Shown here: positions 1-64,000 of the stretch, piece after piece
Position numbering within the stretch: the first letter of the stretch is position 1
Layout of the letters: the number at the start of each line of letters is the position of its first letter
Origin: Sclerodactyla briareus
Taxonomy: Eukaryota > Echinodermata > Holothuroidea > Dendrochirotida > Sclerodactylidae
Direction: 5' to 3'
NCBI GenBank assembly: GCA_026419785.1
Contig: JAODTK010005527.1
Span: 148,741 to 212,740 of the forward strand
Length of the DNA stretch: 64,000 nucleotides
Made by a program: the position numbers and the translations under genes
The notes under the pieces: generated by a model
What the model saw: the letters and a program-made list of their open reading frames with translations, nothing else
What the model was told of the DNA's origin: nothing
Databases searched by the model: none

Positions 1-2220
1 AAAGATTCTAGTCCGAAGACTCCGCAGATTTAGCCTTAAACTAGTAACATCAGGTTGTTTGTCGCACGGAGTAACTGCCAGTAGAGAGGTGAGCGTTATT
101 CTAAAACGATCTCATCAAACCAAGTTCGCTCAGAAAGAGTAGCCTACTAAAATAGGCAGTCTTCGAACGATCAGCCTATCGCCTAGGCTTTAGCGGCGAC
201 CCACAGTGGCACAGTACGTCAGTAGCTAGGCTAGGCTGGATAGACCTGCGCTCACAGGCTTTAGTACCTGTACTAATGGTGCGTTCTTTCGAACTGGTAT
301 ATACCGTATATACGAATAAAGGTTCTTTCGGTACATAAAGTGGTGACTTAAGTGGGACTTTGGAATTTCCAGCTTGACCTCCACTTCACGACTTGCTTTA
401 TCTAAATGGCGACCAATTCGATACTCTCAATCAGAAATCGAGGGTCATTCCGTAATGTTCCATCAATGAATAGGTAATTTCATGTTGAATAACTTTGTAG
501 ATGAGAAGATTAGAACCTGAATTCGTGCAATTGAATTGAAAATATTGTACGTATGGAGCAGTTTCAGTCAATTAGTGCAGCGTCGAACGTCGGAAAGCGA
601 GGACTTTTTGCGTAACCCTCTCTGTGCCAATTGCAATGACACGGTGGAGTTTTGATATGGCCGCTGAACAGCCACCTGTATTGGAAAAGTGTTGGGGTCG
701 AAAGAAAACGCATTTCACCATTTGGGAACTCGTATGTACGGTATATACGAGTTCTCAGAACGTCGGCATACAGCCTGCGTTCACACTCGAGGCCTGGCCC
801 TGGGCTTTTTTTTAGGCTAGCGCTAAGCGGCCAACTTCCTGTGTCAACTTCAGTTTCTAGACAAGCGCCTCTCAATTATATACCCCCCATACCAATTATT
901 GTAGTTAAGGTAAGGTTTGGAACTTATTCATTCCCATATTGGTCTTTGGCAGTTGAGAATTACCAAGTATTTGCTTTTGCTCGGAATCAGTCTGGAATCT
1001 CCAGAAATGCCTACAACTGGTCAAGTTGTTGTCTGTGTTACGCATTGCCACTCTAAGCTATGAATAATCATGTAGATTTTCTATGGTAATGTCTTGCATG
1101 TGCCCAATAAGAAAGATAGATCGCCAAAATGCGCCCTGAGTGGCCCCGACTTCTGTTTACCAAACTATGTTCCAAAACAAGACAGGCTGGGGAAAAACAG
1201 GTTGTGATTTTCCCCAAATTATTACGGTCAAAAATATTAGGCTTGTAAGTATTCAACAATTAGTCCCAATGAATTTAACATTGCAGTGGATTAGAATGTT
1301 CTGAATGTATTGAAGGTTATAGAGGACTGCGTAATCGGAGGGAGAAGTTGGAGGCACATGAGGTGATGGATTTCGTCACCTTGAATGGGGGAAGTGCCCG
1401 GCTACCAGTGAAATTTCTTTGATACGTGCTAGGCTAGGCTAGCCTGCGGATCGCAGGTACACTGTAGTACCTGTTACTAAAGGCATGCGTTCACAAACTC
1501 GGGCCTGGGCTGTTCTTTAGGCTAGCGCTTACAGCGCTAATCGGCCAACTTTATGTTTAAAACTTCTTGTTTCTGACAAGCTTGTAATGATCTCAATCAA
1601 TATACCCAAAAGACCAATAAGTGTAGTTAGAAATGGTTTAGAACTCCTGAATTCCCTCTTGAGTCTTTGGCGAGAGAATTACTCAGGAAAGGCAAGAAAA
1701 GGGCTATCACTTGTTGACCAGAGTTGTTTGTTTTTTGACAAGCAGTGTGTTTCCAACTCCCACCCAAAATTCAGGAAATCTGGGTGCCCCCCAATGCCCA
1801 TTCAGGAAATTCGAAAATGAATTATCTCGCATTGTGTTGATTTTCGTAGGTTTTGTAAGTATAATCAGAAATTCCAGGAGAAATTCAGCCCATTTATGGA
1901 AATCTGGTTTCAGTTCAGGGAGAATGCTCGAGAGGGGAAGCACAGTTAAACAAAAGTTACTAAAAGTATGTTTCAAAGCAAGACAGGCTGGGAAAAAACG
2001 GTTGTGATTTTCCCCATTATTAAAGTCAAATTAAGCTTAAGTATCAACCTTGAAGTGATGAATTTAACATTTTAGTGGATTGGAATGTTCTTGACTGAGT
2101 TTTGAAGGTTATAGAGGCTGTGTAAGCGGAGGGAGAAGTTGGAGGCATGAGGTGACGGATTCGTCACCTTCAATGGGACGTGGTACAGTAAATTCTTGAT
2201 ACGTGACTAGGCTAGGACCA
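1..2220. repeat. Diverged tandem array of ~0.75 kb units
   Basis: No gene is visible here. The blocks at about 783-1440 and 1486-2220 align in the same order. Shared segments include GGCTAGCGCT, a stretch with TGTAGTTA, AAGACAGGCTGGG followed by GGTTGTGATTTTCCCC, GAATTTAACATT, GGAGGGAGAAGTTGGAGGC and ATTCGTCACCTT. Each block ends in a CTAGGCTAGG motif, seen near 228, 1431 and 2210. The array therefore has at least two full units and the end of a third. Divergence is substantial, with many indels, so the array is not recent. ORFs in this stretch differ between the copies and look like chance. Confidence 0.75.
280..782. mobile_element. Short MITE-like insertion within one tandem unit
   Basis: Compared with the unit at 1486 onward, the upstream unit carries about 500 extra bases between two copies of TGCGTTC (280-286 and 776-782), which looks like a 7 bp target-site duplication. 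Just inside the ends are imperfect inverted repeats: about 288-317 (core GGTATATACCGTATATACGA) and about 727-760 (core CGTATGTACGGTATATACGA). Each repeat is itself nearly palindromic. No transposase is encoded, so a non-autonomous DNA element is the best reading. The right inverted repeat lies about 15 bases inside the presumed end, which weakens the case. Confidence 0.4.
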
Positions 2221-3440
2221 ACGATAGTTATCGTTACATATGAATATGATGGGGGGTCCAATTTGGTTTACCTTTATTACATTTGCAAAACAGGCGTGTG
2301 TTGAATACATAGAAAGAACCTCACAATTGTGTCCTGGTTATTTTGCATCTTTTAGCTTTCAGTCTGTATCACTGGCAGAACACAAGTTAGGCCTACATAG
2401 TCCTTGCCCAGTCGGTAGCTGCACAAACCTAACAATAGTCAGGCACGAAACTCACAGTCCTGGTTACGGACTAGCCTACAGTAGGTTTGTCCTCCAGCTG
2501 GAAAGTTGGCGGGCATTTCCGAGATACGCATAAAACTGATAGGGTTTGAATTTCTGTAACAATACACCTTATGGCGCTATTCTCTTATAAACTCAATCTG
2601 AATATAGATCCTGGGGCTCTATAAAGAGTCAAGACTTGGGCTTCTCACAGGGAAAACAAGGTTGTCACAATAATATTGGAACGGCAATAATATGCATGGA
2701 AGTGACTGCTAAACAAATCGTAGTCAAAAATTTATAATGCGATTTTTCTTGCCTGTCCACAGTGATGGAGCGGCGTCCCGTTGTTCAAAGATTCCATTGG
2801 CGTATGTTAGCTAATCAGATGAGAGTTAGTTCAAAACATGCAATCCAGTACGCGAAAAATGTGTAACGAATTCGGTCCACTAACGAAATCGGGACCCTAC
2901 CCATACAATTTGTTACATGAGTCTGCTCACTCGGGGCTCAGGCTAGCCTAGCAAAGATCGAAAATCAATCAAAACTCTATCAATTTGTAAACAAACGAAT
3001 TTGCAATTTCAACTGGGGGAAACTGATACAATGAATTGTTTGCTGGATTGCTGGAACTTTGCTGGATTCAATTCATTCACTAATGAAAGAAATAAATCTG
3101 ATGGACAGTATAATTCTCATTGGGTTTAAAACTCAGAATGCTCCACCAGGAATACACCACCACTGCGACCTCTGCGGGAGGCGGGGTGGAGTTCGCATAT
3201 TCCACTGAAGTCTGCTAGCAAGTTCCACCAAGGTCCTACCATTATTTGAGAGTGGAGGTCGCAGATCGATCCAATACCGCACACGACACTCATTACTAAT
3301 AATAATATCTCCAATAGTTAGCACAATTCCAACGAAGCATCTAATACCGCACAAATTCCTCAATCAATGTAACCATTTAGAACATGATTACTATGGGGAT
3401 TATGTCACAGAAAGTTTGGGTGCCGCAACCGCACTCGACG
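2221..3440. other. No gene seen
   Basis: Unique-looking AT-rich sequence. The phrase AATACCGCACA occurs twice (near 3272 and 3343), hinting at a small internal duplication. The short ORFs have no recognisable product. Confidence 0.5.
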
Positions 3441-3469
3441 GTACCTTACGATGGAACCTTCATTGGCTG

Positions 3470-3780
3470 TTGGAGATCGAACGCTGGACGGCAAGTGTGA
3501 CCTCCGTCTGGCCACTCTACGCCTCCAGTCTAAAATGAATCGTTTGAAACTTGATAACATTTCAATGCTGGATATCGCTGGCGTCAATGTGCAACTTCCG
3601 CGCCCTCCACGCACTCCATCTAGATGAATTGTCAGACCTTTGGACTTGATAAACATTGCGTTGCTGGAGAATCGCTGGACGCCGTGTGCGGCCTCTGTGC
3701 CTCGGGTTCTAGAATGGAATTGTCAGAACTTTAGTAGAATGTTCTGCTGGAAGGCGATGGTGACCTACAAGGCCTTCCAT
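3470..3780. repeat. Diverged ~95 bp tandem repeat, 3-4 units
   Basis: Units begin near 3486, 3568 and 3664, with a partial unit near 3750. Each contains a CTGGA or CGCTGG motif, a CCTC-rich middle, TCTAGA(T/A)GAAT or similar, and TTGATAA or AGAATG before the next unit. Reading frames are not conserved between units. Confidence 0.45.
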
Positions 3781-5741
3781 AAAAAACAACAATCAACCAT
3801 GCTAGGTTATTTTGGAGTTAATTGCTAGGTTGGGCGGCTGGGGCATAGTTGGTAATACGACCTGGGGTGATAAAATTGGGGAAAAATTATGTATCGGCAG
3901 CTGCATTCTGCAGGCCATGATCATATACCAACGTGGTCATATTACAGTTACTATTCGAAGGTCACGCTTCCATGTGGACTGTGGAGTGGGGTGGCGGGGC
4001 CAGTAACAGAAGGTATCATGAACAAGTCAATTAGTTGTCTTCAATAGTTCTTGAAGATGATTCACAGCTGGTGACCAAATAGGATCAGCCATCTTACTGA
4101 CCCGGGGGCATGAAGGTGGGGCGGGGGGGAGGACCAATGTCTCAGTACTTTTGGAGAATACTCAATTCACTCTCAATTTTCTACAACTAAAGTTTTGGGC
4201 AAAGAGGTCCAATTCACCCCTCGTAACTTTTTTGGGAGCGGTTGAAGCTATGCTCTTGGCCTGTCGAGGTATGCCACAGTCAGGAGAAAGAACACTTGAA
4301 CAATTGGGCCCGCATTGCTGTATATCGCAGCAGGAAAATAAGCAGCAAAAGGTTAGTGGCCCGGCCAGTGCTGGGCAAAACAACGGTTGAACTTAGGATT
4401 CCGGCAGCAGATTTTCTGAGTGGAGGAGGTGCAGGGGGTGCGCTGGAAGGAGTAGACCCGAATTTTGGCAGGAGGGAAGAAATGGTATTCTTCCCGATGC
4501 AAATGTGTTGCCAGGTGAATGAGTATCCTATGTTGCTGTCTCAGAGCGAAATCATTGGACGATCACAAGAAACTGTAACAGTTGGGCCCAAAAAGGTGCC
4601 AAGTCAAGCTTGGAGAGAGCCAGGCAGGAGGAGTGTTGGGAGTTTTGATACGAGTAGAGAAAGGTCTTTGGTTCAGTTTCTATTGAAATTGGTTGCACGT
4701 TCGAAGGTCGTAAACTACTGGAACACGGCATATATCCAGCAGACAGTGGCGTAGCTAATACAGAGGGAGCTTGGGAATGCGAGCCCTCTCCCTAGAAACT
4801 AAAAAAATGTGTCCATGCACGGCCTCCTGTTTGGTTATTGAACTACATACCAATAGTAAACTGCAGAGGAGTCCCGAAACAGTGCTTCGAAAATTGCCGC
4901 AGCCGATTGACCCCACAAATGTCTTCTGTGACCTTCAAGTAACATGCTTTTTACATACAACTAAAGTGGATTAATATCACAATTTCATGAGACAAAATTT
5001 CAAATTTGTAAAATCAGCATCTGCTAATGACTCAAGTTGAATTGCCCGTTTTGGGGCAATGATATGGACCATGTTCATCCATCAAGTTCATGACAATCAA
5101 CAAACTTTGGAACTCGCCCTCCGATGACTTTTAGCATTTTTTGTGACTAGAGTGGCCCATAACTGGGTATAGAATTGACTTACTACCTTGCAGACAGAAA
5201 ACAAGTGCACTTGTAAATGCCCTAATAACTAGATATGACTTTTACCATTCTCATTAGTTACCATGTGTAACTGTAACAGACAAACCTGTAACATTGTACA
5301 GAACCTATTATTACAAATTATAATGTGTGAACCATCACAACTGGTCGCATTTTGAAATGGGGAGTGATATAAACAAATCCTCTCACAGTGAGATCAGTCG
5401 CTTCTACGATTAAATGCACTATCGTCTATAAAGAATTGAAATGAGTAAATTCTGGATGACATCGACAAAAAGACAGTAGTACACTGTACATGCATTTATG
5501 ATTTTCAATGTTCGGGTTCGAGTGCTCCAACATAGACAAGCACAATGATAACCTAAAGCCATCAGTCATCAAATTTTCCTATGAAAAATTTCCACAATTG
5601 CCTATTCCCTGCCAAAGGTCAACTGTCAAATTGATGTGCAGCCCAACTCGGTTTACGAGTTCCACATGATGGGGGCCATTGCGTGCATGAACAAGAATTT
5701 GCAAACCCCTGCCAAATTCTTTCTCCCAAATTATTTCCAGG
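3781..5741. other. Upstream region of TAF6; no supported gene
   Basis: A 170-codon frame (4242-4754) is open but has no recognisable domain and is within chance expectation for 64 kb read in six frames. A non-coding first exon of TAF6 should lie somewhere upstream of 5742, because a plausible 3' splice site precedes the coding exon. I could not place that exon or the promoter. Confidence 0.4.
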
Positions 5742-5930
5742 TGACACTTCTCCTGTGCCTTTAACCAACCGAGGAACCATGGTAGCCCCCAATAAAGACA
5801 GGAAGGTTGGCCTTACGTCGCATGAATCAATGAAGGTCATCGGAGAGATGGTGGGCATTGCTAGTCTCCCCGATGAGGTCTCCTATGTCCTTGCTGAGGA
5901 TACCACTTTCAGGCTCAAGTCACTTGGCAG
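5742..5930 (+). CDS. TAF6: TAF6 coding exon 1: start codon and N-terminal half of histone fold
   Basis: TAF6 is a TBP-associated factor. Its histone fold pairs with TAF9 in TFIID and in SAGA-type coactivators, in the nucleus. An ATTTCCAG acceptor ends at 5741. The ATG at 5779 sits in a strong context (ACCATGG), and the frame stays open for 50 codons to a GCAG|GTATAG donor. Residues 13-31 read LTSHESMKVIGEMVGIASL, followed by LPDEVSYVLAEDTTFRLK. This matches helix 1 and helix 2 of the TAF6 histone fold (human has ESMKVVAESMGIA and later DEVSYRIKEI). The exon is intact and ends in phase 2. The acceptor suggests a separate 5' UTR exon upstream. TAF6L is excluded by the later exons. Confidence 0.88.
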
Positions 5931-7341
5931 GTATAGTAAAGAGTTTTCGTGTTACGTTTCAAGGCAAGAGATTGATGTCATAGCACCGGGAGAATTGCAT
6001 GTTTATAAGAAACATTGGGTTGGCCGACTGCCTCATGGTTGGCATCAAGGGTACCTCAGGGAATAAGGGGGGAAGGGCCAGGCCAGGGGTGGTGCTGCCC
6101 GAGAGGAGGCGGGCGATGGGAAACCTGCAGGTGGAGGGCCTTCCAGGCATGTTTTTTTTTGCTCTCTTAGAGTGAGTGAGCTCTCATCAGAATGAATATG
6201 GTATGGCATGATATTCAAGTAGTGATCAATTAGTTATTAACCAGGTATCAATGTCCAATATCTGAGTCTTTTCATACAGAACTTCCTCGAAAAATGTTTA
6301 CAACAACGCTACAGTTCTAGTTCAAAATCCTACTCAAGCGTGTATATCACTCACAGGTACTCTAGGTAAGCCCCCTGGGTGGCAGAGGACTAGTTGGAGC
6401 AACTTGCCCAAAGGCATGCACATCAGTGCGAACTGATACTGTGAAGAGTGTCCATATTGGGGTGAGTGGAACCAGAGATGCTGGCAGTCAGTAGAAGCTC
6501 TGTACACTGAGTGTGACCTAGTTTGAATTTCCATTGAGAACACAACATCTTTTCCCATGAGACTTTGGACAAAACAATTTTTCACTCGACCCAAGCTGAC
6601 ATTGGGGACTTGCTGGAGGAAACGAGCAGTGAGCACCACCATGCATAGATCCCACACGAGATATAGCAAAAGCTTCATGATCGGTCAGTGACTAGTAGTT
6701 GTTGTCATAGAGGCATTTCAGGAAATGAAGGTAAAAGGTCCATTGAAGGAGCTTAGTAATAAGTTCATATACATGTTGTAAATTGCAAAGTTGGAATTTG
6801 TTCCAATGAAGTGGGATCATATATTTGGCCAATTTTGTGAGTGATAGGAATATCTAAATCACAAACACAGGCCTAGTATGCCTGAATATTTATGTCTTCC
6901 CTGTAATGGTATGCTCATGGTAAAATTTTTGCCGCATGAGCTTCTGCGTGTTGTTGATGGTTCATTAATGCCTTTGTGACAGTACGGAGGCCTCCCATAT
7001 ACTGCAACAGCAAATGCTGCAATTTTGTTCCAGCACAGTGCCTACTAACTGGATGGAACCATTATTCTGAGAAAAAATCTGGCAGCCCTGTCTCGGGACA
7101 TGTTGCCTCATCATGAATGGTTGGGCTGATGCTCCATTATGAGAATTGAGAATGCCATCATCTCCTGGCGTTCTGAACCTGGTCACTATCCGTTACAGTT
7201 CGGTATTCTCTCAATCTCGTTCTCACGAACCAATTTGAGCCAAAACGAGGGTAGCCCATGTCCATTCTTGTGCAGATGAATTCATGGAAAGTGATCTATC
7301 CCTATTTATTTTGCATCCTTGATTGTGCTCTGCTTCCTCAG
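5931..7341 (+). other. TAF6 intron
   Basis: Runs from a GTATAG donor to a TTCCTCAG acceptor. Nothing coding is recognised. Short ORFs on either strand lack conservation or domain signals. Confidence 0.7.
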
Positions 7342-7423
7342 GATGAGCAGGTGATGCGGAAGGGCAAGAGGAGGAAGCTCCCACTGCAGACTTGACAGTT
7401 CACTGCAAGAATCAGAATATAGA
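7342..7423 (+). CDS. TAF6: TAF6 coding exon 2: C-terminal half of histone fold (frameshifted)
   Basis: After TGCTTCCTCAG the reading is VMRKGKRRKL in one frame, then ADLTV and KNQNIE in another. Together these match the TAF6 helix 2-loop-helix 3 segment (human has [29 protein letters not shown]). The frame breaks near 7380, where CTCCCACTGCA lacks one base against the expected Leu-Thr-Thr codons. A base also seems to be missing at each exon edge: phase 2 arrives from exon 1 but the frame used needs one more G, and the donor reads AGAGTATGT. A stop follows the break if it is read literally. Several independent single-base losses in 82 bases suggest sequence error or a decaying copy. Confidence 0.75.
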
Positions 7424-8648
7424 GTATGTTATTGTGGAATAGCAGTATAGAGCTGGATCCGCAACTTTTTTCCGCTATCAGGGAAAGAGAATTAGACAAA
7501 CACAAAAGTTTTGGTTGTTGGTATTCGCTGTGGATTGAAAATTGGAATGTAGCCTCAGGGTTGGGTGTAGACCATCTGATTAATGTGGGCTTGAAAGGCA
7601 CAGATCAATACCATTTTACGTAATAGTTCCAGACAATGTATGGAACATGTAGCAATGTGGTTCGGCAGGAGCGGTGCGGTACAGAAGAACTCAGATGGTG
7701 AGATTTCGCACTAAATATGCTGATTAATTATTCTCATTCGAATAATTTAGGCAATTTTTTCAGGAATATTTCCAAAGGATTGTCAGATTTTCACAAAACT
7801 GAATATTGTCCATCATCTGTCCTAAGAAGTGGGAACAGTGAGTCAGGGTAGCTGGAGGTCATTTCATATCATATTTTCTTCTTTGCATAATTCATGCAAT
7901 TGTTAGTAGAAGTTAGTCTGATTTTGCAAACTTGGTAGATATCTCCACATCATTGCTTAGAATTTCAGAGATAGATTCAGGGTCACTGACGGTCATTCAT
8001 TTAGCCTCGTTTACTATAGGCCAATTTAAATTTGGTCAATCAAACACACACTGGTGGACATGGTAGCATGATGTCCCCAGTAATTGAGGTTTAAACTGGG
8101 AACCCTGGAGGCCCCCAATTAATCCTCCCCCCCCCCCCCCCCCATGATACCTTTAGATTCTAAAAACTCTAACAGTTAAATCCCCTCTCTGGTCCAACCT
8201 CTAACGTCAGGATAGTCAAAGAAGAAAACGCGGAATAAAGACTTTTCACCGTTACAGTTATTGAGCTGATAATACTAACGTGTCAAAGGTCGTAGGGATG
8301 CACTGTTCAACCTTGCAAAATGATCTCTCCAAACTGCCATTAGGGGAGCTACACATCCTGCCAGCACAAAACTTTCCTCCATACTTTAATTCACCAATAA
8401 CATCTGAAAAGATGGGATGAATTGGTTGTGTTCTCCATGAGTGGTGACAGTGGAAACATAGGCTGTGGATGATAACTTCGGCGGAATCTCGTCTATACCC
8501 CCGAGCTGTTCAGTGGTGAGCATGAACATTTGTTCCTTGAAAAGGCTGTTACCTTGCAATACAACCCATGAACTCAGGATGCTGGGACTAGCAGTTTGAG
8601 AACCTGCTGTGAACATGGGTTAACCTTTCGTTCATCCTTTTCCTACAG
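7424..8648 (+). other. TAF6 intron
   Basis: GTATGT donor to TTTTCCTACAG acceptor. It contains a run of C at about 8129-8143 and otherwise unremarkable sequence. Confidence 0.65.
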
Positions 8649-8802
8649 CCCCTGTATGGATTGACCGTCCCAGATAAGATTCCGTTCCGTTTCACCAGTG
8701 GCGGAGGACGAGAGCTCCACTTTGTAGAAGAGAAGGAAATAGACCTCTCAGAGGTGATCACCAGTCCACTGCCGAAAGTGCCCTTGGACGTATCTCTCAA
8801 AG
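8649..8802 (+). CDS. TAF6: TAF6 coding exon 3: conserved segment after the histone fold
   Basis: The exon is intact, 154 bases, entering in phase 0 and leaving in phase 1. It starts with PLYGL and continues through [26 protein letters not shown] and [12 protein letters not shown], which is almost diagnostic of TAF6 (human has IPFRFASGGGRELYF and [12 protein letters not shown]). TAF6L lacks this wording. The splice sites are TTCCTACAG and CTCAAAG|GTACGA. The last base joins exon 4 to make Ala of AHWL, confirming the donor. A second, damaged copy of most of this exon follows at 9268. Confidence 0.93.
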
Positions 8803-9872
8803 GTACGACCACCATCATCATTTCACCCCTTTCTTTGTTTTAGTTTTTTTCACTTGGAAGCCAGCCATACTGTGTGTGATATGTGTCAGTGTGGGTACTG
8901 CCACTTTGCTTGTTAGCACGTATGCATATGGATCAGGCGCTCACTAGGTATGTATGGCCCCTATGATGTGAGCCTCATTATTAAAGGTAATCTGAGATTA
9001 TCAGTGATCTGAGGCTCAGGAAAATTCATGCAATATGCACGAAAATTGATTTTCATAACTGTGCAGCAGAATGTCATATGAAGAATTGGGTTTGAACTTC
9101 CAACCAATAGGTTCCATTTTTTTTTCTCCAGTATGGAGTCCTCCTTCATTTAAACTTGTTATTTGTGTTCCTCATAATATGAAGTTAGGTACACATATGG
9201 ACCCTGTTGTTTTGGAGTACAATGGTCATGAAACAGATCATCTTTAAACTGGCATAAACGAAAAGAGGATAAGATTCCGTTCCGTTTCACCAGTGGCGGA
9301 GGACGAGAGCTCCACTTTGTAGAAGAGAAGGAATAGACCTCTCAGAGGTGATCACCAGTCCACTGCCGAAAGTGCCCTTGGACGTATCTCTCAAGGTACG
9401 ACCACCATCATCATTTCACCCCTTTCTTTGTTTTAGTTTTTCACTTGGAAGCCAGCATACTGTGTGTGATATGTGTCAGTGTGGGTACTGCCACTTTGCT
9501 TGTTAGCACGTATGCATATGGATCAGGCGCTCACTAGGTATGTATGGCCCCTATGATGTGAGCCTCAATATTTATTATTCATTAAAGGTAATCTGAGATT
9601 ATCAGTGATCTGAGGCTCAGGAAAATTCATGCAATATGCACGAAAATTGATTTTCATAACTGTGCAGCAGAATGTCTTATGAAGAATTGGGTTTGAACTT
9701 CCAACCATAGGTTCCATTTTTTTTTCTCCAGTATGGAGTCCTCCTTCATTTAAACTTGTTATTTGTGTTCCTCATAATATGAAGTTAGGTACACATATGG
9801 ACCCTGTTGTTTTGGAGTACAATGGTCATGAAACAGATCATCTTTAAAAAAACTGGCATAAACGAAAAGAGG
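8673..9872 (+). repeat. Direct tandem duplication, two ~600 bp units
   Basis: Unit 1 is about 8673-9267 and unit 2 about 9268-9872. They are nearly identical and start at GATAAGATTCCGTTCCG inside TAF6 exon 3; both end at AACGAAAAGAGGA. Differences are almost all short indels: GGAAATAG/GGAATAG, TCAAAGG/TCAAGG, a T run of 7 versus 5, CCAATAGG/CCATAGG, an A run, and one ~10 base insertion near 9570. There are very few substitutions. The breakpoint shows only two or three bases of homology. Confidence 0.93.
9268..9395 (+). pseudogene. TAF6: Duplicated partial TAF6 exon 3
   Basis: This second copy of exon 3 lacks the first 24 bases (PLYGL and its splice acceptor) because the duplication breakpoint lies inside the exon. 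It has lost one A in the EEKEID codons, creating an early TAG, and one A before the donor (CTCAAG|GTACGA). It cannot be spliced normally as an exon start and would shift the frame. It is most likely skipped, or is an assembly duplicate. Confidence 0.85.
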
Positions 9873-10878
9873 ACTTGTCAAAACCTACAACCAAAATTTG
9901 GCAATCCTAGCATGTTCCCTTGTTGATATATTTATTTTACTTGAATGATTTTCATCCTAACTGATGACATCACCAGGGTAACAATGCAAAGGTCGGCCCA
10001 TCGACACAGTAAATGCCTGTTTTTTTTTGCAACGCGTTTAGCAGTGGTAAAATCAGGTATCAATTTTCAATCAGAATCCCATGTTGGTGTCTTTTTTTGG
10101 GTCCCACTATAGGTCAGTAAAAATACATGTTTTGGACTGTCTTTGTATTACACATTCTGCGGTTACTCTCGTACGTCACCCCGGCATACTGTGCAATATC
10201 AGAATTTCCTCCTTTTCACACCCCTAATCGGCTGCAATTCTTTCTGAGGCCTGTATAGCGGGTTAGGTTTACATGACCATTGTACTTTTTAAGGAGTATC
10301 GACTTGTCAGACCATACTTTGACCTCCAGTATATTAATATAATTTTGTGTCTCAACCTCTTACAATCTTTGTGAAGTCTCAATGATTAGTTGGAACAAAA
10401 ATAGAAGGAAGGTAAAGGTCCGAAAGCCCATCTGAGGCCTACCTTGAACCCCCTCTTTGAGTCCCTGTTGCCCCTACTCCTCACTCTCCATTATGCTACA
10501 GGAATTCTTGCTTACGAGGTACAGTCTAAGTACGTGTATCATGATACACCACTTGATACACCACTATGCTATGCACAGATGAGCACACATACACACTTGT
10601 GTGGCACATGTACTGTAGGTAAAAAATGCCGCTCGCATCTGCAATTTTGTCACAGAATTACAGGAATTGATTCTCTTGTGTTATCTGGGTGAACACGAGA
10701 TGCATAAGCTCTATTAACAATAATGATGATGAACTGGTCAATAAATACTGAATACCACACTATTAGCAGAGATATCACTCTATAGCATTTATCTCCAGCG
10801 AAAATGTGTGTCTACTCAAATTTTTAGATGGGTGCAACTCAAGGCATGTTTTTTTTTTTTCTTTTTCTCTCATTCCAG
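9873..10878 (+). other. TAF6 intron
   Basis: Nothing coding is recognised between the duplication and the CATTCCAG acceptor of exon 4. A pyrimidine-rich tract with a T run (about 10849-10869) precedes that acceptor. Confidence 0.6.
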
Positions 10879-10935
10879 CTCACTGGCTCTGTGTGGAAGG
10901 TGTACAGCCTGCTATCCCTGAAAACCCACCACCAG
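10879..10935 (+). CDS. TAF6: TAF6 coding exon 4: AHWLCVEGVQPAIPENPPP
   Basis: A 57-base exon between CTCATTCCAG and CACCAG|GTATGT. With the G carried over from exon 3 it reads AHWLCVEGVQPAIPENPPP, nearly identical to human TAF6 (AHWLSIEGVQPAIPENPPP). It is intact, entering and leaving in phase 1. It is the last well-conserved piece before the variable linker. Confidence 0.92.
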
Positions 10936-13900
10936 GTATGTATCTCCGTCTCTGCATTTCTTAATCATCATTGGCAAAGCTGGTCCCCTTCATTTTCAAA
11001 GAGGAAATGGCATCAAAAGAAGGAGATATAAACAAATTGGGGGGGATGGGGGTCTGTGTGGTCAAAATTCTTTGTTTTGCCTTGCTTGATTTTTCGTTTT
11101 ATTTGAATTCTACAGGTTCAGGGAGCCAAGTAAGGCTCATCAAAGAACCAGGGCCATATTGATCGTGGATGAGCCTTCTTGACTAGTGCTCAGATAATAA
11201 TGAGGCAGTGGTGTAACCGATTTCCTCCTGCTCCCGAAATTGACATTTCATGACCCCTCCAAATGGAAAGTCAGTGAACTTTATCGCTTTCTTGGTTCAA
11301 CATGACTACTCACAGGTGCAGCAGACCAGCAAGACTTACTGCAAAATATCTTGTAACAACTCCGGTAATCCAGGAAGTCTACTTCATACAGCAGATAGTA
11401 GTGCAGATCGAGACCTCCAGCCCATGGCAACTGCAAGTACAGTCACCCTGGGAAAATGCCTACTAACTGCTGGAATTCAAACCTGAAATGTTTGCTTGTA
11501 AGCATCACTGATACCACTCTGTCATTCTTCCACCCATGTTTGAAAGAGGTTCAGAAAGGAACTTGGCAATGATTTTGTGCATGTTTGTCAGGTTCTACTC
11601 ATATCAGGATATTCTCCTAATCTATAAGATCTATTTTACAATCTCCTATATGGAAGATGATCTGCTAGAAGATTTTTATAATTGAGTAGGGTATAGGGTA
11701 ATCAGTCAATTTTGAGTATTTTTCCGGCAAAAGTCAGCTTGTAAACAGGATAACTCAACCTAGATGGATGAAGCTCATACTTGGGTCGGTCTGATCCCAT
11801 AATGAGCACATATACCAGGGTCGGAAATAAGCGGGGGGCGACATCGATTTGCCCCCAATTTTCATAGAATTGCCCTCTGGAAAAATATACATGAGCGAAT
11901 ATAAAAACAAATGTTATGTAAAATCGCCCCTTCAGTGCTGGAAGGGTCCCTCAAAAAACACTAAATTAGCCATTTAAAAATTGTAATTCATGAAGTCCTA
12001 TTTGCTGAAGTGCATGTTACATTAATTAGGAATCCTCTGGAAAGTCTGTGAAATTTTGTGTCAGAGCCGCGTATCTGATATCAGAAATGTTGTATACTTT
12101 GTCTGCGTTGACTGCGTTTCCCCCACAATAGCGTAAACACACACTGCAAGGCATGTACTGAAACGTCTTCGTAGCAGTCCGCGTGTGGATAACATAATTA
12201 GGAATAAACAAAGGCACAGAACTCTTGACAGAATACCAGCGTTGTATAGTACGCGGGCTAGTTCGTCATGACTGTGAAATGTATGTGACACCTGCCGTGT
12301 CTCGCGGCCAGCCAAGGTTAGCATGATAATGTCTTCTGACATGCAGAGCACTGCGTACGATAATGCAGTGCCTATTTTCTGTACCTTCAGGGTCGCATGA
12401 CATCTTCGAATTTGAAAAAGAGCCCACGTGTGGGTCAAAAGAGCCCCAAGCCCTCTCACGCAGGTTTTATTTCGAAGGACAAAATTGAAAAGAGCCCCAG
12501 TGAGGCAAGAATTAATTCCTACCCTGACATGAACCCTAGTGGTTTGGGGTCAAAGGTCGAGGCCACCTGAGGTCATCACAAGTCAAGGCAGAAGAAAATC
12601 CTTGTAAAATCTAAAAAGTATGCTTGGTCTGATATGGTTAGACTCAAAAGTGTCTTACGAAGGTTTTTATTTCTACAAAGGTACCCTGTGTAAGACCGCT
12701 GAGAAAGTGATATTTCTGAAATTTAGTGTGTAGCTTTCCTTCAGGAACCTGCTGGTTGGGTTGGGGAAAAATACGGAAATTTGTCAACGTATTGTCGCCC
12801 ATAATGGCTGGTACAATCTCCCACTTGTCCTTTGTGTCTAGCTAATGTTGTCAGAAAGAGAGTCAAGGAAGTCTTTTGGCTTTCTGTCTAGCTGTGTCAA
12901 AGGACAGATAGTGTATGTGTGATGCTTGGCTTGTTGACATTATAACTTGACCCCTAGATGGATGGAGTTCATGTTCAGTAATAAGGACATGATACCTGTT
13001 GTTATGGGGTCAGGTCAAAGGTCAACAAAGGAGAAAGGATGAAGAGCTGTTAACACGAAAAGTCCAAAACATTGCTTGATCCGATCAGGCTGAAATATGA
13101 TATACAGCTTCCTTATGGGGGAGTGCAAGGACCCTATCGCTATGTGCACAGAAACTTTTCCTTGAAAAATCGGCCATTTGTTTGTTCCCCATCCCGATAG
13201 CATGTGGGGCCATGTTCATGAAGCGGGCAATGAACCCATGAAAAAGGTCAATGCTTGCTGATAAGCTGAATAAATTTAATTGTCCTTTGGGTCGATGAAT
13301 ATGGGCCTTTGTTTTCACAATTACTACACTGAAAAATAGGACAGTGATTGACAGCAGCAATTCAACTCCAAATAAAATAATGTCCACTCAAATGTTGAAT
13401 CGAAGCGTAGACTTACAAGATATACATTAATAAATGATTTTGATGGGATCAACAACTTGGGATGACCCTCTATGCTGAGTTTCTGATCCTGAACTCTTAG
13501 ATAGGTTGTGTCCGTGATAATGAGAATCAATTTCTTGCAATGACATTGTCCCATAGTTCTACACCACAGGGCCATGCACTAACGTGTCTCAAATGAGGAT
13601 AGTGTAACATGATGAACTGGGCTCAAACCTATCACACTAAATATCATTGACTCGACATGACAAATCCTGAGGTTAATGGTATTAGAAGGGCATACGGGCT
13701 TGGTATATAAAACCTGCCGAATTGTGTTGAGGGCCTCTGTTGGATACGGTGTCTTAAATGTTACAGATATATGGAAGGTTATCAAATCTTCAACAATCAA
13801 ATGAAGCAAGTGGTACTATGGCACACTGTTAGTGAACCATCACCGCTCACAGCGAAAGTATTTCCAAGAAGTGAATCTGGACAATGGAGGAGAGAATGAA

Positions 13901-14184
13901 GCTTTTAATATGTACAATGTTATTAAGATACAGCAAAAAATGTGCCATATGGTTATGAGGAAAAGTGTCTATTCATGAGGTCAGTCCTGAAAATGGTAAC
14001 AGAGGCCAGAAACAAACCAGACTAATCCTTACATGTCTGGAATCCACTCAGCAAAGCAGGATGTGTATTCACGGGCAGGTTCGATCTTCTCAATCATTCA
14101 CCTATCAACCACTCACTCAATTCTCACCCTCTCCCACCCACCCACCCAACTGCACCCACCCACCCACCTTATCCCTGCTTCCAG
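10936..14184 (+). other. TAF6 intron (3.2 kb)
   Basis: No further exon is needed: exon 4 splices in phase to 14185. It includes a member of the local ~150 bp repeat family around 12930-13200 and a (CCCA)n tract at about 14136-14166 just before the acceptor. A 132-codon minus-strand frame (12061-12459) shows no recognisable domain. Confidence 0.55.
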
Positions 14185-14361
14185 TGGACCAGGCAAGAGC
14201 AGAAGGTGGACGCGACAAGGCCAATGTCCACCAGAAACCAGTGAAAGCAGCAAGGAGAGGGAAGCCGACAAGGTCATGACCTTGCTGAACAAGGCCAAGG
14301 ACAGTTACTACGGAGATGAAAGAAGGTGAAGAACATCCTGGCCCATGAACTCTCAGTGGTG
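14185..14361 (+). CDS. TAF6: TAF6 coding exon 5: charged linker ending in HELSV (frameshifted)
   Basis: CCCTGCTTCCAG precedes the exon. Read in phase with exon 4 it gives VDQARAEGGRDKANVHQK. It then needs a shift near 14242 to give ESSKEREADKVMTLLNKAKD and another near 14328 to reach VKNILAHELSV. Human TAF6 has a charged linker here ending in IHELSVEQQLYYKEIT, so the HELSV end and its junction with the next exon (EQQL) identify it. The donor is either CAGTG|GTGGTAAG (which keeps HELSV-EQQ) or GTGGTG|GTAAGG. At least two single-base losses are needed. Confidence 0.78.
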
Positions 14362-15844
14362 GTAAGGATGTTGGCCAGATGGATTAGTGAATTATATTTA
14401 GATCGAAGTGCTTAAATAGCACTTTTCCAAGGTCATTATGAGCTGTCATTTGTAATTCCCACTGTCGAACCCCAGGATTAGGGACCGTCATTGTCCGATG
14501 GGCGTCATGCACTTGTGTGAAAATGCATTCACAAACCGTTCCAAGAAATGTTTCTAAGTTTGGAAGTGATGCTCTCTAAAATTGAAAATGTGACGTACTG
14601 TTGCATGAATCGACAGTCCTATTGATGCACTCCAGAGCCGCAAGGACCAAGGTAATGTACATACTGCATGCAACAAATGCTCTTCACTGTGATACCACAG
14701 TGTATACTCTTTATACCATGTTATATTTTGTAACTTGTTGGATTCTTGTATAGCAAAAAGTGACAGTCCCCTCCGTATGGAGGAAGTTGGTAATGATGAG
14801 CAATGATTGACACATCGCCCGGGGATGGTGGGAATGACAATTGACAGCTGCAATTAGAAACTCTCAAAGTGCCTCACAGATACATACTTTCATAGTGTAT
14901 GTGGAACCCGTTAGAACCTCTCCAGAACAGTCCTGGAGAGTAAGTGGTGCTTATTGTAGCAAAGGTTTTACTCAGGTCCCGCATACCCCTGATCATGGCA
15001 TAGGTGGGGTGGGGCTCGAGGCCAATGCCTCCCAAAGGGCACAGGGAGAGGCTGTCGGATCGAGGGATTCCACTCTCACCTTCGATTCTGCAGTCCGGAA
15101 TCTATTCCCCCACATCAAAGCAAGGGAGAGGAAACCTTCATGCAATATACCATCGCCGAGTTACTGATTTTCCAAAGTTTGATGAATATTCAGGGAAACT
15201 AGGGAGAGTTCCTTATTGCACAGTCAGAATGTAACAGCAGACGATTTGCAGAGAATCGCATGTATCTTACCTGCTTTATTGGGTTAGAAACTAAATTCAG
15301 CAGAGTTTGCTGTTCATTCTCTTACAAAAGTAACTAACAACACCTACTAGCCTCTCTACAGCAATCCTCTCCCCATAGAATAGTGGAAGGTAGTAAATGT
15401 TTAGATTCCTTATAGAAAACCAAAGGAATTTGTACCTTGTAGGGTTTTGCACAGAGATATAACAACATTTACAGTAGTGTTTTATGGAAGGTACTTTGAA
15501 ATTTTTCACAGTACACATGTAAACTTTTGGTGGACTAAAAAATTAAAAGCTACAAATTCTTTAACAAAATATTGGGGAAATAAATCTCTAATTTGGTCGT
15601 TCTCTATCAGAGGCTGTGTAGAGGCTAAGGGCAGCCTGTGCAGCATTCCCCCTATGACGTAATAGATTCCTAGATTTTTTCAAAAGAAAATTGGAATTTC
15701 TGAACAGGGCAGGCAACAGGCTAGAACCTCCAGATTTGGGGTGGTGGGGTTTTGATATTGTCCTCTTTTCATCTGTGTTAGGTAAGCAAATCTGTTACAT
15801 GACACATCTGTCTTTAATGAATGATCTTGATATTCTATCAACAG
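14362..15844 (+). other. TAF6 intron
   Basis: Ends at TTCTATCAACAG. A copy of a dispersed repeat lies at about 15612-15790. No other coding signal is seen. Confidence 0.55.
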
Positions 15845-15901
15845 GAGCAACAGCTGTTTACAAGAGATCACAGAGGCCTGCGTTGGCTCATCGAAACAAA
15901 G
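15845..15901 (+). CDS. TAF6: TAF6 coding exon 6: EQQL...KEITEACVGSS (frameshifted)
   Basis: The exon reads EQQLF, then KEITEACVGSS once two missing bases (CTGTTTACAAGAGATC against the expected longer Tyr-Lys-Glu codons) are allowed for. Human TAF6 has EQQLYYKEITEACVGSCE. This begins the conserved TAF6 C-terminal domain, a HEAT-repeat fold. The splice sites ATCAACAG and AAAG|GTGGTG are present. The literal frame is broken after five codons. Confidence 0.8.
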
Positions 15902-16947
15902 GTGGTGTGAGTTTTACTCTTTTTCCTTGTCCATTAATGATTATATTTGATAAACCCCCTCCTCCCGGTAATACACCCATTGGCCATTTAGTTTATGCTG
16001 TTGACGAAGAGGCTCCCGATTTGACGATTTTGAGTAAGTTAAACTAGTCATGTGAAATATGACATGACTTTGGACTTCATGTAGGATTATTTTACAATAT
16101 GGAAGCTGGATCCTCGACCAGATTTTAGCCAATCGGAACATGCTAATAGGGGACTCAATTACAAGTAGAAAATCCCCTGTGGTGTCATGAGGAGGGGTCC
16201 TTTGTAAATACATTGTGGACATGTACCTTTGAAAACCTGTGATGCAAATGACTATAGATGGGATCTGACTATATACTTACAAAATTTGTCACAAGATATA
16301 GAATGTCCATTTTATTCCTATTTGAACATTTTTTTCTGTTTCGCTGTGTAGAGTCTATAGGCAGCCATCGCATTGTCCCCTCCGTGATATCGTAAGTTCC
16401 TCACGAGTAAACTGGATCATCACTTAACGTGGCAACCATGCTAGAACCTAGGGGTTTGATATGCCATTTTCACACCTGTCTAGTTCAAAAGAAATATGTT
16501 ACTGTGCATGACTATCGGTCTCAAAATGACTTTCCGTCCCCAGGCACTATTTCCGGCAATAACCTCCTGTGGATCGAAAACAAATCTTCCCTATCAAGTA
16601 GTTGTATTATTAGGCAGTAAATTAAAGTGTGAGTGGAAAAGACGGCATTTCCCATCATCGAGTCACTTTCCTCTGCCGAATTTGTGATTTAATTTGACAA
16701 GATGAACTATGCTTTGCGGCAGTAATTACAGTGCAGGCAACAAAAAAGATGGCCGTCCCTATCATCAAGTCAATTATCCCTGCATTATTTGTAATTTGAG
16801 TTGACAAGAATGATTGCTCTGGTAATAAGACACAATTAGGAATGGTGCCCATACTCCAAAAAGTGTGGAGCAATAATGTTGCCTGGAGTAAACTTTTGAA
16901 GAGTTCAATGACAAGGAATCACAGAGCCATGACTTTTCTCATTTCAG
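15902..16947 (+). other. TAF6 intron
   Basis: Ends at TCTCATTTCAG. A second copy of the dispersed repeat seen in the previous intron lies at about 16345-16495. Confidence 0.55.
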
Positions 16948-17126
16948 CAAGCGCTGCAGAGCTGTCGTCGGACTCGGGACTATACCAGATGCTCCCGAGG
17001 TTCAGCTCGTTCATCAGCGAGGGGGTCCGGGTGAAATGTCGTCCAGAGTAACCTTGCCCTGCTCATATACCTCATGAGGATTGTCAAGGCTCTCATGGAT
17101 AATTTATTCCTATAACTGGAGAATAT
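16948..17126 (+). CDS. TAF6: TAF6 coding exon 7: HEAT-domain start (frameshifted)
   Basis: CTCATTTCAG leads into QALQS, then after a lost base [18 protein letters not shown], then after a second shift [16 protein letters not shown] and KALMDN. Human TAF6 reads [60 protein letters not shown], so identity is clear. A TAA interrupts the YLEKY region near 17111, probably from another indel. The donor GAATAT|GTGAGT fits the next exon starting MHEF (human VHEL). The second half of this exon and the intron start are tandemly amplified downstream. Confidence 0.85.
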
Positions 17127-17800
17127 GTGAGTAATGCAACACCTAAAGGCGCCTCTCATCATGGGTGGGAGGGAAGGGTGGGTTATTTGTCACCCATCAT
17201 ATGGGTCCAGGTCAAGGGTACCTAGAATAAATTTGCCTAGTCTATTCACCTTATGGATGGTCAAGGCCCTCATAGATAGCCCATCCCCATAACTGGGAAA
17301 TATGTGAGTATTGCAATACTTAAGGGTACTTCTCACCATGGGCTCAGTAGGTTACGGCCACCAAAATGATGGTCTGGGTCAAGGATATTCCGAGTTTCCG
17401 ACTAACTAACCTCTTCCTGCTCATATACCTCATGAGGATTGTCAAGGCTCTCATGGATAATTTATTCCTATAACTGGAGAATTATGTGAGTATTGCAACA
17501 CCTGAAAGCGCTCTTCACCATGGTTGGGGAGTTGAGGGTGTGGGTTATTGGTCACCAATTTGATGGGTCCAGGTCAAGGGTACCCAAGATAGCTTTGCCC
17601 TGTCTATAGAGAAAGGCCCTCATAGATAGTCCACCCCTATTATAACTGGGGGAACATGTGAGTATTGTAATACCCAAGGGCACTTCTCACTATGGGTGGG
17701 GGGCGCAGGTTGGTCATCATTCACCAATTTGATGAGTCTGGGTCAGGAATATCCCGACTAACCTTGCCTTGTTCATATAGCTTATGAGAATGGTGGAAGC
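17050..17800 (+). repeat. Tandem amplification of the 3' half of TAF6 exon 7 plus intron
   Basis: About five units of 160-190 bp start near 17050, 17245, 17410, 17600 and 17763. Each contains a version of the coding segment for [14 protein letters not shown], then a TAACTGG(A/G)GAA(T/C)ATGTGAGT block holding the splice donor, then CTTCTCACCATGGGTGGG and GGGTC(A/C)AGG. Units 1 and 3 are almost identical to each other. Units 2 and 4 resemble each other (AAGGCCCTCATAGATAG), pointing to a duplicated dimer of about 360 bp. Unit 2 codes for MVKALIDSPS, closer to the human DNP wording than unit 1. No unit after the first has a clear 3' splice site directly upstream. Confidence 0.85.
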
Positions 17801-19318
17801 TCCCTCAGATAATCATTGATTCCTTCCGTTGCATATGGAATATTCAAGGCATACACAGCAGAGAGTGTGAGAGTAGTGTGTAAAGTCCACACTCCACAGT
17901 GTAATGGGTGAAATCGATCAAGATTTCTAGCACGGCACAATGTTTACATGTAATACATTTCTCCACATCAAGACAAACTGTTCACTTGCACGACGTACAG
18001 TATGTTCAATTCTATAATGGGTTACAGTATCGTGATTGGGAAGCAAGTGTAACATTTTGCTGAACTAGCACCTGTACAAACTCTATTATGACTGTGTGCT
18101 CTGTGGTAGCAAATTACTTTGAAATGAGATTAAAAACTGCCATCTGAATCCTTCTAGAGAACATTAATGATGAAACAGAAATGAAGATTGGGTGATATTA
18201 ATACTATTCGCCAAAGTCTGAAGCACATTAATGAGGTGGCTTTGGGGAAGCGGGGGAAGGGGGTGCCTTTGTTTCTTCGATGCTTAGTTCAGGCAGAACA
18301 CTACCAACGATGCCAGTGAAAGAAAAGTCAGTCAGGTGTCCCGACTGTTTTGTCCAAAATTGTAGCTAGATGGCTAGAATGCTGCAATTCACTGCGGTTG
18401 TCATTGCCTGTGCACTGTATGCCCCGAGTTAGGAGCCCCGAGTTTGGAGCCCCGAGTTAGGAGCCCCGAGTATATTCCTAACTCAAACTGTCCAGAAAAG
18501 GAAGCAGCACAGTTGGCAACTCCATCAGCCAATACACCCGGGCACCCACAAAGTGACATCAAAATTTTTATATTACAATTCTGACACAAGGAATTCTTGG
18601 GAATTCTTCCATCAGTCATCGACCATCTTTTCCCGAGCAAGTTTAGACATTGTTGTAACCTGTTTTTCAGCGCCCAGGTATATTGAAATTGTCGTTAAAA
18701 TTGCTAACCGCCAGGTGTTTTTCAGCCGCAAGAGGCGTAATGTCGCCTGGAAAATTGTCCTAACTTCTCCCTTTTCCCTGGCACATGTCACTGCAGGGCT
18801 TTCGTTCCCTTTGCTGGTTAGGCCTTCACTTCCAGTCTAGGGCGTTGATGTGGTTAACGTCATGTCCACGTCCGGGTACTTAGGCAAGTTGGGGTGAATT
18901 AACCGGTTCTCTTTCGCTATCCCTCTGATTGTGGGCTTCATAGATATGACAGTACCTCTCCTTGTTAGCCAACTATTCCCTCCTATGTGCTCCTCTCACG
19001 CTGGGGTTACAGTTGTGCCCCGCATCCTTCCCACGCGGGGTGAGTATGGGCTGGTAGGGTTGCCAGTTGCACTGCTTCTTTCATGCCGGTTGAATAAGGA
19101 ATATAGCTTAGGGTATATGGTATACTTCCCCATCGGGGAGTATCCTCCTCGATGGGGGAGATTGTGTGTATGCAGTTGTTCTTCCTGCTTTCGTCAGAAA
19201 TTCTCTCACCCAAACCCCCCACTTTAGGTGGATGTTTGCGCTCAGGTCTTGCTTGCTGCATTCATCCAGTCAGTCCAATGATCAACACGGTATATCTCCC
19301 TGTCCTTCTCTCCCCCAG
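17801..19318 (+). other. TAF6 intron, remainder
   Basis: Ends at a pyrimidine-rich CTTCTCTCCCCCAG acceptor. It contains the 14 bp minisatellite at 18420. ORFs of 95-98 codons around 18.5-19.3 kb have no recognisable product. Confidence 0.55.
18420..18470. repeat. 14 bp minisatellite, ~3.6 copies
   Basis: Unit GCCCCGAGTTAGGA, repeated with one T-for-A change (GCCCCGAGTTTGGA) in the second copy. Confidence 0.9.
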
Positions 19319-19443
19319 ATGCACGAGTTTATACCTGCCGTGATGACCTGTATCGTCAGTAAGCAATTGTGCCTGAGACCGGACATCGACAACCACTGGG
19401 CTCTAAGGGACTTTGCTGCCAGGCAGATGGCTAGCATCTGCAA
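19319..19443 (+). CDS. TAF6: TAF6 coding exon 8: HEAT domain, intact
   Basis: An open 125-base exon reading [18 protein letters not shown], then [17 protein letters not shown] and QMASIC. Human TAF6 has [35 protein letters not shown], so this is the most conserved part of the C-terminal HEAT domain. The acceptor is CCCCCAG and the donor CTGCAA|GTAAGT. It leaves in phase 2, and the next exon supplies G to complete Lys. No indel is needed. Confidence 0.95.
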
Positions 19444-20501
19444 GTAAGTGTCCAGGGCAGTGGTATACCACCGGGGGGAGGGGGATTTGGGGGATTGAAA
19501 TCCTCCCCATGACCCAAGTGACAAAAAACAACAACAGAGATTGAGAGAAAAAATGCTTGAAAGATCATCATTCGGTATTTGACTACTGTTACACCATATT
19601 GCATCTAAGGGAGTGGAAAATTACATTTTTTTGGGCCACAGGGAGGGACACCCCCCCCTCTCCTCCAGGAACGCCTCAGGCCGGAACCCCCCCCCCAGAC
19701 AAATCTCTCAGTATGCGCCTGGTCTATGGTATATAATCTCTCCATTGAATGATCTACAAGTCATTGCACACATTGTACTTACTTTTAAAGTACCACTAAC
19801 CTATGCATTTTTGCTCACCCATACACCAATTACCCGAGATCTGGGATAATCTTCACGAGTTGGTCACCACGTACTTCCAAGTTATGCCAGCCAAAGTTCA
19901 CAGCTCTGAAATTTGAAGACCAAGCTTGAAGGCCAATAACTCCACATCAGGAACATCTTATTGAAATTGGGGTTGGCCTATAGATACAGTTTTACATTCT
20001 CCCCGCTTAACTGCTGTCATATCCAAGCCTGCAGTTGTCCTTCAAATTATCTGACAACTCTAGCAAGTTTGCGTCTTGCTTTGCCCCCCCCCCCCTTTCA
20101 TGACGCCATAAATGCCTCCAATCCATCAAGGGTGAACCTAAATCATACAACAAACACGGTAACATGCTAGAACTCTCAACTCCTGGGTGTGAGGCTTCAT
20201 ATCCCCTTTTCACCTGTGGCTAGTTAGGATAATACACATATGCCGCTGTAGTTACATTATCCTGTAGTTGCAGGCAGTGTAAGAGCAGGCAAGAAAACAC
20301 CTACTTAGATTTGTACTTTTTTTTGGGGGGGGGCTTTACTCCATTTTGGAGGGGTAACATCTCGGTGGCGCCAAGGGGCACTAAGCGAGTGGTGGCATGC
20401 TATCGATTAATGGTTGACCAAAAATTATCCAAACCCCAGAGGAGGTCCGTCTCTGATTGTACTATTTGCCATCTCACTAATCCCACTCTTCCCATTTGCA
20501 G
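19444..20501 (+). other. TAF6 intron with dispersed repeats
   Basis: Contains a C/G-run element (about 19475-19730), one copy of a repeat shared with 25.4-25.56 kb (about 19885-20060), and a copy of the repeat shared with the exon 5 and exon 6 introns (about 20158-20235). Ends at CTTCCCATTTGCAG. Confidence 0.55.
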
Positions 20502-20633
20502 GAAATTCAGCACTCGACGAACAACATCCAAAGCGGAGAGTCTCGAAAGAACCTTTGACAATCCTCTGCGTAGACACTGGCTCCACTCCGCACGCTGTTG
20601 GGGCGGTAGCCGGGCTATAGAACTTGGTCATGG
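20502..20633 (+). CDS. TAF6: TAF6 coding exon 9: KFST...ELGH (frameshifted)
   Basis: In phase with exon 8 it starts KKFST. After several shifts it shows NNIQS, then RTFDNPLRR, then TGSTPHAVGAVAGL and finally ELGH. Human TAF6 has [22 protein letters not shown]...RYGSIAGLAELGHDV. At least three indels are needed. The donor is CATGG|GTAGGG, and one base is missing before the next exon (VIKT) if the protein continues as in relatives. Confidence 0.78.
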
Positions 20634-22513
20634 GTAGGGTTTCATCTGGTACAACTGCCACAGTTTTAGGATACTTCCAGGAAATCCTTCAGAAGCTCCA
20701 GTCCCATTAGGAATCATAAGCTCCTGCAGCTAGCCGCTTTGGGCAGGCATTTATCTCCAACCCACCCAGGTGATAGTTGGATATCTGTCAGTTCCTGTAC
20801 AATAATTGTATCCCCACGACAGGAGTAGTGTCCGGGAATATTATGGTTTTGGGTGTGTAGCTGCGGCAAATCCCAGGCTTTTAGGGGTCAGTGCATAATT
20901 TTCAACGCTTTGTCCGGTTGATTCAAATTTGGTACACATGTCCACCCTTATGAAATCTTGAATGGGATCGCTAGTGGGCGGCGTCGCAAAGCTGGGGGCT
21001 GCTTATTTGCATAATTTATGCAAAAGGTTTGTCGGTTCCAACGAAATTCGGCGGGTAGGGACTATAGTTGATCCCGAAGATTGTGGAGGTCATTTCAAGG
21101 TCATCGGAGGTCAAATTTGCAAAATTTATGCGATTTTCCAAGCGCTGTCAGATTGAAGGAAACTTGGTGGATGGGGGCTACATTTGGCAGACTGACAAAG
21201 TTAAAGGTCATTCCAAAGCCATAGTGGATCAATTTGGCATAATTATGTGACTTTTTTGTAACTTTCATGGATTACAACAGAACTTGGTGGATGAATGCTT
21301 TCTTGGTTTCATGGGGTGTTAGATACTCTTTCCAATGATCGCGCAAAGCAGGGGATATACCAAGGGCAGTTTACCCGCCTGTACATGTCCAGTTGTGCAT
21401 TGTCGTTTGTGACACTGGAATCTCTGTAGAATAGTGCTTTGACATGACTGCTAGTCTGTTACCCTTGATCATGATGATGTCTCTACTTTGCTCCTAAAAA
21501 TTAGGTAATAAAAAAATAATGTTGTATTTCCCTACTGCAGCGAATTATTTGGCATTTTTAGCTCAAACCACCTATGCTGAAAAACTGCGAAATGCTCTCC
21601 TACAGATACGGTTGGATTACCATCATACTTGGTCAGGCATTATGGACTAGTGGGTGCCTATCACAGGGGTCCAAGGTCAGTAAAGGAGCATAATGAACTA
21701 TCATTTAAAATACAACAAAAAATCTGCAAAATGCTTCTCCTCCATACAGACATCATAATTGGTCAGAGTTATGTTGGACTAGTAGTACCTACTGCCTAGA
21801 GGATGTTCAGGGACGTCAGGTCAAAGGGCATTGAAGGGGCATAATGCGCTATTATGGGAAAAACCTGTGAAATTTGTCTCCGTACAGATTAGGCTGAATC
21901 ACTATCATACTTGGTCCGTGTTATCATGGACTAGTTATATGCTTAGTCATTCATAAACGACCAAACTCGGGAGCACCATTGTTTATTGGCAGGTGGCTTA
22001 TCTTCAACCTCTACAAAAGATGACCAAATGGTGATACAAAATGATGACCTAATATAGGCTGATAAGGTATTTTGTGATGGGCGTGATGAGCCATTGTGAG
22101 GAAAAAAAAAAAAAAAAAGGAAACATTAAACATGCAATCCCTAAAAGTGACGAGATTCACATTTCCCAAAAATCAATTATGCGATAAAGGGTGGTCAATG
22201 ATAGCTCTAACACACAGGCATATGGTGGTGGTACTGGAAAATGGGATCAGGGATCATCTAGGCGTCCACCTGGTTTGGGGGGTCAACTGCTTCTCCTGCC
22301 AAGTCAAACTTGAGATAAACGGTGGTGGGACTGTCATCAGTTGTGATGTCACAAAAAGTTATTTTCAACTGCAATGAAATAATTGCATAAGGGTTGATGT
22401 TTGAGCTACCAGCACTGTGGTACCTCTGGTCTTTTTGCTGACTGATGAACTGAAAGCACCATTTTATTTCTTGCATTCATCGTGTTCATTTTGTAATGTT
22501 CCTCCTCTGACAG
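20634..22513 (+). other. TAF6 intron with repeat family
   Basis: Holds a dispersed repeat at about 20935-21295, inverted at 42.34-42.66 kb, and a three-unit ~150 bp tandem array at about 21575-21945. No coding sequence is seen. Confidence 0.6.
21575..21945. repeat. ~150 bp tandem repeat, three units
   Basis: Units share GCAAAATGCT or similar, CTCC(T/A)ACAGAT, ATCA(T)ACTTGGTC, GGACTAGT and AGGTCA with GGGGCATAATG. Related sequence in the opposite orientation forms a longer array at 44.54-45.12 kb. Confidence 0.7.
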
Positions 22514-22638
22514 GTGATCAAGACTATCATCATGCCCAAACTGAAGCCCTCAGTGAGAGGATCTGGAGTGTACGAGAGAGCTCCATGAGCAGTAACTTTG
22601 ACAAGATCGCCGCAGACCACCTCAAGTCTCTCGTCTTG
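22514..22638 (+). CDS. TAF6: TAF6 coding exon 10: VIKTIIMPKLKP...DKIAADHLKSLVL (frameshifted)
   Basis: TCTGACAG opens the frame VIKTIIMPKLKPS. After a shift near 22560 it gives ERIWSV and SSNFDKIAADHLKSLVL up to GTCTTG|GTGAGT. Human TAF6 has [20 protein letters not shown] and NIDRIGADHVQSLLL. The donor is strong. The continuation (human KHCAPVLAKLR) is not found in the next 5.8 kb; a possible match lies beyond the DIRS element at 35904. Confidence 0.85.
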
Positions 22639-25600
22639 GTGAGTTGATCACTCGGTCGCACCTAGGACTGGAGAAGAAATGTATCCGGTAAGGCCTGTCG
22701 GACCTCGGGTTGCATCCTTTGCTGCTTCCATTTTCTCGTGAATATCATGATCACGACTTTCCCACTCGTGAATTGCTTTCCAGTGGAAACAAGATCGTGA
22801 GGAAATTAATTGATGGAGCCTACTGGAGTGGGGGGGGGTGCGAAATTAAAAAAACTTTGATTGTTAAATTATAGAAATAAAGAAGATCTATTACTAGAGT
22901 TCCCATTTGTCCTAGAATATTCATCAATATCAACGAGAATCAAAAGAAAATGTTGGAATTGAGCATTTACGGCACTTTCGAAAATTGAATGTTCAACGGT
23001 AAAACGTTAATTGCCAGTGGGTATTGTGCGCAAAAAGCACTCGATCCCTAATGTTCAATGAACAGCCTCTTTTGGTCCGTAATTCGCTTTTTATAGAATT
23101 AGTTCACAACTAATTGCAGTGATTGTTCTTTGAAGTTCCCCTCTTGAGATGATTGCCCGGTGGTCTTCATGTGTTCATGGGTATATGTTTTATTTCGGCT
23201 TCGATTTTTCCACTCAGTTGGTTGAAGTCGCCATTTTGGATTACAAGTCGTGAAGTCGAGTTGCTTTTCGAAATTCCCCACTTCACCACTGGTGATCAAA
23301 CTGGAACTGGAATGCACGCTAAGCTCCAGCCGCCTTTGAGCTGGCCGCAGAAAAGTACAGCCTCAGTGGCTGCGCACGTCACACTTCACCATGCTGTCCA
23401 GTGATGCTTGGAAATATTCGGTGACGCACACCCAGGGCAAAACACAGGCAATATTTCTGATTAGGACACTTTGTAACAAAAATGGGAATTCCCAATTCCC
23501 AGTGGTGCATGCAAAATGCCAGTCGTAGATCGGGCGATCCTTGCTCTGGACAGTAGGAACAATGCCCCCAGGGTGTTGAGCTGCATCACGTCTCATTTCA
23601 TTCTAGTGGCATGATTGCTCCTATGGATGGGGCGGAGGGCCCACGGCAGAACAATGTTGAAAGTTATGGGAGGGGGAAGGGTGGGGTCTTAGAGAAGAAA
23701 TTGGGAGAGTCCAAAGCAGCTTGATCATTTTGTGAGTAGTGTGCAGTGTGTGTGTCAAAGGTAACCCCCCCAATTTTTTCTGAGATGATGAAAAAAAATT
23801 CGGGCAAAAATAGTGGAGAAATTGAGGAAGGAAACGGAAAAGTAAATTGAAATGCCTGAATTTTTTGTAGACTTTTTCGATAAAATGGCCCGGAGGAGAA
23901 CATGCAAGTTTTTTTTCGCGCGCTTCGCGCGCTCCGGTAGTTTCCTATGACAGACTTGTAAAATCGGGTACAAAATTTCTGCTCCCAAAGTGGAGTGTAC
24001 CGTACGGCCTAGGGCTTTTCCCTCGATCCCACCCGAGGACCGTTCGTAGACCCCTGGCCTCCACGTAAACAAGCTGAAGTAGAAAAGGTGTGTGATATTC
24101 GGTCAAAATCATCTAGAGTACAAAGACACTTTTTGTCTGTCTTGTACTCGATCCAACATGTAGAGGGTGCTATGAGCCTGGCAAGTGCCGTTTCCATCGA
24201 TCTGGAGGATATGAAAATCTGAAATTTTCCAGGTACGCTTGCGCAAACCGTTGGTGGAGCTCAGCTCAGGGTAATTCGCAGTCCATGTGTCCCCCCCCCA
24301 CTTTTCAAAACGCTCCGACGCCCTGCGGGACCCAGTACCTCCTCTAGGCATGTGCTCCATAAGTGCATGATACATGTGTGCTTCAGTGCTGAGTTGCAGC
24401 TTGTCTTTTGTTTAGACTTAACTATCCTAAAAAGCGATGCGTCCCTACACAAATCAAAGTGACTCTTCGTTTCCTTCTGTTAATATGACGGTAGTGAAGT
24501 GTTCAGCAATAACGTCCGTTCATACTGTTAAGAAAGTCACCAGAATTCTTCATGATATGAGGGGGGCCAATCTATGTGTTTTGGCTTCTATGAATATTCA
24601 CTCTTGTACTGAAAACTGTTCACAACATCCTGTTGCCCTGGGGGATCATTTAAAGTTGGTCCTGTAGACCTGGTAATGTTCCAGGATGCAATCTCATTGA
24701 TGCAGTTCATAATTGCTGCAGCTGATAAGTACTCACACCCAGATTAACTGCACATGCTCAAGTTGAATGATACACCATTCATCACCTGACCAATCAAAAA
24801 GAGTTCTACAAGACGCTTGGATTGACACAGATTGAATGGACTGTTAGCAGCTCCATGGGTGGTAGCGGGAGGGAGGGGGGGGGGGGTTTTGCGAGCCATT
24901 GGGCGAAATGAGGGGGCGCAGGGAGACAACATTTTTTGAAGTGTCTTGGACAAAACTTGGTTGCAGTTAGGCTGTAAGTAGCTCAGGCGGCGTGTATGGC
25001 GACTGAAACATGTAGCAGCACCTTGGAACGACAATGCAGTTGAATTCAAAAGTGGCAATATAATAGCTGGGAAAAGAAAAAAAACTGAATCGTCAGTCCA
25101 AACCCGATGTCATATGACTTTCCGTTAAAGAGTTAGTCCTGTGAAGTTTGTGCAGCTGATTGGCAAGATCGAAAAGATCCCATCATGCAATCAAGAAGAG
25201 GATTTTGCTGTAGTGGGATGGTAAGGTGGTGATGGGTACATGTATGTTGGTGAGAGAAAGGACAACAGAACTTCGGGTAAAGGTAGGACTTATTCAACAA
25301 AATGAAACAATGAAATACTTAACATAGCTTCCCAGGTTGTCCAAGTGCGATGTCATACGTTATTGCGCAATAGTGATTATCCCCAATTCTCTGCATAATA
25401 TACCAAAACTTGAAGGCCAATGGGACTCCATAGAGGAACATTGTAGAAACGGGGTGGGTTGGACCTATAGATATGTTTCCAGCTCCCGATATAACCTCTG
25501 TTGTATATCCAAGCCTGCAGTTTTGTTCTTTAACATGTTCTCGATTAAGGACCCTAAACTTGAAAGAAGAAAAAGGGTTTTGGAGATCAGCTGAAAGTTT

Positions 25601-28485
25601 GATCATCCCAAACGCTGGAGGCAATGGTCACTTGACATAGAACCTTTTAAACTTTTTTTTTCGGGCCTTGACAAAGAAAAAATGGGAATGCATATTCACA
25701 TAGAGATGAAGGAGCTTATTCTTCAATATCTTGTGTTATTTTAGATCTCATCTGGTCTTTCAAAAGGGCATGTTTTACATTGAGTTGTATTATAGGGGGG
25801 TCCTGTGTTTGTCCCAGTTGTCCACAGAGAGAATTCCCGATAGCCAATGGTGGCTAATTGATGCACTCGGATCAATCAATTTGGTTTGGGGGTTTAGCTT
25901 TGCACATTTATGTCTAGAAGTAGTAACTTGTCAAGTCACATTTACATTGCCATTATACTTGTTGAGCTCATCGAGGATAAATGTTAATGTTAATCTGTTA
26001 TGGGGAGCAAAATCTGTGTGGACATTTGCACACAAGACCACTTACAGCATGATGGGAAACCTTGGGAAATCGTGTTGTTTTGGAACCATTGATCCCAGAT
26101 TTGCCAAAACTAAGTTATCAGCTCAGAGATCTTGACCTATGGAGTTGGATGGAGATTTTTGACACGATTCTCGCCCGAGTTATGACATCCTCTATGACAA
26201 TGTTGCATGTTGTTTATTAATGCTCCGTTTTCCATGTCATTTGAATTATGTAAAAGTTGAAATTTCATAACTTTTAGTCCGCTTGCCGGTGGAAAATGCT
26301 TTTGATTGCTGACCCTCATACAAGTGAATTTGTTGTCGGATTTTGCTAATGCTTGCCCGCATTCCTCTAAGCACCCCTAAAGAAGCAGTGCAGCCAGTAT
26401 CTGCGACCAGGCTCCGGGGCCCTATATTTTCCGGGGGAAGCAACATCGAAGAATACGGGCCCAATAGGGGTTGCCATATGGGCAGTCAGGTACAGAGCTG
26501 AGAACGCCATCTGGGATGGGCACTGGCAAGCCAAAACTGTTTCAGACGCTCGGTAAGAAAGTCTCCACAAGTGACCATGACTATGCACACTACATTAAAT
26601 TAAATGTTGAAATGTGTCAATAAATTAAAGGGGCGGGGGGGGGGGGGGGGGGGGGGGAATACGGGAATGGGAATACGTATTTGGCAGGTATGTTCACTAG
26701 CGTTACACTTTGGCGCGATCCTGCTTCCAATAATGCGCGACTGAATTCATAATGCGCAAACCATGTGATAGACGCGCTGGAACGTTCCAAAACACGTCAT
26801 GGAATCTTTACCAGTAAACATGCCAAACAGGGGCAAAAGGAAAATTGTTTGAAAACAGGACAATATCATTGCAACTTATTACGTTAGTGCACACGTTGCA
26901 TAATTACCAAACCAAACAAATTTACTGTCAAGTTTGATAGATTCGCTCCCGTTTTGCATATTCGATTTTTTGAAAGTAGACAACTGGCATGTCCGGTTAC
27001 ATTGACTATACCAATTATTAAAACACTCCTACGGACGCTGAGAGATTCAGGGCAAATGCGGAGATGTCAGCTTAAACAAGTTTGGTCCCAGTTGAAATTT
27101 TGGTTCCCGTTATGCAAATACATACACTTGTATTGTGTGTCTGTTGTAAAAATGTTCTTTGGGGAGGTCGGAGTGCAGGATATGAAAACAGGAAAACTTC
27201 ATCCTGATATTTTTGTCACATTAATCACTGATGTTGTCAAAGCCCGATTGTAAAGAGATGCATGTTTCGAAACATTGTGGAAATAGCATGATTTTAATGC
27301 TAAATGATAAAAATAGTAGCACCACCAAATTGCAAAAAAACAAATGGCTGTGACTATGCATTGTGAATTCGATTGTTCTCTGCTTCAATTAAAAATAAAA
27401 TGTTCAGGAGAAATAATTGATCATTTGATACAAAAGTTGGTATTTTGGGTGAGACGGTATAAAGGGAAAGAGATTCTCACAAGGAAATGCAAATTACGTA
27501 TTCCTTGGTCTCCTGCTGAAAGGTGGTTTTGTATGTATGCAAATAAACAACTGGTAGGGTGACCTGGTGTATAACAGAAAGAAATACCTTCTACACTTCG
27601 CCCTTACCCACCCGCCCCCACCCCTCATTAACACCGGGAATGGCGAGGTCAAAGACTTGACTCATTGCTGTCACAAATTGGGCTCCCGTTTCTTGGAAAG
27701 TTCGCAAATGAGAGCAATTAATGTGTCCATCTTCCGACTTTATCAGTTTCAAATTTGTGACTATTCATGAACATAACCCCAAATAATTGTGCTATGTATA
27801 CTGGCAAAGATAAACAAGCAGAGAGGCGTGGGGGGGGGGGGGGGGCTACGTTCTTGTCTCAAAAAATTGTGGGACAGTGGGTCTTTTGCCCGGTTTTGCA
27901 AGAATGTGACCGCAGTCTTGAAAGTTCTTTTCTTCTATTCAACCAGAGGCTATTTCAATGTGAACTTCAGTATAGAGTAATTTTTTAACAGATTAAGACT
28001 CCATTGCCATCTGACCCCATTTCACAGTGCCCTTTAATGCAATTCTTTGGTTAGCAAAGAGTAAACATTGTGCAGACACCGGGCGAACTGCTGATATTTG
28101 AGTGGTAAACTATGAAAACAAAATCCCCCCTCAGTATAACTCGATCAGGACACACATGGTTTGTGCGCGCACAAACAGTGAGGGCAACCAGAAATGCTAA
28201 AACGGTTACTTTGGGTAGTGGAATGGGTAGTGGGACCTGACGGCAAATAGATGGCCTCTCAAGAAAGAGGAACCCCTTTTAACTTTACTTTTCCTGTTTT
28301 CATTAAAAGTGTTTCTGTTATTGTTAGCCCTTTGTTTCCCTATGTTTTCTTTCGTTATTTGAGGAGAGTATAGCAGAACTGGCTGGACTGGGTTTTTGAA
28401 CCACTGTTAGTGTAGTGGTGGGGGCCCCAGCATCTACCACCCCTGATTAAAGATTCATGAGCGGGTTTTGTCTAAAGAGTATAAA
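22639..28485. other. Long stretch without a supported gene, probably intronic
   Basis: Contains homopolymer runs (A at 22099-22118, G at about 26632-26657 and 27831-27844), a perfect hairpin-forming CGCGCGCTTCGCGCGC at 23917, and a dispersed repeat at about 25395-25565. The 134-codon frame at 25731-26135 has no domain signal. No TAF6 continuation exon was recognised. Confidence 0.5.
25395..25565. repeat. Dispersed repeat, second copy at 19885-20060
   Basis: Both copies share CTTGAAGGCCAAT, GGAACAT, GGCCTATAGATA or GACCTATAGATA, and TATCCAAGCCTGCAGTT in the same order and orientation. No coding content. Confidence 0.7.
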
Positions 28486-28665
28486 AACTTACTTCAGGGG
28501 CATTACCTCTGGACGTACTACAAATGCATTTTTTTTTTTTTGTTTTTTTTTTTTTTTGGGCCAAACGGCCCGCTTCAACACACCTAACCACTAAAAACGA
28601 GTTAAGCACAGTCCGGACCCGAACGCAGCCGTATCTAGCTGGGTGCGGCAACGACGCTGTACTAT
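28486..28665 (+). repeat. Left inverted terminal repeat of the DIRS element
   Basis: Reads CTTACTTCAGGGGCATTACC, then CTGGACGTACTACAAATGCA, a T-rich run, GGCCAAACGGCC, CGCTTCAACACACC, CTAAAAACGAGTTAAGCA and CTAGCTGGG. The reverse complement of 35501-35670 holds the same blocks in the same order. The T run appears expanded on this side only. Confidence 0.88.
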
Positions 28666-30300
28666 CATTTTCGTTGGGTGTGTTGCCACAGCAAACACAC
28701 GGAGGCTACTGTGATACTTCCTCGCAGTTTATCCTTTGGACGCTTCTACGCCAACTTTTTGCCACTATTCAAACCACTATCAGGTGATATTATTCCTTGT
28801 TGGGTTGTGGGTGTATTTCTGTATTAGTTCACTCAATTCTGCCATTCGTGGGTTCGTAACTGTCGATAGCGCGTGCCAGTGCTGGTATTGTGTGGGTGCC
28901 CTGGGTCTTTTGTATTGGGGATTCGTTTGGGCGACCGTTCTTACGGGGGGCTGGGGTTTTCTCCCTTCCCTCCCCGCCCGGGCTAGGTGCGTTATCCTTC
29001 CCGCTATCTTGTTACGGTTCGTTCGAGCCCTTTCTGGGCTCTTTCCGCCCTCTTGGGCTCTGGAGGGGGGTAGTTTCCCTCACTAGTTAGTAGCGGGTTT
29101 TTTTTCCCTTTCTTGCATATCGCTTAGCTTTGCACTAGGACTTTACACACTGTGGTATGGGGTTTTCCATCAGGCTTTGGGTGTTTTCCCCGTAGTCCTG
29201 TGTGGCTAGGCCCTTCAGGCGCTCAGAGCGCCTTGGCACTCAGCCGTTTGCCTAATTTGCATATAAAAGGCACCTTCACTTCCTTTTTAGCATTTCGCTA
29301 CGGATGCATTGGGGCCGGTGCCATATTTTTGTGGTCTATAGTCCTTACTTTTTATTAATCTGTCACGGCATATGTTGCCCGCTATGCGGGGCTGTGGCTT
29401 GTAGCTGGGGAGGGCAAAAATTTTTCTTCCATGGCATGACCTGTAGCATTTTGTTCCTCTTTCAGATGAGCATCTTTCGAGCGGTGACGTCACTGCAGTA
29501 GCGAGTAGCTTTGGCGGCCATCTTAGTTGCGACCGTCGGGGCTTTTCTCCCCCCCCCCTGGTGCCCGGCCGGGGGGCCGTAGTTACTAGACCCAGGGGTT
29601 TTGGGTGTTGTCTTTGGGTTCCCCAAGAGGCCCTCTGACCGGTCATGCTTTTCCCTCTCCCACCCTCCCTCGGTTCAAGGGGGGGGGGGCCTTACCGTTT
29701 CTGGCAATTTTCACGTTGCCCTTATCTCGGTAAACGGTAAGCCCTAGGGGTTCCAAAGTGAATTGACTTTTAGAGTAGGGCTTGCAGGGGGTCTGGGGGG
29801 GTCATGTTGGGGTCATTGTTGTACCCCTCGGGCGGCCTCCTCTTTCCGGCTCCTCTTGGGGCTCCTGGCTTCTGCTCATTCTCCGCTCCTTTTCTTCCCT
29901 CTTTTCTCCCCTCCTTCTCCTCTTTCCCCTCTCTTCCTCTCTCCGGGGATCCGGCTCTCACTCTCTCCTCCCTCTTCTCTGGCTCTCTGGGCTCTCTCTC
30001 TCTCGTGCTCCCGCTCCTGGCTCTTCTTCTCCTATAACTCCTCCCTTCAGCTCCGGGGGCCCGGGGGTTCCTTTGACCCTTCCTCCTATTTCGAGTTAAT
30101 TAGTAACAAAGTAGGACATTGTCATGTTAGAGTAGAGGTACTTAGTCTTGAGTACATTACCCTGATTTACTACCTCAGGTTTCTTTGTTTGCTTTTATTA
30201 CAGCTCTGTAAGTTAATGATAAGACGAAGAGCAAGAGAAGAAGAGCAAAGAGAGAAAAAGGAGCAAAGAGCAAAGAGCATTAGTTAAAAGTTCCTGAGCC
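28666..30300 (+). other. DIRS leader region
   Basis: GC-rich, with few stops in some frames, but no recognised protein. It contains a long pyrimidine tract (about 29880-30050, CTCC/TTCC-rich) and a purine tract (about 30223-30286, GAGCAAAGAG-rich). A TATAAAAG motif at 29262-29269 might serve as a promoter element. Frames here (for example 29763-30287) are low-complexity. Confidence 0.4.
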
Positions 30301-32400
30301 CAGTGCAAAACTCAGCAAGGATCCGCAAGATCAGAGGTCCTCCCGTTTTTTTTACTGCGGGCGTCGTCGTCGGCAGCTCGCGGGCGCTCTAAAAAAAAAA
30401 CAAAAAATCCAGCTTGGTGGGGATCCTCCGGGTCACCCCGGTCTACGGCGAGTCGGGGGGGACCTGCGTCCTGTCTTTCCTTCTCCGCCACTGCTGGCTC
30501 CTGTTGGGGTCCGCCCAGTATAATAATGGGGGGAATGACGGGCCCTGCGTGGGGCCGAGTATCAGGTGGGACGGTCACTTCGTTGATTTGAAGGGCCACG
30601 GGTTTAATACCCTCGTCACCACCGGGGTCTTTCAGGGACCATTGCCGATCCTCTGGGCACTCGGGTGTCTCAGGCCCCCTCCCATCCCCTCCACCTAAGG
30701 CGACCCGGGCATGTGCCGTTCGCTGGGTGTTGGGGAATGAGGCCCCGAGGGGGACGCTGTTTAGAGACGACTACGGCGGCGCTGCCGTCACCCTTTCCGT
30801 CGTCCATGTCCCTACGGTTAGGGAGGACTCCGCGTTGTCGGGTTCAGTCTCATGCACCCCCACCAGGACCAGTTGGCTCTGCCTGTGGGGTGCATGGACC
30901 CTGCCGACAGGGGCGAGGGCAGGGAACGTTCATACAGTGGGGGGAGGGTTCTTGAGAGCACCAAAGCCATATGTTTATGGCGTTCTCCCAAATCGGTTCG
31001 GTCCGTCGGCCCGGGTAAAGTGTTCAGGGGACGGCCCGTCCACGGGGCTGTCGGTGTGGACGTAGGTCACTGTTAGTGCGCCCAACCCAGTTGGGATATT
31101 CCGTGGGTCGTCCCGTAGGGGCACCGTTCATGGCTGCCAGCCAAAACAAACCTCACGAAGGGTTCTCCGCGGGGGGGCTCTTGGGGAGGAAGCCCCACCC
31201 CCCTCCTGCGATGCTGGGAACCTCAGTCAGAAGAGACTCGGGCGGGCGGAGTTTGTTGTCCTCCGATCCCGCCCCAGACGGCAAGGCCCGTCTGTGCGAC
31301 GGGGAAAACGGGGTCCACCCCTGCAGTGTCCTCGGATAGGAAGAGGAGGCGACCCCCTACTCGTAAGTCCCGTAAGCCCAAGAAGAAGCCAACGCTTCGG
31401 GCGGGCAATTAGCTTCCAAGTTGGAAGATCTTCAGTCCCTGACGGCGGCGTGTTGGCTCAAGGGCTGTCACGCCCGGAGCTGACGGGCCTCTCCGCCGGG
31501 GACCGGGGGTCGCTGGTCCTCCTCCCCCTCCTCGACAACACCGGGACCTCCGCGAGCCGGTTAGGGTTTTCAGTGTCGGTTGTTCCTCCAGTACGTCTCC
31601 GCCCTGTGTTCAGGCGAAGAGCCGTCGAGGGAGACAGACGTCGATCTTCCCCCGCCGGTCCTCGACACCGGAGATCGACGTGCACGCATTCGACCCTTGG
31701 TAGGGTCGGGCGCTCCGTCGTCGCCGGCGGAATCTCCTGCCCCTCCGTTGGGGGGGCCTGTAGCGGCCAGGAGTCCCTCAGTCGACGGAAGAAGAGCCAC
31801 CCGTTACGGGCCTCGTTTAGGCAGACTACGCTGCGGCGGTGAAAGAACTGGACGGGCTTTCTCCCTGGAATTGTCAAAAGACCCCAGGCAGGCCGCAACG
31901 GAGGATCCGACAGGCTGGGCGCGTTTGGACCAGAGCGGGATCCGCCTCCGCCCCGATCCTACCCTCCCTTTTTTTTTTTTATGACGCTGGAGTGTTCCAG
32001 ATTTTCCAGGCTAGGGCCGGACGTCCCCGTCGAGCGTCCCACAGCCGGAGGACCGCCGCTTCGAGTACCCCAGCCACCGTACGATGCCATTCTCCGTTCC
32101 CCTCCCTGCCGCCGGAGCGTGGGACAGGCTGGTCCTGCGGGGAGAGCGTCTCGGTTCTCCGGCCAAGGAGGGGGGAAGGCCTGGCTTCTGGTCATGAAGG
32201 ATCGGCCCCAGGCGGACCGAAGAGACGCCGATCTCAAGTTTTTTGACCGTGCAGCGAGAATCGGTATCAAGGTCTCGGCTCTCCAGCTTTTATTAGCGGA
32301 GAGTGGTTCGCCAAGGTGGCGCCGTCGGCAGACCCCTCCCTGCGGGAGGTGATGGGATCTGGGCCAGGCATCAAGGGGAATCGCGGGAGTTTACGGCGCC
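30301..32400 (+). pseudogene. DIRS first-ORF (gag-like) remnant
   Basis: Position before the reverse transcriptase matches the first ORF of DIRS elements, which encodes a gag-like protein. The block is open in overlapping frames of 96-182 codons, rich in Arg, Pro, Ser and Gly. The later part (31839-32246) holds a stretch ending near KFFDRAARIGIKVSAL that leads toward the polymerase. No zinc knuckle or other named motif is visible, so assignment rests on context. Frame changes are frequent, including around the T run at 31970. Confidence 0.45.
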
Positions 32401-33880
32401 TCACCCGAGCTCCGGGCGATTCCGTGCTACGTCGGTCCCCCGCGGGGTGACCGCTACCAGGCGTCGGCGTTGGAGAGGGAGATCGAAAAACACTTTTGGC
32501 CAAGGGGGCATTACTCCCCTCCAACCGAAGAAGTGCACGGTTTGGGCGTCCTTTCCTTGACGCCCAAGAGGGAAGGTTCGTGGCGGCCGATATTGAACAT
32601 GCGTCCTACCAGCAGTTCGTCCGCCCACCCCCACTTCGGCATGGAGGAAACACTAGTGTGATTTTCAAACACAACTCGGAGGGGTATTTTGGGAAAGTCG
32701 GTGGACCTAGTGGATGTATACTTGCATATCCCCGTCAGGCGGGGAGGATTCTTCGTTCTATGCTTCGTACGCGCTTCCTACTACCGAGTTTTACCCGTAT
32801 CCCGTTCGGGTTGTCGACGGCGCCCCAGGTGTGTTTACACGGGGTCTCGAGGGGCATGGTGGCCCATCTGCGTCAGGGGGTCCAGATCATCACTATCTGG
32901 AACGATGGCTTATCGGGGGGGGGGACTCACGGCGGAGGGTTCAGAGGAGGCACCGCACGGTTTGGATTGGAGGGAGATGGGATGGACTCGTCAACTTGCC
33001 AGTCACGACCTGACGACCGTTCCCGCAGATCTTATCTGGGGGACCCAGATCGAGCTAGAGCGGACGGGGTGCCCACCCCCCACCCTGGGAGACTGGAGGC
33101 CGGCAAGCCGGGGTTGCGGCCTGCTTCAGGGCAGAAATCTCCATGCTCGGGCGTGGCTGGTGCTCCTCGGCTTCATGGTGAGCTCGAGGACATGGTTCCC
33201 TATTGCCAGCTGTACATGCGCCACCTCCAGATCCACCTCTTGGTGTTTGTCGTGTCGTATCGGGTCTGCCCGACGCCAGCAGTGCGTGGCAAGACACCCT
33301 GGACCGATAATCGGTGGTGGAGAACAGGGACAACGTCATGCAGGGGGTTACGGTTCCCGCCTTTCGTCCAACTTTTGGCCTAACGTCGGACGCCTCGCTG
33401 GAAGGCGGGGGCTCACGGCCCCGAGTCGCGTTGGGCTCACGTGTGGGAGAATAGGACCAGTTACGGGGGGACCCACATTAAACGTGCTCGAGTTGCTGGG
33501 GTTGTTCCGCCACTTTGAAATACTGCACCGAGAGTGGCGGGCCCGCCTGTACTGGTCCGTTGCGACAGTAACGCGGCGGTGTCGTACATAACGGCAGGGC
33601 GGGACGCGTTCGCGGAGGCTCGGTCCGGAACTGTCCGTGGTGGCCGCGCGCACGGCGTGCGCAGTCAGGGGGGTTCACTTCGGCCGTTCGAGAACTCCCA
33701 TCGGCGGACGCGCTCTCGCCGCATTCACTCAGGCTCCGACGGAGTGGTCTTTTCACGTCGGAGTTGTGCAAGCGTTGTTCGAGGCGTTTCATCGTCCGGA
33801 GGTGGACCATGTTCGCATCCCTCTCAACGCAAAGCTGCCTCTCATCTGCAACACGAGTCCCGTCGAGGGGAGCCTGGGCG
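32401..33880 (+). pseudogene. DIRS reverse transcriptase-RNase H remnant
   Basis: Motifs appear in order across shifting frames. LTPKREGSWRPILNMRP at about 32557-32607 is the fingers motif before the first catalytic Asp. VDLVDVYLHIPV at about 32698-32735 carries that first Asp. PFGLSTAPQV lies at about 32803-32832. The YLDD catalytic site at about 32896-32911 is split by one extra A. RNase H follows with SDASLEG (33384-33404), LELLGLFR near 33490 and VRCDSNAAVSYIT (about 33555-33593). The segment VD..PLNAKLP (about 33802-33840) is typical of the extension after RNase H in DIRS-type elements. At least six frame changes are needed, so no active enzyme is encoded as written. Confidence 0.85.
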
Positions 33881-34149
33881 GTAGATGCTCTGGCCAGGAT
33901 GGGGCCTTTCTCGACGCTTACGCCTTCCCGCCGGTCAGTCTAGTCGGACAGGGTGGTCGAGTGGAGCGGTGGCTAGGAGGAGAGGAGCCCGGTGGGTTCT
34001 CATGGATAGGGCCGTTTTTGGCCGACCACAAGGTGGGTTCCGACCGTTCCGCACGTTGTCGGGATTCAATACGAGCGCGGGCCTTTCGGAGGAGGCTGCC
34101 GGATTGGCGCACGGGGGCGGGGATTCCACCCTACGGCCCTGTCTGATTC

Positions 34150-35065
34150 CGACTCGGAATCGTCCAGCGGGTGGTTGTGGGATCGCCTGGTCTTCTCCGG
34201 CAAGGCCACTGTGGGGAGGTGGAACGATTTCCTCACTCTCCTTGTCCGGTTAGGGCGGGAAAGTGAACACGATCCGGGCTTACCGCTCCGCTTGTTGCGG
34301 CTATACATAGCGGATGGATTCGGGGATGGATCAACAGTTGATTCTGCGAAGCCACTTGACCTCCTCCTTAGTAGCAGGTTTATGGATCATCCTAGAGTTC
34401 GCACTCTAGTTCCGCCCGGACATGGGGACGTCCTGCGGATACTAGCGGAGCATCCCTTCGAGCCGATAGCGGGACTGCTCTCGGCCGCGTGTCAGTTAAT
34501 AGACAGCATTCCTCCTGCGCGGCATTCGGCTCGGCACGCCGTTGCCTTGCATGCTTTTCTACCCTCCCGGCCATATGGTTTTTGAAGCCTCAAAGGGGTC
34601 CGACCTGGTTTAGGACCCGAGGTTCTCTATAAAACGCAGTCGGTCAATTTTCGCACGGCTCTGATTCTTCGCTGCGATTGGGGAGTCTAGGGAGTGAAGG
34701 GGATTGAGGTTGGGTGTCCGGTTCGGGCCATTCGGGTTAATGGACTTTCGGACCGTCCTCCGTGGTCGTGTTACGTTGCTGTTTGTCTATCGCGCAGCGA
34801 CCTATCATACAAGCGCCTCAAGGATACGATCTCCCCTGATCGTCAGCGTATCCAGTCGGGCGGACCCGGGCGTTGGTCCGTATCGACCGCGAGCTCTCGA
34901 AGTGCGGGGGGTTGATTCCTCCCTCGCGCTCTATAACGGTGTGCCTTTGGAGGAGATTCCCAGCTGCGGGATGGAAATCTCAGAATACCTTTATCGTTCC
35001 TACCTCGGGACCACCCTGCGAAGTGAATCCCGCCATGGCAAGCTTACTCTCCGCGAGGGGATGCG
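34150..35065 (+). pseudogene. DIRS tyrosine recombinase remnant
   Basis: The N-terminal part reads WDRLVFSGKATVGRWNDF (34176 on), a core-binding-like segment. RFMDHPRVRTLVPPGH and LRILAEHPFEPIAGL follow. The C-terminal catalytic half shows RSDLSYKRLKDTIS, EVRGV and LYNGVPLEEI, then a segment ending in SYLGT. In this family the active site is R, HxxR or KxxR, and a C-terminal Tyr. The EVR and the Tyr of SYLG are visible in context, but the His expected before EVR reads Leu (RALEVRG). Frames change several times. This domain, not an integrase, is what separates DIRS from LTR elements. Confidence 0.75.
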
Positions 35066-35355
35066 GTTCGGGTTCCGCGTCTGGCGGTGGCCTCGCGCAG
35101 GGGGGGGGCCACTGGCCTATTGGTAAGGTCGGCCTTGCGCCCCCTCACCGCCCCCACCCGCGGCCTTGCTAGTGAGCGGTGTGTTGGGTTGTGGCTGGCT
35201 CGGGGACATCCGGCCTGTAACGGGGGGTGGCCCAGTATCGGATGCTCTGGAGTTGTGGATACGGAGGCGGTCTAGACGTTTTTTTCGGTGCGTGGTCTTA
35301 TTCTAGTGGGGATCTAATTCGATCCCCGGCTTCCCACCTACCCTGCAGTGGAGTC

Positions 35356-35432
35356 TTGCAATTTGTTAGTAGTCCAGAAGGTAAGTGCCGAAGTAGGAAC
35401 CCCCTTCGTTTATGGGGGGCTACGTAGAGGGG
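35356..35432 (+). repeat. DIRS internal complementary region
   Basis: The first part (GCAATTTGTTAGTAGTCCAG, then AAGGTAAGTGCCGAAGTAGG) is the reverse complement of the outer left terminal repeat. The second part (CCCCCTTCGTTTATGGGGGG, then CTACG) is the reverse complement of the outer right end at 35661-35694. Joining the two element ends in one internal site is the hallmark of DIRS elements and is thought to template end completion during replication. Confidence 0.85.
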
Positions 35433-35500
35433 AAACTGACATTCTGGACACCCGCCCATCCCCCCTCTAAGCCGGGGACATCGGGTGCTAGTTGGAATTC

Positions 35501-35694
35501 TAGTGCAGCATTGGTTGCAGCCCCCCAGCTAGTTACGGATGCTCCCTCGCGTTCGGTACCGGCAATTGCTTAACTCTTTTTAGGGTATAGGGTGTGTGGA
35601 AGCGGCAGTTGGCCGAAATGCAATTTTGTAGTAAGTCCAGGAAAGGTAAGCGTAAGGTGCCCTCGTAAGTAGCCCCCATTAACGAAGGGGGGTT
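35501..35694 (-). repeat. Right inverted terminal repeat of the DIRS element
   Basis: Its reverse complement carries the left repeat's blocks. It extends about 24-30 bases further than the left one, ending in AACGAAGGGGGGTT. That outer extension is matched only by the internal complementary region. Confidence 0.88.
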
Positions 35695-35903
35695 AATCAC
35701 TTTATAGTTGTGGTGTGTGTAATGCTTGCCCGCTTAACAGGTTTTACTTTTGGAATATAAGGAATGATTTTGATGGCAATTGGTGTGCAGAGTCGGGATA
35801 ATCCAGTACATTCTGGGTACGAAAGTCACCGATTAAATAAGGTGATTAGCCTATCTTACAATATGATAATTACTGGTGCTATATAAACTTTCCATCCTGT
35901 CAG

Positions 35904-35950
35904 ACACTATTGAAGTATGACTGTGAGACTGTTTTCCTGGCCGAGTCTAG
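35904..35950 (+). CDS. TAF6: Possible TAF6 coding exon 11 (short, damaged)
   Basis: Flanked by TTTCCATCCTGTCAG and TCTAG|GTGAGT. One frame reads TLLKYDCETVFLAESR. TAF6 is expected to continue after exon 10 with LLKHCAPVLAKLR-like sequence, so LLK, the Cys, the Val and LA..R line up with one or two indels allowed. The spacing and strand fit, and would place the DIRS element in an intron. The match is short and could be chance. Confidence 0.35.
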
Positions 35951-36089
35951 GTGAGTACCGTATTGCACATCCTGTAATCTTCGGCCTTGGGAGTGCCCCT
36001 CAGTTTGACCCCATTCACACCAACTGTGGTGATTCTCCTACCGTGCCCCCCAAAAACCTTTCCGAGGCTCCTTTCTCCTCCGTCCACAG

Positions 36090-36283
36090 CTCGGCAGTTA
36101 CACGTGGGGTCCAGCGGGCCCAGGACCCCCACAACAGCCTGCCCAATGCGGTCCCATGGCATCCCGAGATGAAGGGCCCGGACCCCGAAACATGTCCTCA
36201 GTCCCGGGTTGGACGCCCGAGGCCAAAACCAAAAGCGTGTCCCCGATACCCGTGCCACTGTGTCAAAGCCTAAGCCATCATCG
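36090..36283 (+). CDS. Probable coding exon, Pro/Gly/Ser-rich (possible TAF6 C-terminal region)
   Basis: A strong acceptor (CTTTCTCCTCCGTCCACAG) and donor (CATCG|GTAAGT) bracket 194 bases open in the first frame: WGPAGPGPPQQPAQ, then SRDEGPGPRNMSSVPG and KTKSVSPIPVP. The GC-rich, Pro-rich composition contrasts with the AT-rich flanks. TAF6 proteins end in a poorly conserved Pro/Ser/Thr-rich tail, so this could be that tail. No residue-level match proves it, and another gene is possible. A late frame change may give VSKPKPSS at the end. Confidence 0.45.
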
Positions 36284-37420
36284 GTAAGTTCCTATGAATT
36301 TTTCTCTCAATGAATAGAATGAATGAATATTTGATTGCTTTGTGCTTATGCATTGATTTTTCACTGGAGTGGGATGTCGGTCAGCTCCATAAGATTCTCT
36401 GAAGCGTATCCTTGAGAAACACTGTTAGAAAGGACAAACCGCGAGTAATTTGTCACCAGTAAATAAATTGCTCTAATACCTACGGACAAGACCACCTGTG
36501 TCTACCCCCCCCCTCCCCTCATCCCCCTCCCCTCCCCATAGTCTTGAAATCATTGTGAACATGAGTCTAGAATACTTGGTCTAATCCAGCTGAAATTGAT
36601 ATGCAGCTTTTTTCTCTGCTGTGTGGATTGTTATGGGAAACTGTGAAAAATTGATATTTTGGCCAATTTTGGCTATTGATAAATGAAAATTGACCCGCCG
36701 GATTGTCAAGCTCATTAATTGGTACATAGGTTCCCTTGTAACAAGTACATGATCGCTATTGTTTTTTTTGGTCAAGTCAAATGTCATTAGTCACACAGAT
36801 GTTAAAGTCTGAAAAAACCTGGTGACATGATAAGTCCCAAAATGCTCAGGATCAGTCAAGGATCACTAAGCATTTGGGCTTGGGTTTAGCAGCTTGTGGC
36901 AGCAATTTGGGAGAGAATATAAGGAACCTCACATGCCACTTCGGAGGGGGTACTAGCATGTTCAGTCTGTGTGTATAATATTCAGTTTATTCTAGAGAAA
37001 TGAGGGGACTTAAGAGGAGTTTCACTGACTTTTGCAGTGAATGGTCAATTTGAGCTCTAATAACGAAATTAGAAATAGTTCTTCATAGAAGTTGAATGAG
37101 AGTATCCTCAAATATTGTTTACAATTCTGAAATTCATTTTCAGATCCAATCTTCTCCATGCTTCATGTTGATGTTGTATACAAGAAATCCATGGGAAAAC
37201 GGTGATATTTTGAACCGGAGGCACTCGAGTGGGGCATGGAAGTTCAGATTGACTTAGTAATTCACTTCTGCAGAGTCGTATTTAATCAATGTATTCCATA
37301 AATGGCAAAGGTAGCATTTCCGAGGGAACAGTATTTGATCCTTGATCCACTACGTCTCAATTTTTCCCAAAAAGTGACCTCTCATCCACTGCCGACAATC
37401 TATCGCTCTTTGTTGCTTAG
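36284..37420 (+). other. Possible intron
   Basis: AT-rich. It contains a C-rich tract (36507-36537) and a member of the local ~150 bp repeat family around 36550-36860. No coding sequence recognised. Confidence 0.4.
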
Positions 37421-37616
37421 GCGCTGTGGTCTCGTGAGTGCCATCACCCCCAAAGTCGCTGTGAAGGAGGAGCCTGGTCTGTCACGAGGGCGGGGCCAGG
37501 GAGACAGCAGGCGACGCTCAGGGGAGGAAGGTGGGAACGGTGCCAGCATGCTGATGTCGCTAGCACCCGCCGATACCTGGCAGGCACATATAAAACTAAA
37601 GAGTGAAGATTCATGA
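37421..37616 (+). CDS. Probable terminal coding exon ending in KLKSEDS (gene uncertain)
   Basis: After CTTTGTTGCTTAG the frame runs RCGLVSAITPKVAVKEEPG, then LSRGRGQGDSRRRSGEEGG, then SLAPADTWQAHIKLKSEDS and TGA at 37614. The base composition is higher in GC than the flanks. VKEEPG and a polar, Arg/Gly/Ser-rich run look like a nuclear protein tail. It may be the last exon of TAF6 or of an unrelated gene. The link to 36090-36283 is only inferred from order and strand. Confidence 0.4.
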
Positions 37617-38546
37617 ACTCATGGTCGCTGGATGGAAAGAAACTATGGATGAAGCATGGAGTGCTGGGATCCATGGAAGCAATTGATGAGGGATGTGTGC
37701 TGTGCTGTGGGAAGTGATCTTGCCGGATCAGAGCACTCCCAGTGTGCGGGCGAATGGGAGTTCCCTAGGGACGAAAGACTGGCGTGCCTGAATGCCTTGA
37801 ACTCCAGAGAAGCGATGATGCTGCGGAAGGTGATCGTGCCTGGATTGGATCCACTCCCTCCTGAAGCTGCAGACTTGGACAGGTTGTGGGTTTGACTCCG
37901 CGAGCACTTTGGGTAGGATTGGTGATCTTTCATCTGACTTGATTTAGTTGGGGATCGATGAGAAACTTGCCACAACTAAGGGAGGAGTTATCTCCTCGGA
38001 CTTGCAGCAGGGACAGCCTAGCCCAAGATGCCTGATGCGGCTGGCTGTCATTGTCCTACCTGCAGGGGGCCAGTCAGCTGAAAACCCAAACTCGGTTGTT
38101 TACAATACAACTTGCTCGACTCAAGTGGATAGTAAGCATATGGCATCCTGAAGTTCCTTAACAAAGGTGACGAGCTACAAAGGGTACTACATGGATGACA
38201 TGGGATTTAGGTCATCCCAGGGCAGACTGCAGACTCTGGATTGGAAGAATGTAGTTTTTTGAATCCTGCGAAGAATCACTCTCTGTTTACTCTCTGGGTG
38301 AGGAGCTTGCTCTCCACTCAGGTAATTTTGTTTGGTGACTTATGAGGAACTTGTAACGGCAGATTGCGGATATCGCTGGCGCCCGCTGCCCCCCCCCCGC
38401 TGCCTGCGCCATATAAGATGTGAACTGTACTAATAGCTTGGTTGACTCAGTTGGACTCATTGGATAATAATGCTGTATCCATTCAAATAGATGCTCATGC
38501 CCTCATGAGTAACACCTTGCATCCCTCTATGTAGAGGACGAACCGG
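37617..38546. other. No gene seen
   Basis: May include the 3' UTR of the preceding exon. A 79-codon frame (37656-37895) is open but unrecognised. A C-rich tract lies near 38388. Confidence 0.45.
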
Positions 38547-38902
38547 AGGCGGATTAGCTCAAGTCGGTAGAGCTCCGTACTTATGAATCAATAGATTGTG
38601 AGTTCGAATTCCAGTGAAGGCCCGAGGGCGTTTCCGCAGTGCTGTTAGACAAGGCATGTCTCCCTCAATGTCCTCACGCTATCCACGTGTAAAAGTGGGT
38701 ACCTTGCGAGTAACCGAGAGTAGGACCGCTGCTTGGCTGCCAGGGGTGTAGTAGGTCGTGAGCGAACGTGCACCCTGGCAAGTGCGGGCAAGGTCTTCAT
38801 CAGTTTACCACGCAATGACCAGGCCATGAAGTCGCTAGTCGTGTGAAGAGGCGCTGCTTGATACAAACTATAAACCGAATCTTAATCTTAACCTTAACCA
38901 CT
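38547..38902 (+). mobile_element. tRNA-derived SINE
   Basis: The head GGCGGATTAGCTCAAGTCGG, continuing TAGAGC, is a tRNA A box in its D-arm context. The B box GAGTTCGAATTCCAG follows about 50 bases later. This is the internal RNA polymerase III promoter layout. A ~250 bp body follows, then a short repeated tail (CTTAATCTTAACCTTAACC). The part between the boxes does not fold as a proper anticodon arm, so this is not a functional tRNA gene. Confidence 0.78.
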
Positions 38903-41900
38903 CATCTAGTCAAAATGTGTGCATTTCCTCTGAGGTAATCTTTGCGAATACTGTTAGCACCTGAAGTGGAAAGACATTAAAGTGTGAAGAAACATGTTAC
39001 CGAAAATAGAGAGTCACCCATTCATGTGAAGAATGGAGAGTGGTATCAGTGAACTTTGCGGCTCGATCCAGCAGTCACCATGTGTTCTCCTGGGCGCGCA
39101 CTCCGAGTTGCGATGGGTGAGGTTTTGATCTTCCTTCATGGTTCCACTGTAATGCAGTGAACTTTACCTGGATTTTATAATCGGTTAAGTACTCATCTTC
39201 CGGGTGTGAGCCGTCCCATTGAACTCCGTGCTCCTCCAGGTTGTCGAGGAGTGGTTGGGTCCTGGGTCCCTGTCGGCCCCTTTCAAACGGGGTCCCAGAC
39301 CAAGTAGGATTGATCATATTTCTGCTCAATATCATCTGAGCGCGCCTTGGGATTCCAGGAGGAGAAGGCGTGTTATTGCCAGTGCTCATCCACGCTCAGG
39401 GTTCTTTGCGACTTCCTGAACCCGTAGAATTCAATCAAATAAAATCAAAATTGAATCACAATCTAGCACTGGCATCCACTGACATTGGAATAAAGTGGGA
39501 CTGGTAAGAATTTCTCTGGTTCTTCTGGTCAAGGTAATAATGAACACTCCATAGGTAAGAATTCTTCATTGAAAAAATGAGAGTGGAGCCGACCACAGCC
39601 AGCCGTGAGCTGGTGCATGCTTCCGAAGGCGCGAGTGATGCGATTTTTGCTGTAACCCACCTAAGCACCTTTAGTTTACTGATTATGTCAGCTGATGGGG
39701 TGCAGAGTGTCGGGGTGATTTTTAGTTAGTGAGAATTAGTGGACGCCAGGGGCTCCATTTTCGAGGGAGATAGAAATCAGTGTGTTAATTTGCCGTTATG
39801 TCGGACATTCGTCATGCTCACGGGACGGGCAAATGGAGCCTGGCTCCCATCTAACGTCCTCCCTTGGTGGCAATGCATATCAAGTTGAATTTTAGGCTGT
39901 GATTTGAGGACACAATATTTCTGGTTGTGACTTGTGACAAATGGGTGTGAGGGTCAATCAAACTCTGACATTTGGAGGGGGAAAAATGCTAGATACTAAT
40001 CCTCCTCAATCATCATACCCTAGGATTAGTGGCGCTTGGTTCCCTCGAAGGTTGTCACTTCCAGCTGTTTTATGAACCCTAACCTCGATTCAAGATACAT
40101 TTGTGGAATTCCTAATATTATGGATTGGCTTTAACCACCCTTGGAAGAGAAACCTAGCATCCAGTGAGAGTTCTATTGAAGGCAGATATTGCTGAAGGGG
40201 GATGAGGTCTTGCCTGGACTCATCATTAAAGATTTGTGTTGGCAGAATAGGAGAGGAATTCAGGCAATAGGTTGAGCTCGCTGGGTCCTGCTTGCAGTTT
40301 AACAGAAGAGAAAACATGTGCTCCTTCACCGGAAGCCATTGGAGTGTACGAGGACAAGTTTCATGGGATAAGATTGTTTAGTACAGGTGACCAGTCTTGC
40401 TGCTGATTTCTGGACTCTCTGTAGGGCAGACAGTACGCTAGTCTGTAAGCTATATTATAGTGCATCGTTGTAGACCAAACGAGGGTGATCAACGTAGAAT
40501 GAGACTTTCTGCTGATTTCTGATCTAAATATCACGTCGGCGACCTCATTTGTAAATTCCAAACAAAACAGTACGATGTATAGTATAGCAAACAAGGTCTT
40601 TTAATCCCATCCTATCATTGTCATTTTGCTAAGATATTTAGCGGACCTGTAAGGGTGATGCTAGTAGTAGTAACCACCAATATGATGCTGATGGTTGGTG
40701 AATAATGTTCAGCTATAGTGCCGATACTTTGTAAATATGTGTAAAAAAGTTGTAAAAAGTGTCTATCTAATTTGTAATGAAGGTTGTGTGGTACATGGTA
40801 TCCGCCAAAGATTCCTATTCAGAGTCAGTGTACTAGGTATAGGATGAATTCCAGCTCAGTGAACTGTGCAAGTCCCCAAGTAGAGTAAATATTCTCTTGA
40901 ATTTAACTTATCGCTTTGAGTCTGATAGCAGGGTTAAAGACAAACCATGGTAGCTATGGTGATATGGTTCGGCATATAGGGCAGAATAATAGAATAACAT
41001 AATAAAAAACAGCATGAAATATGCTAATTAGGTAGTCTAATTTGCATAATCTATGCAGGATCCCTATTACCTTGGAGTCAGGTCAAAGGTATCTGAGGTT
41101 AGCAACCTTTAAGTGAAAGGTCATAAAGGCAGTCCAGGATCCACTGATGCCTTTTAGTTTTCTGATCCTACATTTATTTTGAAGCCTTTTTAGGGACCTT
41201 TGTAATGGTCAAAGATGTGGCCGTTCTGGCTTATGAACAATGTATCCCAGATTGGTCACAATCCATGATAGTTCAACCAAGCCTGCCAAGGCCTCTAATC
41301 CTTTTTGGTGCATTTTCACGGTCTCCTCTCTGAAGGCGTAATGGTGACTGTGTATCACAAGACTGTGAAAAGCTGAAAAAAACAATCTCATTAGAACGTC
41401 TTGACATATTACAAAACAACGGTTCATAAGCCCCTTCAACGCCCTCTAACTTTCAAGTAATCGAAACATAGGTCAACATCCCTCTGAATCTAGGCATTAT
41501 TTGTTTTTACCTGATTTTACTTTTCTCTCTGCTCTGTGAAGGTGTTGAATGCCCATGTATCAAAAATCAATGAGGAGGCTATAGGAAGCACTACCTAAGA
41601 AACCTTATGATTAAAGTTTTGAGGACATTAGCTGCTCCTTTCTTAGCTGCAATTTCTCACACAATAGCTCTGGTCCTTCCAATGATGTTCGTACCTTAGG
41701 CTTTGAATGGTCAACGACTTTGGAGAGGTCGATGAACTATTGAAATAAAATTGAAAATTTTGATATAGTTTGGTCCGGAAAATGGGTATTTAGGAGCAAA
41801 AAAGCAGATATGTTGACAGAGAGGGTAGATCTGATGCCTATGATGGAAGTACATGGCAGATAGACTACAATAGGCTCAACCAACCAACACAGGTGGTTTG

Positions 41901-43900
41901 AGCTAAATATATCTACACTCTCTCTACCCCTGCCTTTAAGCTGATGCAGTATGTTTCAAGCAGTGATAGTGTGATCAAATAATTAGCAACTGTTTATGAC
42001 CCCAGTGTATCTGACTGAGTGAAGTCAAACTGGCCCTTCCATTCCGCTTATGTGAACACTTCCACAGTGTTCAGATTCAGAGGACGACTCTGGCTCACAG
42101 AAGCACATTTGTTTTGGAGTGCAAGTAATTGATGATATGAAGCATACCATCTATACAGCTTTTTTCTGGAAGATCGAACTTCATTTTTGGACTCCTATGA
42201 ATCATGGTGTAAACAGACGTGTGGTATGTCGGGTAAAATCGCCCACATGTATATCCCCGCTTTTTGCTCAATTCATAGGTAAGAAGTATGTAACACCCCA
42301 TAAAGACCCCCATTTTGGTCAGAAACCAAAATAAAGCTTCAATACAGTAAGTTTTGTTTTAATCCATGGAGGTTAATAGGCAAATGATTTATGCAAATTT
42401 GACCCACGATGGCTTTGAAATGACTTTTAACAAATGTGGCCCCCATCCACTGAGTTTCGTTCAAATCTGACAAAGTTTGGAAATCGCAAAATTTTCGCAA
42501 ATTTGACCTTCGATGACCTTGAAATGACCTCCACATTTTTCTTTTTCGGATCAACTGTTAGTCCATCCACCAAAGTTTCGTTCAAATCCAAACTAACTTA
42601 AAATTGCATAAAATTATGCAAATTAGCGGACCCCAGCAGTGCAGTGATGCCCACTTTCGAAACTAATCCGAGATTTCACCAGGGCGGACATCTGTAAGAG
42701 TTATTGCGCTAACGCCTAAAGTTTCTGGCGGCGGAGCTGGGACGGCGGCGGCAACACCCCAAAAACCATAAGATCCCCGGGTACCATTGCAGTGTCGCGT
42801 GATATAATCAAAGAAATTATTGCTTTGATGAAAAGAAGGAACATTTTGAATGCGACATTCTACTTCTTAGCTTACCACAGCCAATGGCTGGGTGAGCTAT
42901 TGCGATCGTGCACGTCTGTCTATCTGTCTGTCTGTTTTGTCTGTCTGTCTGCCTGCCAACAATTGATTCAAATTGCTACTCCTGCAGTGTGTGGTCGATC
43001 ATGATGAACTGAAAGGTATCCGAGGGGGTCAATTGGGGCATTGCGAAAAAACTGCAAAATGTTTTCCTACAGTTCAAATTGGATGTTAATGAAAACTGGG
43101 TCAGTATTACGTGACCAATGTAACTCAGGGCTGTTTGAATTTTAGGTCAAAGGTCATCCAGGGGTCATTTTGGCCAAAGAGGCCTTGCAAACGAATCAGT
43201 CTCCAATATTCCACCAGGTTTTGCAAGACAATTTTTTTTTACATATAACAACGGTGTGGGCCAAAGAACAGTCTGTTAGGATTTTTCAAAACTATTATGA
43301 TTCAAGAGAGTAGTATGTCAATACAAAATCATTTCTGATGCACATTGGAATGAATAATCAAAAACACACATTTACTGTAATATGGCCGTTCGGAGATCGC
43401 TCTTGTGCATGCGTCGTTGGTGCTGGCATTTGTGACAAATTCCTGTAATGCTCGGACAATCCGCCACAGTATTTCAATGGAGTAACTGAGATCTTAGAGA
43501 AACTTCACATTATTACTCCCTTGTTGTTCAACAATATAATTTCAAATCGGGCCTACATAAAGAGAACGTTGTAATTCGTTCTACTAGCATTCACTGTATG
43601 CTAATTAAATAAGAAAACAAGAGAAATTCCGCGAAATGTGATAACTGATCCAAGTGTCGTGTGTCAACGCACACGTTCGAGATATACTGATATTTTGGTA
43701 ACCTGGCGTAGAATGGAATAATCCTCTTTAACTGCTAACGTACGGCGCGCGAGAGCGGTGTTGATTGGCTGGCATCTCCGAATATTCACTGTTTATTCTG
43801 AAGGGTCTCATAGTTTGTTAGTGACCTAATAGTTTCCTGGGAATAATCTGATAGATTTCCTGTATTTATTTGCTGGAATTAGCTGGTTCTAACAAAGTTA
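38903..43900. other. No supported gene; scattered repeats
   Basis: Contains an inverted copy (about 42340-42660) of the repeat at 20.94-21.3 kb, a GTCT microsatellite (42908-42956) and a member of the ~150 bp family (about 43010-43250). Short frames on both strands lack recognisable domains. Confidence 0.5.
42340..42660. repeat. Dispersed repeat, inverted relative to 20935-21295
   Basis: Shows ATTTATGCAAATTTGACC, GGCTTTGAAATGAC, CCCCCATCCAC, CTGACAAAGTT, GACCTTGAAATGACCTCCAC and AATTATGCAAATTAG. The reverse complement of these occurs in the same order in the TAF6 intron copy (for example GTGGAGGTCATTTCAAGGTC). Confidence 0.75.
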
Positions 43901-43906
43901 TTGCAT

Positions 43907-44077
43907 ATGCCTATGGACGAGGACGGCACGGTTAAGAAAGTTGTCCCCAATGGGACAATTGCGCAATGCCGTGCATACAAGCAGTACTGTATAATTTCAT
44001 GGAGAGCTACTGTGCCATTGGCACTCTGTTTGGTTTTTGTTATGGGAGGTGTAATGTTTCACACATTTCACCCATAG
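43907..44077 (+). CDS. Candidate small ORF or first exon with one membrane segment
   Basis: A 56-codon frame starting MPMDEDGTVKKVVPNG, followed by a basic/aromatic stretch (residues 22-33) and a hydrophobic run VPLALCLVFVMGGVMF at about residues 36-51, ending HTFHP and TAG. A short polar N-terminus followed by one membrane anchor is the layout of a type II membrane protein. It is too short to identify and has no proven splice site (GGGAG|GTGTAA could be a donor). It may be chance. Confidence 0.25.
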   Translation: MPMDEDGTVKKVVPNGTIAQCRAYKQYCIISWRATVPLALCLVFVMGGVMFHTFHP

Positions 44078-46305
44078 TGGCTTCAAGTGTCCTCCTGATG
44101 ACCTTTGAACCAAACTTTCTGAAAGCTCCAATTGTCCATGTAACAGCCTGTTTTAATTAATTCAAGGAACATGTAGGAGGAGCAACATTTCGCAAGGTCT
44201 TGAATGCAACATCGATTTCTGGTACTATAAATGTGATACGCATGTCCAAGGACACATTGCGCAAACGAAATTTAAATCAGAGTAGAAGGACATCTACACA
44301 GACAAATTGAAAAGCACCCATTCAATGTATTGTTTGATCGTCAAAGACGACCAATATTTTGACGAAACTTCGTTTTAGACCCTTTGTCCCACTTCGACAG
44401 TCACGAAGTTGTGGAAAATGCACGTGATTCTTTCAGAATTAATACGGTAATAGCTTATTACTCCCCATTAAACACATCCAGACCTCCTACCCCTGCAACA
44501 ACCCCATGGACCATAGTTCTATCTGACGCAGTATCATAGAAATCCAACCTTATCTGTGGAAGCAGAATTTAGCAGACTCACACATAATATCCAATTGCGT
44601 CCCTTTAATCACCTTTTACCTAAGATTCCTGACATCCCATAGGCACCATTAGCTCATAGTTACACTCTCGAGTGTCAGAGTTCATTACCTAATCAAGAGA
44701 AGAAAACGTCACAGATTTTTGCAGTGTCCTCACATACCTATTATGTCCTTTGAGGACCATTGACCTAAAATCCTGATCACCTCGCAGCCTAGGTACCACT
44801 AGTCCACTAGATGACGCTGACCGAGTATCCTGAAAATTCCAGCCTAATCTGTAGGAGCATGTTGCAAATTTCCACAGTTTGTAGCGTGATAGCTTATTAT
44901 GTCCTTTTAATGACCTCCGGCCCTAAATCCTTGAACACACGTAGGTAGCACAAGTCCATGATAGTACTGATCAATTGCCATGGGAGTCCAATCTAACTCT
45001 GTGGGAGGAAAAGTTGTTTGCCGATTCCCACAGTTTTCATTATAATAGGGCAGCATGAACTTTGACCTTAAATCCTTGGAACCCTCCGTAGGTAGCACTT
45101 GTTCCAGATAGTTTCTGACAATTATCGGGAGCCAACTAAAAGCGGGGGCTCACCCTCGATATCTATCCATCCGTCGACTACGGCGGATGCGATGCATCGC
45201 AAGCGGCATCGGCGAGTTCATCGGGCAAGAACTTGCAATTTTTAGCGCGAAGCATTTTGTCCGAGTGGTGGTTGTTCCTTTTTACAGAATGAACTCTGGC
45301 CCTTACCCAAAACGCTGACGTCCTGAGAAAGAAAATGTAAGAACAAGCGATCGTCCCCCCAGTGTCCTCGGCTGGTTGCACAATCCTGTTTCTTCCTATT
45401 AGGTTACCATGCAAACAATTACAAGGCATTCCTGTGTTTGTCTTTGGTGTTACATCACAGAAAAAGCCTACTAAGCAGTGACTAATTTCAAATTCATATG
45501 GACTGATTATTGACAATGTCTCTAAAGAGAATAAGTTTTGTGGAAATTGACTGAGATTGCCTAGATATGCACATTAACACAATATTAAACTTCCATTGAC
45601 CCTTTTCTCACTTCACATATCTCAGGACCAATGGTGGGCAACACCTAATACATTTCATGGGAAAGTCAACAACGAACATTTGCATGGATGGAGCAATTCC
45701 TACACACTGCCTAACCCCCAGTGACTCTAGTCTATGTTTAACGTTTGGGGGACTAAAGGTAGACCATCCAATCAGCTTTCATGAATCAAACCAACTTTGA
45801 ATGTTTTGAATAAACCATGCGACATGACACCTGAATGACGCAGTGTCCTTCAGCCTATGTAAATAATACAATTTTTTTTTTATAGCGATAATCACAGGAT
45901 GCTCTATTCTCAGAAAGGAGAGGTGATGGGAATGAAAAAAATGAAATGATAGCAATAGCAAATTCTCGTGACTTAATTTGGTAACAAGTAAGGGTTTCTC
46001 AATACCTCTTGAATATTCAAGCAGCAATTGCCATCATTGCCTAATTCCGCCCTTAAACATACAACCATAACAACAGACTGTGGGTCTTCAGCATGATCCT
46101 ACCTACCTGTACTCTCTCAATATAAACCAATACTTACTGAGTTATAGTTCCCTCCAGAGTACCGTATTGTCCAAACAATGTAAATGGACGCTATGCCCCC
46201 CGCATCTCATAGTGTATACTGGTCCTAAAGCTAATAAAGTTGTCCTGTATATCCTAATGCACCCATAATATTTTACCTTTTATTTTATACTTGTTCATTT
46301 CTATG
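44078..46305. other. Repeat-bearing stretch without a gene
   Basis: Holds the inverted ~150 bp array at 44540-45120. Other ORFs (45178-45516 minus, 46080-46268 plus) are unrecognised. Confidence 0.5.
44540..45120. repeat. ~150 bp tandem array, inverted family member
   Basis: About four units share CAGCCTAATCTGTAGGAGCA or similar, TTCCCACAG or TTTCCACAG, TATTATGTCC, CCTTAAATCC or CCCTAAATCC, and GTAGGTAGCAC. Its reverse complement matches the 21575-21945 array (GTACAGATTAGGCTGAAT). Confidence 0.7.
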
Positions 46306-46308
46306 ATG

Positions 46309-46395
46309 TATATATATATATATATATTATATATTATATATATATATATATATATGATATATATATAGATATATATATCTATATATAATATATCC
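46309..46395. repeat. (TA)n microsatellite
   Basis: Nearly pure TA repeat with small interruptions (GATATATATATAGATA). Confidence 0.95.
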
Positions 46396-47840
46396 TACAA
46401 CTCTATAAGCCAATAACCATATCCAGGATGTGTTAGCCCCAATCCTCATTATTGGCATATCAACATCACCCGCTTTCACCCCGAAGGAGTTCACTTCCCT
46501 GCTGTCTCACACACTACCATTGGCAGTAAGCTCCTCTCCTGCAGGTGTAACCTGACACCCTGTTGGTACCATAGGTTTCTCTCACAGTAATTCTGGCTAG
46601 TACTATACATATACTGCGTGATGATCTGTTGGGGTAATCCGTGAAGAGAACATACATACCTGATGGTTGAAATGAGTAAAACTCACAAATAGATATAGTT
46701 CTGCAACATCTTGCTGTTAACAAGAATGCTCTATTAGAGGGATGCTGAGCTAGGGTGCCCCAAAACTATACCCTTCTTGAATAGGTAGCCTGGTATGACC
46801 AATTTGGTTGGACATCGGCATAAAATTGTATGGATTTTTGAAGGGGCTATTTTTACTAATTTCAATACTTCACACAATTAGGATTCGGATAATTGGCCCT
46901 TGAATTACACTTTGATAACATAACAGTTCTATAAATCGCAGAATAGCCCACCTATGTCTCGAAACATCAGCCTTATCGCATACAGTCTTAAGAGGTCGTA
47001 CAGGAAAATGTTATTATTTGGCAGTTTTTGGCCTTAATGACCCTTGAAAGACCTTAATAACAGGAACTTTACCCTTGATAATATGCACATGTCCCAAAAT
47101 TTCAGCAATATCACACACAGTCATTCGAAGTTATTTCAAGAAAATGTGTATATTGGCATTTTGGTTGACTTTGAATGACATTTGATGACATGACGGTTTC
47201 TATGAAAAATGCTTGCCTCGATGTGATTCACCAGCCCCAAAAGCATTATGTAATCAGATACCCACGCCCTATGCTATTGCCCGAAGGTAATCAAAACCGA
47301 CCTTTGACCCCTTGTAACTGAAGACCAGTGTCAGATCGAAGCGGGGGTCTGTTTCGTCTATGAACACACAGAGCCCTATCCACACTTTCAAAATGAACCG
47401 TTTGTATTCTTTGCCCTGTAACTCCTAAAATAAGCACATTTTCTCAAGACTCACCTTTGACCTTTCGACCTCGTCATTAGATGTTTGATCCACCGAATCC
47501 AAAACTATTACCATGACAAATCCTACGAACCCCCTAACTTCCCTCATTTCGATCGTTATTGTCCTTTTTAACGGAACTATGGGAAATTGCATATTTTATG
47601 CCAATCAGTCACCATTGAATGACCTTCAGTGACCTTGTAACTGTTGTTAAATTGATCAGGCTTGAAGGTGAACATCTTTACAAAGTTTCATAGAACTTCA
47701 ACCAACTTTAAAATCTGCATAATGAGGCAAATTGGACCACTTAACTGCAAATTAGTCACATTAATTGACCTTTGTTGACCTCGTCTCTTACTTTAAATTT
47801 ATCGTGACTATAATCAAACCCTCCTCCATTGAGTTTCAGA
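46396..47840. other. No gene seen; ~150 bp family fragments
   Basis: Repeated phrases about TGACCTTTGA, AATGACCTT and GCAAATTGGACC mark fragments of the local repeat family between 46740 and 47840. Confidence 0.5.
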
Positions 47841-48052
47841 TAATAATGATAATGGCAAATTCTTATAAAGCGCTTTACCACCGGAACCAGTACGACCTCC
47901 GACAATCCCGGAGAGTAGACCGCGGCAGCTACCTCATCGCTCAATTGTGTTCTGATCCTCACGGTCCCCATTTGTACACTGTGGAAGAGACCCCTCGACC
48001 CCCTAACTTTTGGTTACAATCTCGACGCCTTAACCAATTAGGCACCCCACGC
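47841..48052 (-). mobile_element. tRNA-derived SINE, minus strand
   Basis: Read on the minus strand it begins GTGGGGTGCCTAATTGGTTA, continuing AGGCGTCGAG, a tRNA A-box and D-arm layout. GGGGGTCGAGGGG follows about 30 bases on as a weak B box. It ends GGTAAAGCGCTTTATAAGAA followed by an AT-rich ATTATCATTATTA tail. AAAGCGCTTTATAA before an ATT-rich tail is a 3' end often seen in marine invertebrate SINEs. Confidence 0.6.
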
Positions 48053-48365
48053 TCCACAACAAAATCCAACAAATCTTTGAAATTTTTCATAAATTATGAA
48101 AAGTAGACTACTTAATTATCACATATAATGGTAAAACACTCTAACCATTTAATTACACGTCTAGTTGTTATAACTGCTGAGCTGCATCGCTACTGCATTT
48201 ACCGATAAGAGATCTTTTGTACAGAAGCTTTGGTCAATTTTCATTAAATATGCAAATTTATGCAAATCAGTACTGTCTTTTGGGACGAAAAGTAGTGCAC
48301 TTCGACATCTCACTGTACACCTCCACAAAGAGGTTTACAGCATGACTTGGGAATGTGGAGACAAC

Positions 48366-48564
48366 AAATTTAAATAAAACAAAAAATAAAAAAAAAAAAA
48401 AAAAAAAAAAAACAAGGGAAAAAAAAAAGAAAAGAAAAAAAAAAAAAACAAACAAAAGGGGGAAAGGGAAGGAAAAACCATAAATACAAAAAAAAAAGGG
48501 AAAAATAAAAAAGTAAATAATAAAAACAAAAAAAAAAAATAAAGGAATTAAAAAAAAAAAAAAA
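48366..48564. repeat. A-rich low-complexity tract
   Basis: About 200 bases of A runs broken by AG, ACAA and GGG. The minus-strand Phe-rich frames opposite it are artefacts of this composition. Confidence 0.9.
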
Positions 48565-51500
48565 GTGATCCTACGGTTTCGTAGATGTCCGAACGGCTAA
48601 CAATACGGACAAACGTACAGACAGACGGACCAGGCAGACAGCCAGACAGACAACAGATACACCACAAAGTGATCACATGTTTCTCCTTAAACAAAGTTTC
48701 CGTCGAGACAAAACGACGCCCATCAGATATGAGTTTAGGCAGGTTGCTTTCGAAAACAAACGACGATATCTGCCACACGCAATAAAAAAAAAAAAAAGAA
48801 ACATTCTTTTGTGGATATTTTCCCCTGCTTTACAACTGAGTCAGCAATGCAACAACCGCAATACAACCGAACCATCGAAGAATTGAACCAAAATGAAAAG
48901 GCCGGGTTATTGTTAGCCAACCACTAAGTTAGCTACGGGCCATATCCGACCAGCGCATGCAATAATGCGCAACTCATGAACGATTTCGACATTTGTGAGC
49001 CCATACGTAAAACAATCATTTCTTTTGAACTGTCTGGTTGTTACTTGGTTAATATTTGCTGGCGGCCTTTCAATTCAATGCAGCAGTAGACAAGGACACA
49101 GTCATGTATAGTGATGCTTGCCATACTTGGGCCCGCTATCAGATTCTGCTACAGAAGGACCTTTCTACATTAGGGTAGGTGAACTAACGCCAGAATGGTA
49201 AATAGTCTGTTCACTGTGCAGGTCGAATTTCTGTTAAAGGCCAAGATCATTTGAATATACCTTACGATTGGCTCGTCCTGTTAATCACCGGTTCATATCA
49301 CCATATCAACCAGCCCCAAACCAAATTTTAGCCATTCGAGTGCGGGAAATGGGGCATACACTGCTGTGTACTCGCAACTTACCCCCTGTTGTAGGGGAAA
49401 TTGCACAATCATTGTGTATAATCTGGCATAATTGTTGTATTTCTACCACTGTTGTGTAATGTCTTATTCACCACCGGATAGGTTTCCCTAGTTCATAGTG
49501 TCGTGTAAGTTCTACACACATTTTTAGAGTGCAGCGTATTTTTCGAAGAGTGTGACCTCCATGGATTGCTAAAAGAAATTGAAGTAATCACAAGGCAACA
49601 TGTTGGAACTTCCAAAGTTGGTGTGCGGGGTTTTGATATGACTCTTCTCACCCGTACTTGTTCGAAGGATTTTTCCGCTTTACTATTGCCTGGTGATTGC
49701 GTATAGTTTCGTCTGCCTCAGACAAGGAATAAACAACTAGCTGTCTTTCAAGGAGGTTGGTCGTGCCACAGCATGTTGCAACACATAATCTAGTAGGACT
49801 CCTGATGTGTTACCGGTACTCCACTCTGTTTTCCTTATTGATTCGTGTGTCTACATTCTGTTACATAGCCATACTGGTAGCTTATTCGCTTTCTGACGAA
49901 GATTAGTGGTTGACTCCCAGCGGAAGATTATTGCACCGACCTGAAGGGAACCGTAATCTCAGTGATTCGTAAAATTCAATGCGTATCGAATGCAGTTGGA
50001 TAAACCTCAATATGTATCAGAAACAGCTGAGGGTCGGCAATACATCGGCACTTACTTGACCTGGAAAGAAATTATCACACTTCAGCAAATTCTGAATGAT
50101 TCATGCTTTACGTACTTCGATGAGGTTTCAACGATTATCAATAGAAACGCAGGAGGGAAGGTCTATTCATTGATGACAGGGCAGTACCGGCATCGTAATA
50201 ACGTATTATTTTTTTGGCATAAGGTGCCATCAGTGTAAGTCTATATATAGGTACCCGCACAACTCGCGAAATTGTGCAGTGGTGAGTTCTAGTCTTGTCT
50301 ACTGCAGTGGTCCTCCTACTTAACTTGCCTGCCATACTTCGCTTTTCGAGTAAGCACTTGTCAGCGGAAGTTATTCAACTATGACGTACTGTGGACTCTA
50401 ACTATGACTGTGCATGGACTCTAATTTTGGTCACCGACACAAGACCGCGAGAGGATGCAGAAAGAGCTGGCGGACGCCTTCTTCTTCTCTTCGACAACGC
50501 TAATGGTCCCCTGGGGATCTCGTGAACTTGTGGCATGTTTATCCGAGCGAGTCGCGACCTCGCTCCGCTTAATCTTTCGTGATTCTTTCCATGCAAAGAT
50601 CCCGGATTGAATACCTTTACCAGCCGATCAGATTAATAGTCATGAGCACGGTAAACTCAGTGACCGGAAAAAACATAGTAGACTAACTGTTGACATTCCC
50701 TCTTGCATGGTTGTTATACTTGGCCTTCAATAAAACGGGTAATATTTCCGTTTTCGGATGTTGGAGTAATCGAACATCACGTGGGGATAATTCGTACTTA
50801 ACATCTAATATCCATTCATGGTTGCCGCTGAGTTACTGACGCGCTCTTGGTCTTACGTCCTGAGCTTGGCCTATTTTAAATATAGCGCCACATTGAACTC
50901 AGAGAGTAGTAGGCTGATTGTTAACAGAGAGGCCTACTTTGGAAAGGCTTTCTAATTGTTATACTTTACTAGGTAGTCCGAACCTGGCGAATATCCGGAA
51001 TACTGTGGCGGCGGACTGTTAATAATTCGACAAGTTGAAGCAGGTAGAAAATATCATTTCACACTGCTGCGTCTGTCTTCGGCGTCTGCCCGTTTACGCC
51101 TGAAAAAAAACCCGTACTATAGCTCCTTCGGTACAGTCTAATTAAAAACAGGATGACTTACCTCATTTTTTTTGGAAGTTCTGGCACTGCATATTTATGA
51201 TTACTGTAGTTGGGATAATTATCTTAATCATATTTCGCACTTGTTGCACCAGTGAATACAGCGCTTCAAACACCGAAAGAGAAGTTAGGATTTCATTTTA
51301 TAGAACTGTGCACAGTGGAGTGATAACTGGCTACGATATATAGGTGCGTGTGGACCCCATGGCCGCATATTGCAAGTGTCTACTTATAAGAATTCGAACG
51401 GGGGTAGGGTGGTCAGCTGGAATGGAAATGGGGCAATATTCTGTGTTATTTGATGAATCGCATTATACTATCTGGTGAGAGGATACGAAATAACTGACAC

Positions 51501-51627
51501 GACGCCTTGGGTGATTTTAGTGTGTTTGAGCGTTAGTTCATCTTAGTTAATTTACCCGTTTTTGGTTGGAGTATGCTGTTCATCGGCTTTCGAGATTGCT
51601 TATATACTTTGGACTTTGAAAATTAAA
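48565..51627. other. No supported gene
   Basis: CAGACAGACGGACC-type short repeat near 48617-48655. One copy of the dispersed repeat shared with TAF6 introns lies near 49585-49680. The 82-codon frame at 49990-50238 is unrecognised. Confidence 0.5.
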
Positions 51628-51788
51628 ATGGGAATATTGGAAGGCACACATTGTGGGCCATTGGCGCTCGTCGCTTGTCTTAATCTGTTCTGCGGAGTGG
51701 TGGGGACCCACTGCTCGCCTAGACGAGATGGATTGCCCCCGAAGAACCCAGCGGACGCCAAAGCGAATAGCATGCTGCCGATCAAACG
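51628..51788 (+). CDS. Candidate first exon with signal peptide
   Basis: From ATG at 51628 the frame gives MGILEGTHCG, then a hydrophobic PLALVACLNLFCGVVG, then a polar Pro/Lys-rich stretch ending SMLPIKR at a CAAACG|GTAAGA donor. A short hydrophobic core followed by a polar tail and a good donor (phase 2) is what a first exon of a secreted or membrane protein looks like. No downstream exon could be attached. A longer upstream frame from 51562 adds another hydrophobic stretch and is less likely. Confidence 0.35.
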
Positions 51789-53624
51789 GTAAGACATAAA
51801 TCCTCGCAATTCTCCTTCAATTCAACTGGCTCAGGTAACACTCCGGCCTCACAATTAAGAAAAGAGGCCACCGGCACCAAGGGATGGAAAGGACTACTCC
51901 TTAAGAACGATCATCCATGTTTCTATAACACCTTTGAAATGCGTCCATATTTTTGTGTTTGAACACAGTATAACCGTTTGGCAAACAATGTCTTGCATGT
52001 TAGATTTGATATAAATTCAAAGTTCTGGAAGCTCTTTCAGGGTCATCCATAAGGAGTGGTTATAGCATGGCAGGCCACTATGGCGTGGTCACATCGGTAT
52101 AGTCTTTTGTTGAGCAGTTGAGTCGTGGTTGTCCTTTCGCGGCCTCAGCCTACACATCCTACACTTAAGTGTGGCTTAGGCCGATTACTCAGCTACGTAG
52201 GAGCGAAAACTGTCTGTGAACACTCCTCATTCCGCTTTATTGAATTGAAGCCACCCCGCAATCACGTAACGCTAAAACGCCTAGTTCAAGGCATAGGGCA
52301 CATTTTTTCTGTGGCGCTGATGCCTCACTATAGTTGGATTGTGCCATCAAATGCTGAGACGGGAGGACATATCCTGAATTGACCGCCCGTCAGGTGGATT
52401 GCTTAAGGTGTGTTTCTTCACCTCCCATCCCCCCCCCCACCCAACCCCCATGGTGAATGTTGATATCATTGGTGTTAGCATGCAGCAGTTTATTTGAGGT
52501 CATATCTTGTACAAGATTACACAAAATATTATGGCTCCGTGAAGAATGGGCAAATAGAGAGACGTACCACCACGCCCCGGGGTGTGTCCTGAACATGGTC
52601 TAGACAACTGCGCCTGGTAGTATCCGACTGAATCAGACCCTCTAGAGCCCTAGCGAGTAACAGTGGCTACATCATTTGAGTGCTTGTTTTGGGCCGGGTG
52701 ATTTGTGGCACTCTGAATATCAACCAATCTTAATAAAGGTAGTCATGGATCAATAGCTGCACAAATTGGTTTTATCCCAGTTTTCGATCGGCTGTTTGCC
52801 GTAAGGTGGTTCTTCGTTTACTTGAGCAACTGAATAGAAGAATTCCAAAATGGCCCCAAAATGTTACTGGATGATTTTGATTGATTGATCTGATATATTG
52901 GGAAATGATCCTTATAAGTTTTCTTATAATTGTTTTATAAAATCTCAGGGCACCTAAAAACTCGATGAAATACCGAAAGGTTGATTTTTCAAGAATTGGA
53001 GCTAAACTGCACAGTACACAGCGAGCAAACACGTTAATGTTTCGAAAAAGTCGATTGCCTAAAAGTGGATATAAAGATACATGAAGTATTTCAATTAGGA
53101 ATATTTGACTCGAAGTTCACTAATTAGCTTTTTTCAAACATATAACAGTAAAATAAGAACATTTCACTTGTTGGACTGTTGGTAGTGTGATCCCCTATAT
53201 ATGACTTGTGATTCAGATACTAATCCATGACAACATCGTGAGGGCGGTCATACTATACCTTTTCTCTCGTTTCGTTCGGTTGACACGTTTTGGTTCGCTA
53301 TCATATACTATACCATCAAAATACCTTGTCAAAATCAGATGGGTTTGTAACAAACTGTATTCCTAAGTGAAAGTATAAGAAAGATCGTATGATAAATCGT
53401 GTAGCTCAACGAGAAATAGGAAATATGTTATTATCAAAAGCGTTATTACCGAAACAATGTCGTTACGAAATTAGATTGACCTACTAAACTCACAAACTCA
53501 AAATTTGATGAACTATTATATTGCATAGAAGGAAATGTAGAGACATGCAGTAGAAGAGCGTGACATGTTAAAGGACCTTCTCAATTAAGGTCACCTTTTC
53601 TCAATAAAACAAAACAAATGGAGT
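51789..53624. other. No supported gene
   Basis: An 85-codon frame (52125-52382) and an 86-codon minus frame (52772-53032) show no recognised domain. A C-rich stretch lies near 52420-52450. Confidence 0.45.
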
Positions 53625-55510
53625 CAGTTGGTACTGGTCCTAACTGGTATGAACAGTACTCCTGTTGGTACTGGTCCTAACCGATATGAACCGTATATCA
53701 GTTTGTATTGGTCCTAACTGGTATGAACTGTACACCAGTTGGTACAGGTCCTAACTGGTATGAACAGTACTCCTGTTGGTACTGGTCCTAACTGATATGA
53801 ACAGTACTCCTGTTGGTACTGGTCCTAACTGGTATGAACAGTACTCCTGTTGGTACTGGTCTAATGGTATGAACAGTACTCCTGTTGGTACTGGTCCTAA
53901 CTGATATGAACCGTACGGTACATCAGTTGGTACTGGTCCTAACTGGTATGAGCAGTACTCCTGTTGGTACTGGTCCTGACTGGTATGAGCAGTACTCCTG
54001 TTGGTACTGGTCCTAACTGATATAAACCGTACATCAGTTGGTACTGGTCATAACTGATACAAACCTTATATCAGTTGGTACTGGTCCTAACTGGTATGAG
54101 CAGTACTCCTGTTGGTACTGGTCCTAACTGATATAAACCGTACATCAGTTGGTACTGGTCCTAACTGGTATGAAACCGGACACCATGGTTGGTTCTAGTT
54201 CCTAATGGTTATGAACCGTACGCCAGTTGGTACTGTTCGAGCTGATATGAACAGTTATTATCAGTTGGTAGGGCCCTAACTGGCATGAGCAGTACCCGTT
54301 GCGTAAAGGTCCTAATGTATGAACCGTATATCAGTGGTACTGGTCCGAATGAATATGAAACCCGACACCAGTCGGTATGGGTCCTAACTGGTTATGAAAA
54401 GACACCAGTCGGTAATGGGTCCAACGGCTATGAAACCGTCAATCGTTGGTACGGGTCCTTACTGGTATGTACCGTACACCAGTTGGTAGGATCCTAACTG
54501 GCATGAACCGTACATCAGTTGGTACAGGTCCTAACGGGTATAACCGTACATCAGTTGGTACAGTCCTGATTGATAGGAACCGTACACTAGTTGGTAATGG
54601 TCCTCCCAACGGATATGAACGTACATAGTTGGTACTGGTCCGAACTGGTATAAAACAGTACACCAGTTGGTACAGGTCCTAACTGGATACTGAAACATTA
54701 CACCAGTTGGTGCAAGTCCTAATTGGCATGAACTGTGCACCAGTGTACGCGTCCTAACTGATATGAACCGTAACCAGCGGTATTGTCCACTTACTGGTCT
54801 GACAGTACACCCGTCGGTAATGTCCCACCTGATATTTAAACCGTTCAAATCAGTTGGTAAGGGTTCCTTAACTGGTATGACCGTACATCCAGTTGGTACT
54901 GATCCTTAACTGGCATGAACCGTATATGCCAGATGGTACGGTCCTAACTGGTGTTAACCGTACACAAGTTTTGGTACTGGTCCTAATGGTATGAACAGTA
55001 CACCAGTTGTACATGTCCTAACTGATATAAACCGGTAATCAGTTTGTTCTGGTTCCTAAAATGGTATGAGCAGTACACCAGTTGGTACAGGTCCTAACTG
55101 GTATGAAACCGTACACTAGTTGGTACTGGTCCTAACGACTGGTAGGTACGTACGCCATTGGTGGTGGTACTGTTCGTAGATGGATATGAAAACCGTATAT
55201 CAGTTGTACTGGTCTAATGGTATGAACCGTACACCAGTTGGTACGAGCCCTAACTGGCATAAACCGTACCACCAGTGGTAATTGGTCCTAACTGATATGA
55301 ACAGTACTCCTGTTGGTACTGGTCCTAACTGGTCTGAGCCGTACACCATACATTGGTACTTGTCCTAACTGCATGAAACGCACACCCGGTTGGTACTAGT
55401 CTTGACTGGCATGAACCGTACATCAATTGGTACTGGTTCAAACTGGTTATTAAACTGTACACCAGTAGTACTGGTCTAACTGGTGAGAACCAACATCAGT
55501 TAGTACTTTC
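53625..55510. repeat. 37 bp minisatellite, about 50 units
   Basis: The unit is TTGGTACTGGTCCTAACTGG then TATGAACAGTACTCCTG, or a variant with CCGTACACCAG at the end. Units in the first ~550 bp are uniform and alternate between the ACAGTACTCCTG and CCGTACATCAG versions. Later units carry many small indels and substitutions. Because 37 is not a multiple of three, each frame meets the TAA or TGA within a few units, so protein coding is unlikely. Confidence 0.97.
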
Positions 55511-55639
55511 TTACTTGGGATTGCTATCTTATCGGAGAGCCAGTGGGGACATGATTGAGGTATTCAAGAATATTTCAAAATTTATGCAGTAGTGTAGTAA
55601 ACATTTTTTTACCCTGGGCCAGAATTACCATGAATCCAG

Positions 55640-56560
55640 TTGCGGCGTACCCACCCACGGGGGTCAAGAACCCCCCCCCCTTAACCCTCCTCCCTTCATG
55701 ACCCAAGTGATCAATATATTTTTTTAACACCCAAAACTTATTTCGTGGGGCAGGTCAGTAGCGGTTTTGAAGCTTGTGTTATTCAGAAAATATTGCAGTA
55801 GCAATTGTCTAGGGGCCCCCAATATATGGACCGTATTTGCCAAATAGGGAGGGTGAGGCATTTATGAGGGCGCACTTTCCTGGGTTTTCCGACCTCAATC
55901 ACCCCCCCGAGGACGAAGCTTCGGGTACGCCTGCAGAATACCATGACTCGAGGCTCAAAATGCAGTATTAATTTTTCCGCCCATTGTCGTGATCAATTCC
56001 GGTGTAACGTTCTCATTAGAATTTTTAGGAATGTGAAGCCTTACCGGCGCATATGTATCGAATTGAACATGTGGACACCTTCAAAGCTAGATTGGATTAG
56101 CATTGCGTGCAAGCGAAAGGGGAAGGGGGGGGGCCATTCGGTATTATTGCGAGACAGATAGTGGAGGATATTATGAGGAGTACCCACTTAACTTGGATCT
56201 GGACCTAATGGTGGTTAGCTTTCATCCAGTAATTTTCAGTTCGGTATCTTCAGTACGGTAGTAATGTATTACCAGGCGCGACGAGGAGATTGTTTGAGGG
56301 GGGGGGGGGGATCCAAAACCCCCCAAGCTACAAGTTGATCAATTAATTTTCAAACACAAAACTGATTTTTGCAGTTGAGCAGAGGTTTTGCAAGCGTTAT
56401 TTAGCAAATATTGCCAGCCAGCAGTGTCTAGGGGCCCTAAATGTACTTATGCCAATAGGGAGGGAGAGACCCAAATATGAGGGGGCCACATTCTTGAGTT
56501 CGACCTCAACCACCCCCCCCCCCCCCCCTCGTGGGACGCCATAAAAACCTGGTACCAACA
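55640..56560. repeat. Two copies of a C/G-run element
   Basis: Copies at about 55640-55935 and 56295-56560 share a long C or G run near the start, CCAAAAC, TTCA(A)AATATTGC or TTAGCAAATATTGC, GTCTAGGGGCCC, CCAATAGGGAGGG or CAAATAGGGAGGG, ATGAGGG and GACCTCAA(T/C)CACCCCCCC. A related sequence with CATGACCCAAGTGA lies at 19475-19730. It may be a short non-autonomous element. No coding content. Confidence 0.7.
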
Positions 56561-57198
56561 CGCGGAGAGCCCGCATATGCATTGTGACTAACGCAGATGA
56601 AAGGGAGCGTATTTTTAATGCCACAGGCCAACTATTTTGTGATTCTGTGTGTAACTGAATATTCCGCGTAAAAAACGTGACCATGTATTGTTACAAAAAT
56701 ACGAAGCAATTCTTTGAAAAACAATTGATAGCGGACGGATGCCAACATATATTATCGTGTGAAATCCGAAAGACCCATTGTCAAAGTTGAAAGACCGTAG
56801 CCTATACGTTGTGCACCTGCGTCACCGCTTCGGTGAAAATAGACAGTATTGCCTACTAGCCTAAAATCGGGGATTTGTTTCCTGCTCGATTGTGAAAAAA
56901 AAACTCATTGCCAGTTAAAAAGGTAGGAATACAGTCAGATTTTTGGTGGGAATAGACCATTATATACTTACCCTACGGGTCTATGATTCAATACGTAACT
57001 CAGTGACTTTATTAAAATGTCGAGTATAAAGGAGCGGACAACTCATTTCAAGTGTGTGAAAGGTAGCCACTGAGCCGACGTCATCTTTGGTTAGAATAGA
57101 ATATTATGTATTTATCTTACGTATCTTACGATTTTAAACTACGCAAATTGAGTGATTGAGGATGATTACTTGATTTGGTGATGCTCGGTGTGACAGAA
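56561..57198. other. No gene seen
   Basis: AT-rich with no recognisable feature. Confidence 0.4.
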
Positions 57199-57465
57199 CT
57201 ACCATTCGCTGACTGAATATGCCAGTTCGAATCGCATCATTTTCACGGGTGAAGAAATGGCGGCATAAGACCCTGAGCCAGATTCACTTTTTATCTGCCC
57301 ACAAAACAATAGGGTTATGTATAATAATGACGACTTCACGATGGAGAATGCACTTGATCCACTGGGGTTTGACGTGGGGGTACCGATTTCAATAACGCTT
57401 GTATCTAGCGACAGACCTGCGACGATCGATCGGATGGTGTTAGTGAAATCAGCCGAAGTCTTCAA
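57199..57465 (-). CDS. Unidentified open frame, possibly part of a minus-strand gene
   Basis: An 88-codon frame with DFTNTIRSIVAGLSLDTSVI, then EIGTPTSNPSGSSAFSIV. The residue mix is protein-like and it lies downstream, in minus orientation, of the coding traces at 59.1-59.6 kb. No domain recognised. It may be chance. Confidence 0.25.
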   Translation of the reverse strand: MKTSADFTNTIRSIVAGLSLDTSVIEIGTPTSNPSGSSAFSIVKSSLLYITLLFCGQIKSESGSGSYAAISSPVKMMRFELAYSVSEW

Positions 57466-57519
57466 ATATCACAAATTCGATGCATTTCGTTTACTAAGCA
57501 GATCCGATTTGCTCCTAAT

Positions 57520-57690
57520 ATAATATAATATAATATAATATAATATAATTAATATAATATAATAAATATTAATCTAATATATATACTATAATATAATATA
57601 ATAATAATATATATAATATAATATAATAAATATAATATAACTATTATTAATAATATTAAGATAATATAATATAATAATATAATATAATAA
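57520..57690. repeat. (TATAA)n microsatellite
   Basis: A 5 bp TAATA repeat with interruptions (ATTAATCTAATATATA). Confidence 0.95.
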
Positions 57691-59079
57691 GCGTCTGATG
57701 ACCGCCAGTATTTTTTGTGACTTGATGTTGGACTAAATATCCAACTTCCCATGTACAACCAACTTTAAATTAGAATAAGTATACATTAGCAAAATAGCCT
57801 ATTCGATTGTCACCTATTTCGGTAGATCCTGCATTCTACCTAAATTCCACCGGACACATTTACTGATTTTATGATGAGCACGAAAGTGACGACGGCGAAT
57901 ATCAGATAAACAATAAAATTGCCGACAGGAAGACGTACATTCGCCACCTCCACAACACAGAAATACACACGGTGAAAAGAAGTCGTCATGGGTCGCTGAT
58001 CATTTCACTAAGCCATTCACAATACGCAGTTTTACTGGGATTGTTACGTCATAGAGACCCATAGATTGCCTTCACTACAGAAGTGTTCATGACGAGGTCG
58101 AGCATTAGTTGTACAAACACAATCGACACGTCAGAGTCATATCCACTGCTGAATATCTTTTGGAGGCCAAAACGTTCTGGTTGTAATTTTGTTGTTTTCC
58201 TTCATATACTGCTCCATAGTAATGTACTCACGATGATGATAATGCTGAGCTAAAATACTCGGAAACCACAGTCATTGGAATCACTCCACTAACAACCCGC
58301 GTACTCATGTACTCTGTACACGTTGGAATATGTGCGTCTGGATTTATGTTTAAGGCACGAAAATTTTCGACAGTCAATTTTTTGCGTAGTTACAGGCAGT
58401 CATGAACATAATTTTTTCCCAGATATTCCTCAAAATACTGAATGAATATGTCATATTCAACCACTTCGAGTTCACATACGCACAAAATACTCCCATCTTC
58501 TGGACTGGAGGGGCAAGCTAGGGGCGCATTTTCAAGATGGGTGGGGCCGCAAATCCAACTTTCAAACTGTCAAATGCTCCTAGTTCCCCCTCCCTGTATC
58601 CGTCCCTGCAGAGGAACCCGGAATCTCCAGGGTTTGGACAAGGCCGACACAACCATCTAATCACAGCGATATCTAAGTTTGCGGGAAGTGCTGAGCTTTG
58701 TTTTGGCTCCAATTACATTTCAGATCGTCCTTTTGGTTGTTACAGACATCCATCACTGTACTGCACAAGGCGAGGCCACTTGGTTCAAATGACTTCATGA
58801 TAGCCTCTATACAAACTTTTTTTTGCTAAATTTCAAGACTTATCGGTCAGGCCTTGTGGACTCGTGTTATCGAAGATTTCAGACTTCGACCTCCTTGACC
58901 TCAAGATGACTCTTGGCTAACCCCAAACAATGGTGATCTGTCTCCATTATGGTAACCATGTTAACAAGGCTAGGCTCCACACACGCACACTCACACGCAC
59001 CCCACTCACACACCATATATACCCAAACCCTCACACCATACACGCTCACGCGCACACGCCACACGCCACACACACACCC
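57691..59079. other. No supported gene; weak minus-strand traces
   Basis: A Cys-rich minus-strand frame around 57,830-57,970 and another around 58,040-58,180 look slightly protein-like but have no family match. CA-rich simple sequence lies at 58977-59076. Confidence 0.3.
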
Positions 59080-59620
59080 GGCCATGACTGCATAGATTCC
59101 TCCGACTCCGCCAACGAATGAAAAAGCAGTCGCTCCCGTATCGTTACCTGTAACAACACTATACTGACTTTTTAATGGTGGAGTATTTGGAAAATCCAAT
59201 TGTATTCGAGCCGTTGATCGTATCACTATTCCACATCATGAAATACATCATATTTGGTTCTACTTCTCCAGTAGCACCTTTCTCCACGGTATGATAGCAG
59301 AGGAACCCGTCTGTTTGAAATAATATGCTGCTTCCGTTGGCAAATTTTACTCATCTTAATACAACGGCGACACTGGCGGTTAGTGCGATTCTAATTCCAA
59401 AACATAAAAGCATGCGACACCCCCATCGGTCATCACAAGCCATATATTAGCCGTCTCTGTATCGATACACTGATCCATCATCCACACATCATAAAATTTT
59501 GAAGGAAACTGGAATTGAGTCTAATACGAATTTCTAAACTCCATTAATATTGAACTATTTCCTTGGTAACCTCGAATAACAATTCCACTAATTGCGTCGG
59601 TTAGGGTTATAGTCAGGGGG
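59080..59620 (-). pseudogene. Coding-like trace of an unidentified extracellular-type protein
   Basis: On the minus strand one frame reads LTITLTDAISGIVIRGYQGN, then SSILMEFRNSY, meets one TAG at 59523-59521, and continues FPSKFYDVWMMDQCIDTETA and NIWLVMTDGGVACFYVLELE. After a frame change, QTDGFLCYHTVEKGATGEV and MMYFMMWNSDTI follow, then after another change GNDTGATAFSFVGGVGG. The long run of sensible residues through three frames with few stops looks like a real exon broken by indels. Fold and family are not recognised; ISGIVIRGYQG loosely resembles a discoidin-type core strand. Confidence 0.35.
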
Positions 59621-61085
59621 TATGTAAGCTAGAAAAACTCGCGAAATATGTTAATTAGGTTAATATGTTAATAACCTTTGAGATGTTTCGTTTGACCTTA
59701 CTACTTGAAATCCACCTGATCCGCATTGCTGACAATTTCTCAGATTCGATCGGGCGTTATGTTGCTCTGTTTTTAGGCACGCTGCCTCGCGGCACTTTAA
59801 TTTACCCGACCAGAATACTAGTTTGTTCGCTGACCCCTTTGACCACACATGGGAACCGCGGGAAAATTACCGCAACCGGTAGATGTGAGTTAAATTCGTT
59901 TTGCACACGAGAGAGATGGAGCTTATCTGTTGGTTTTTGCTGTTTACACAGGCAAAGATAATGTTTGACTCTCCGCCCCTTGGCGCTAACTAATCATGCC
60001 CTGTCCCTGCGTAAACAGTGGCTGTCCACTTCAAATGAAGCGACAATCTCTGATTCCTAACTCTCAACAAATTCAGAGTGGTATCGATGTACATGGATAT
60101 TACCGACAATCAGACATTGCCAAACGGTCATCGCGGTCTCCTTCACCGCTCGAACTATATACTCAGTCGAGACCCTTGAACAAGTATGCCACTTTTTCAA
60201 TATCTTATTATTGGATGCTGCTTGATTAACGATGGAATGCGTGCGACAAGCGCTGGGCATGCTCAGCTTCACAAAACGCGATCGAGATGCACCGAATCAT
60301 GGAAGGGGTTGGACACATTCAATTTTGAAACTAGGGCGTAGCATCGAAATGTTTTTTCCCTTTACGGAAGGCTGGAAGAAGTGGCATTGTCGTCCTGCTT
60401 CCTGGGCGGGCCGCCATCCACTCAGGAGTTAGGAGTCGATTCGAAGCGTTGGTCTATTACTAGTCGGTCGAAGAGTTAGTCTGTTAACTAACCTCACGTC
60501 CGTTATGTCATTATCAAGTCATGTACATTGACGCACACTCCGTCACTCAGTTAGATGACCACAAGCCTGTTGGGATTTTGCGCTATACAACATGGATGAA
60601 TAATATAATACTAATAATAATAATAATATATAATAAATATAATATATAAAATCATAACTAAACTGGAATTAAATCCATCATCTTTTCCAGAGCAGTATTG
60701 TTTCCTTCTCTTCTGAATCCTCCGAGTGAAACTACCCCATAACCTGTGTTTAGTCTCTGACTGATGACATTCGGAAAACTGCACAACGTGGGTCCCTGAT
60801 TTAAACAATGACCCACATTTGCCCCGACCACGCCATTGTTATTTTGGGTGGATCATGGATGAATTGTGTGTTGAACGCTATTCACTCATTCATCTCATTA
60901 GTCACTCAATCAATTTAACTAACTCAAAAAGAACTATAGAACTCGCAACACCCGATCAATAATAGACTGTGCCGTTCACACTACGTCTCACGGTATATCG
61001 AACCTGATTTGACATTGTCATACTATTGTGACGATATACCGTATCGAGTTTTCCTATTTTAATTTAGTTTTGTTTAGTTTTAGTT
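59621..61085. other. No supported gene
   Basis: An AT/AAT-rich tract (60600-60652) follows TTTTGCGCTATACAACATGG, which resembles the 3' end of a SINE, but no A or B box was found upstream. A 98-codon plus frame (59665-59961) is unrecognised. Confidence 0.4.
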
Positions 61086-61442
61086 TTAGTGATAAGGGTC
61101 AGGCAGGACATAATCCGAGCGACCCCGAAGCCACACATCCCATGAAGAAAAATGACCCAAACTCGAACTAATAATTCCCCGTGATTCCTGAAAATAATCA
61201 CGACGCTTCCCACTTAGAGCAAACAACATTTTTAGGAAGACATTCACTCATTGATCACTTTTTGCGAGAAATATTTAGAATGTTCATTCCTGCAGCGCTT
61301 TGCCACCGATGTTTGAGACAGTGGCCTCTAGTTGGCCAGTAACAGGGGAAAAATCAAGAAAGTAGTGGGAAGGACAGGCCCTCGACCCTGGACAATTTGA
61401 AACCTGGATCAGTCACCCCCGAAATTGCCTCAGCGCTTGTCA

Positions 61443-61680
61443 ATAGATAGAGAGATAATTAGATAGATAGATAGTAGATATATAGATATATGATAGATAG
61501 AGATAGATAGATAGATAGATAGATAGATAGCGAGCTGGTTGATGGATGGATGGATTGATGGATTTATGGATGAAGATAGATAGATAGATAGATAGATAGG
61601 ATAGATAGATATATAGATAGATAGATAGCTAGATAGATAGATAATAATAGAATAGATAATAGATAGAGAGATAGATGTAT
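61443..61680. repeat. (GATA)n microsatellite with GATG variants
   Basis: GATA repeats with a central GATGGATGGATT variant block. Opposite-strand Ile/Ser/Tyr-rich frames are artefacts. Confidence 0.97.
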
Positions 61681-63146
61681 TCATTTACCATTGACTAAAT
61701 ATATACAATGAATTGGTTGAAAACAAGGAGCTCAAAAAAACAATAGAACGAGTAGGACATAAAAACATACGTGAAAATGTAAACAATCCCTATGACCCGG
61801 TAAATGATGTAAATGCTGTCAATTATCAGACGATTGTACTTCTTCATTCGAACTATAAAAAAACGCAAGCAAAATCAGGCCGCAACAGGGCGCTCCCGAG
61901 TTGGACTGGAGGACATAAAAAAAAAAAAAAAAAACAAAAACACTAACTGAGCATTTCATCGACGAAACCGTTGGAGATTCGATAGAATTAACCCCCGCCC
62001 ATGTTCGACTACCATTTTATCGATAGCATCGGTAACTGTCAACAAATTCCGCTGTAAAAGGGGGGGATTTTGGACATTATAGTGAACCACCAAAATATTA
62101 CGGACTGAAGGCGAAAACGAGGGTATTGTAATTTAGTATTTGATCTTTCGCTCTTATTGATTCCTTTCCGCCCTACGACATCTCGCGTCCACTAAGAGCT
62201 CACAACAGACCACTTACAATATTTCTTACTAACGCCGTCAGCCGTTACCTTTATTTCGATCCTAATGAACCATGATATTATATTGTTGAAGTAGACATCC
62301 ACACCACCAAGTTCGTGTACATCGTCCACACTTTCTTTTTCCGCGTGAAACTGACCAACTGCATCACAAGCCCACTCGGCGAACTCATCCGAGATTTACC
62401 TAGGGTGGACAGTGTGTCAATTCAGTAGTATGAAGCGTCACGATTTATTGCGATAACACGGAATTCTTCTGGCACAGTTACCTGTTACGGTGGAGGCAAA
62501 TTAAACCATGATATCCCAAAAATGGAATATTATTATTGTCGTCTATTGACAGCTGATTGGTTGCTAGTTCTGGTGTTTACCTTTCAATAGACATGTCCGC
62601 TGTTGTGTGCATGTGTGTTCTGTAGCTCGCAGCGTAGTCAGCCTTCCGAGGGATGGGGCAAGACGAGATTTTTCCCCCGATTCGGACATTCTTCACGGTT
62701 TCCTCGCTCACAGAAGTTGATACGGAGAGGGGGGGCCCCTGGGCAAACTTAGTTTAGTTGTCAGTGTAAGGGGCAGGAAGGACCATAAATCAAATAACGA
62801 ACCCGAAGCCCACCAACATCGAGGAAGAAAAATGAACCAAACTCGAACTAAATAATTCACCGTGATTCCTGAAAAATGATCAAACTGTTATGGAACGCAT
62901 GTACACTTTAGAGCAAACAACATTTTTACGAAGACAATTCCATTGATCAATTTTGCGGAGAAGAAATATTTACGAATGTCCATTCTGCAGCCCCGCGTTG
63001 CACCGAAGCTTGAGACAGTGGCCTCTAGTTGCAATAACATTGGAATTCAAACGAAGTAGTGGCAAGGACAGGCCATCAGAGTTCCATGGACAAATTGAAA
63101 AACCTGGATCAAGTCACCGCGAATGCCTCAGTCCTTGTCAGAAGAA

Positions 63147-63245
63147 GATAAGATAGATAGATAGATAGATAGATAGATGAGAGATAGATAGATAGATAGA
63201 TAGATAGATTAGATTAGATCGGATAGATAGATAGATAGATAGAGA
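63147..63245. repeat. (GATA)n microsatellite
   Basis: Equivalent position to the 61443 array in the second duplicated unit, but shorter and without the GATG block. Confidence 0.95.
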
Positions 63246-64000
63246 TTATTAGCCATTGAATGAAATATATACAATGGAAATAGGTTGAAAACGGAGCTCA
63301 AACCAAAAACGATTAGAACGAGTAGACATAAAAAGCATACATAAAAATGTAAACAATCTATGACCAGGAAATGATAGGTAAATGATGTATTATCAGACGA
63401 TTGTACTTTCTTATTCGAAACTATTAAAAACGCAAGCAAAATCAAGACGCAACAGGGCGCTCCCGAGTTGGACTGGAGACATAAAAAAAACAAAAAAAAC
63501 CAATACGGAGGGCGTTCTTGAACGGGGAGGAACAGTTGGAGATAGTATTAGGAAGTAACCCCGACCCATGTTCCGGACTACATTTTACGATAGCATCGTT
63601 AATGTCAAACAAATTGCTTTGTTGAAAATTATAGTGGAACAAGACCAAACAATTCGGCATGAAGGTGAAAAACAGAGGGTACTGGTCTTATTATTTTATA
63701 TTTCGGTTTTATTAATTTATATCAGCCTCGACATCTCGAGTCCACTAGAGGCTCACAAGCAGACAATTACAATATTTCTTACTAAACTCCGTCCAGCAGG
63801 TACATTCTACGAGCTATAAGTGAACCATGCATTATATGGTGAAGTAGGAATCCTACACCCCCAAGTTCGTGTACATCGGACACGCTTTTTCCGCGTGAAA
63901 CATGACACAACTGCATGCACAAGCCACTCGCGAATATCCGAGATTTACCTAGGGTGACTGTGTGCCAAGTTTCAGTAGGATGAAGCGTTCAAAGATTATG

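What the first reader, a model, noticed from the sequence alone, without database searches (positions are those of the whole stretch)
17050..17800. Tandem amplification of a TAF6 exon segment with its splice donor
About five units repeat the coding block for [14 protein letters not shown] together with the following splice donor and intron start. Units 1 and 3 match closely, as do 2 and 4, which points to duplication of a two-unit block. Unit 2 codes for MVKALIDSPS, closer to other animals' TAF6 than the exon's own sequence. This could be a nursery of alternative exons, gene conversion, or non-coding satellite growth seeded by an exon.
Basis: partly seen in the sequence, partly recalled or inferred. 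Interest (0 to 1): 0.72.

Follow-up and report, generated by a model that had tools for sequence, protein, structure and literature searches.

The report
Exon-edge tandem repeat in TAF6
The end of one TAF6 exon, with its splice site and the start of the next intron, has been copied several times in a row, most likely as non-coding repeat growth like the exon-edge repeats ("mirages") known from lancelets rather than as spare exons.

Summary
The array is real in this assembly: five units (about 17017-17834; offsets 169-181 nt, strongest pairing at 358 nt) hold the end of a TAF6 exon, and units 1-4 also its donor GTGAGT and intron start. Units 1/3 and 2/4 pair as described; units 1 and 3 share a 66-nt identical tract, suggesting gene conversion. 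The exon-nursery reading fails: units 1-3 and 5 have a stop in the best TAF6 alignment, unit 4 has TAA by direct reading, units 2-3 lack a convincing acceptor, unit 5 lacks the donor. The anatomy matches lancelet "mirages". It is not special to TAF6: a 595-bp duplication of the same kind sits at another TAF6 exon, and 3 of 20 kinase exons carry one at the donor edge (random spots on this contig: 34 of 300 touched by local repeats). Caveats: unnamed species, no RNA, uneven indel errors in the assembly. Unexplained: the exon-attached TAF6 unit, and one kinase array, carry a stop at a conserved tyrosine. New example of a known kind.

The parts
16948..17126 (+). TAF6 exon (human residues about 241-300) from its acceptor to the donor of unit 1; its 3' part is the likely seed of the array
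   Evidence: matches to human TAF6; three frame breaks and one TAA in the assembly. Acceptor at the 99.0 percentile.
17017..17204 (+). unit 1: exon 3' end, donor GTGAGT after 17126, about 75 nt of intron
17205..17367 (+). unit 2, decayed exon-end copy, donor after 17303
   Evidence: one TAA and one frame break in the best alignment, 2-nt gap against unit 1
17368..17563 (+). unit 3, donor after 17485; shares a 66-nt identical tract with unit 1
   Evidence: one TAA
17564..17730 (+). unit 4, donor after 17657; lacks about 14 nt of the exon part
   Evidence: TAA by direct reading (its best protein alignment fell on an unrelated part of TAF6 and shows no stop)
17731..17834 (+). unit 5, partial and decayed, no donor
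   Evidence: one stop, TAG
8673..9873 (+). second exon-edge duplication in the same gene: 595-bp stretch (8673-9267) with the 3' part of the TAF6 exon at 8649-8802, its donor and intron, copied once (9268-9873)
   Evidence: 96.2% identical over 612 columns
19319..19443 (+). next TAF6 exon ([11 protein letters not shown]...ASICK), no stop or frame break

Best explanation
It is a minisatellite-like tandem duplication of an exon-intron boundary, of the kind called a mirage in lancelets. An early unequal exchange or slippage event duplicated a stretch of roughly 180 nt running from the last part of the TAF6 exon across its donor into the intron. A two-unit block then duplicated, and partial gene conversion copied about 66 nt between units 1 and 3. 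The extra units lie in the intron downstream of the authentic exon. They are expected to be removed with that intron, because the exon's own acceptor pairs with the nearest donor and units 2-3 lack a good acceptor. Shown: the array, its anatomy, the conversion-like tract, the donors, and further local duplications of the same anatomy in this genome. Inferred: the order of events, the direction of conversion, and that splicing ignores the extra units.
For: Each of units 1-4 carries exon end, GTGAGT and intron start. Units 1-4 are 66-83% identical, with the strongest pairing at 358 nt. A 66-nt identical tract in u1/u3 sits in a pair otherwise identical at 83 of 138 columns. Stops in units 1-3 and 5. 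Best acceptor candidates in the array, at 17610 and 17781, are at the 96.8 percentile, against 97.5-99.9 for the six TAF6 acceptors scored. A whole-genome DNA search with 17050-17800 finds only this place. Local duplications are common: 22 clusters, 42,156 of 212,740 bp of this contig (one cluster alone is 18,685 bp), and at least one in each of the first 10 kb of four other contigs. The same anatomy, edges judged by eye, lies at the donor edge of another TAF6 exon and of 3 of 20 kinase exons. Passages in PMC3087553 and PMC3902484 describe such structures in lancelet globin, Adh, TnC and PGBD5 genes and say that they do not seem to disturb splicing.
Against: The exon-attached unit itself has TAA at a conserved Tyr plus frame breaks, so the expectation that the authentic exon stays intact is not met in this assembly. 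The array is seen in one assembly only. The taxon is not shown to be a lancelet: a search with a lancelet-derived fluorescent protein found nothing, though the tool says an empty answer shows nothing. The donor 9-mer ATGTGAGTA is the only invariant run of 6 or more in units 1-4, and 48 of 5000 shuffles reach a window of 9 invariant columns, which could hint at selection on the donors.
Confidence: 0.8

Rival explanations
1. Alternative-exon nursery: downstream units are used as alternative 3' ends of the exon, or as cassette exons, giving different TAF6 isoforms.
For: Four GTGAGT donors within about 530 nt, scoring 7.4-9.0 with a recalled matrix where 96 of 3897 GT sites of the window reach 7; two moderate acceptor-like AGs at 17610 and 17781.
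Against: Units 1-3 and 5 contain a stop in the best TAF6 alignment and unit 4 has TAA by direct reading. Units 2 and 4 carry gaps of 2 and about 14 nt. The two AGs lie in the decayed units 4 and 5, and an exon from 17610 to 17657 read in the exon's phase hits TAA.
Confidence: 0.05
2. Assembly artefact: the array, or the identical u1/u3 tract and the TAA in unit 1, comes from mis-assembly or consensus error in a noisy assembly.
For: Histone genes found in the genome have many frame breaks. Five of nine TAF6 exons have 1-6 frame breaks. The 595-bp duplicate pair differs, counted by eye inside the duplicated stretch of the alignment, by 1 substitution and 8 gaps (the script's totals, flanks included, are 5 mismatches and 14 gaps). 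PMC3087553 reports a lancelet mirage that was aberrantly assembled in the draft.
Against: Units 1-4 differ from each other at 17-34% of aligned bases, up to 47% with unit 5, more than read noise would give between copies of one unit. Seven of the ten kinase exons translated read in frame by eye. The stop codon is shared by diverged units.
Confidence: 0.12
3. The TAF6 locus is a decaying pseudogene or null allele, in which the array grows without constraint, and the working TAF6 copy is missing from the assembly.
For: TAA in the exon-attached unit; frame breaks in five of nine exons, six of them in the exon at 20497-20631.
Against: It is the only TAF6 locus found in the assembly (the tool scores only its best candidates). 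Four exons have no stop or frame break, and three of these are 66-83% identical to human. Frame breaks occur elsewhere in the assembly too. This can be true together with the best explanation.
Confidence: 0.2

Closest known systems
Lancelet mirages (minisatellite-like tandem duplications of exon-intron boundaries in Adh3, globin BflGb6 and BflGb9, and by report TnC and PGBD5)
   Same: Tandem units that span an exon edge and intron; splice signals copied; homogenisation between units (passages of PMC3087553 and PMC3902484).
   Different: Units here are about 163-196 nt (595 at the second site), against 10-160 bp quoted in PMC3087553. There, transcripts were checked for some genes; here the exon is broken by a stop and no RNA is available. 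The taxon here is unknown.
Tandem genomic duplication as a route to intron gain (passages of PMC3443670)
   Same: Local duplication copies splice-signal-bearing sequence inside a gene.
   Different: There the duplicated segment is exonic with AGGT and a new intron can appear. Here the copies fall inside an existing intron and no new intron is evident.
Tandemly duplicated, mutually exclusive exons (recalled, no call)
   Same: Tandem copies of coding sequence in one gene.
   Different: Those copies hold a whole exon with acceptor, donor and open frame. These lack the 5' part of the exon, a good acceptor in units 2-3, and the frame.

Membership tests
Lancelet mirage | Tandem units spanning an exon-intron boundary | tested here: met
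   four of five units carry exon end, donor and intron start
Lancelet mirage | Concerted evolution within the cluster | tested here: met
   66-nt identical tract in u1/u3, 0 of 20,000 shuffles; a selective or assembly cause is not excluded
Lancelet mirage | Authentic exon intact and normally spliced | tested here: inconclusive
   exon has TAA and three frame breaks in the assembly; no RNA to test splicing
Lancelet mirage | Length polymorphism or somatic instability | not testable with these tools
   One assembly, no reads
Lancelet mirage | Host is a cephalochordate | tested here: inconclusive
   fluorescent-protein search empty; no COX1 match; genome unnamed
Tandem alternative exons | Each copy has its own acceptor | tested here: not met
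   best AGs before units 2 and 3 at 82.8 and 89.5 percentile; two at 96.8 in units 4 and 5; six true acceptors 97.5-99.9 (crude, recalled matrix)
Tandem alternative exons | Each copy has an open frame in phase | tested here: not met
   stops in units 1, 2, 3 and 5; unit 4 TAA by direct reading

The most novel reading that the evidence does not exclude
Exon-edge arrays in this genome may damage the genes that carry them. Homogenisation between units would spread stop-bearing sequence into the authentic exon end, as the TAF6 array and a MAST-like kinase array both suggest with a stop at a conserved Tyr in the exon-attached unit. Either this genome carries recent null alleles made this way, or some process at DNA or RNA level joins the exon to an intact unit; the fourth unit of the kinase array still codes Tyr, while no TAF6 unit does.
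Probability: 0.08. Interest if true: 0.75.

Novelty: new member of a known kind. Interest (0 to 1): 0.35.

Why it matters
Exon-edge repeats are a proposed source of new introns, and in the passages I read they are described gene by gene in lancelets. This case, with four further donor-edge cases in a sample of 36 exons, suggests a genome where they can be counted. The comparison with random spots suggests that they follow from a general tendency to local tandem duplication rather than from anything about TAF6.

Tried and rejected
Rejected: alternative-exon nursery (stops and acceptors). Rejected: dispersed satellite family; the array DNA matches only itself in the genome, within the limits of that search. 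Left open: pseudogene or null allele; systematic read error behind the TAA. Rejected for TAF6: the idea that an intact unit replaces the exon end, because none of units 1-4 has the Tyr codon and unit 5 is decayed there.

Tried, led nowhere: naming the species. A fluorescent-protein search was empty, COX1 was not found, and a search with family PF01353 did not complete. Rfam found nothing in the window at gathering scores. Searches meant to enlarge the test sample did not complete: PF00001 and PF00270. Tandem Repeats Finder did not report the array.

Full report
WHAT IS THERE. The window is G000:C2770:148741-212740 of an unnamed 319-Mb, 3171-contig assembly and ends at the contig end. It holds a TAF6 gene on the + strand. 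Human TAF6 (8 matches) and the Pfam families PF07571 (2) and PF02969 (1) match only here in the assembly (only the best candidates are scored). I count nine exon matches: about 5824-5931, 7342-7424, 8649-8802, 10879-10935, 15845-15906, 16948-17126, 19319-19443, 20497-20631 and 22514-22638. A match at 14178-14406 of low identity, with three frame breaks and a stop, was not counted.

THE ARRAY. The exon at 16948-17126 is followed by four more copies of its 3' end; units 1-4 also carry intron start. Offsets between neighbouring units are 169-181 nt, and the longest pairing is at 358 nt. Units 1-4 keep GTGAGT; unit 5 is partial and has none. The longest identical run in u1/u3 is 66 nt, and the rest of the pair is identical at 83 of 138 columns; no shuffle of 20,000 gave such a run. 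Gene conversion or a short recent exchange is the simplest cause; shared constraint or mis-assembly remain possible.

IS IT CODING? In the frame-tolerant alignment to human TAF6, units 1, 2, 3 and 5 each contain one stop. Unit 4's best alignment fell on an unrelated part of TAF6 and shows no stop; by direct reading it has TAA at the place of units 1-3. Acceptors were scored with a crude, recalled matrix: six TAF6 acceptors lie at 97.5-99.9 percentile of all AGs in the window; the best two in the array (17610, 17781) at 96.8, in the decayed units 4 and 5; the best before units 2 and 3 at 82.8 and 89.5. I therefore reject the nursery reading.

HOW COMMON. Local direct repeats (E 1e-6, at least 60 columns, offset up to 2 kb) form 22 clusters over 42,156 of 212,740 bp of contig C2770, one of which spans 18,685 bp; three Markov sequences gave none. 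Exon sample: a local repeat crosses the donor edge in 2 of 9 TAF6 exons, 0 of 7 HSP70 matches and 3 of 20 kinase matches (all 20 matches). That is 5 of 36, all at the donor edge; exon edges were judged by eye. The three groups were tested with somewhat different flanks and thresholds, and the flank of L061 was cut short. Of 300 random 180-nt spots on C2770, 34 were touched under the test used for the kinase exons. So there is no clear enrichment at exons. The kinase cases: L047, a MAST-like exon (name recalled), four ~181-bp units each with GGTAAG and a degenerate continuation; L045, a NEK-like exon (name recalled), an array of about 62 bp that begins at the exon end and overlaps the match by 12 bases; L061, a 77-bp repeat of about 27 nt of exon end, donor and intron. 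Outside this count are the four histone loci: in L034 an 89-bp duplicate ends at the likely acceptor of an H3-like exon; in L035-L037 no repeat touches the genes.

ASSEMBLY QUALITY. Six histone alignments in L035-L037 have 6-10 frame breaks each, and an H3-like exon in L034 has 3; two of the six are poor alignments. Of nine TAF6 exons, four have no frame break, three have one, one has three and one has six. Against pervasive noise: of ten kinase exons translated, seven (L042, L043, L044, L046, L048, L050, L051) read in frame by eye, L045 and L047 have one stop each, and L049 looks frame-broken; the other ten were not translated. In one search, 7 of 20 kinase matches list a stop inside; at least one of these (L044) lies at the likely donor, at the match end. 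I read this as uneven indel error, so frame breaks alone do not prove a pseudogene; real pseudogenes cannot be excluded for any one locus.

UNEXPLAINED. TAA replaces a conserved Tyr in units 1-4 of TAF6, including the exon-attached unit. As units 1-4 differ at 17-34% of bases, chance read error in each is unlikely. In the MAST-like array, units 1-3 carry TAG at a conserved Tyr and unit 4 has TAT. Two cases are too few for a pattern; a null haplotype, spread of a stop by conversion, or a systematic error could each explain them.

WHAT IS KNOWN. Lancelet genes carry such exon-edge minisatellites, called mirages: globin BflGb6 (six and three units in two haplotypes, 81-100% identity), BflGb9, Adh3, and by report TnC and PGBD5, apparently without harm to splicing (passages of PMC3087553; one passage of PMC3902484; the original Adh paper was not read). 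Tandem duplication is a recognised route to intron gain (passages of PMC3443670). The only search with TAF6 as a term, listed 10 of 32 papers; by title none is about such an array. No wider claim of absence is made.

VERDICT. Observation confirmed with corrections, interpretation partly supported: a mirage-type, probably non-coding exon-edge array, one of many local duplications on this contig.

Noticed in passing
window 8673-9873: A 595-bp tandem duplication of TAF6 exon end, donor and intron, nearly identical apart from small indels; the second copy has a frame break in its exon part.
   Followed up: yes
L047 578-1341 and L052: MAST-like kinase exon with four ~181-bp exon-edge units; TAG at a conserved Tyr in units 1-3, TAT in unit 4.
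   Followed up: partly
L034 1278-1510: 89-bp near-exact duplicate ending at the likely acceptor of an H3-like exon.
   Followed up: partly
L035, L036, L037: Histone H3/H4 genes with 6-10 frame breaks each; the PF00125 search listed four matches in all, with no full-length one.
   Followed up: partly
window 53624-55507: Large minisatellite, about 50 copies of a 37-nt unit.
   Followed up: no
window 30592-34582: Run of overlapping long open frames, possibly a broken retroelement by my recall; four of these frames gave no Pfam match at E 0.1.
   Followed up: partly
window 17125-17133: The donor 9-mer ATGTGAGTA is the only invariant run of 6 or more across units 1-4.
   Followed up: partly
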